A stretch of DNA of 36,935 bases from Verrucomicrobiia bacterium (GTDB lineage Bacteria; Zixibacteria; MSB-5A5; DSPP01), in contig DATLYY010000046.1 of the NCBI GenBank assembly GCA_035574275.1, positions 1-36,935 on the forward strand, written 5' to 3'. A model generated the notes under the pieces. The model saw only the letters and a list, made by a program, of their open reading frames with translations, was not told the origin of the DNA and searched no databases. The translations under genes and the position numbers were made by a program. This document shows positions 1 to 36,935 of the stretch, in pieces; the first letter of the stretch is position 1; every line of letters begins with the position of its first letter.

Positions 1-79
1 ACCCATCGCGAAGGCGGAGACGAAGGGGCATGGTGTCGGTGAAGCATCGATAGTTCTTGATGATCAGTTCGATATCCAT
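1..79 (-). CDS. AAA/RecF-like ATPase, N-terminal fragment
   Basis: Only the first 26 codons lie in the window; the gene runs off the left edge. The peptide begins MDIELIIKNYRCF and ends in RLRDG. This resembles the first two strands of RecF/SMC-like or OLD-type AAA ATPases, where an 'IKNYRCF' strand and a 'DGF' turn precede the Walker A loop. The P-loop itself would be outside the window. An in-frame TGA sits two codons upstream of the ATG, so the start cannot be further out. No convincing Shine-Dalgarno is visible. Such ATPases are common in defence or mobile islands, and the gene lies directly beyond the 3' end of a tRNA, a usual island site. The family call rests on a short peptide and is tentative. 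Confidence 0.45.
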   Translation of the reverse strand, partial: MDIELIIKNYRCFTDTMPLRLRLRDG

Positions 80-276
80 GGCTCAATCCACATGTCATGG
101 TGCGACCGAGGGCGAGCAAGTGTGACGGGTGACGCGCAGACTGGTCAGCGATTGGGGGCGCCTCAGGCCTGACGGTTCGCAGGTCGGGGTGCTCATCGGG
201 GGCAATGAGCAAGAAAAGTCCCCCCGGTACGGAGCCAAGGCGACTCGTCGTGGCGGAATCCCGCGGAATCGTTGGG

Positions 277-349
<73 letters not shown>

Positions 350-362
350 AGTCGAGTTCCCC

Positions 363-390
363 AATATATTTTTTTGGCACGTTAAAGCAA
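363..390 (-). promoter_or_regulatory. Promoter of the tRNA-Phe gene
   Basis: On the minus strand TTGCTT (390-385) and TATATT (368-363) are separated by 16 bases. The predicted transcription start is about 6-8 bases before the tRNA 5' end at 349. An A-rich spacer precedes the -10. The position and strength suit a stable-RNA promoter. Confidence 0.6.
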
Positions 391-408
391 GGTGTGGAGC
401 TGAACCTT

Positions 409-440
409 CCGGCTCAGCCGGGCGAATCTGGAGATTCGCC
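409..440. repeat. Back-to-back inverted repeats (REP-like)
   Basis: Two perfect palindromes touch each other: CCGGCT-C-AGCCGG (409-421) and GGCGAATC-TGGA-GATTCGCC (421-440, 8-bp stem, 4-base loop). They lie just downstream of the minus-strand carboxypeptidase gene. No T-run follows the second stem on the minus strand, so this is not a standard Rho-independent terminator. A REP-type intergenic element or mRNA 3' stabiliser is possible. Confidence 0.5.
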
Positions 441-449
441 TCTGATATT

Positions 450-1382
450 TTATTCCGAAGTCAGGGTGGTGTCGGCGGTGGCGCGGGGATAGACGTAGCG
501 GTTCAGCCAGTCGATGATGTAAATCGTTTCGGAAAAGCGGCGGGAATTGGTCGGGGCACCCAAGAGGACGGCCAGGATTTCGTGGTCTTCCCGATCCTTC
601 ATAATCGTCGCCAGACAGTAGCCGGAAGCGGCGATGAAGCCGGTTTTTCCCCCCTCCACCTGCCAGCCGGCGCGGGCCAGGCGATTGGTGTTCAGCAAAA
701 TGTGGCGGCGGCGCTTGTTGGTGGAGTGGAAGGTGTACTGATCCGTGGCGGTGATGTGGGCGACCCAGTAATTCTCCAACGCCGCCGAGAGCAGCCGGGC
801 GACGTCCAAGGCCGTGGAGCGGTTGCCGGCGTCCAGTCCCGTTACCTCCACAAAGAAAGTGGAGTCCAGCCCCAGCTCGCGGGCCTTTTCGTTCATACGC
901 AAAACGAAGTTGTCCATCGAGAGCCCGGAGGCGCGGGCCAAGGTCCGCGTCACCCGGTTGTCCGAGGCCATCAAGGAGGCGTACAAAAGATCCAACAGCC
1001 GGAAGGACTCGCCGATTCCCATCTGGGAGCGGCGGCGGCCGGCACCACGGGCGTCCTCGCGGGTCACCGTCACCACCGAATCGAGGGGGGGGTTGCCTTC
1101 CAAAAAGACGATGGCGGTCATCAGCTTGGTCAAGCTGGCGATGGAGCGAACCTGGTTGGCGTTGTACTCGTACAAAATCCGGCCGGAGGGGACATCGATA
1201 ATCAGCGCGGCCTTGGCCAAAAGCCGCCCCGGCGATTCCGGGGTGGCGCCGCGGATGAAGGTGCGGCGGGCGCGCCGGGGTCTTTTTTTAGCCTGGGAGT
1301 AAAGCTCGACAAAGGGGGAAAGAGAGAACAACAAAATAAGAAAAGCGGTCAGCGTTTGAAGCAATCGCGGGTTGTTCGTCAT
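450..1382 (-). CDS. D-alanyl-D-alanine carboxypeptidase (peptidase S11)
   Basis: This is a penicillin-binding DD-carboxypeptidase that trims the terminal D-Ala from peptidoglycan stem peptides in the periplasm. The 310-aa product has a hydrophobic signal segment (about residues 10-25) and a basic stretch (32-43). All three active-site motifs follow: SLTK (Ser83, Lys86), SDN (140-142) and KTG (246-248). The C-terminal beta-rich domain and amphipathic anchor of PBP5/PBP6 are missing, so this is a short catalytic-domain-only form, which may be soluble or held by the uncleaved N-terminus. It is the last gene of the ligA operon, 45 bases after the YihY/BrkB gene. Which dac paralogue it corresponds to cannot be decided. 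Confidence 0.9.
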   Translation of the reverse strand: MTNNPRLLQTLTAFLILLFSLSPFVELYSQAKKRPRRARRTFIRGATPESPGRLLAKAALIIDVPSGRILYEYNANQVRSIASLTKLMTAIVFLEGNPPLDSVVTVTREDARGAGRRRSQMGIGESFRLLDLLYASLMASDNRVTRTLARASGLSMDNFVLRMNEKARELGLDSTFFVEVTGLDAGNRSTALDVARLLSAALENYWVAHITATDQYTFHSTNKRRRHILLNTNRLARAGWQVEGGKTGFIAASGYCLATIMKDREDHEILAVLLGAPTNSRRFSETIYIIDWLNRYVYPRATADTTLTSE

Positions 1383-1427
1383 CCACCAGCAGGAAATATA
1401 GCGGGAAGCGGGGAATAAGCCAAAGAA

Positions 1428-2392
1428 TTACGGGGCGGTTTTCAGCCGGTCGTTCAGCCGGAAAAGGGCTTTTTGCACCCGGCGGGCGGCCTTGGCCTCC
1501 TCCCAAATCAACTGGAACTGCTTGCCGACTTCGGCCCCCAAGAGCAAAATGTAGGAGGAGTAGTACACCCAGACGAAGAAGAGGGCGATGGTGGCGGCGG
1601 AGCCGTAGAAGCGCTCCGGGCCGGCGAATTTTTTGGCGAACAGATCGAACAGGAGCTTGGCAATCTCCCAGGCGCAGGCGCCGAAAAAGGCGCCGAAGAG
1701 GGCCGCTGTGTTGGAAACCCGGACGCGGGGCATGATTTTGTAAATGGCGTAGAAGAGCAGGAAAGCCAGAAAAACCGGCAGCAAAACGGCGGTCACTTTC
1801 GCAAAAAAAGGGAACTCGACAATTTTGCCGCCGAGAAGGGGGAGCTCCGTGTTGCGAAATGCCGTGTACAAGGCGGTTGCCAAAAGGGAGAGCAGGATGA
1901 AGAGGAGAAATCCGGGAACCAAGGCGAGCCGGAGCAAAATAGAGTGCCAAAAGGCGCGGCCGGAGGGGAGTTTCCAGATTGCGTTCAGGGCGGTTTCAAT
2001 GGAGCCGAAGATGCGGCTGGCGGTCCAAATCAAACCCAAAAGCCCGAAGAGCCCGACCAGCTTGCGCCGGGCCTGCAGGTTGTTCAAAAAATTGATAATC
2101 GATTCGTCCGAGACGGAGACCGGCAGAAGCTGGGCGGCCAAGTCGGTGGTTTTGGTGTAAACCGTTTCGGAGCTCAACAAAAATCCGGCCACGGAGGCCA
2201 GCACCAAAAGCACCGGGACAATCGATAAAAGAGAGAAAAAGGAAATGGAGCCGGCCAGAAGAGGGAGGTTGTCCTGCATCAAAATGTCGCGAATCAGATT
2301 CTTCAAAAACCGCTCAAACGGGTGCAGGAAAACCCGGGCGCGGACCTTGAGGTACTGCGAATAGAGGGCGGGATGGAGGTGGGTGGCTTCCA

Positions 2393-2393
<1 letters not shown>
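1428..2393 (-). CDS. YihY/BrkB family inner-membrane protein
   Basis: The predicted product is an integral membrane protein of the YihY/virulence factor BrkB family (321 aa, about six hydrophobic helices). The typical family opening is visible: a short amphipathic N-terminus, then 'DNLPLLAGSISFFSLLSIVP'. Further on are the 'LLGLIWTASRIFGSIETALN' region and a final 'FFVWVYYSSYILLLGAEV' helix. Biochemical function is not established for most members. The open frame extends to 2756, but the upstream part lies inside the permease gene in another frame. The ATG at 2393 overlaps the permease stop codon by one base (TGATG), which fixes the start and implies translational coupling. Confidence 0.88.
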
Positions 2394-5514
<3,121 letters not shown>

Positions 5515-5551
5515 CTAAGGCAAGAATGGATTTTGCGTGTATAAGATTGAG

Positions 5552-5614
5552 GCGGCGGGCAGAGGCCGCAAAAAATACCAGAACAACCGCCGATTTTTCT
5601 TGCCTGCCCGCCGC
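5552..5614. repeat. GC-rich inverted repeat between ligA and otsA
   Basis: GCGGCGGGCAG (5552-5562, then A, then GGC) is the reverse complement of GCCTGCCCGCCGC at 5602-5614 except for one bulged base. The 35-base loop is A/T-rich. It lies in the 284-base divergent intergenic region, which otherwise holds only the leader hairpins described separately. It may be a structured RNA leader or a protein-binding site. Confidence 0.4.
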
Positions 5615-5673
5615 GGCCCTTTTAGATTGGCTTGTGCCGCTTTGCGGCTTGCTTTGACATCAAGGGGGCATCC

Positions 5674-5721
5674 TCCGGCCCGCGCGCCGGAAAAACCAGC
5701 CGGTTTTCTCCAACGAAAACC
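5674..5721 (+). promoter_or_regulatory. otsA leader with competing hairpins
   Basis: Three stems can be drawn. TCCGGC/GCCGGA (5674-5679 with 5686-5691) is followed by AAAACC/GGTTTT (5692-5697 with 5702-5707). GGTTTTC/GAAAACC (5702-5708 with 5715-5721) uses the same middle arm as the second stem, so those two cannot form together. The region ends about 50 bases before the otsA start. Attenuator-like control is possible. No T-run terminator follows either stem, so any control would more likely act on translation or RNA stability. Confidence 0.3.
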
Positions 5722-5771
5722 GCCTGACCAAACGAAAGGGGAAGGGTGGATGGGAAGCCAACGGAGGAATT

Positions 5772-7244
5772 ATGGTATGGGACAGCGCGGCCTTGAAGGA
5801 GGCCGTCCGCGCCAAAATCGGCGAACATAAATTCATTGCCGTTTCCAACCGGGAACCGTACGTGCACCGGTTCGGCCCGCAGGGAATCGTCTGCGAGCGG
5901 CCGGTTTCCGGAATGGCGGTCGCCTTGGATCCGGTTTTGCAGGCCTGCGGCGGCATCTGGGTGGCGCACGGCTCCGGCGAGGCGGACCGGGAGGTGGTGG
6001 ACGGGCACTCGCGCATCGCCGTTCCCCCCGGAAAATACGCCTACACCCTGCGGCGGGTCTGGCTCACGCCGGAAGAAGAACAGGGGTACTACTACGGCTT
6101 TGCCAACGAGGCGCTTTGGCCGCTCTGCCACATCGCCTTCACCCAGCCGGTTTTCCGCCAGTCCGACTGGGAGGCCTACCGCCGGGTAAATGAGAAATTC
6201 GCCGACGCCGTTCTGGAGGAGATGGGGTCGGACACCGGGTTTGTGTTCATCCAGGACTACCACTTCGTCCTGTTGCCCCGGATTTTGAAAAAGCGCCGGC
6301 CGGAACTGGTGGTGGCGCAGTTCTGGCACATTCCCTGGCCCAACCGGGAGGCGTTCCGCATTTGCCCCTGGGGGGAGGAGATTTTGGACGGGCTTTTGGG
6401 GAATGATTTGCTGGGGTTTCACATCCGCTACCACTGCCAGAATTTTTTGGAGACCGTCGAGCGGAGCATCGAGGCCAAGGTGGACTATGAGCGGAACTCG
6501 GTCTTCCGGGGGGGGATGGAAACTTTGGTGCGCCCCTTTCCCATCAGCATCGATTTTGCCCAGGTGGATAAAATGGCCGGATGCGGCGAAACCTCCGCGC
6601 GCTCCGCCCAGCTGCGGGCGGAGCATCGCCTGAACGGTATGAAAGTGGGAATCGGCATCGACCGGATGGATTACATCAAAGGGATTCCGGAACGGCTGGC
6701 CGCGGTGGACCGTTTTTTTGAAAAATATCCGGAATACCGGGAACGCTTCGTTTTTTTGCAGCTCGGACCCGGCTCGCGCACGGAAATCCAGAAGTACAAG
6801 GAGTACAATCTTACCATTGAAAACCTGGCGGGTGAAATCAACCGCAAGCACGGCACGGCCGACTGGCAGCCGGTTCTTTTGCACCGCACCCACCTGCCGC
6901 CCGAGGAGGTGACGGCGTATTATCTTGTGGCCGATTTATGCCTGGTCAGCTCGCTGCACGACGGGATGAATTTGGTGGCCAAGGAGTATGTCGCCGCCAG
7001 GAAGGACGGGGAAGGGGTTCTGGTGTTAAGCCATTTCACCGGCGCCGCGCGGGAGCTGGAACAAGCGGTTTTGGTAAACCCCTACGCCACGGACGAACTG
7101 GCGGACGCCTTGAAGGCCGCCTTGGAAATGCCGGCGGAGGAAAAGGCCCGGCGAATGGAACGGATGCGGGAGACCGTAATGGAAAATAACATTTACCGCT
7201 GGGCGGGGAAAATCATCACCGAACTGAACCGGCGGCTGGTGTAA
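5772..7244 (+). CDS. otsA: Trehalose-6-phosphate synthase (GT20)
   Basis: Retaining GT20 glycosyltransferase, expected to join an NDP-glucose to glucose-6-phosphate and give trehalose-6-phosphate in the cytoplasm. The 490-aa product keeps the catalytic set of the family: Arg27 in SNREPY, Asp162 in QDYHF, His186 in FWHIPWP, Arg298 and Lys303 in DRMDYIKG, and Asp397/Glu405 in HDGMNLVAKEY. It differs from E. coli OtsA at the family blocks (QDYHF for HDYHL, FWHIPWP for FLHIPFP, NREPY in the N-loop). It thus belongs to a divergent GT20 branch, and donor or acceptor preference is not certain. GGAGG at 5763-5767 supports the ATG. It is the first gene of a five-gene operon that also encodes an OtsB-like phosphatase. 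Confidence 0.88.
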   Translation: MVWDSAALKEAVRAKIGEHKFIAVSNREPYVHRFGPQGIVCERPVSGMAVALDPVLQACGGIWVAHGSGEADREVVDGHSRIAVPPGKYAYTLRRVWLTPEEEQGYYYGFANEALWPLCHIAFTQPVFRQSDWEAYRRVNEKFADAVLEEMGSDTGFVFIQDYHFVLLPRILKKRRPELVVAQFWHIPWPNREAFRICPWGEEILDGLLGNDLLGFHIRYHCQNFLETVERSIEAKVDYERNSVFRGGMETLVRPFPISIDFAQVDKMAGCGETSARSAQLRAEHRLNGMKVGIGIDRMDYIKGIPERLAAVDRFFEKYPEYRERFVFLQLGPGSRTEIQKYKEYNLTIENLAGEINRKHGTADWQPVLLHRTHLPPEEVTAYYLVADLCLVSSLHDGMNLVAKEYVAARKDGEGVLVLSHFTGAARELEQAVLVNPYATDELADALKAALEMPAEEKARRMERMRETVMENNIYRWAGKIITELNRRLV

Positions 7245-7292
7245 TACTTCCAAAAAACCGGCCGGAAACGTCAAAACGAATAGGAGACAGGC

Positions 7293-7964
7293 ATGTTTGA
7301 AGAAAAACTGCGCTTGGTAGCGGACCGAATTGCGGAAATTTTTGCCGACTTTTTCGCCTTTCTGCCGACGCTTTTGGTGGCGGCGGCGGTTTTTTTGGCC
7401 GGGTGGGTGCTTGCGCGATTTTTCCGCCATATAATCATCCGGTTTCCGTTCAAGGGGATGCCCGGGCCGGAGCCGAGAGGGTTTCTGCCCGGACACCGGC
7501 TGTCGCCGCGGGAGCTGGCCGGACATTTCGTATTCTGGCTGTTTTTGCTGCTCACCACCGTTTTGTCCATCGAGGTGATCGGGCTGCCGGTGGGGGCGGG
7601 GATCATGGAGCGGCTTTTGGGGACCGTGCCGCGCATCTTCGTTTCCCTTTTAATTTTCGTCTTCGGTTTCCTTCTGGCTTTTTTGGTGGAGGCGGCCCTG
7701 AGGGAGCTTTTGCAGCGAATGGCTTTGGACCGCCCGGCTTTCTGGTCGCGGGCTTTTCGCTGGGCCACCCTGATTGTAGTGGCATTGATGGCGATGGAAC
7801 AGCTGGGGCTGGCGGCCCAGTTTGCCCTGTGGCTGGTCTTAATCCCGATCGGTGCGGCCGCTTTAGCTTTTGCCTTGGCCTTCGGCCTGGGCTGCCGGGA
7901 GATGGCGCGGGATTTGGTGATTGAGCTTTTCCGAAAGGAAGAAAGCTCCGGCGCGGCGAAATAG
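7293..7964 (+). CDS. MscS-type conserved TM-helix membrane protein
   Basis: A 223-aa membrane protein with about five hydrophobic helices (roughly 24-44, 79-97, 112-134, 155-172, 178-200). The last helix is rich in Ala and Gly (IGAAALAFALAFGLG) and leads into an amphipathic REMARDLV segment. This recalls the pore-lining TM3 of MscS and the 'conserved TM helix' repeat found in mechanosensitive channel relatives. The soluble beta/alpha vestibule of true MscS is absent, since the protein ends about 20 residues after the last helix. AGGAGA lies upstream of the ATG. Its place between otsA and treT suggests a role in sensing or relieving osmotic tension, which is inference. Channel activity is not shown by sequence. 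Confidence 0.7.
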   Translation: MFEEKLRLVADRIAEIFADFFAFLPTLLVAAAVFLAGWVLARFFRHIIIRFPFKGMPGPEPRGFLPGHRLSPRELAGHFVFWLFLLLTTVLSIEVIGLPVGAGIMERLLGTVPRIFVSLLIFVFGFLLAFLVEAALRELLQRMALDRPAFWSRAFRWATLIVVALMAMEQLGLAAQFALWLVLIPIGAAALAFALAFGLGCREMARDLVIELFRKEESSGAAK

Positions 7965-8741
7965 ATGAACGGGCCGGCGAAAAGCTTCGTTTTTTTCAGT
8001 TCCGTCCCGCTGGTGGAGCTGACCGGGCGGACGGCGCGCACCGTGCGCCAGCTGGCCGAGGAGGTGGAGCGGGCGGAGGCGGCTGTCATTTTCTTCCACA
8101 CCCACGACTACGTGCGGGAGCACCATTTTCTGGCGCGGGAGTACCCCTCCGATTTTGCCTATTGGGCGGCGGAGATTCTCTTGGAAAAGGGGTTGGGGGA
8201 ACGGCTGGCGTTCGTGGACTTGCGCCACTTCACCTCCATTGAAGCCCTTCGGGCCGAGATTCTGGCCATTTTGAAAAGCCAGGGTGGAAAGCGGGCCGAG
8301 CGGGAGGTTTTGCCCGGGCTGGAGTTTCATTTCCGCAAATCGATCAACATCGTGGTTCCCACCGGCCACACGGCCTCCAGCCTGGCCGAGTTCCGGGAAG
8401 GGCTTTTTCGGGTGGACTTAAACAGCCTGTACTACCATTTAATCGAAGCCCATCTGCGGGACGAGGCGCCGGGAAACGATTTTTCCAACTGGGTGGCGGA
8501 ATGTTTGGGGAAGGAGAAGCTGGCCGCCCAGATTGCCCAGATCGACCCCTACATCAACACGCTGGAGCAGACCCGGCAGAAACTTTTGGGGCTGGTGGAC
8601 CGGGAACTCGCCAAGGAGCGGGTGGTGGCGAAGCTGGGAAGCTACCCGCAGACCACCGGGGTGGGGCGGTTTTTGCAGGAGAGCGAGCTGTTTAGAAAAG
8701 TGCGCGGGCTTTTCGAAAAGAAAACGCCCGGGAAACCGTAG
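7965..8741 (+). CDS. Tandem-domain DUF5752-like protein
   Basis: A 258-aa soluble protein without signal peptide or membrane helix. It begins at the base after the preceding stop codon. It contains two copies of one domain (about 8-103 and 121-215). Matching blocks are TGRTA/TGHTA (20-24 and 133-137), FFHTHDYVRE/YYHLIEAHLRDE (43-52 and 156-167), DFAYWAAEIL/DFSNWVAECL (63-72 and 172-181) and an Asp...Thr..E..R..IL block. The second half resembles the family I recall as DUF5752, often near TreT-type glycosyltransferases. That family name is from memory and the function is unknown. A short C-terminal tail (220-258) follows. Context suggests a regulatory or accessory role in trehalose metabolism. 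Confidence 0.75.
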   Translation: MNGPAKSFVFFSSVPLVELTGRTARTVRQLAEEVERAEAAVIFFHTHDYVREHHFLAREYPSDFAYWAAEILLEKGLGERLAFVDLRHFTSIEALRAEILAILKSQGGKRAEREVLPGLEFHFRKSINIVVPTGHTASSLAEFREGLFRVDLNSLYYHLIEAHLRDEAPGNDFSNWVAECLGKEKLAAQIAQIDPYINTLEQTRQKLLGLVDRELAKERVVAKLGSYPQTTGVGRFLQESELFRKVRGLFEKKTPGKP

Positions 8742-8743
8742 CC

Positions 8744-9967
8744 GTGGAAATACGACTGTCCGATTACGAGCCGGTCATCGGGCCGCAGCCGATTGAACTG
8801 ATGAAACGGCTGGCGGGGCATCTGGCCAAAAAGAGAGTCAAGATGGTCAATTCCACGGCCGTCGGCGGAGGGGTCGCGGAAATTCTGCAGCGGCTGGTGC
8901 CGCTTTTCAATGAGCTGGGGGTCCGTACCTCTTGGGAAGTTTTGAAAGGGGGGGCGGAGTTTTTCGGCATCACCAAGGCGATTCACAACGCCCTGCACGG
9001 AACACCGGTGGAGCTTTCGCCGGAGGTCCAGGAGCATTTTCTTTCCCACACCCGCACACAGGCGGAAAGTTTCCGTTTCGAGGAGGAATTCATCTTCATC
9101 CACGACCCGCAGCCGGTTGTCTTTATCGAGAAAAAGACCAAAAAATCCGGCTGGGTCTGGCGCTGCCACATCGACATTTCGGCCCCCTATCCGCCGGTGT
9201 GGGATTTTTTGCGGCCGTTCGTGGAAAAATACGACGGTTCCATTTTCTCCGCCCCCAGCTTTGCGCAGGAGCTCCCCATACCCCAATACCAGATACCCCC
9301 TTCCATCGATCCTCTGGCGTTGAAAAACCGGGAAGTCCCGGAAGAAGAGGTTCTATCCTATCTTGAACAGGTCGGTTTGGACCCCCAGCGGCCGATTATC
9401 ACCCAGATTTCCCGCTTCGACCGGCTGAAGGACCCGCTCGGGGTGATTGCCGCCTACCAACTGGTGAAAAAAAGGACCGACTGCCAACTCGTTTTGGCCG
9501 GAGGGACGGCGGACGACGACCCGGAAGGATCGGCCGTTCTGGCGGAGATTAAGGAAAAGGCGGCCGGAGACCCCGACATTCACATTCTGGAACTTCCCCC
9601 CTTCTCGGATTTGGAAATCAACAAACTGCAGCGGGGCTCGACCGTCGTTCTGCAAAAATCGCTGAAGGAGGGGTTTGCGTTGACCGTGGCGGAGGCGCTC
9701 TGGAAGAAAAAACCGGTGGTCGCCTCCGCCGTCGGGGGAATTCCCCTGCAAATCATTCACAACCAAACCGGGCTTTTGGTGCATTCGGTCGAAGGGGCGG
9801 CTTTGAAAATCAAGTATCTTTTGACCCATCCGGAAGCGGCCCGGCAGCTGGGGGAAAACGGCCACCAGCACGTCAAACAGCATTTTTTGATTACCCGGCA
9901 TCTGCGGGATTATCTGGCGGTTCTCTTTTCCTTGTCCCACCCCGGGAAGGATGTCATCCGGCTGTGA
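8744..9967 (+). CDS. treT: Trehalose synthase, TreT-like (GT4)
   Basis: TreT makes trehalose directly and reversibly from NDP-glucose and glucose, without a phosphorylated intermediate. The 407-aa protein has the family N-terminus (NSTAVGGGVAEIL, then 'EFFGITKAIHNALHG') and the GT-B C-terminal domain. The latter shows ISRFDRLKDPLGVI, LVLAGG with DDPEG, and the E-x7-E motif (Glu309, Glu317) in KEGFALTVAE. Resemblance to the archaeal TreT layout is strong. The start is GTG two bases after the DUF5752-like gene, and the stop overlaps the next GTG start by four bases. Whether glucose or glucose-6-phosphate is the acceptor here cannot be told from sequence, since an otsB-type phosphatase follows directly. 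Confidence 0.85.
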   Translation: MEIRLSDYEPVIGPQPIELMKRLAGHLAKKRVKMVNSTAVGGGVAEILQRLVPLFNELGVRTSWEVLKGGAEFFGITKAIHNALHGTPVELSPEVQEHFLSHTRTQAESFRFEEEFIFIHDPQPVVFIEKKTKKSGWVWRCHIDISAPYPPVWDFLRPFVEKYDGSIFSAPSFAQELPIPQYQIPPSIDPLALKNREVPEEEVLSYLEQVGLDPQRPIITQISRFDRLKDPLGVIAAYQLVKKRTDCQLVLAGGTADDDPEGSAVLAEIKEKAAGDPDIHILELPPFSDLEINKLQRGSTVVLQKSLKEGFALTVAEALWKKKPVVASAVGGIPLQIIHNQTGLLVHSVEGAALKIKYLLTHPEAARQLGENGHQHVKQHFLITRHLRDYLAVLFSLSHPGKDVIRL

Positions 9968-10755
9968 AGCCGCTTGCCGCCTCGCGCCTGGAAATCGAAA
10001 AACGGATTCGGGCGGCCAATCAAATTCTTGTTTTTCTGGATTACGACGGCACGCTGGTTCCCATCCAGCCCACCCCCGAACTGGCCCGGCTTTCGACCGG
10101 GCAGAAAAAAATTCTGGCCGACCTTGCCCGGCGGCCCCGATTCAAGGTCGGGCTTTTAACCGGCCGGAGCTTGAAGGATATCCGCCGGGCCGTGAGGGTC
10201 CCCGGGTTGTTTTACGCCGCCAATTACGGGCTGGCGATTGTCACCCTGCAAAAGAGCTGGGTGCATCCGGAAGCGCAAAAAAAAGTGCCCATGCTTAAAA
10301 AGATACTCCCCTGGCTGAAAAAATTGAGTTTGGAATTCCGGGGGGTGCGTATTGAGGATAAAGCATTGACTGTCGCCATCCACTACCGGCAATACAAAGG
10401 GAAGCCGGAGCGGCTGAAAAAAAGGCTGGAGGAAATCATACGGGGACATCACGTGGCGTTTATGCTTAAAACCGGCAAGAAAATATTCGAAGTTTATCCG
10501 GCCGTTAAGTGGGACAAGGGGAAAGCGCTTTTGAAAGTGGAACGGCTGCTGGGTTTTCGCCGGGCGCCGCTGGTAATTTTTTTTGGGGATGACCATGCGG
10601 ACGAGGAGGCGTTTCGACAGATGGGCCCGAAGGATGTCTCCGTGGCAGTGGGGAGGGGCTGGAAAACGGCGGCGCGATATTTCTGCAAAAACAGCGCCGA
10701 GGTGATGCGGTTCCTTGAGTCGCTTTTGAAAATCGAGCCGGGCGGGAAGAACTGA
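9964..10755 (+). CDS. otsB: Trehalose-6-phosphate phosphatase (HAD superfamily)
   Basis: This HAD phosphatase removes phosphate from trehalose-6-phosphate to complete the OtsA-OtsB route. The 263-aa protein has motif I FLDYDGTL (nucleophile Asp26, Asp28), motif II LLTGRS, a cap domain and motif IV GDDHADEEAF near the C-terminus. Size and motifs match OtsB. Translation starts at GTG, overlapping the treT stop codon (GTGA), so the two are probably coupled. It closes the operon and ends three bases before the stop codon of the convergent GWxTD gene, leaving no room for a terminator between them. Confidence 0.9.
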   Translation: MKPLAASRLEIEKRIRAANQILVFLDYDGTLVPIQPTPELARLSTGQKKILADLARRPRFKVGLLTGRSLKDIRRAVRVPGLFYAANYGLAIVTLQKSWVHPEAQKKVPMLKKILPWLKKLSLEFRGVRIEDKALTVAIHYRQYKGKPERLKKRLEEIIRGHHVAFMLKTGKKIFEVYPAVKWDKGKALLKVERLLGFRRAPLVIFFGDDHADEEAFRQMGPKDVSVAVGRGWKTAARYFCKNSAEVMRFLESLLKIEPGGKN

Positions 10756-10758
10756 AAA

Positions 10759-12117
10759 TCAGCGGCGGAGCAGGTTCTGGCTCAACATATTTTCCCAGTT
10801 TGGGTTTTGCTTTTCCCCCGGGACGGTGGAGTGCACAAGCTCGTAATTCCCCAACCCTCGCAAATCGGCAAAGACGAAAAGCCCCTGCTTGCCGGCCGCC
10901 AGGCGGGTGTACTCCCATTTCTGCCAGGGCAGATTATCCGGAGAGGCCGGGGACTGCTCGATATTGGCCGGTTCCCCGTACAGCATCAACACCCGGCCGC
11001 GGTCGGTCTGCCAGCCGTCCTGCGCCCCGGCGGAGCGGGAGAAGCGCTCCACTGATTTCGCGAAACGGCGGTAGGCCTCGAATTTGTACTCGTTTTCGGG
11101 GGTCTGGGGGGTGGGGTCGTGCTTTTGCCACCATTCATTGATGAAGTTCAACTGGCCCGTGCGGTTGGAGGCGCGGTAAATCTCCTTTTCCTGATTGGTC
11201 AAAAGAAAATGGGTGACCTTGGGAAAATAGTCCAGCTCCTCTTCCGCCACGGGGGGGCGGAGGGAGGGGGGGAAGAGCAGGAAGGTTTTGCTCTGGGAAG
11301 CGGCGGCGCCGGTGGCCGGGTCGCGGGCGGTAAGGAAAAGCGAGTAGATTCCCGGCGGGAGCATCGACAAATCCACGGAGGCGGAAAGGGCGGCCGGTTC
11401 TTCCTTGGGATGCTTGTGAAACCCCGAAGATTTAAGTGTGTCCCCGGCGGGACTTAGAATGGAATATTCCAGATCAAAATTTTTCAGTTCGGGGCGGGCC
11501 GGCGCCAGGCCGTACAGTTCGACATAAAAGTACAAGCGCGGGTCGTCCAAACTGTAGGTGGCGGGGGGGTTCGGCACAATCAGCCGGTCCCCTTTTTTGT
11601 ACAAGCTGGCCCCCGGCTGGCGTTTTCTGTCGGTTATCAAGCGGGCCAATTGAAGGGAACTGAAGCTCATCCCCTTCCGCAAATCCGGCACTTCGATTTC
11701 CAGCGTGTCCTGCCCCGCGCGGCCGCTTTTCATATCCCAGACCGAGAGGCGGGCTTTGTAGTTTCCCGGCGCGACCCAAAAGTCGAAAATTTCGGAAAGC
11801 TCGTTGGTGGTGTCGATCCGGGTCACCCGGAAGGCGGTGGTTTTTGACAGGGAATCGAGAGGTCGGCCCTCCGGGGTGAACAAATCGACATAAGCCAGCA
11901 CGTAGGCCAGATATTTTCCCGGCCCGCCGGTTTGACTGTCGGCCGGCGTCAGAGTCAGCTCCGTGGAGGAGAGAGCGTAGTAAATTTCCAACCGAATGGA
12001 GTCACCCTCGCGGAAACAGGCATAGTCCGTGACCACACTCAAGGGGGAATTTTGCTTTAGTGTATCCTGGGCCCAAAGCGCGGAAGGAAACAGCAAACAA
12101 AACAGCAGTTTTTTCAC
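10759..12117 (-). CDS. GWxTD domain secreted protein, copy 2
   Basis: A 452-aa exported protein. A short signal peptide (KKLLFCLLFPSALWAQ) starts at GTG 12117, five bases after the preceding gene ends. The open frame extends upstream to 12486, but that part only shadows the neighbouring gene. The middle is beta-rich, with segments such as 'APGNYKARLSVWD'. The C-terminal domain carries the name-giving GWQTD followed by RGRVLMLYGEP. GWxTD proteins are typical of Bacteroidetes/FCB and Acidobacteria lineages and their function is unknown. The gene is a diverged paralogue of the upstream neighbour, sharing the PGNYK, DPT..T.EN and GWxxD..G...YGEP blocks. The pair presumably shares a promoter. Confidence 0.82.
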   Translation of the reverse strand: MKKLLFCLLFPSALWAQDTLKQNSPLSVVTDYACFREGDSIRLEIYYALSSTELTLTPADSQTGGPGKYLAYVLAYVDLFTPEGRPLDSLSKTTAFRVTRIDTTNELSEIFDFWVAPGNYKARLSVWDMKSGRAGQDTLEIEVPDLRKGMSFSSLQLARLITDRKRQPGASLYKKGDRLIVPNPPATYSLDDPRLYFYVELYGLAPARPELKNFDLEYSILSPAGDTLKSSGFHKHPKEEPAALSASVDLSMLPPGIYSLFLTARDPATGAAASQSKTFLLFPPSLRPPVAEEELDYFPKVTHFLLTNQEKEIYRASNRTGQLNFINEWWQKHDPTPQTPENEYKFEAYRRFAKSVERFSRSAGAQDGWQTDRGRVLMLYGEPANIEQSPASPDNLPWQKWEYTRLAAGKQGLFVFADLRGLGNYELVHSTVPGEKQNPNWENMLSQNLLRR

Positions 12118-12121
12118 GGCG

Positions 12122-13504
12122 TCAGAACCTCCGCCCGTCGAAGGGAGGACGCAAAACCCAGCTGCCGTTGCCGGTGACATCTTCAAAGGAAAAGGCGCGG
12201 CGGAAGCTGAAGTAATACCAGGTCTGGGTGGAGTGTCCGGTCTGGCGGATGCGGGTGACATTGGAGGTATAGCGGTCCTCGTCTTCCGCCACGAAGGGAT
12301 TCGTGTTGCGCAGGCCGGACTGGTCCTCGTCCACTTGATCCGGCTCGCCGTAGCGGATGTAAATTTTTCCCATGTCCGACTTCCAGCCGGGGAGCCCCAT
12401 ATAGCTGAAATAGGCGTCCGCGAAGCGGACCCGCCGTTCGAACTCCTTTTTGGCCTCGTTTTCCCGGGTGGCCTGGGTCGGGTCACGATCCTTCCAAAAT
12501 TTGTCCCAGGCCTCCAGCCGCTTTTCCTTTGGGGTTTTTTCCAGCGGTTCCACGTCCGTTTCGCGGGAAAAATAGCGCAGGAGGTCCACCACGTCCTTGA
12601 AGTTGTAGACCAGCGCGGCCTCCCAGTTCCAGTTCATTTTGAATTCCGCCTCCTCTTTGGCCAGCTCTTTTTTCCCTTCCCGCACCGTCAGTTTAAGCCG
12701 GTAGTCGCCGGGGGGGAATTTGCCGACGGGAAGATTGGCGAAGACGGGGGTTTTGGCGGCGGTGAGATTAAGCGAATCGGTTTGCCTTGTCCACATCCCG
12801 TGGTGGCGCTGGGTAATTTCGTATTCCAAGCGGATGGCCCGGGGCTCCGGCTGTCTGGAATAAATCTCATAATAAAAATGCAGGAGCGAGTCCGGATCGC
12901 CAAAGGCGCGGGAGACGGAGGGGATGACCGTCCGGTTCTCTTTTTTGAAGAGGGGGAGGTTGGCCGAATCGGCAAAGGCGCCGATGAAAAGGGGGTTACT
13001 GACCGACACCTCTCCGCGGGTGAAGTCCGGCACGCCGGCTTTCCGCGTGGCGGAGGAGATTTCCTTGGAGTTGTTGTCCGTCAAATGAATTTTAATCTTG
13101 TAGTTACCCGGTTTTACAGAGAAATGGGCGGCGTTCAGCCGATAGCTTTCCAGACTCTGGGTTTGATCGTAGGTCGGGACTGCAAACTCCTCTGAGTTAT
13201 GTTTGGAGGCGACTTCCCGCCCGTTTTCACCTTCCAGACTTACCTCCACCTCGTAGGCGGCTTGGTACTCGCTTCCCTTTTTTACAAAACTGAAGCCAAC
13301 GTTGCGGAGTTTGTAATACACCTCCAGCCGGCTTTTCCCTTTGGCTGTATCGGCAAAAGCCGCAAAATCCACTTCGAACGGTGGGATTCCCACGCGGCTG
13401 TCCTTGGAGAGGGGGTTTTGGCCAAAGAGGTTGGCGGTGGCGAAGAGAACGGTCAGCGAGGCGGCAAAAAGCTTCATTAGTCGTTGGGAGGGGTAAAGTT
13501 CCAT
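12122..13504 (-). CDS. GWxTD domain secreted protein, copy 1
   Basis: A 460-aa exported protein with the signal peptide core KLFAASLTVLFATANLFGQ. The C-terminal domain holds GWKSD with MGKIYIRYGEP (the Thr of GWxTD is Ser here). The ATG at 13504 (MELYPSQRL...) is chosen because AAGGGTGGG lies directly upstream. A second ATG at 13477 (MKLFAAS) would give a more usual signal peptide but has no Shine-Dalgarno. The open frame continues to 13786, across a strong promoter, so the longer start is rejected. Its function is unknown. It is arranged in tandem with a paralogue and divergent from the dockerin-type gene. Confidence 0.8.
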   Translation of the reverse strand: MELYPSQRLMKLFAASLTVLFATANLFGQNPLSKDSRVGIPPFEVDFAAFADTAKGKSRLEVYYKLRNVGFSFVKKGSEYQAAYEVEVSLEGENGREVASKHNSEEFAVPTYDQTQSLESYRLNAAHFSVKPGNYKIKIHLTDNNSKEISSATRKAGVPDFTRGEVSVSNPLFIGAFADSANLPLFKKENRTVIPSVSRAFGDPDSLLHFYYEIYSRQPEPRAIRLEYEITQRHHGMWTRQTDSLNLTAAKTPVFANLPVGKFPPGDYRLKLTVREGKKELAKEEAEFKMNWNWEAALVYNFKDVVDLLRYFSRETDVEPLEKTPKEKRLEAWDKFWKDRDPTQATRENEAKKEFERRVRFADAYFSYMGLPGWKSDMGKIYIRYGEPDQVDEDQSGLRNTNPFVAEDEDRYTSNVTRIRQTGHSTQTWYYFSFRRAFSFEDVTGNGSWVLRPPFDGRRF

Positions 13505-13519
13505 CCCACCCTTGCATTT

Positions 13520-13549
13520 ATTATACGATAACAGGTTGCTGATTGACAA
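13520..13549 (-). promoter_or_regulatory. Sigma70-type promoter of the GWxTD pair
   Basis: On the minus strand TTGTCA (13549-13544) and a perfect TATAAT (13525-13520) are 18 bases apart. The predicted transcription start is near 13513, only about nine bases before the ATG at 13504. The leader is almost absent, though it would still contain part of AAGGGTGGG. Confidence 0.7.
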
Positions 13550-13604
13550 CAGGTTTTTGCAGAGAGAAACGTCGATAATTAGGCAATTTGAGCTTCCGGC
13601 ATTG

Positions 13605-13610
13605 TATATT
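13605..13610 (+). promoter_or_regulatory. Possible -10 element of the Asp-box/dockerin gene
   Basis: TATATT precedes the ATG at 13634 by 23 bases, with AAGGGA at 13617-13622 in between. No good -35 hexamer is seen at the right distance, so this is a weak call in the 129-base divergent intergenic region. Confidence 0.3.
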
Positions 13611-13633
13611 ACAGCCAAGGGAATACTTATCCG

Positions 13634-15040
13634 ATGCGCATAAACGTAATCTGGCCGCTTATTGTGATGGGTGCAGTATTTCTTTTGAGCGGGGGCGCTT
13701 TTGCCCAATCCAATATTTACACCTTCCCCGGGCCTGATGTGGATTTGGGGCAAAGCAGCCGCGTTCGGGTGGTATCTGGGGGGCATTACATTGGCGGCCG
13801 GGGAGACACGGTTTATGTTCTAAGGCAACTTGGCCATACCTATTGCCACAAGTCCACGGATGGCGGCAAAACCTTCAATTCAGGAGTTCAAGTGAATTCA
13901 ACTGCTGGAGCTGTGAACGCAAGCTTGAAAGTCGATACAGCCGGAATTGTTTATGTGGCCTATCAGGACGAGTTCGCGGATATTCGATTTACCAAATCCA
14001 CTGACGGCGGACAAACCTTCACTCCTGCAATCAAAGTGAATGATGATACCATTCCTCAAACTGGGCAGGAAAAACCAGCAATAGCAGTTAATAATAAAGG
14101 TCAAATATTCATTGCTTGGCGGGACCAGCGAACTGATCCCGGCCAACCGCACAAAGCGGTGTTTGCAACCGCAAGTTATAATGGTGGACTTACTTTCACG
14201 TCGAACATACAGGTTAATGATAGCACACAGCCTATGGGAGGTGGTATTGATATTGGAGTCGACAGTAGTTGTCGCGTCTATGTGGCTTGGGATCCCTATA
14301 GCGGACCACTTTTTATGAGCAGGAGTGATGATTCTGCTAATACTTTTTATTTACGCACGGCAGTAAGCGATGGTGTTTTGTATCCGAGTATTGCCGTTAG
14401 TACGATGTCTATCGGTGTAATTTGGGAAGATGTTCGAATAGTTAATGATATCTTTCAACAAACATTGCGTTTTTCAGTAAGCAGTGATCTTGGTCAGATG
14501 TTTTCATCTAGTATTGTTGTTGACAGTTCGGGTCAACCTCAAAACCCATCATTGGCTTGGGCAAACAATATCTTTTACACGGCATGGCGAGCTACGCATC
14601 GCCGAACACCCGGCGGTCCTTATTTCGACCATATTTGGTTTTCCTATAGCCGCGACAGCGGTCAAACTTTTGTGCCGTTTGTGGACGCTATCCCGGATGA
14701 TACAAACTTTGTTGTCCACGAGTCCCCTTCAATTTGGGTCAACGAAACGGAGAAAGTTTTTGTGGCTTGGATTGACAGCCGATGGGATCCTTTTGATCAA
14801 TCCCTTTGGCATCTTTTTGTGTCGGTAGGCACGCCCCACCCTGCAAAGGGAGATCTGAACTTTGATGGGATTATAAATATGGTGGATATAGTGCTTGAAC
14901 TTAACACGGTCTTTCTTGGCGAGCCGTTTCCGGCGCCCCCTCACCGGGCGGACGGCAACTGCGACGGACAGGTAACCCCTGCGGATATGGTTATACTGTT
15001 AAATCGATGGTATCGTGATATACCGTTTCCTTGCGACTAA
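13634..15040 (+). CDS. Secreted six-Asp-box propeller with dockerin-like C-terminus
   Basis: A 468-aa exported protein with a signal peptide ending near AFAQ (residue 25). Six Asp-box motifs (S-x-D-x-G-x-T-F type) are spaced 48-59 residues apart: 74-81, 122-129, 181-188, 231-238, 283-290 and 339-346. This fits a sialidase/BNR-type six-bladed beta-propeller. The C-terminus (406-468) has two Ca-binding dockerin-like repeats, GDLNFDG... and ADGNCDG..., each followed by a helix with conserved D and LN. In non-cellulosomal bacteria such modules are common on cell-surface proteins. No catalytic sialidase Arg triad could be assigned, so enzyme activity is not claimed. The DNA is visibly more A+T-rich than its neighbours (line 14341-14400 is 25 G+C in 60). 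Confidence 0.8.
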   Translation: MRINVIWPLIVMGAVFLLSGGAFAQSNIYTFPGPDVDLGQSSRVRVVSGGHYIGGRGDTVYVLRQLGHTYCHKSTDGGKTFNSGVQVNSTAGAVNASLKVDTAGIVYVAYQDEFADIRFTKSTDGGQTFTPAIKVNDDTIPQTGQEKPAIAVNNKGQIFIAWRDQRTDPGQPHKAVFATASYNGGLTFTSNIQVNDSTQPMGGGIDIGVDSSCRVYVAWDPYSGPLFMSRSDDSANTFYLRTAVSDGVLYPSIAVSTMSIGVIWEDVRIVNDIFQQTLRFSVSSDLGQMFSSSIVVDSSGQPQNPSLAWANNIFYTAWRATHRRTPGGPYFDHIWFSYSRDSGQTFVPFVDAIPDDTNFVVHESPSIWVNETEKVFVAWIDSRWDPFDQSLWHLFVSVGTPHPAKGDLNFDGIINMVDIVLELNTVFLGEPFPAPPHRADGNCDGQVTPADMVILLNRWYRDIPFPCD

Positions 15041-15104
15041 ACCAAATTTTTCCAAGGCCTTGTAATTCTTCAAGATAAAGTTACCCTTCAGGGGCTTAAA
15101 TTAT

Positions 15105-15133
15105 TTGACGAAAATAGGAATGGGTGTTACATT
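15105..15133 (+). promoter_or_regulatory. ftsK: Promoter upstream of ftsK
   Basis: TTGACG (15105-15110), a 17-base spacer and TACATT (15128-15133) form a sigma70-like promoter about 60 bases before the ftsK ATG. A second, perfect TATAAT (15189-15194) ends four bases before the ATG without a clear -35, and could serve a leaderless transcript. The 158 bases between the two genes hold no clear terminator for the preceding gene. Confidence 0.5.
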
Positions 15134-15198
15134 TGGCAGTGAATGGGGATGGCTCGATGTCTATTCGTCTATCACTTGTTTAGCCCCGTATAATATTT

Positions 15199-17616
15199 AT
15201 GGCCGAAAAAAGCAAAAAAGGATTCTTCAAAAAAACCAAGGATAACAGCGCCAAAATCGGGCGCATCTTTCGCCCGTTTTTCCGCTGGGAAGTGGCCGGG
15301 CTTTTGGGGGTTTTCTTTGGGCTTTTGCTTTTAATTTCGCTCGTTACCTACGACAGCTCGGATAACGAAAAGCTTTCCCGCTTCTCTTTCGGGGCGCTTT
15401 TTCACCCCAAGGAAGTGCTGACGGCCAACAAGGCGGGGATTCTGGGGGCGTGGCTGGCGTACAACTTCTACGCGCAGAGTGGATTTTTCGCCATAGTTCT
15501 CGGGCTTTTCGCACTTGTTTTTGGCAGCCAGCTTTTTTTGAAGAAAAACTGGAGTCGGTTATACCTCAAGGCGGCGCCGTTCGTCATCTATTACGTGCTT
15601 TTTGCCGTCATCGTGGATGCGGTTCTGCATCAGGAACTTTATCAATTTGACGGGGAGCCGACTTTTGGCGGGGCCTTTTCCTTTGGCATCGCCTCGTTCC
15701 TAATGGCGTTGATCGGACAGGTGGGGGCGGTGGTTTTGCTTTTGGCATTGGCCCTGGCTTTGGTTGTTTTGTTCAAGCCGGAGCTTTTGAAGATGAAATT
15801 CAAAAAGCCGGAAATCCCCTCGGTGAGGTTTCCAACCGCCAAGCCGAAGGAAGAGGCAAATTTGGCGATGGCGGCAGAGCGTCCAATTCGAGGGGCCGTG
15901 GCGGTAAAAAAAGAGTCGAGTTGGAAAAAGTTCTGGAACACGTTCAGGGATTTCGGCAAGGTGGAGATAGAAGGAGCTCGCCAAGCGGAGGTTTCCCGAA
16001 CGGGCAAAGCCGGGGCGGCGGTACTGGCTCCAGAAGTCGCTGAATCGGAAGAAGTAGTTGTGCCGCCGAAGAAAAAAGTGGGCGGGGCCGTGCCGGTGCA
16101 GCAGGAGAGTTTTTTCAAAGAACTTTCCGACACGCTTAAAATCGTCAAGACGCCGGATCCGGATTTGGGGAAATATGAGTATCCATCTTTGGCGCTTTTG
16201 GCCGACCCGCCGCAGGGGCAGCGGGGCATCACTCGGGAAGAAATAGGGCGGCTTTCGGATACTTTGGAAAAGACCCTAGCCACCTTCGGCGTGGCAATCG
16301 AAGATCAGATTGAAGCCCATCCGGGGCCGATTATCACCCGTTTTGAGTTCAAACCGGCGGCGGGGGTTAAAATCAACCAAATCGTCTCGCTGGCGGATGA
16401 TTTGGCCCTGGCTTTGCAGGCCAAGCGGATTCGGGTGGTCGCTCCCATCCCCGGCAAGGCGGCGGTGGGGATCGAGGTTCCCAATCCGAACCCCCAAACG
16501 GTTTATTTGAAGGAGATTTTGGCCTCGGGCGCTTTTGCCGATGAGGGGATGCGGCTGCCGATGGCTCTGGGCAAGACCATCGGCGGGGAGGCCTTAACGT
16601 ATGATTTGGCCAAGATGCCGCATCTTTTAATCGCCGGCGCCACCGGAAGCGGAAAGTCGGTTTGCTTGAATGTACTCATTACCAGTTTGCTCTACCGCAA
16701 GCACCCGGCGGAGCTTAGGTTTATTTTCATCGACCCGAAAATGCTGGAGCTTTCGGTTTATGCCGGGATTCCGCACCTTGAACGGGCGGTGGTTACTTCG
16801 CCGCGCATTGCCGAGAAGGTTTTGGCGGATGCCGTCATCGAAATGGAGGAGCGGTACCGTGCCTTGGCGAAGGCCTCCGTTCGCAACATCGAGGATTACA
16901 ACAAGAAAAAGAAGGCGAACGAGCGGCTGCCGTATTTGGTCATCATTGTGGATGAGCTGGCGGATTTGATGATGTCGTCCGTCTCCACCCGAACCGAAAC
17001 TTTAATCACCCGGCTGGCGCAGATGGCGCGGGCGGTCGGCATCCATCTCGTTTTGGCCACGCAGCGCCCCTCCGTGGACGTCATCACCGGGCTTATCAAG
17101 GCGAATTTCTCCTCGCGCATCGCTTTTCAAGTCGCATCCAAGGTGGATTCCAGAACGATTCTGGATGCCAACGGTGCCGAGAAACTTTTGGGCTCCGGGG
17201 ACATGCTCTTTATGTACACCGGGCGGCCGGAGCCGGAGCGGATTCACGGGGCGTACATTTCCGGTTCCGAGACGGAGGAGCTGGTCGGCTTTTTGAAGGC
17301 GCAAAACTACGAGGTGCCGCCGATGGACAATTTTGCCGTCACGCCGGAAGCGGAGTTGGAAGAGGAGACCAACGACGACCGTCCGGATGATTTATTCCGC
17401 CAGGCGGTCGAGCTGGTCGTGCGCCACCGGCAGGGGTCGGTTTCGCTTCTGCAAAGGCGTTTAGGAGTCGGCTACCAGCGGGCGGCACGGCTCATCGACC
17501 AATTGGAGGCGGCGGGAATCGTGGGGCCGTACGACGGCTCCAAGGCGCGGGAGGTCTTGGTGGACAAGGATTATCTGGCGAAGCAGGGTTCGGCTCCGCT
17601 GCCGCCTGCGAATTGA
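15199..17616 (+). CDS. ftsK: DNA translocase FtsK
   Basis: FtsK/SpoIIIE-type ATP-driven DNA pump at the division septum, used in terminus segregation and dimer resolution. The 805-aa protein has an N-terminal membrane domain of about four helices (32-200). A short charged linker (about 200-330) follows, then the alpha/beta motor with Walker A GATGSGKS (480-487, Lys486) and Walker B VIIVDE (Asp585, Glu586). The C-terminal winged-helix gamma domain (about 733-795, GSVSLLQRRLGVGYQRA) reads KOPS sites. The linker contains two similar segments, GAVAVKKES..K and GAVPVQQES..K. No Shine-Dalgarno precedes the ATG. It heads an operon with lolA, a lytic transglycosylase, bamD and nadD. Confidence 0.97.
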   Translation: MAEKSKKGFFKKTKDNSAKIGRIFRPFFRWEVAGLLGVFFGLLLLISLVTYDSSDNEKLSRFSFGALFHPKEVLTANKAGILGAWLAYNFYAQSGFFAIVLGLFALVFGSQLFLKKNWSRLYLKAAPFVIYYVLFAVIVDAVLHQELYQFDGEPTFGGAFSFGIASFLMALIGQVGAVVLLLALALALVVLFKPELLKMKFKKPEIPSVRFPTAKPKEEANLAMAAERPIRGAVAVKKESSWKKFWNTFRDFGKVEIEGARQAEVSRTGKAGAAVLAPEVAESEEVVVPPKKKVGGAVPVQQESFFKELSDTLKIVKTPDPDLGKYEYPSLALLADPPQGQRGITREEIGRLSDTLEKTLATFGVAIEDQIEAHPGPIITRFEFKPAAGVKINQIVSLADDLALALQAKRIRVVAPIPGKAAVGIEVPNPNPQTVYLKEILASGAFADEGMRLPMALGKTIGGEALTYDLAKMPHLLIAGATGSGKSVCLNVLITSLLYRKHPAELRFIFIDPKMLELSVYAGIPHLERAVVTSPRIAEKVLADAVIEMEERYRALAKASVRNIEDYNKKKKANERLPYLVIIVDELADLMMSSVSTRTETLITRLAQMARAVGIHLVLATQRPSVDVITGLIKANFSSRIAFQVASKVDSRTILDANGAEKLLGSGDMLFMYTGRPEPERIHGAYISGSETEELVGFLKAQNYEVPPMDNFAVTPEAELEEETNDDRPDDLFRQAVELVVRHRQGSVSLLQRRLGVGYQRAARLIDQLEAAGIVGPYDGSKAREVLVDKDYLAKQGSAPLPPAN

Positions 17617-17617
17617 A

Positions 17618-18235
17618 ATGAGAAAGATTACTTTGTTCGCGTTCATTCTGGCCGTTTCTCCGGCCCTCGTTTTGGCCAACACGGCGGGGGAGTGGCTTTC
17701 CAAGCTGTACCAGCATTACAACGACGCCGAGCGGCTGTACGTCCGGTTTGAGCAAAAAACATTGCACACCGTTTTCAAAAAGTCGGACACCCACCGCGGG
17801 GAGTTCTGGGCGGACGAGCGCCGCTGGCGGCTTATTTTGCCCGGCCGGGTGGAGGTGTATGACGGGGCCTACTTGTGGGTCTACCGTCCCAATGAGAAGG
17901 AGGTTCAAAAGCAACGAACCGCCAAGGCGGAGATCCCGTTCCGTCCCAAGGAGGTGCTGGACAAATTGATGAAGGATTTTCGGGGAGAGGTCGTCAAGGA
18001 GAATTCCAGCACGGTCGTTCTCCGGCTTTCGCCCAAGGCGCGGGATTCCGGAAATCCCCCCCTGCTGCTTTCCTTTCATCCCAAAAGCTATCTCATCCAC
18101 ACGATGAGCTGGGAGGAGGCGGGGGATTCGGTCACCGTCAAGTTTTTGCGCACGGCGCGGAATTTGAAAATAAGCCCCAAGAAGTTTTCCTTCGAAGTGC
18201 CGGCCGGGGTGAAGGTGACCGACCTGACCCTTTAG
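17618..18235 (+). CDS. lolA: Outer-membrane lipoprotein carrier LolA
   Basis: LolA ferries lipoproteins across the periplasm from LolCDE to the outer membrane. The 205-aa product has a signal peptide (cleavage near VLANT, residue 20). Typical family features follow: 'YVRFEQKTLH', a GEFWADERRWR strand, 'YDGAYLWVYRPNEKEV' and a C-terminal FSFEVPAGVKV. Size and pattern match LolA well. It begins one base after the ftsK stop codon, an order (ftsK-lolA) also common in Proteobacteria. Its presence shows the organism has an outer membrane with lipoproteins. Confidence 0.88.
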   Translation: MRKITLFAFILAVSPALVLANTAGEWLSKLYQHYNDAERLYVRFEQKTLHTVFKKSDTHRGEFWADERRWRLILPGRVEVYDGAYLWVYRPNEKEVQKQRTAKAEIPFRPKEVLDKLMKDFRGEVVKENSSTVVLRLSPKARDSGNPPLLLSFHPKSYLIHTMSWEEAGDSVTVKFLRTARNLKISPKKFSFEVPAGVKVTDLTL

Positions 18236-18280
18236 TGAACGGACGGGCCGGGAGAGCCGACCTTATATAACGGAGAAGCG

Positions 18281-19012
18281 ATGCGAATCGGACGGATGAA
18301 GGACAGATTCGGGCAGACGGCGGAGCCGGTTTTTTCCGTACGTCCGGCTTTGCCCAAAAAGAAAAGACGGCGGAGTTTGCGGCTGCCGATGCCGGTTTTT
18401 CTTTTCGGGTTGGCGGTCTATTTACTGGAAACCGCGGCGCTTGGTTTTTTGATTTACGAACGGATCGGCCTGGAGCGGAAACTTTTAATCAACGAGGGGC
18501 GGATCCGGGAGCTGGAGATGCGGCTGGAGACCTTCCGCACGGTGAAGGAACTTTCCTCCGGCTTTTCGGAGGAGGAACAGGTGAAAATCGCCCAGGCGGT
18601 CTGGAACTGGTCGGAAAACCTCGAGGTCTCGCCGCTCTGGATTACCGCTTTGATCATGACCGAAAGCTCCTTCAAGAAGGGGGCCGTTTCCCACATGGGG
18701 GCGGTCGGTTTGATGCAGGTGAAACCCTCGGTGGCGTTCGGCATTATTTTGCGGCAACGGCTTTCCTGGGAGGCGCTGGAGCGTTTGCACGAGCCGGAAA
18801 CAAACATCAACCTGGGGGGGTATTACCTTTGGGAGCTGGGAAGACGGTTCGGGGATATTGATGCCACCCTTACGGCCTACAACTACGGAGAGGAGCAGGT
18901 GGCGCGCTGGATTTCCGCCGGGGTTCCCCTCCCCACTGATTTTTCCGGAAAAGTGAAGGCCCATTACCAACGGCTGGCTTTGCGCTATCCGGTTCTGGCG
19001 GCGGAAGGTTGA
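18281..19012 (+). CDS. Membrane-anchored lytic transglycosylase (SLT/GH23)
   Basis: A murein lytic transglycosylase that cleaves glycan strands. The 243-aa protein has a basic N-terminus (KKKRRRS, 26-32), one transmembrane helix (about 39-59), a short coiled-coil-like linker (62-85) and an SLT domain (about 100-235). The catalytic Glu is Glu128 in ALIMTESSF. GLMQVKP (143-149), 'ETNINLGGYYL' and AYNYG complete the domain signature. This topology places the domain in the periplasm, tethered to the inner membrane. GGAGA precedes the ATG by about six bases. It is followed after one base by bamD, in an operon for division and envelope growth. Confidence 0.9.
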   Translation: MRIGRMKDRFGQTAEPVFSVRPALPKKKRRRSLRLPMPVFLFGLAVYLLETAALGFLIYERIGLERKLLINEGRIRELEMRLETFRTVKELSSGFSEEEQVKIAQAVWNWSENLEVSPLWITALIMTESSFKKGAVSHMGAVGLMQVKPSVAFGIILRQRLSWEALERLHEPETNINLGGYYLWELGRRFGDIDATLTAYNYGEEQVARWISAGVPLPTDFSGKVKAHYQRLALRYPVLAAEG

Positions 19013-19013
19013 T

Positions 19014-19778
19014 TTGAAAAGAATCGTTTTACTTTTGCTTTTGACCCTTTCGGGCTGCGGCGGAGCGCGCAACGGGGAGGAGGCCGTTTTACCCGCGCCG
19101 GAGCAGATGGCCAAGTGCCGGGAGCTTTTCGCCAAGAAAAAATGGGCCAAGGCCTCCGCCGAACTTTCCAAAATGATTTTGAATTATCCCGGCCATCCGG
19201 CCGTGGACACGGCCCAGTTCATGCTGGGGTATTCCTACTTCAAGCAGGAGCTTTACGTCCTGTCGCGGGAGGAGTTTGGAAAAATCGGCCGGAATTTCCC
19301 TTCGAGTCCTTTGGCCTGCCAGGCGGAATACTACGGCCTCTGGTCGCAGTTTTTGCTGGCCCCCAAAAACCCGGCCTATGACCAGAAGGATGCCGCCGCC
19401 GCGGTGGAGGCGTTGCGGGGCTTTCTGGATGAATGGACGACTTGTATCTACGCCGATTCAGCCCGGGCGCTTCTGGCAACCGCCTTGGACCGGCTGGCGA
19501 AGAAGGATTTTTCCATCGGCCGGCTTTATTTCAAAATGGGGGACTGGGAGGCGGCCCGGATTTATCTGCAAGGGGTCATCGACGAATACGGGGAGTCGAA
19601 CTACGGGCCGGAGGCGTTGTATCTTTATGCTTTGTCTCTTGAGAAAGAAAAAAAGTTTACCGAGGCCCGCGCCAAGTACGAGGCGTTTTTGTCCGTGTAT
19701 CCTTCCCATAAATATTCCAACGAGATTCGAGAAAAGCTAAAAAAAAACTCCAAGTTAGCCGCGACTGATTCCAAATAA
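19014..19778 (+). CDS. bamD: BamD-like outer-membrane assembly lipoprotein
   Basis: BamD is the essential TPR lipoprotein of the BAM complex that inserts beta-barrel proteins. The 254-aa product starts at TTG (19014), one base after the preceding stop codon. It has a lipoprotein signal with lipobox LSGC (Cys15). Tandem TPR-like helices follow, with typical spacings: 'AKASAELSKMILNYPGHPAVDTA', 'REEFGKIGRNFPSSPLA', 'AARIYLQGVIDEYGES' and 'ARAKYEAFLSVYPSHKYS'. The YfiO/BamD fold is well supported. A general TPR lipoprotein is the alternative. It ends immediately before the nadD ATG. Confidence 0.82.
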   Translation: MKRIVLLLLLTLSGCGGARNGEEAVLPAPEQMAKCRELFAKKKWAKASAELSKMILNYPGHPAVDTAQFMLGYSYFKQELYVLSREEFGKIGRNFPSSPLACQAEYYGLWSQFLLAPKNPAYDQKDAAAAVEALRGFLDEWTTCIYADSARALLATALDRLAKKDFSIGRLYFKMGDWEAARIYLQGVIDEYGESNYGPEALYLYALSLEKEKKFTEARAKYEAFLSVYPSHKYSNEIREKLKKNSKLAATDSK

Positions 19779-20375
19779 ATGCCCAAAGCCCGCACTAAAA
19801 TCGGGCTTCTGGGAGGGACCTTTGACCCCCCGCACCTTGCCCATCTGGTTTTAGCGCAAACCGCTTTGGATGAATTAAAACTGGATGAAATCTGGTTTAT
19901 ACCCGCTTTTCGCCCGCCCCATAAGAGAGGGGAGAGGGTCAGCCCTTTTGCGCGCCGGCTTGCCATGCTGCGGCTGGCCGTTCGCGGAAATAAGCGATTC
20001 AAAGTTTTGACCATTGAAAAAGAGAAGGGTGGGCTTTCTTATACCGTTGAAACTTTGCCCCTTTTGCGCCAAAAACATCCGCACGCCCATTTCTTTCTGC
20101 TTCTTGGCTCCGACAATCTTTCGGAACTTTCGAGTTGGAAGGAGCCGGAAAAGGTCTTTTCCATGGCCCGGCCGGTTTTTGCCCATCGGCCGCTGACTGA
20201 CGAAAAACTTCCGGTTTGGCTGGAGCACGCCGTCTGGCTGTCCAATCCTCGACTGGAGATTTCCGCCACCGATTTGCGCGCCCGTGTTCGCGCCGGACGG
20301 ACCATCCGCTACCTCGTGCCCGAAGCGGTGGAGCGGTATATCCGAAAAAAAGGGTTGTATCGAAAGAAACAATAG
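19779..20375 (+). CDS. nadD: Nicotinate-nucleotide adenylyltransferase
   Basis: NadD transfers AMP from ATP to nicotinate mononucleotide in NAD biosynthesis. The 198-aa length is typical. The nucleotidyltransferase signature GGTFDPPHLAH is at residues 11-21, with 'IPAFRPPHKR' in the middle and the C-terminal SATDLRARVRAG (ISxTxxR-like) motif. The ATG directly follows the bamD stop (TAAATG). It is the last gene of the ftsK operon. The 127 bases after it hold a new promoter. Confidence 0.96.
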   Translation: MPKARTKIGLLGGTFDPPHLAHLVLAQTALDELKLDEIWFIPAFRPPHKRGERVSPFARRLAMLRLAVRGNKRFKVLTIEKEKGGLSYTVETLPLLRQKHPHAHFFLLLGSDNLSELSSWKEPEKVFSMARPVFAHRPLTDEKLPVWLEHAVWLSNPRLEISATDLRARVRAGRTIRYLVPEAVERYIRKKGLYRKKQ

Positions 20376-20442
20376 ATCCCCTTTTGGCATGCCGATTTTC
20401 CAGCAGTCTAAAAAATATTTTTTTCACAAGCATAAATTTCTG

Positions 20443-20472
20443 TTGACAAACCGGTTCGGGCGCTTCTATTTA
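20443..20472 (+). promoter_or_regulatory. Promoter of the barrel-protein gene
   Basis: A perfect TTGACA (20443-20448) and TATTTA (20467-20472) are 18 bases apart. The expected leader of about 24 bases contains GGAGGG at 20491-20496. This is one of the best promoter matches in the window. Confidence 0.65.
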
Positions 20473-20502
20473 AGCATCACTTTAAGGCGAGGAGGGATGA
20501 AA

Positions 20503-21339
20503 ATGAAGACGCGCCTGAACCAAAGAGGATTTGGGAAGAAAACTTCCGCAGTTGCAGCTTTGGTTTTTCTCTGCTTTTTGTCCAATGCCTGGGCCGACAC
20601 CCGGCGGATTGACAGCCCGTCCGAGCGCTATCCCCGCACTAATCTTTTGGAACCAAGGCGGGTGATTGACGCCCCCACGGCGGCGACTTTGCCCCGGGGG
20701 GTTTTTGAAGCGGATGCCCGGGTTTATCCATCCGGCGGGGCGCAGCTGGCGTTGAACATCGGGGTTTTCAACCGCTTCATGTTCGGCGTCTCCTACGGGG
20801 CGCAGAACCTGGTCAGCGACGAGCCGCCCGACTGGAACCCCAGAGTGGAGTTTTTCGCCAAGTTCAAAATCATCGAGGAAAACTGGTATTTCCCGGCCGT
20901 TGCCGCGGGGTACGACCGGCAGGGATACGGCCGTTGGGACGACAGTTTGGACCGGTATCTAATCAAATCAAAAGGGTTTTTTGCCGTCGTCTCGAAAACC
21001 TACAACCTGCGGGGGCTGGCGGCCGGTTTTCACGGCGGAATCAACTACAACCCCTTCGAGGCGGAAAAGGACGGCGATAAAAGCCCGAACTTTTTTGTGG
21101 GGCAGGATACCCGGATTTCGAACTACGTCGCCCTTTTGGCGGAATACGATTTTGCCTTTGACGACGACCGTGACCAGGTGCCCTACGGGCGGGGCTGGGG
21201 GTATCTCAATCTCGGCATCCGCTGGCTTTTTAACGAAAATCTGTGGCTGGAGGCGGATTTTAGGGACATGTTCCAGAACCGCACCGGGGTGGGGAGCTTT
21301 GGCCGGGAGCTGCGGCTGATTTACGTGGAATCGCTTTAG
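20503..21339 (+). CDS. Predicted outer-membrane beta-barrel protein
   Basis: No specific family was recognised. The 278-aa product has a signal peptide (hydrophobic core AVAALVFLCFL, cleavage near NAWADT). Alternating strands with aromatic residues follow, such as 'FNRFMFGVSYGAQNL', 'NYVALLAEYDFAF' and 'LWLEADFRDMFQNR', and the protein ends in LRLIYVESL. This is the pattern of a small outer-membrane barrel with strands running to the C-terminus. The ATG at 20503 stands six bases after GGAGGG. The in-frame ATG at 20497 touches the Shine-Dalgarno, and the longer frame from 20284 crosses the promoter, so both are less likely. Its stop codon overlaps that of the convergent sugar-transferase gene. 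Confidence 0.7.
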   Translation: MKTRLNQRGFGKKTSAVAALVFLCFLSNAWADTRRIDSPSERYPRTNLLEPRRVIDAPTAATLPRGVFEADARVYPSGGAQLALNIGVFNRFMFGVSYGAQNLVSDEPPDWNPRVEFFAKFKIIEENWYFPAVAAGYDRQGYGRWDDSLDRYLIKSKGFFAVVSKTYNLRGLAAGFHGGINYNPFEAEKDGDKSPNFFVGQDTRISNYVALLAEYDFAFDDDRDQVPYGRGWGYLNLGIRWLFNENLWLEADFRDMFQNRTGVGSFGRELRLIYVESL

Positions 21340-22028
21340 ATCGAAACTTTTTCTTTGATTTGAGGAAGGGGCTCTTCCGAAAAGAGGGGGGGCGTTTTTC
21401 CGTTCGCCATCAACCGGCTGCCGGCCCGTTTAAGAATGGCCCACGGGGTGGAAACGAAAATCAAGCGCAGGTCTTCCACCACATTTTCCTTCTGCAAGTA
21501 CATTAAATCCAAGCGGGCTTTTTTCTCCACGATATTTTGCAAGTAAAAACCCTCCGCCTCGCCGTTTGGGGGGAGAAACTGTTCCATTTGCAACACATAG
21601 GTCAACGTCCCCGGGCAGGTGAGCCCCGGTTTGAAGGCCAAGATATCCAGCGCGCGGGGGGGGTATTTTTCTATCATTTCCGGCACTTCGGGGCGGGGGC
21701 CGACGAAGGACATCTCCCCTTTAAGAATGTTGATCAACTGGGGGAGTTCGTCCATTTTGGTGGCCCGCAGAAAACGGCCCGCCCGGGAGACGCGCGGATC
21801 GTCCTTGCCGGAGACGTTGGAATGATGGTGGTGGCCGTTGGTGCCGTTTTCCACCATTCCGCGGAATTTCCAGAGCCAGAAAAGCCGGCCGTCCTTTCCC
21901 ACGCGCAACTGGCGGAAAAAGGCGGGGCCTTTGCTGTCCAGCTTAATCCAGATAATCAGAAAAACCCACAGGGGGGCGGTCAGTACCAGGAAAAAAACGG
22001 CCAAGGCGGCTTCCAGCCAACGCGGCAT
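21336..22028 (-). CDS. PglC/WcaJ-type sugar-1-phosphate transferase
   Basis: A small monotopic phosphoglycosyl transferase that moves a sugar-1-phosphate from an NDP-sugar to undecaprenyl phosphate, starting a glycan. The 230-aa form has an N-terminal re-entrant helix (about 5-30). Typical motifs follow: KFRGM (54-58), the catalytic Asp-Glu dyad in KMDELPQ (Asp93, Glu94) and SFVGPRP (107-113). A natural HHHH run lies at 66-69. ATGs at 22049 and 22046 are in frame, but they lie upstream of the transcription start predicted from the promoter at 22037-22066, so 22028 is preferred. No other polysaccharide genes are adjacent, so the product is unknown. Confidence 0.87.
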   Translation of the reverse strand: MPRWLEAALAVFFLVLTAPLWVFLIIWIKLDSKGPAFFRQLRVGKDGRLFWLWKFRGMVENGTNGHHHHSNVSGKDDPRVSRAGRFLRATKMDELPQLINILKGEMSFVGPRPEVPEMIEKYPPRALDILAFKPGLTCPGTLTYVLQMEQFLPPNGEAEGFYLQNIVEKKARLDLMYLQKENVVEDLRLIFVSTPWAILKRAGSRLMANGKTPPLFSEEPLPQIKEKVSI

Positions 22029-22036
22029 AGGCGCAA

Positions 22037-22066
22037 ATAATAACATCATTTTTCGACGGATGTCAA
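22037..22066 (-). promoter_or_regulatory. Promoter of the sugar-transferase gene
   Basis: On the minus strand TTGACA (22066-22061) is followed, 18 bases later, by TATTAT (22042-22037); TTATTA at 17 bases is the other reading. The predicted transcription start near 22030 is almost on the ATG at 22028, which implies a leaderless mRNA. Confidence 0.6.
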
Positions 22067-22209
22067 CTGAAAAGTTTACGGGGCGGTTTTTGGCTTCAGT
22101 ACGGTCTGCCGCGGCTACCCTGCCGATATTCCCTCCGTCGGGTCTACGGTGTTAAGGAACATCCTTCCGCCGCCGATTAGATAAAGGAGGGGTTAATAAA
22201 GGAGAACGT

Positions 22210-22401
22210 ATGGGTGACGTCACGTCGGTGGCCATTGCGCTTTCAGTAATCGCGTTGGCTTATACCGTGGTAAAAGTCAACGAAAAGCTGGATGAAGCGA
22301 ACCGGAAAATCAAGCGGATTGATGAGGCGTTGCAAAAGCTGAATATCGCACAGAAGACCAGCCCCGGAACTCCGCCGCGCAAGTCGCTGGTCAACCCGTA
22401 G
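22210..22401 (+). CDS. Small membrane/coiled-coil protein (63 aa)
   Basis: The family is not recognised. An N-terminal hydrophobic helix (about residues 4-22, VAIALSVIALAYTVV) is followed by a charged heptad-like stretch (23-47, VNEKLDEANRKIKRIDEAL) and a Pro/Ser-rich tail. The AAAGGAG at 22198-22204, five bases before the ATG, and a strong terminator right after the gene argue that it is real and separately expressed. It looks like a single-pass membrane anchor with a cytoplasmic or periplasmic coiled coil that could oligomerise. It lies between the sugar-transferase gene and polA, without obvious functional link to either. Confidence 0.7.
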   Translation: MGDVTSVAIALSVIALAYTVVKVNEKLDEANRKIKRIDEALQKLNIAQKTSPGTPPRKSLVNP

Positions 22402-22425
22402 GTTCTCCGAAGGAGTTTTTTTCCG

Positions 22426-22453
22426 GGCCGCCCGAGGGGGGGCGGCCTTTTTT
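22426..22453 (+). terminator. Rho-independent terminator before polA
   Basis: GGCCGCCC (22426-22433) pairs perfectly with GGGCGGCC (22440-22447) across a six-base loop, followed by TTTTTT (22448-22453). It ends the transcript of the 63-aa protein. Confidence 0.9.
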
Positions 22454-22487
22454 CATTTTTGGAGGTGTTTTTCTTATATTTTTGCGG

Positions 22488-25178
22488 ATGGAGAAGCGCC
22501 CGCGCCTTTTTTTGGTGGACGGCTCGGCCCTGGCCTACCGTTCCTATTTTGCCTTCATCCGCAATCCTTTAATCAACTCCCGCGGCGAAAACACCTCGGC
22601 GGTTTTCGGCTTCGCCAATTCGCTGTTCAAAATCATCAACGAGCAGAAGCCGGACTATCTCGCGGTGGTTTTCGACACCAAGGCCCCCACCTTCCGGCAT
22701 AAGATCTATCCGGAGTACAAATCGACCCGGCTCAAGATGCCGGAGGAGATGGTCACCCAGCTCCCCAAAATCCGGGAATTGGTGGAGAAGATGAATTTGC
22801 CCTTGGTCGAGCTGGACGGGTACGAAGCGGACGACCTCATCGGCACCATCGCGGTTGCCGCCTCCAAAGAAAAGGTGCAAACCGTGATTGTGGCCGGGGA
22901 CAAGGATTTTATGCAGTTAGTGGGAGACGGCATCGTGATGATGATTCCCCAAAAAGGGGGAGAAGAGATAGAATTTCTGGACGAGCGGGGCGTGGAGCAG
23001 AAAATGGGAGTGCCGCCGGAGCGGATAATCGATTTGCTGACCTTGATGGGGGATGCTTCCGACCACGTCCCGGGCATACCGGGTGTGGGACCGAAAACCG
23101 CCGTGGATTTGATAAAGGAATACGGCACGGTTGACAAGCTTTTGGAAGCGGCCCCCAAAATCAAGAAAGAAAAACTGCGGGAGAACGTTTTGGGGCACAA
23201 AGAGGAGATACTGTTATCCCGAAAACTGGTGACCATCGACACCGCCGTGCCGTTCGACTGGAAATTGGAGGACTTCAAGCGGCGGCCCTTCGACCCGGTC
23301 GAACTGAAGGATTATTTCATCGCGATGGAGTTCCGGGCGCTTTTGAAATTTGTCGGCGAGATGCCTGAAAAGAAGGAAAAGGTCCGCTACGAGACCGTCG
23401 GAAGCCTCGCCGATTTGAAAAAGCTGGCCGAACGGATGAAAGAAGAGGAGAAATTTGCTTTCGACACGGAGACCACGGCCCTGGATCCCCTGGAAGCGGA
23501 TTTAGCCGGAATCTCTTTGGCCGTCCGTGAGAAGGAGGCGTTTTATATTCCCGTCGGCCACACCGAGGGGAAGAATCTTGCTTTGAGGGAGGTTCTGGAG
23601 ACGTTGAAGCCGGTGCTTGCCAATCCTCGATTCACTTTGGTTGGACAGAACATCAAATATGATTTTCAAGTAATGAAGCGGGCCGGTTTGGAGATTGAAA
23701 ACCGGCTTTTCGACACCATGCTCGCCTCCTATTTGCTCGACCCTTCCAGCCGCCAGCACGGGCTCAACTTTCTCGCCTTGAAATATTTCAACCACACCAT
23801 GATTCCGATATCCGATTTGATCGGCTCCGGCAAGAAGCAAAAGTCGTTTGCCGAGACCGGCATTGCCGAAGCCACCGAGTATTCGGCCGAGGATGCCGAT
23901 TTCACTTTTCGGCTGTACGAAGTTCTGGAGCCGAAATTGCGCGAAGCGAAACTGGATGAACTGTACTGGAAAGTCGAAGCCCCCCTGATTCCGGTTCTGG
24001 TGCGGGTGGAGGCCAACGGCGTCAAACTGGACGTCGAACTTCTGGCGGAGATGTCCAAAGAACTGCAGAAGGATTTGGATGAACTTGCTGTCAAAATTTA
24101 CGATTTGGCCGGGCATGAGTTTAACATCAATTCACCCCAACAATTGGGGAAGGTTTTGTTCGAAGAACTGCGGCTCAAGTCCAAACGGAAAACTGCCAAG
24201 AAGACGGCCTTGTCCACGGACGTCGGCGTTTTGGAAGAGCTGGCCAAGGAGCACGATCTGCCGCGCATCATTCTCGAATACCGTTCCCTTTACAAGCTGA
24301 AATCGACCTACGTGGATGCCCTGCCTGCCTCCGTCAAGCCCTCCACCGGGCGGCTGCACACCTCCTACAACCAGACCATCGCCGCCACCGGGCGGCTTTC
24401 CTCCGTCGAGCCGAACTTGCAGAACATTCCCATCCGCACGGAACGGGGCGGGGAAATCCGCAAGGCATTCATTCCCAGCGGGCCGGAGTACCAGATTCTA
24501 TCCGCTGACTATTCGCAAATCGAGCTGCGGCTTCTGGCGCATTACGCGGAAGATGAGGCGATGATAGCGGCCTTCAACCGGGACGAGGACATCCACGCCC
24601 GCACGGCGGCGGAGGTTTTTGGCGTCGATCCGAAGAAAATCAGTCCCGAGCAGCGGCGGGTGGCGAAAATCGCCAATTTTTCCATCGTGTACGGCGGTTC
24701 GGCCTATGGGCTGGCGCAGCAGACCGAGATGGATCCAAAGGATGCCAAAGCGTTTATGGATACCTACTTTGCCCGCTATCCGGGGGTGCGGGATTTTCAG
24801 CAAAAAGCCATCGCCCAGGCGAAGGAGCAAGGGTTCGTCACCACCCTTTTGGGGCGGCGGCGTTTCATCCCGGAGATTAACTCCGAAAACTTTCAACTCC
24901 GCTCCTTTGCCGAGCGGACGGCCATCAACACCCCCCTGCAGGGGTCGGCGGCGGACATTATCAAGGCGGCGATGATTGCCGTGGACGCCGAAATGGGGGG
25001 AAAGAAATCGAAGATGATTTTGCAGGTGCATGATGAACTGGTTTTTGACGTTCACCGCTCGGAATTGGAATGGTTGAAGGCAATGGTGAAAGAAAAAATG
25101 GAGGGTGTGATTGAACTGAAAGTTCCTCTGAAAGTGGACATCGGCACAGGACCCAACTGGCTGGAGGCAAAAGCATAG
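22488..25178 (+). CDS. polA: DNA polymerase I
   Basis: Pol I removes RNA primers and fills gaps. The 896-aa protein has three domains. The 5'-3' exonuclease domain (1 to about 290) starts with FLVDGSALAYRSYFAF. The DEDD 3'-5' proofreading domain keeps its acidic residues (Asp326 and Glu328 in FDTET, plus QNIKYD and SAEDAD). The polymerase domain has motif A ADYSQIELR (Asp674), motif B RRVAKIANFSIVYG and motif C VHDELVF (Asp849, Glu850). Many family members have lost proofreading residues, but this one has not. The ATG at 22488 is preferred over an in-frame TTG at 22482. GGAGGTG (22461-22467) is far upstream, and TATATT (22475-22480) abuts the start, so a leaderless mRNA is possible. Its stop overlaps the coaE start. 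Confidence 0.98.
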   Translation: MEKRPRLFLVDGSALAYRSYFAFIRNPLINSRGENTSAVFGFANSLFKIINEQKPDYLAVVFDTKAPTFRHKIYPEYKSTRLKMPEEMVTQLPKIRELVEKMNLPLVELDGYEADDLIGTIAVAASKEKVQTVIVAGDKDFMQLVGDGIVMMIPQKGGEEIEFLDERGVEQKMGVPPERIIDLLTLMGDASDHVPGIPGVGPKTAVDLIKEYGTVDKLLEAAPKIKKEKLRENVLGHKEEILLSRKLVTIDTAVPFDWKLEDFKRRPFDPVELKDYFIAMEFRALLKFVGEMPEKKEKVRYETVGSLADLKKLAERMKEEEKFAFDTETTALDPLEADLAGISLAVREKEAFYIPVGHTEGKNLALREVLETLKPVLANPRFTLVGQNIKYDFQVMKRAGLEIENRLFDTMLASYLLDPSSRQHGLNFLALKYFNHTMIPISDLIGSGKKQKSFAETGIAEATEYSAEDADFTFRLYEVLEPKLREAKLDELYWKVEAPLIPVLVRVEANGVKLDVELLAEMSKELQKDLDELAVKIYDLAGHEFNINSPQQLGKVLFEELRLKSKRKTAKKTALSTDVGVLEELAKEHDLPRIILEYRSLYKLKSTYVDALPASVKPSTGRLHTSYNQTIAATGRLSSVEPNLQNIPIRTERGGEIRKAFIPSGPEYQILSADYSQIELRLLAHYAEDEAMIAAFNRDEDIHARTAAEVFGVDPKKISPEQRRVAKIANFSIVYGGSAYGLAQQTEMDPKDAKAFMDTYFARYPGVRDFQQKAIAQAKEQGFVTTLLGRRRFIPEINSENFQLRSFAERTAINTPLQGSAADIIKAAMIAVDAEMGGKKSKMILQVHDELVFDVHRSELEWLKAMVKEKMEGVIELKVPLKVDIGTGPNWLEAKA
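25163..25177 (+). promoter_or_regulatory. coaE: RBS and AUA start of coaE
   Basis: GGAGG (25163-25167) is seven bases before ATA (25175-25177). The ATA overlaps the polA stop TAG (ATAG), the same geometry as the ATGA and GTGA overlaps elsewhere in this window. No ATG, GTG or TTG occurs in this frame between 25139 and the P-loop; the first TTG is at 25298, after the P-loop. Confidence 0.65.
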
Positions 25179-25771
25179 CCCAAGTCCCCGTCATCGGCCT
25201 GACCGGCGGCATCGCCTCCGGCAAAACCACCGTCGCCAAGTTTTTCAAAAAGTGGGGTGCTTGTGTCATTTCCGGTGACGAACTGGGCTGGTGGGTTTTG
25301 GAGGATAAGTCGGTCCAGAAGAAACTCGTTTTAATGTTCGGCCCCGAAATCATTTCCAAGGGCAAAATCGATCGCAAGGTTTTGGGGCCGAAGGTTTTCG
25401 TCAGTAAAAGTACACTTTCCCGCTTCAACCGCATTGTCCACCCGCCGCTCTTGAAGCTTTTGAAAAAAGAGGTGGCCCAGGCCCGAAAGAAAAGATGCAA
25501 AGCCATCGTCATCGACGCCGCGCTTTTGGCGGAATGGAAAATTCCAGTTAAAATGGACTTCTTGTTGATGGTTCACGCCCCCAAGAAAGTTCAAGTGAAA
25601 CGCCTGATGGCCAAGGGGCTTACCCGCGAGCAGGCCATCCGCCGGATTCGTTCACAGATGCCCTACCAGCAAAGGCGTAGGGTTTCGGATGGGGTTATAG
25701 TTAACGATGGAAGTATCAAAGAGTTAAGGGGGAAGGCTAAGATTGTTTGGCAAAGAACCGTTTGCCGTTGA
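25175..25771 (+). CDS. coaE: Dephospho-CoA kinase, probable AUA start
   Basis: CoaE phosphorylates dephospho-CoA in the last step of CoA synthesis. Read from ATA at 25175 the protein is 198 aa, the usual size. It begins with a complete P-loop, GLTGGIASGKTT (8-19), followed by 'SGDELGWWVLEDK', then 'RIVHPPLLKLL' and the C-terminal 'QMPYQQRRRVSDGVIVNDGS'. Starting instead at the first usual start codon in this frame, TTG 25298, would remove the P-loop and about 40 residues, so it cannot be right. A GGAGG at the ideal distance supports initiation at AUA. A sequence error changing ATG to ATA is the main alternative. It is translationally coupled to polA. Confidence 0.85.
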   Translation: MAQVPVIGLTGGIASGKTTVAKFFKKWGACVISGDELGWWVLEDKSVQKKLVLMFGPEIISKGKIDRKVLGPKVFVSKSTLSRFNRIVHPPLLKLLKKEVAQARKKRCKAIVIDAALLAEWKIPVKMDFLLMVHAPKKVQVKRLMAKGLTREQAIRRIRSQMPYQQRRRVSDGVIVNDGSIKELRGKAKIVWQRTVCR

Positions 25772-25799
25772 AAACCGCCGGGAGGTTCAAGGACTCCCC

Positions 25800-25815
25800 T
25801 GTGATTTTTTTCACA
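25800..25815. promoter_or_regulatory. CRP/FNR-type palindrome upstream of transketolase
   Basis: TGTGA-TTTTTT-TCACA is a perfect match to the core of the E. coli CRP consensus (TGTGA-N6-TCACA). Its centre lies about 95 bases upstream of the predicted transketolase transcription start. No regulator gene is in the window. A weak GGGAG/CTCCC stem (25780-25784 with 25794-25798) precedes it, and the T-run could also act in a poor terminator for coaE. Confidence 0.4.
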
Positions 25816-25868
25816 AATAGGGCTTGGATTGCCTTTTTGAAAATATTATCTTGAAAGGGTGAAAAGAT

Positions 25869-25896
25869 TTGACACCCAGGGGACGGGGGGTATATT
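25869..25896 (+). promoter_or_regulatory. Promoter of the split transketolase operon
   Basis: TTGACA (25869-25874), a 16-base spacer of mostly G, and TATATT (25891-25896). The leader carries AAGGAG (25911-25916), five bases before the TTG start at 25922. Confidence 0.65.
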
Positions 25897-25921
25897 CCGG
25901 GCTTCAAAATAAGGAGCAAAA

Positions 25922-26830
25922 TTGGCGAATCCATACAACCTAACGATTCCGGAACTGAAGCAGAAGGCCCTCGAGGTCCGGCGGGATATCATCACGATGC
26001 TGGTCCCCGCCAAATCGGGCCATACCGGCGGGCCGCTTTCCTTTGCGGACGTCGGCACGGCCCTCTTTTTCCACGAATTGACCTACGACCCGCGCCGCCC
26101 AAAATGGGAGGGACGGGATATGTGGTTTTGGTCGTTCGGCCACGTCACCCCTGTGCATTATTCCTTGTTGGCGGAAGCAGGATATTTCCCGAAATGCGAT
26201 TTGCTGAAATTCCGCCAATTCGACGGGCATCTGCAGGGGCATCCTTCTTCGCTCGACACACCCGGGGTGGAGGTTTCCTCCGGCTCATTGGGGCAGGGGC
26301 TTTCGATTGCCGTGGGGGCGGCGCTCGGTTCCCGGCTGGATAACAATCCGCGGCGGGTCTATGCCTTGATGTCCGACGGGGAGCAGCAGGAAGGAGCCAT
26401 CTGGGAGGCAGCGATGTCGGCCGGGCATTACAAGCTGGATAATTTGTGCGGCATCATCGATTACAACCAAATTCAGATTGACGGGCGGGTCGAAGATGTG
26501 ATGGGAATCGCACCGCTGGCAGACAAGTACCGGGCCTTCCGCTGGCACGTCATAGAGGTGGATGGACATAATTTTGACGAGCTTTTATCGGCTTTTGCCG
26601 AAGCGCGCAAGATCAAGGGAAAACCGACGGTGATTCTGGCCCACACGATTATGGGCAAGGGGGTTTCCTTTATGTACGATAAATACGAGTGGCACGGCAA
26701 GCCGCCCACAAAGGAACAGGGGGAGAAGGCCTTGATAGAATTGGGGACCACCTTTGAGGAATGGTATGCCCATCTCGCCTCCTCCACCGAGCCGGCCTAT
26801 CCGCAGAAACCGGCGGGGGTTTTGGCCTGA
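25922..26830 (+). CDS. Transketolase, N-terminal subunit
   Basis: This is the thiamine-diphosphate-binding half of a two-subunit transketolase, which transfers C2 ketol units in the pentose phosphate pathway. The 302-aa product contains 'KSGHTGGPLSFADVGTALFF', the 'GSLGQGLSIAVGAALG' block and the TPP/Mg site MSDGEQQEGAIWEA (150-163), with the later Asn in IDYNQ. The first Gly of the usual GDG is Ser here. It starts at TTG with AAGGAG five bases upstream. Its stop overlaps the ATG of the C-terminal subunit by one base (TGATG). Split transketolases are common in archaea and several bacterial phyla, so this is not a frameshifted gene. Confidence 0.93.
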   Translation: MANPYNLTIPELKQKALEVRRDIITMLVPAKSGHTGGPLSFADVGTALFFHELTYDPRRPKWEGRDMWFWSFGHVTPVHYSLLAEAGYFPKCDLLKFRQFDGHLQGHPSSLDTPGVEVSSGSLGQGLSIAVGAALGSRLDNNPRRVYALMSDGEQQEGAIWEAAMSAGHYKLDNLCGIIDYNQIQIDGRVEDVMGIAPLADKYRAFRWHVIEVDGHNFDELLSAFAEARKIKGKPTVILAHTIMGKGVSFMYDKYEWHGKPPTKEQGEKALIELGTTFEEWYAHLASSTEPAYPQKPAGVLA

Positions 26831-27795
26831 TGCCCGTGCAAATGAAAAAAACCCGCGAAGGGTGGGGGCATGCCTTAGCCGAACTGGGGGAGGTCAATCC
26901 CAAGGTGGTGGTGTTGGTCGGCGATTTGGCCTCCTCCACGATGGTGCATTTTTTCGCCCAGAAATTTCCCGAGCGGTTCTTTCAAATGGGGGTGGCGGAA
27001 CAAAACATGGCCAACGTGGCCTCCGGGCTTTCACTCACCGGAAAGATCCCGTTCTTTGCCACTTATGGCGCCTTTGCCGCCTGCCGCGACCTTGATATGA
27101 TCCGGGTGACCATTTGCTACTCCGATTTGAACGTCAAAATCGGCGGGGCGCACGGCGGAATCTCGGTCGGGCCGGACGGCGCCACCCACCAAGCCCTGGA
27201 GGAATTCGCCATCATGCGCTCCATGCCAAACATGAAAGTGATTTGCCCGTGCGACTATTGGGAGACCAAGAAGGCGACCCGGGCGATAGCCGAAATCTGG
27301 GGGCCCTGCTATCTGCGGATGGGGCGGGAGGATGTGCCCGTGGTCACGGACGAGAACACGCCGTTTGAGTTCGGCAAAGCGTTGGTGATGCGGGAAGGGA
27401 ATGATCTGGCCATCATCGCCTGCGGCATTATGGTTTACGAAGCGCTGGAGGCGGCGGAGGTTTTGGCGCGGGAGGATAAAATCGAGGCCCGGGTCATCAA
27501 TATGCACACGCTCAAGCCGCTGGATGAGGAAATCATCATCAAGGCGGCACGGGAGTGCGGCGCTTTGGTGACCGCCGAAGAGCACCAGATTTACGGCGGG
27601 CTGGGGTCAGCCGTTTCTCAGGTGACCGCCTGGCATCACCCCGTGCCGATTGAGATGGTGGCGATGTGGGACCGCTTCGGCCAATCCGGCAAGCCGGAGG
27701 AGCTTTTGGTGGCCTTCGGGATGAAATCGACCAATATCATCGAAAAAGCCCGGAAGGTTTTGCGGCGGAGAGACCATCGGGGTAATGGGAAATAG
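26830..27795 (+). CDS. Transketolase, C-terminal subunit
   Basis: The 321-aa second half holds the pyrimidine-binding and C-terminal domains. Motifs include VVLVGDLASST, VAEQNMANVASGLSL (catalytic Glu for TPP activation), FATYGAFAACRDLDMIR, GGAHGGISVGPDGATHQ, and the C-terminal 'RVINMHTLKPLDEEII' and 'ALVTAEEHQIYGGLGS'. The ATG at 26830 overlaps the preceding stop codon, which sets the start. The frame open to 26761 is an artefact of overlap. A terminator follows 35 bases later, so the two subunits form a discrete two-gene operon. Confidence 0.93.
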   Translation: MPVQMKKTREGWGHALAELGEVNPKVVVLVGDLASSTMVHFFAQKFPERFFQMGVAEQNMANVASGLSLTGKIPFFATYGAFAACRDLDMIRVTICYSDLNVKIGGAHGGISVGPDGATHQALEEFAIMRSMPNMKVICPCDYWETKKATRAIAEIWGPCYLRMGREDVPVVTDENTPFEFGKALVMREGNDLAIIACGIMVYEALEAAEVLAREDKIEARVINMHTLKPLDEEIIIKAARECGALVTAEEHQIYGGLGSAVSQVTAWHHPVPIEMVAMWDRFGQSGKPEELLVAFGMKSTNIIEKARKVLRRRDHRGNGK

Positions 27796-27830
27796 CATCG
27801 GAGCCGCGCTAAGCTTAGGAAAAACCACCA

Positions 27831-27859
27831 GCCCCGTCACCGAACGGGGCGTTTTTTTT
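27831..27859 (+). terminator. Rho-independent terminator after transketolase
   Basis: GCCCCGT (27831-27837) and ACGGGGC (27844-27850) form a perfect 7-bp stem with a six-base loop, followed by G and eight T residues (27852-27859). Confidence 0.92.
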
Positions 27860-27885
27860 AGGATATAGGAAATAGAGAGGAATTG

Positions 27886-28767
27886 ATGGCGGAAAGCAAC
27901 AGGGAAGCATGGAAACGAATCTTAATTTTTCTTCTCCTCAACTTCGGGCTTAGCGCAGTTTTCAATTATTTAATCATCTCCTCCGGTTCATTCCGCACCG
28001 GGCGGGGGATGTACGTGCTCGGCGTGATGTGGTGCCCCGGTGTGGCGGCTTTAATTACCTGCAAATTGTGCGGAAAAAGCATTGCCGAACTGGGGTGGAG
28101 GTGGGGAAAGACGAAGTATCAGGTCGCCAGCTATCTTATTCCGTTCGGCTACGCGCTGGTTGCCTATCTGGCGGTCTGGCTTTCCGGATTGGGGGGATTT
28201 TACAATCCGGAATTTGTGCAGTCGGCGGTGCGGGATTTCCATTGGGGGAAGCTACCGGCCGGGTTGGTCTTGTTTCTCACCGTGTTTTTGACCGGAACGC
28301 TGGGCATCATCCGCAGCACCGGCTCGGCTTTGGGGGAGGAAATCGGCTGGCGGGGGTTTTTGGTGCCGGAACTGGCGAAGGTCACTTCCTTTACCAACAC
28401 GGCTTTAATCAGCGGAGCGGTTTGGGCCGTGTGGCATTATCCGGCTTTGCTTTTCGCCGACTACAATGCCGGGACGCCGGCCTGGTACGGGGTGGGCTGT
28501 TTTACCATTATGGTTATTGGAATGAGCTTCATTTTCGCCTGGATGCGCCTGAAGTCCGGAAGTTTGTGGACGGCGGCTTTTTTGCACGCCAGCCATAATC
28601 TTTTCGTTCAAGCGATTTTTACTCCCCTGACGACCGATACCGGAAAAACGAAATATTTTATTGATGAATTCGGAGCCGCTTTGGCTATTGTGTCCGTTGT
28701 GGTTGGCTATATCTTCTGGAGGATGCGGCACCGGCTGGAAAAAGCAGAGCCGGCGGCGGTGACGTAG
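27886..28767 (+). CDS. CPBP family intramembrane metalloprotease
   Basis: A 293-aa membrane protein of the CAAX protease/Abi (CPBP) family. It has about eight hydrophobic helices and the conserved motifs EEIGWR (Glu151, Glu152, Arg156), WH (His184) and HASHN (His234, Asn238), which form the metal-site geometry of Rce1-type proteases. All catalytic positions are present, so activity is likely. The substrate is unknown; bacterial members act in bacteriocin maturation, self-immunity or protein secretion. AGAGAGG precedes the ATG at 27886, and an in-frame TTG one codon upstream is less likely. It follows the transketolase terminator and precedes the aminotransferase by eight bases. Confidence 0.9.
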   Translation: MAESNREAWKRILIFLLLNFGLSAVFNYLIISSGSFRTGRGMYVLGVMWCPGVAALITCKLCGKSIAELGWRWGKTKYQVASYLIPFGYALVAYLAVWLSGLGGFYNPEFVQSAVRDFHWGKLPAGLVLFLTVFLTGTLGIIRSTGSALGEEIGWRGFLVPELAKVTSFTNTALISGAVWAVWHYPALLFADYNAGTPAWYGVGCFTIMVIGMSFIFAWMRLKSGSLWTAAFLHASHNLFVQAIFTPLTTDTGKTKYFIDEFGAALAIVSVVVGYIFWRMRHRLEKAEPAAVT

Positions 28768-28775
28768 AGAGCAGG

Positions 28776-29954
28776 ATGGGAAACAAACTGCGATTGGCTG
28801 AACGGATGTCCCGTTTGGGGACGGAGACCGCCTTTGAAGTTCTGGCGCGGGCGCGGGCCTTGGAGGCCTCCGGCCGTGAAATCATCCACCTCGAAATCGG
28901 CGAGCCGGATTTCGACACGCCGGAGTTCATCCGCAAGGCGGCGCAAAAGGCCCTTGATGCCGGATACACCCATTACACTCCCGCCGCCGGACTGCCGGAA
29001 GTGCGCAAGGTCGTAGCCCAATATCTTTCCCGAAAAATCAACGTTCCCTTCAAGCTGGAAAACATTGTCATCACACCGGGCGCCAAGCCCATCATGTTTC
29101 TTTCCATTCTGGCCTTAATCGAAACCGGCGACGAGGTGATTTATCCCAACCCGGGGTTCCCCATTTACGAGTCGGCGGTCAATTTTGTCGGCGGCAAGGC
29201 GGTTCCCTATCCGCTTGCAGAAGAGAACGGCTTCCGGATGGAAGGGGGGAAGCTTAAAAAGTTGCTTACCGACAGAACGCGGATGCTGATTCTGAATTCC
29301 CCGCACAATCCGACCGGCTCGGTTCTGGGTAGAAAAGAACTGGAGGGAATTTATGAGGTTGTCAAAAACCGGGAGGATATCTGGGTTTTGTCGGACGAGA
29401 TTTATTCGCGCGGGCTGTACGGCGGGGAGCACGTCTCCATTGCCTCTTTTCCGGGGATGGCGGAACGAACCATCGTTCTGGATGGAATGTCCAAGGCCTA
29501 TGCCATGACCGGCTGGCGGCTGGGGTTTGGGGCGATGCCGGAGACGCTGGCCCAGGCGGTCACCAAATTGGCCATCAATGACTTTTCCTGCACCTCGGCG
29601 TACGGACAAAAAGCGATTGAGGCGGGTTTGACCGGCCCGCAGGATGAGGTGGATAAAATGGCCTCTGAGTTTCGCGCGCGGCGGGATTTGATTGTTTCGG
29701 GCTTGCGAAAAATCCCGCGGCTCGCCGTAACCGAGCCGGAGGGGGCGTTTTACGTTTTTCCTTCCATCAAGGAATTCGGTAAATCCTCCAAGGAAATAGC
29801 CGATTATCTATTAGAGCAGGCCGGGGTGGCCTGCCTGTCCGGCACGGCATTCGGAAAATACGGCGAAGGATACATCCGGTTCTCTTACGCCAACTCGCAA
29901 AAAAACATACGGCTGGCCTTGGATAAAATAAAAACCGCGCTGGAAAAACTTTGA
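28776..29954 (+). CDS. PLP-dependent aminotransferase, class I/II (AspC-like)
   Basis: A fold-type I aminotransferase of 392 aa, closest in pattern to the subgroup I-gamma aspartate aminotransferases. Visible are 'IGEPDFDTPEFI', the substrate region 'HYTPAAGLPEVR', NSPHNPTGS, 'LSDEIYSRGLYGG' and the PLP lysine Lys240 in SKAYAMTGWR. Near the C-terminus are GAFYVFP and an Arg in YIRFSYA, as expected for carboxylate binding. Aspartate or another amino acid could be the substrate; sequence alone does not settle it. The stop codon overlaps the TTG start of the dacB-like gene by three bases (TTGA), putting it in the cell-wall operon. It may supply amino acids for peptidoglycan, which is inference. 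Confidence 0.88.
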   Translation: MGNKLRLAERMSRLGTETAFEVLARARALEASGREIIHLEIGEPDFDTPEFIRKAAQKALDAGYTHYTPAAGLPEVRKVVAQYLSRKINVPFKLENIVITPGAKPIMFLSILALIETGDEVIYPNPGFPIYESAVNFVGGKAVPYPLAEENGFRMEGGKLKKLLTDRTRMLILNSPHNPTGSVLGRKELEGIYEVVKNREDIWVLSDEIYSRGLYGGEHVSIASFPGMAERTIVLDGMSKAYAMTGWRLGFGAMPETLAQAVTKLAINDFSCTSAYGQKAIEAGLTGPQDEVDKMASEFRARRDLIVSGLRKIPRLAVTEPEGAFYVFPSIKEFGKSSKEIADYLLEQAGVACLSGTAFGKYGEGYIRFSYANSQKNIRLALDKIKTALEKL

Positions 29955-31387
29955 AAAAAATTCTTTTTGCACTTCTTTTTGCGGCCGGGGAGCTCCAAGC
30001 CCAGAGCTTTTCCGCCCTGGCCGACACCATCTTCTCCTCCGCCCCTTTCCAGCGGGCCAAGGTGGCCGCGGCTTTTTATTCCCTTTCCGAAGGGGTTTCG
30101 GTTTACGCCAAAAACTTGAGCGTCCCTTTGACTCCGGCTTCCAACGCCAAGCTGGCGACCTCGGCGGCGGCTTTGCACTACCTTAAACCGGATTTCCGGT
30201 TCGAGACCACTTTTCTTTTAAAAAAAAGCGAGGCCGATGATTCGGCGCTTTCGGTTCTGGTCGTCCGCGGCGGGGGGGACCCCTCCATTTCGGGCCGCGA
30301 CCGTCCCTCGCCGTATGAAATTCTGGAATTCTGGGCCGATTCGCTTCTGTCGCGGGGAGTAAAAAAAATCGGGCGGCTCGTGTTGGACAAGCGCTACTTC
30401 GTGGGACCGGACGTGATTGAAAGCTGGCCCGCCCGCGAGCTTTCCTTCTGGTACGCCGCGCAAACCTCGGCTTTGTCTTTCGAGGACAACTGCGTTTTCC
30501 TTCGTTTCTATCCGGGGCGGAAGGTGGGCGCCCCGGCCCGCATCATTCTGGAGCCGGATTTCGGCTATATGAAGGCGATCAACCATTCGCGTACCGGCCC
30601 GCGGGGGAGCAAATACACGCTGGACGAGGATTACCGCCGCAAGCCGGGGACGAATACGGTGACATTTTTCGGCCGGATTCCGATTTCCGACACCGGGCGG
30701 GCGGACTATGTTTCCGTGCACGAACCGCCGATGTATCTGGCCCACACGACGCGGGAAATCTGGAAGCGGAAAGGAATTTCCGTGGCGGCTCCGGCCATTT
30801 ATTGGGAAAAGGCCGGCCTCGAAGAAGACAGCTTGAAAAAACTGTTCGTCTGGCATTCCGATTCCCTTTCCAACATTCTCAAAGTAGTCAACAAAAACAG
30901 CCAGAACTTTTATACCGAGCAGGTTTTGCGCACGCTGGGGAAGGAAATCGAGGGGCGGGGGAGCTTTGAAGCCGGGCTGGAGGCGGTGAACCATTTTCTT
31001 TTGAACGCGGGCCTTTCCACCGGAGATTTCTATCTGGTGGACGGGAGCGGGCTTTCTGCCAGGAACCGCTTTACGGCGGCGGGGTTCATAAAGCTTTTGC
31101 GCCACATGCACGAGTCCCCCCACTTTTCCTACTACTACGAGTCGATGGCCATTCCGGGGCTGGACAAATCGGTCAAAAAACGAAAAAACGGGGATTCCCT
31201 GGCGGTCAATTTCCGGGTCAAAACCGGTTTCATTTCCGGGGCGCGAACGCTCTCGGGCTACTTCAAATCCAAAAGCGGGAAGCTGTACTGTTTTTCGGTC
31301 CTGGTGAACGGCCGAAAGCTGAACTACGGCGCTATCGACGCCGCCGTGGACCGGCTGTGTCTTTCGGCGGCCCGATTGCTCCCTTAA
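29951..31387 (+). CDS. dacB: D-Ala-D-Ala carboxypeptidase/endopeptidase (PBP4, S13)
   Basis: Periplasmic PBP4-type enzyme that cleaves D-Ala-D-Ala and peptide cross-links. The 478-aa product has a signal peptide (KKILFALLFAAGELQAQ). The S13 motifs are SNAK (Ser64, Lys67), SQN (317-319) and KTG (424-426), plus VDGSGLS (363-369). The large insertion between the first two motifs, about 250 residues, is the mark of this family against S11 enzymes. The start is TTG, overlapping the aminotransferase stop codon, and its own stop overlaps the alr ATG (TAATG). It is the second DD-carboxypeptidase in the window, after the S11 enzyme at 450-1382. Confidence 0.93.
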   Translation: MKKILFALLFAAGELQAQSFSALADTIFSSAPFQRAKVAAAFYSLSEGVSVYAKNLSVPLTPASNAKLATSAAALHYLKPDFRFETTFLLKKSEADDSALSVLVVRGGGDPSISGRDRPSPYEILEFWADSLLSRGVKKIGRLVLDKRYFVGPDVIESWPARELSFWYAAQTSALSFEDNCVFLRFYPGRKVGAPARIILEPDFGYMKAINHSRTGPRGSKYTLDEDYRRKPGTNTVTFFGRIPISDTGRADYVSVHEPPMYLAHTTREIWKRKGISVAAPAIYWEKAGLEEDSLKKLFVWHSDSLSNILKVVNKNSQNFYTEQVLRTLGKEIEGRGSFEAGLEAVNHFLLNAGLSTGDFYLVDGSGLSARNRFTAAGFIKLLRHMHESPHFSYYYESMAIPGLDKSVKKRKNGDSLAVNFRVKTGFISGARTLSGYFKSKSGKLYCFSVLVNGRKLNYGAIDAAVDRLCLSAARLLP

Positions 31388-32553
31388 TGAACCGCAAAAA
31401 TTCTTCTCACCGTCCCAGCCGGCTCGTTGTCGATTTGGACCGGTTGGCGCAAAACGTCCGGCTCGTCAAAAAACGGCTCGGACGAGCTGCCGGGCTGATG
31501 GCCGTGGTCAAAGCGGACGGCTATGGCCACGGAGCTTTGCCCGTGGCAAAGGCGGCCCTTTCCGCGGGAGCAATCTCCCTCGGTGTGGCATTTGTCGAAG
31601 AGGGGATTGCCCTGCGAAAAGCCGGCATCAAGGCCCCCATCGCCGTTTTATATCCCGATTTCGCCGACCGGGCGGAGTTTTATGCCCGCTATGATTTGAT
31701 TCCCACCGTTATCGATGAAAAATTCGGAACGTCCTACATCAAAGCCGGCAGGAAATTACGAAAGAAACAAATTCGGTTTGCCGTCAAACTGGAAACGGGG
31801 TTGAACCGGTACGGGGTACCCGCGGAAGCGGCCTTGCGCCTGACTCAATTGCTTTTAAACCAGAATGGGACTGAATTCTGGATGCTGTTTTCCCATTTGG
31901 CCACGGCAAGCGAAGGGGACTTGGAATTCGTCCGATTGCAAGTTCAAAGGATGAAAGAAGCTGGGCGGCTTTTCGAAAGGGCCGGGATAATTCCCCGTTA
32001 CACCAGTTTGGCCAACAGCGGGGCGATTCTGGATTTTCCGGAGGCGTATTTCAATCTGGCGCGGGTGGGCGTTCTGCTTTTCGGTTATCCTTCCAAAACC
32101 ATTGCCGGAAATTCGCTTCTGGCTCGACCGATAATGCGTTTGGAAAGCCGGATTGCGCAGTTGAAGACCATCGGTCCGAATGAGACGGTGAGCTACGGAC
32201 GGGAGTTTACATCGAAGGGTCAACGGGTGATTGCCACCCTGCCGCTCGGTTTTTCGGACGGCTATCCCCGGCATCTGGGGAACAAGGGGTGGGTTTTAGT
32301 GCGAGGGAAGCGGGCGCCGGTGGTCGGGCGGATTGCGATGGACGCAGTTATGGTTGACGTCACGGAAGTTGAGGGGGTGAAAACGGGCGACCGGGTGGTG
32401 CTCTTGGGAGAAATGGGAAACGAGAAAATCACGGCCGAGGATTTGGCGGGATGGATTGGAACCTCCGCCTACGAAATCATGACGCGGATGGGGGTGCGGT
32501 TGCCCATTGAATATACCGGCAAAATGGCACGCAAATTGGGGTTTGCGAAATGA
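31387..32553 (+). CDS. alr: Alanine racemase
   Basis: PLP enzyme that interconverts L-Ala and D-Ala, supplying D-Ala for peptidoglycan. The 388-aa product has the PLP-binding lysine Lys42 in VVKADGYGHGA and the second catalytic base Tyr270 in SYGREF. PLGFSDGYPR and GRIAMDAVMVDV complete the signature. The ATG at 31387 overlaps the dacB stop codon; the frame extends to 31357 but that part lies within dacB. A TGA overlapping the next ATG (ATGA) couples it to the NlpC/P60 gene. No signal peptide is present, as expected for a cytoplasmic enzyme. Confidence 0.96.
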   Translation: MNRKNSSHRPSRLVVDLDRLAQNVRLVKKRLGRAAGLMAVVKADGYGHGALPVAKAALSAGAISLGVAFVEEGIALRKAGIKAPIAVLYPDFADRAEFYARYDLIPTVIDEKFGTSYIKAGRKLRKKQIRFAVKLETGLNRYGVPAEAALRLTQLLLNQNGTEFWMLFSHLATASEGDLEFVRLQVQRMKEAGRLFERAGIIPRYTSLANSGAILDFPEAYFNLARVGVLLFGYPSKTIAGNSLLARPIMRLESRIAQLKTIGPNETVSYGREFTSKGQRVIATLPLGFSDGYPRHLGNKGWVLVRGKRAPVVGRIAMDAVMVDVTEVEGVKTGDRVVLLGEMGNEKITAEDLAGWIGTSAYEIMTRMGVRLPIEYTGKMARKLGFAK

Positions 32554-33314
32554 AGGGGCTTGTCTGCATTCCGGTTGCCGATTTGCGCCGCGAGCCGGTT
32601 TTTCAATCCGAGCGGACAAGCCAGGCGTTATTCAATACGCCGGTGGAATTGGGAGAAGAAAAGGACACCTACATTGCCACAACCTTACCGGATAGATACA
32701 CCGGCTGGATGCAGAAAAGCCATTTGCTTTATCCGCTTTCAAATACTTTTTTCAGCAAGCGACTGAAAGTCCGGACGCCCTTCCTTGCGGTTTTCGCCAC
32801 GGATCGCAAGAAAACAAACTCCGTCCTGACTTTCAACACCGCTGTCCGCGTATTTCGACAAGCCGGAAACTGGGCGGCCGTCGGCTCTGATAAAAAGGTT
32901 TTGGGATGGGTAAAAAAGGAAGGGCTGGTTGACCCCGCAAAGCTCCGTTTTTCCGTCGCTGATTTGATAAAAAAGGGAATGGAGTTTTTTGGCACCCCCT
33001 ATCTCTGGGGCGGCATTTCCTCCTTCGGTTTCGACTGCTCCGGTTTTTTGTTCACGCTGTTTGATTTCTTCGGCCGGAAAATTCCCCGTGATACTTCGCA
33101 GCAGATAAAAATCGGGGAAGAGATTCCTTTTGAGCATGCCGAAGCGGGGGATTTTTTCTTTTTCCCCGGACATGTGGCGCTTTACGTTGGCGGAAGGAAA
33201 ATCCTGCACGCCAATTTGCGGGGGGGTGGGGTGACTTTGGATTCCATACGGAAAGCGGATAGGAATTATAATCCGGTTATTGAAAAATTGACCTGCGTTC
33301 GCCGAATCCTATGA
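32550..33314 (+). CDS. NlpC/P60 peptidase with SH3-like N-terminus (YkfC-type)
   Basis: A cysteine peptidase expected to cut the gamma-D-Glu-diamino acid bond of muropeptides. The 254-aa protein starts with SH3-like segments (about 1-130, including 'PVADLRREP' and GWVKKEGLV) and ends with the NlpC/P60 domain (about 135-250). Catalytic residues are Cys163 in FDCSGF, His208 in PGHVALYVG and a third polar residue at His220 in ILHAN. There is no signal peptide, unlike secreted NlpC/P60 hydrolases, which suggests cytoplasmic processing of recovered peptides as in Bacillus YkfC. It lies directly between alr and ldcA, with four-base overlaps on both sides, and the L-Ala-D/L-Glu epimerase follows ldcA. 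Confidence 0.88.
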   Translation: MKGLVCIPVADLRREPVFQSERTSQALFNTPVELGEEKDTYIATTLPDRYTGWMQKSHLLYPLSNTFFSKRLKVRTPFLAVFATDRKKTNSVLTFNTAVRVFRQAGNWAAVGSDKKVLGWVKKEGLVDPAKLRFSVADLIKKGMEFFGTPYLWGGISSFGFDCSGFLFTLFDFFGRKIPRDTSQQIKIGEEIPFEHAEAGDFFFFPGHVALYVGGRKILHANLRGGGVTLDSIRKADRNYNPVIEKLTCVRRIL

Positions 33315-34237
33315 AGCTGGTGAAGCCCAAGGCGCTATCCCCCGGTGCGACCATCGGCATCGTGGCCCCTTCCTCCTGGGCCAAGGATGCGCGGCTGCGG
33401 CGGGGGCTGAAGTGGCTGGCAAAAACCGGGTTTGGGGTCAAGCTGTTTTTATCCCCAAAACTGAAATACGGTTACCTTTCCGGGCCGGATCAAGTGCGCG
33501 CCAAACTTTTCAATCGGGCTTTTGCCGACCCCGAAGTGGATGCCGTCATCTGCGCGCGGGGGGGGTACGGTGCCTTGCGGATGCTGGATAAAATAGATTT
33601 TGAGCTGGTGCGCAAAAACCCGAAAATATTCGTCGGCTACTCGGATATTACCGCCATTCATCTGGCGCTCCATACGAGAACCGGTCTGTGTTCCTTTCAC
33701 GGGCCGATGGCGGCGGATTTCGGCGCGGCTTACAACCGACAAAATCTTTTGAACGCCTTGACATCGGTTTCTCCATTGGGAAAAGTGCAATTTCCCCGGG
33801 GTCTTCGGCCAAAATTCCTGCGGCCGGGCAAAGCCAGCGGGCCGCTTTTGGGAGGGAATCTTTCACTGGTGGTCAAGCTTTTCGGAACGCCGTACCAGCC
33901 GTCCTTGGAGGGGGCGATACTGTTTCTCGAAGACGTTAGTGAATATCCGCATCGCATCGACGGCTATCTGGCGCAGCTCCGCTTGGCCGGGGTTTTTCGG
34001 CAGATTGCGGGGTTGATTCTGGCGGACTTCAAGGATTGCGCGCATCCCCCCAAGGCGAACTACCATATGCCGCTGGCGCGGATTTTCAAGGATTTCTTTG
34101 GGCGGGCGCCTTTTCCGGTCGCCACGAATTTCCCGTTCGGACATTCCAAGAACAATTTCACCCTGCCGCTGGGCTTGCGGGCCACCCTGGATTCGCGCAA
34201 GGGGAGTTTGGTATTGGAGGAGGCGGGCGTGGTGTGA
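33311..34237 (+). CDS. ldcA: LD-carboxypeptidase (peptidase S66)
   Basis: Cytoplasmic LdcA removes the terminal D-Ala from tetrapeptides during murein recycling. The 308-aa product has the S66 features: GIVAPSS at the N-terminus, 'ICARGGYGALRML', nucleophile Ser111 in GYSDIT, Glu207 in LEDVSE and His278 in NFPFGHSKNN. The Ser-His-Glu triad is complete. The start overlaps the NlpC/P60 stop (ATGA), and the stop overlaps the epimerase GTG start (GTGA). No signal peptide is present. The ykfA homologue in the Bacillus ykf cluster belongs to the same family. Confidence 0.94.
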   Translation: MKLVKPKALSPGATIGIVAPSSWAKDARLRRGLKWLAKTGFGVKLFLSPKLKYGYLSGPDQVRAKLFNRAFADPEVDAVICARGGYGALRMLDKIDFELVRKNPKIFVGYSDITAIHLALHTRTGLCSFHGPMAADFGAAYNRQNLLNALTSVSPLGKVQFPRGLRPKFLRPGKASGPLLGGNLSLVVKLFGTPYQPSLEGAILFLEDVSEYPHRIDGYLAQLRLAGVFRQIAGLILADFKDCAHPPKANYHMPLARIFKDFFGRAPFPVATNFPFGHSKNNFTLPLGLRATLDSRKGSLVLEEAGVV

Positions 34238-35235
34238 AACAACTGGAATGGGAATCGTACTTCTTAAAACTCAAATATCCCTTTCGCTTGTCGCGCTCGG
34301 TTATTGAGGAGCGGGAAACCATTTTCGTGCGCTTTGGCCGGGGTATCGGCGAAGTTTCCTATTCCGCCTATTACGGCGAAACGCGGGAGGGGGTGGTTGC
34401 GGCGTTTGAAAAAGTGGACGGAAAACTATCCGAAAAGGCCAATGATTTTGAAAAAAACCGGCGGGTGATTGATGAATGGACCGGCGGCGTCAAATCGGCG
34501 CAGGCCGGGCTGGAAATGGCGGCGCTCGACCACGCCGCCCGGCTTTTGGGACGGCCGCTTTATGCCTATCTGGGACTGGCCAAACCGGCGGCCATCAAAA
34601 CCACCATGACCGTTGCCTTGGCTTCGCCCGGGGAGATGGCTGCGCGGGCCAAAGAAGCCGCCGGCTTTTCCGCCTTGAAATTGAAAGTCGGGGTAGAAGG
34701 GGATATGGAACGGGTGGAAGCGGTTCGCCAAGTCAGTTCGCAAGCCATCCGAGTGGATGCCAACGGCGGCTGGAAAGTGGATGAGGCGATTGAGAAAATC
34801 AGGAAACTGAAAGAACTGGGCGTAGAGTTTGTCGAGCAGCCGCTGGCAAAGGATGATTTCGACGGTTACCGGCAATTGGCCGGAAAGGCGGCTTTGCCGG
34901 TCTGGCTGGATGAATCGGTGATTACGCCGGAGGATCTGAAAAGATTCAAGGGGCTGGCTTCCGGGGTGGTTTTGAAAATCCAGAAGATGGGAGGGATCAA
35001 GCCCGCTCTTGAAGTTGCCTACCTGGCACGGGCTTTGGGAATGGGAGTAATGCTCGGCTGTATGGTGGAATCCTCCGTCGGCATCGCTGCCGGCTGCCAC
35101 GTCGCCTCGGTTTGCGATTATATTGATTTGGATGGGAATTTGCTCGTCACCAACGACCCCTATGAAGGATTGGCACTTTCCGGCGGAAGCTGGCAGCTGC
35201 CCGGCGGCTTTGGGTTGGGCGTGAGGCGGAAATGA
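34234..35235 (+). CDS. L-Ala-D/L-Glu epimerase (enolase superfamily)
   Basis: An enzyme of the muconate-lactonising subgroup that epimerises L-Ala-D-Glu to L-Ala-L-Glu, so murein dipeptides can be degraded. The 333-aa protein has the KxK catalytic pair (Lys149, Lys151 in LKLKVG). Metal ligands are Asp175 (VDANGG), Glu201 (VEQPL) and Asp226 (WLDES), and a C-terminal lysine pair is in VLKIQKMGG. Those motifs define the dipeptide epimerase family, though the exact dipeptide can vary. The start is GTG, overlapping the ldcA stop; the frame open to 34036 lies within ldcA. It corresponds to Bacillus YkfB and E. coli YcjG. Confidence 0.88.
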   Translation: MKQLEWESYFLKLKYPFRLSRSVIEERETIFVRFGRGIGEVSYSAYYGETREGVVAAFEKVDGKLSEKANDFEKNRRVIDEWTGGVKSAQAGLEMAALDHAARLLGRPLYAYLGLAKPAAIKTTMTVALASPGEMAARAKEAAGFSALKLKVGVEGDMERVEAVRQVSSQAIRVDANGGWKVDEAIEKIRKLKELGVEFVEQPLAKDDFDGYRQLAGKAALPVWLDESVITPEDLKRFKGLASGVVLKIQKMGGIKPALEVAYLARALGMGVMLGCMVESSVGIAAGCHVASVCDYIDLDGNLLVTNDPYEGLALSGGSWQLPGGFGLGVRRK

Positions 35236-36935
35236 AGAAACTTTTCTTCTTTGCGGCCTTATCCCTTTTTGCCGTTTCGAAAAGCGGAGCGGAAGAACTT
35301 ATTATCCGCGTTGTTTATCCGGAGACGATGCAGGTGCTTCCCCCCATCGATTCCAACTTCATTTTCGGCTATGCCACGCCCGGCGCGAAACTAACCATTA
35401 ACGGAACGCCCGTCGAGGTATACAAAACCGGCGGGTTTCTGGCCTTTCTGCCGGTGGCGGAGGGGAATTTTTACTACCGTCTTGAAGCGGAAAAAAACGG
35501 CCAGAAGGTGGCTTTTGACTGGCCGGTTTTCGTCACCCCCAAGCCCCGGTCGATTCCGCGCGACAGCCTGGCCATCCGTTTCGGCTCGGCAATCCCTTCC
35601 GATTCAATTTTCACCTATCCCGGGGAGCTGGTCATTCTCTCCTTTTCCGGCACGCCGGGGCTTTCCGCTTTTTTCGTGGTGGATGGGCTGGAAGGGGAGT
35701 TTCCAATGGTCGAGACGGTCATGCCCACGGGCGGCGCCAACCGGGGAAACGGGGGAAACAATCTATTTATCCAAGAAATGCTGCCGGAATCGACCGGCTC
35801 CGGCTTTTATACCGGCGTTTTGCGAGTGCCCGACAAGCGGCTTTTGTCCGCAAGAATCACGGTCTACCTGACCAAAAACGATACCGGCTGCGTGGTTCCG
35901 GAGAAAGTGGTCCGGATCCCCCCTCCCATAGTCGGCGGCGCATCCGTCAGCCGCTGCGCGGCGGAAACCCTGCGGGCCGTGCTAACGGTCTGGGACCCGG
36001 CGGTGCCGCGGGTCGTTGAACTGGATGACTCCGTATCCGTTCTGCGCAGCGCACCCAACGCCGGGTACGTCGCCATCTTCCAGCCGCAGGGGATCCGGGC
36101 CTACCTGACGACCCGCATCGGCCGCTACGTCAAGCTCAAACTGGCGGAGACGCAATCGGTCTGGGCGCCGGACACGCTCGTAACCTTTCTTCCCCCGGGC
36201 AGCATCATTCCGCCCGGTTCGATTTCCTATCTCCGCACAACCGACAGCACGAAATGGGTGAAAGTCACTTTCACCGCTTCGCGCAAGATGGCTTTTCGGG
36301 TGGAGGAGGACCCGGTCTTGGAGCGGCTTTCGGTGTTCATTTTCGGCGCGGTGACCCGGGCGGACTGGATTCGCTACGACAACGCCACCGATTTGGTCAA
36401 AAACATCCGCTGGTCGCAGCCGGAGTCGGACATTTTCCGGGCGGACATCGACTTGAATTCGAAGGCGCTTTGGGGGTACGACGCCTACTTTGAGGGAAAC
36501 AATCTGGTGCTTTTGGTCAAGAAACCGCCCGGGCGGGGGGCCTGGATGAAGGGGCTGACCATCGCCGTGGACGCCGGACATATGAATACTCCGACCGAAA
36601 CGGGAGCCAAGGGGCCGACCGGGCTCGAAGAGCGGGAGGCGAATTTGTGGATTGCTTTGGAGCTGGCCAAAATCCTTGAGAAACGGGGGGCGGAGGTGGT
36701 GATGACCCGCAGGGGGACGGAAGCGGTGGCGCTGTATGACCGGCCGCAAATCGCCAAAGCGGCGGAGGCGGATTTGTTCGTCTCCATTCACAACAACGCC
36801 CATCCGGACGGCACGAATCCCTTCGTCACCAACGGCACCTCGGTTTATTACTACCACGTCCACTCGCAGGATCTGGCCCGAAGCGTTCAGCGGCGGTTAT
36901 TAAAGGCCACCGGGCTCAAGGATTTGGGGCTTTAT
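35232..36935 (+). CDS. N-acetylmuramoyl-L-alanine amidase (Amidase_3), 3' end cut
   Basis: The reading frame is open from ATG 35232 to the window edge (568 codons), so no stop is seen. A signal peptide (KKLFFFAALSLFAVSKSG) is followed by about 400 residues of beta-rich sequence. The first stretch resembles a bacterial Ig/amidase N-terminal module ('PPIDSNFIFGYATPGAKLTING'). The catalytic domain starts near residue 440 with LTIAVDAGH (the zinc His). A Glu in LEEREANLWIALELA and a second His in SIHNNAHP follow. The enzyme removes stem peptides from glycan strands in the periplasm. Its ATG overlaps the epimerase stop (ATGA), so it shares the recycling operon. Confidence 0.9.
   Translation, partial: MKKLFFFAALSLFAVSKSGAEELIIRVVYPETMQVLPPIDSNFIFGYATPGAKLTINGTPVEVYKTGGFLAFLPVAEGNFYYRLEAEKNGQKVAFDWPVFVTPKPRSIPRDSLAIRFGSAIPSDSIFTYPGELVILSFSGTPGLSAFFVVDGLEGEFPMVETVMPTGGANRGNGGNNLFIQEMLPESTGSGFYTGVLRVPDKRLLSARITVYLTKNDTGCVVPEKVVRIPPPIVGGASVSRCAAETLRAVLTVWDPAVPRVVELDDSVSVLRSAPNAGYVAIFQPQGIRAYLTTRIGRYVKLKLAETQSVWAPDTLVTFLPPGSIIPPGSISYLRTTDSTKWVKVTFTASRKMAFRVEEDPVLERLSVFIFGAVTRADWIRYDNATDLVKNIRWSQPESDIFRADIDLNSKALWGYDAYFEGNNLVLLVKKPPGRGAWMKGLTIAVDAGHMNTPTETGAKGPTGLEEREANLWIALELAKILEKRGAEVVMTRRGTEAVALYDRPQIAKAAEADLFVSIHNNAHPDGTNPFVTNGTSVYYYHVHSQDLARSVQRRLLKATGLKDLGLY

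Follow-up and report, generated by a model that had tools for sequence, protein, structure and literature searches.

Results

A compact trehalose unit in a Zixibacterium genome

The window, by which we mean the whole 36,935-nucleotide stretch of Zixibacterium DNA analysed here, carries at 5772-10755 on the plus strand a trehalose unit that the sequence and an ORF check resolve into five co-directional, tightly packed open reading frames (Table 1). Their spacings are, in order, 48, 0, 2 and -4 nt, the last being a 4-nt overlap between the TreT stop codon and the GTG start of OtsB. On the 5' side the unit is flanked by a divergent ligA (minus strand, 3451-5487) and on the 3' side by a convergent ORF encoding a GWxTD domain (minus strand, 10759-12486), so that the five genes stand alone as one unit. 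The preliminary description of this DNA had listed the same packed genes (otsA, a membrane protein, a tandem-domain protein, treT and otsB), an account that is borne out by the spacings and by Pfam, which places all five.

The GGAGG ahead of otsA reads as ribosome-binding-site-like, and the region upstream of otsA can be aligned with its counterpart in the sister species L043. Scanning of the unit against shuffled sequence gave no sigma-70 promoter or terminator signal above the shuffle expectation, and we therefore speak of an operon on the grounds of spacing and conservation. The five genes occur in identical order in a second genome of the same genus; among named relatives, a Zixiibacteriota MAG comes closest, at 83% identity in the DUF5752 protein.

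Table 1. Features of the trehalose unit and its upstream region in the window
Feature	Coordinates	Strand	Remarks
Intergenic region, ligA (divergent) to otsA	5488..5771	+	GGAGG at ~5764
OtsA, GT20 trehalose-6-phosphate synthase	5772..7244	+	490 aa; Pfam PF00982, signature motifs
MscS-like membrane protein	7293..7964	+	223 aa; transmembrane part only; PF05552 twice
DUF5752 / OrfY-family protein	7965..8741	+	258 aa; Pfam PF19027; two homologous repeats
TreT trehalose synthase (GT4)	8744..9967	+	407 aa; GTG start; Pfam TreT_GT1
OtsB trehalose-6-phosphate phosphatase (HAD)	9964..10755	+	263 aa; GTG start; TIGR00685

The trehalose enzymes

The OtsA/OtsB and TreT families make trehalose, and the catalytic signature motifs of all three enzymes are intact in the window, including the HAD motifs of OtsB. 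OtsA belongs to GT20 by its Glyco_transf_20 match (PF00982, 4.5e-127; 425 bits against a cut-off of 32.5) and matches the best solved OtsA chains at 9e-90; it scores below the NCBIfam OtsA equivalog TIGR02400 (435.6 versus 564.85 bits), with its substrate and catalytic motifs nonetheless present. By sequence, the GT4 enzyme is TreT: it has the TreT_GT1 N-terminal domain (PF21269, 2e-52; 177.1 bits against a cut-off of 27), a GT4 C-terminal domain and an intact E-x7-E motif region, and it is homologous over its full length to PDB 6ZJ4 (1.2e-117), which we take to be TreT from Thermoproteus, and to Pyrococcus horikoshii TreT (2X6Q, 2.9e-102). OtsB passes the trehalose-6-phosphate phosphatase equivalog TIGR00685 of NCBIfam (148.4 versus 68.05 bits) and matches Pfam Trehalose_PPase at 8.2e-35. 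A search that covered GH37 among the trehalose-degrading enzymes found no GH37 trehalase in the genome, which is consistent with trehalose release rather than breakdown.

DUF5752 and TreT form an invariant core

A conserved neighbourhood had been set beforehand as the test of the proposed module, and it was found in two phyla when DUF5752 loci were gathered from 132 Zixibacteria and 285 Omnitrophota genomes and their surroundings compared. The next gene 3' of DUF5752 is TreT in 114 of 114 loci (69/69 Zixibacteria, 45/45 Omnitrophota), typically with an overlap or a few bases at the junction. Across the 132 Zixibacteria genomes, 69 hold both families, none holds full DUF5752 alone, three hold TreT alone and 60 hold neither, counts in which the species are not independent; the co-occurrence is far beyond chance. 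OtsA and OtsB, separate or fused (as in other Zixibacteria such as L083), join the pair in most loci, and seven Omnitrophota loci (including L176 and L195-L197) carry it with neither enzyme detected in the cluster, which identifies DUF5752-TreT as the invariant core. TreT in the loci compared here differs from the solved 6ZJ4 and 2X6Q in that DUF5752 accompanies it without exception and OtsA/OtsB in most cases.

The OtsA partners of the pair fall into two distant lineages, so the association has been remade at least once. In the TreT tree the window protein clusters with Omnitrophota and family f12 and apart from most Zixibacteria, a placement suggestive of horizontal transfer. Several long ORFs were rejected as gene fusions: the extended "DUF5752" and "TreT" frames of L055 and L056 are contig joins across runs of N, and the start of the long ORF in L193 had been placed too far upstream.

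A membrane-only MscS-like protein in a fixed position

The second gene had been described as a membrane protein with an MscS-like pore helix. The helix stands, since PF05552 (MS_channel_1st_1) matches in two stretches (1.5e-12; 47.6 bits against a cut-off of 22) and hydropathy shows a Gly/Ala-rich last helix (LAFALAFGLG), but the likeness to MscS channels ends with this shared transmembrane region: Pfam finds neither the beta-domain (PF00924) nor the C-terminal domain (PF21082) in the 223 residues, and the score against the NCBIfam msc model NF033912 is below its cut-off (51.5 versus 100 bits). With helices present and the beta and C-terminal domains absent, the protein is MscS-like rather than a canonical MscS. 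Sequence search found no solved relative, and the predicted structure was poor (pLDDT 54.7) and was left out of the interpretation. The single full MscS of the genome lies on a different contig from the trehalose unit.

Membrane-only genes of this kind occur in 7 of the 114 operons, namely 4/69 in Zixibacteria (the window, L043, L099 and L100) and 3/45 in Omnitrophota (L193, L208 and L209), and the notion of a fixed five-gene system has to be given up in favour of an invariant DUF5752-TreT core with an occasional membrane gene. Where present, however, the gene lies immediately 5' of DUF5752 in 7/7 cases and in both phyla, and we reject chance neighbourhood as an account of this slot. On the TreT tree the membrane-only label must have changed at least twice, so that the seven cases may represent two or three gains only. 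The operons of L209 and L100 carry both the membrane-only gene and a full MscS, and this co-occurrence suggests that the smaller protein does more than stand in for the channel.

Full-length MscS genes and sensor-OtsA fusions in related operons

Full MscS genes, with beta and C-terminal domains, were verified in L107, L158 and L209, and one is split over two ORFs in L100. Such genes abut OtsA, OtsB or TreT in an additional group of loci, mostly on the same strand and at 6 nt or less. In 45 Omnitrophota genomes, 16 of 71 PF00924 genes are found no more than 6.5 kb from DUF5752, where random placement would put 0.56, an enrichment of about 29-fold that upholds the earlier linking of the MscS family to trehalose operons; the 16 loci are related, so that a formal probability would overstate their independence, but the positions taken by the channel genes vary among several slots. 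An adjacent MscS-family gene is missing from most Zixibacteria operons, and the channel is thus not needed for the core. Our literature search on trehalose with MscS in Omnitrophota or Zixibacteria returned nothing relevant.

These observations bear on the plainest alternative, that the unit is a housekeeping compatible-solute operon in which the membrane-only gene travels as a passenger whose role lies elsewhere and DUF5752 acts as an accessory enzyme. The rarity of the membrane-only gene in the operons, together with its wide distribution elsewhere (the family occurs in 166 of 285 Omnitrophota genomes, mostly outside the trehalose operon), would fit a passenger; its unvarying slot upstream of DUF5752 in two phyla and the enrichment of full MscS genes near DUF5752 argue against one, and we regard this alternative as quite improbable.

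A further link between membrane sensing and trehalose synthesis appears in 19 Omnitrophota loci, where OtsA carries about 265 extra N-terminal residues arranged as a helix, some 130 extracytoplasmic residues, a second helix and a HAMP-like segment. Matches to Cache-type families occur in 10-14 of the 19 members and matches to HAMP in 4; they are weak, and those in the displayed member score below curated cut-offs. The added residues are conserved, at 27-65% identity with the first member of the set, and in L161 the extended OtsA has an ATG start with a plausible ribosome-binding site. From its sequence the extended protein reads as a receptor-OtsA with a Cache/HAMP-like sensor; a literature search found no paper on an otsA with HAMP.

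The DUF5752 protein and its possible functions

The third protein matches PF19027 over model positions 2-207 of 208 (1.8e-55; 187.9 bits against a cut-off of 23), and its earlier characterization as a tandem-domain protein is well founded, as its two halves align with each other (hhalign probability 99.6%, E 2e-23). The conserved positions are H, D-F-x-x-W and R, and the repeats carry H..D-F-x-x-W motifs. The single solved relative is OrfY of T. tenax (PDB 4CSO, PF19027), reached at first by Foldseek (2e-10) from a moderate model (pLDDT 68, three sequences in the input) and then by sequence, with phmmer giving 3e-25 over residues 5-206 of the window protein. The 4CSO entry bears the molecule name "ORFY PROTEIN, TRANSCRIPTION FACTOR", a label that introduces a rival reading absent from the preliminary description. 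Our literature search found no functional paper on OrfY or DUF5752, and no DUF5752 protein was found on plasmids.

Following the depositors' label, DUF5752 could be a transcription factor for its own trehalose operon, with the membrane protein an ordinary channel. The homology to 4CSO speaks for this, as does the position of DUF5752, which heads the cluster in many Zixibacteria (in 51 of the 69 loci no core gene was detected upstream). Against it, Pfam and NCBIfam find no DNA-binding family in the protein; the family is acidic on average (111 members have a median pI of 5.6 and a charge of about -7, though the window protein is near neutral); the pairing with TreT is identical in two bacterial phyla; and the inverted repeat upstream of otsA (5697-5708/5715-5726) is weak, a putative element only. 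We consider control of transcription possible but doubtful. In other proteins, of about 1000 aa, a DUF5752 half-repeat lies between a receiver domain and PPDK_N, which is consistent with a regulatory module. The strict pairing, the average acidity and this half-repeat context lead us to prefer DUF5752 as a partner of TreT that acts at the protein level.

Discussion

Relation to the msc-gt-tpsp operon of T. tenax

The linkage of an MscS-like protein to trehalose synthesis is already published for T. tenax, and the unit in the window is a bacterial variant of it; to call the system undescribed, as had been suggested, was too strong. The msc-gt-tpsp genes of T. tenax (TTX_1304a, TTX_1305 and TTX_1304) are transcribed together, and MSC is a membrane-only protein of 197 aa whose expression inhibits growth of E. 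coli, partly restored by extra salt (PMC3634074). The authors proposed trehalose synthesis on up-shock and efflux on down-shock, and regarded the arrangement as unique to Thermoproteus and Pyrobaculum, with no comparable organisation elsewhere (PMC3634074). As in that operon, the window encodes together trehalose-phosphate enzymes, a GT4 and an MscS-transmembrane-only protein of about 200 aa, so that a membrane-only MscS-like gene accompanies genes for synthase, phosphatase and GT4. The differences are equally clear: the archaeal operon has three genes, a fused TPSP and a PimA-like GT and lacks DUF5752, whereas the bacterial one has TreT, unfused OtsA and OtsB, and DUF5752.

The precedent also raises the possibility that TreT and OtsA/OtsB form one complex with DUF5752 as a scaffold or activator subunit, the GT4 then not being a separate second route. 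The GT of T. tenax, itself a GT4, activates TPSP via complex formation (PMC3634074), and the co-location of OtsA, OtsB and TreT in most of our loci would suit such an assembly. Yet that GT is reported to be closest to PimA and distinct from the T. tenax TreT pathway (PMC3634074), whereas the GT4 of the window is by sequence a TreT, and DUF5752-TreT pairs exist without OtsA/OtsB; a shared complex therefore seems unlikely to us. Several trehalose routes within one organism, induced by salt, are known from S. acidocaldarius, where in contrast to the window the TPS is a GT4 and not a GT20; in the parts of that study available to us the routes are treated as separate genes and no such operon is described (PMC7688234). 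The S. acidocaldarius genome does contain the TreT and DUF5752 families.

Proposed mechanism

While the gene linkage reported here is firm, the mechanism of the operon is one that we infer. We suggest that the unit is one osmotic-adaptation operon for the synthesis and release of trehalose, with DUF5752 as the regulator of TreT and the membrane protein as a valve or tension reporter, a reading to which we give an even chance. The OtsA/OtsB route would start from nucleotide-glucose and glucose-6-phosphate and the TreT route from nucleotide-glucose and glucose, both ending in trehalose. DUF5752 would be a regulator dedicated to TreT and would probably act at the protein level, by binding a sugar, a sugar phosphate or the enzyme. 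The MscS-like protein could be a small tension-responsive valve that releases solute on hypo-osmotic shock or, alternatively, a membrane element that reports tension to DUF5752; in related operons the membrane role would fall to a full MscS channel or to an OtsA with a fused sensor domain. That channels recur in trehalose units suggests that production and release of the sugar are run as one package.

In a more far-reaching and decidedly tentative form, which we think rather doubtful, the system would be modular, and trehalose synthesis would be coupled, directly and through proteins, to the tension of the membrane or the state of the envelope. DUF5752 would then be a cytosolic TreT regulator with input from a membrane partner, which would be the membrane-only MscS-like protein in the lineage of the window and a full MscS or a transmembrane Cache-HAMP OtsA in its relatives.

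Our work extends the only described type of MSC-trehalose operon to bacteria, where its members include bona fide MscS channels. Three points are new: the DUF5752-TreT core in two phyla, the presence of MscS in trehalose operons of bacteria, and the fusions of a sensor to OtsA. DUF5752, a family with a solved structure for which we found no published function, thereby gains a firm functional context in its pairing with TreT across two phyla. If the membrane gene is tension-responsive, a single unit would encode both the production of an osmolyte and its release, and with the sensor-OtsA fusions of the relatives direct receptor control of an osmolyte enzyme would become testable.

Relatives of the operon proteins in other contexts

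Of the 285 Omnitrophota genomes, 166 carry the membrane-only MscS-like family (~225-240 aa), in most cases away from the trehalose operon (for example, in loci L203-L207 and L213-L215). At four further loci (L210, L211, L212 and L176), such a gene lies 2-3 kb 3' of TreT on the same strand, a looser linkage. Several Zixibacteria (loci L120, L121, L123, L124 and L126) carry additional TreT-like genes that form a deep clade apart and do not adjoin DUF5752; these may encode a different enzyme.

Downstream of the window operon, the overlap of two GWxTD-domain ORFs suggests that one of them either was assigned a start codon too far upstream or has a faulty reading frame, and the division of a full MscS into ORFs of 215 and 148 aa in L100 is probably a frameshift or an assembly error.

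Positions of the features discussed (within the named locus or the window)
Feature	Position	Strand	Source or context
Extended OtsA	L161:2846-5077		Omnitrophota
Extended OtsA	L193:8057-10339		Omnitrophota
Extended OtsA	L208:1417-3702		Omnitrophota
Half-DUF5752 protein	L111:1931-4969		Zixibacteria
Half-DUF5752 protein	L112:3654-6638		Zixibacteria
Half-DUF5752 protein	L118:2151-5129		Zixibacteria
GWxTD ORF	window 10759-12486	minus	
GWxTD ORF	window 12122-13786	minus	
Full MscS, two ORFs	L100:2732-3770	minus	
Na+/H+ exchanger	L177:4027-5220		between sensor-OtsA and OtsB
ORF	L175:4214-5404		slot matching L177 exchanger

A half DUF5752 repeat also lies within Zixibacteria proteins of ~1000 aa, arranged in L112 as a receiver domain, the half repeat and a PPDK_N (ATP/PEP-binding) domain; these could possibly be signalling enzymes with the repeat as a linker. 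In sensor-OtsA clusters, L177 carries a Na+/H+ exchanger gene, which the L175 ORF resembles in size and position. The N-terminal extension of OtsA itself, found at 19 Omnitrophota loci (the three tabulated and 16 others), combines a pair of transmembrane helices with an extracytoplasmic Cache-like region and a segment resembling HAMP, making this protein a putative receptor-type trehalose-6-phosphate synthase.
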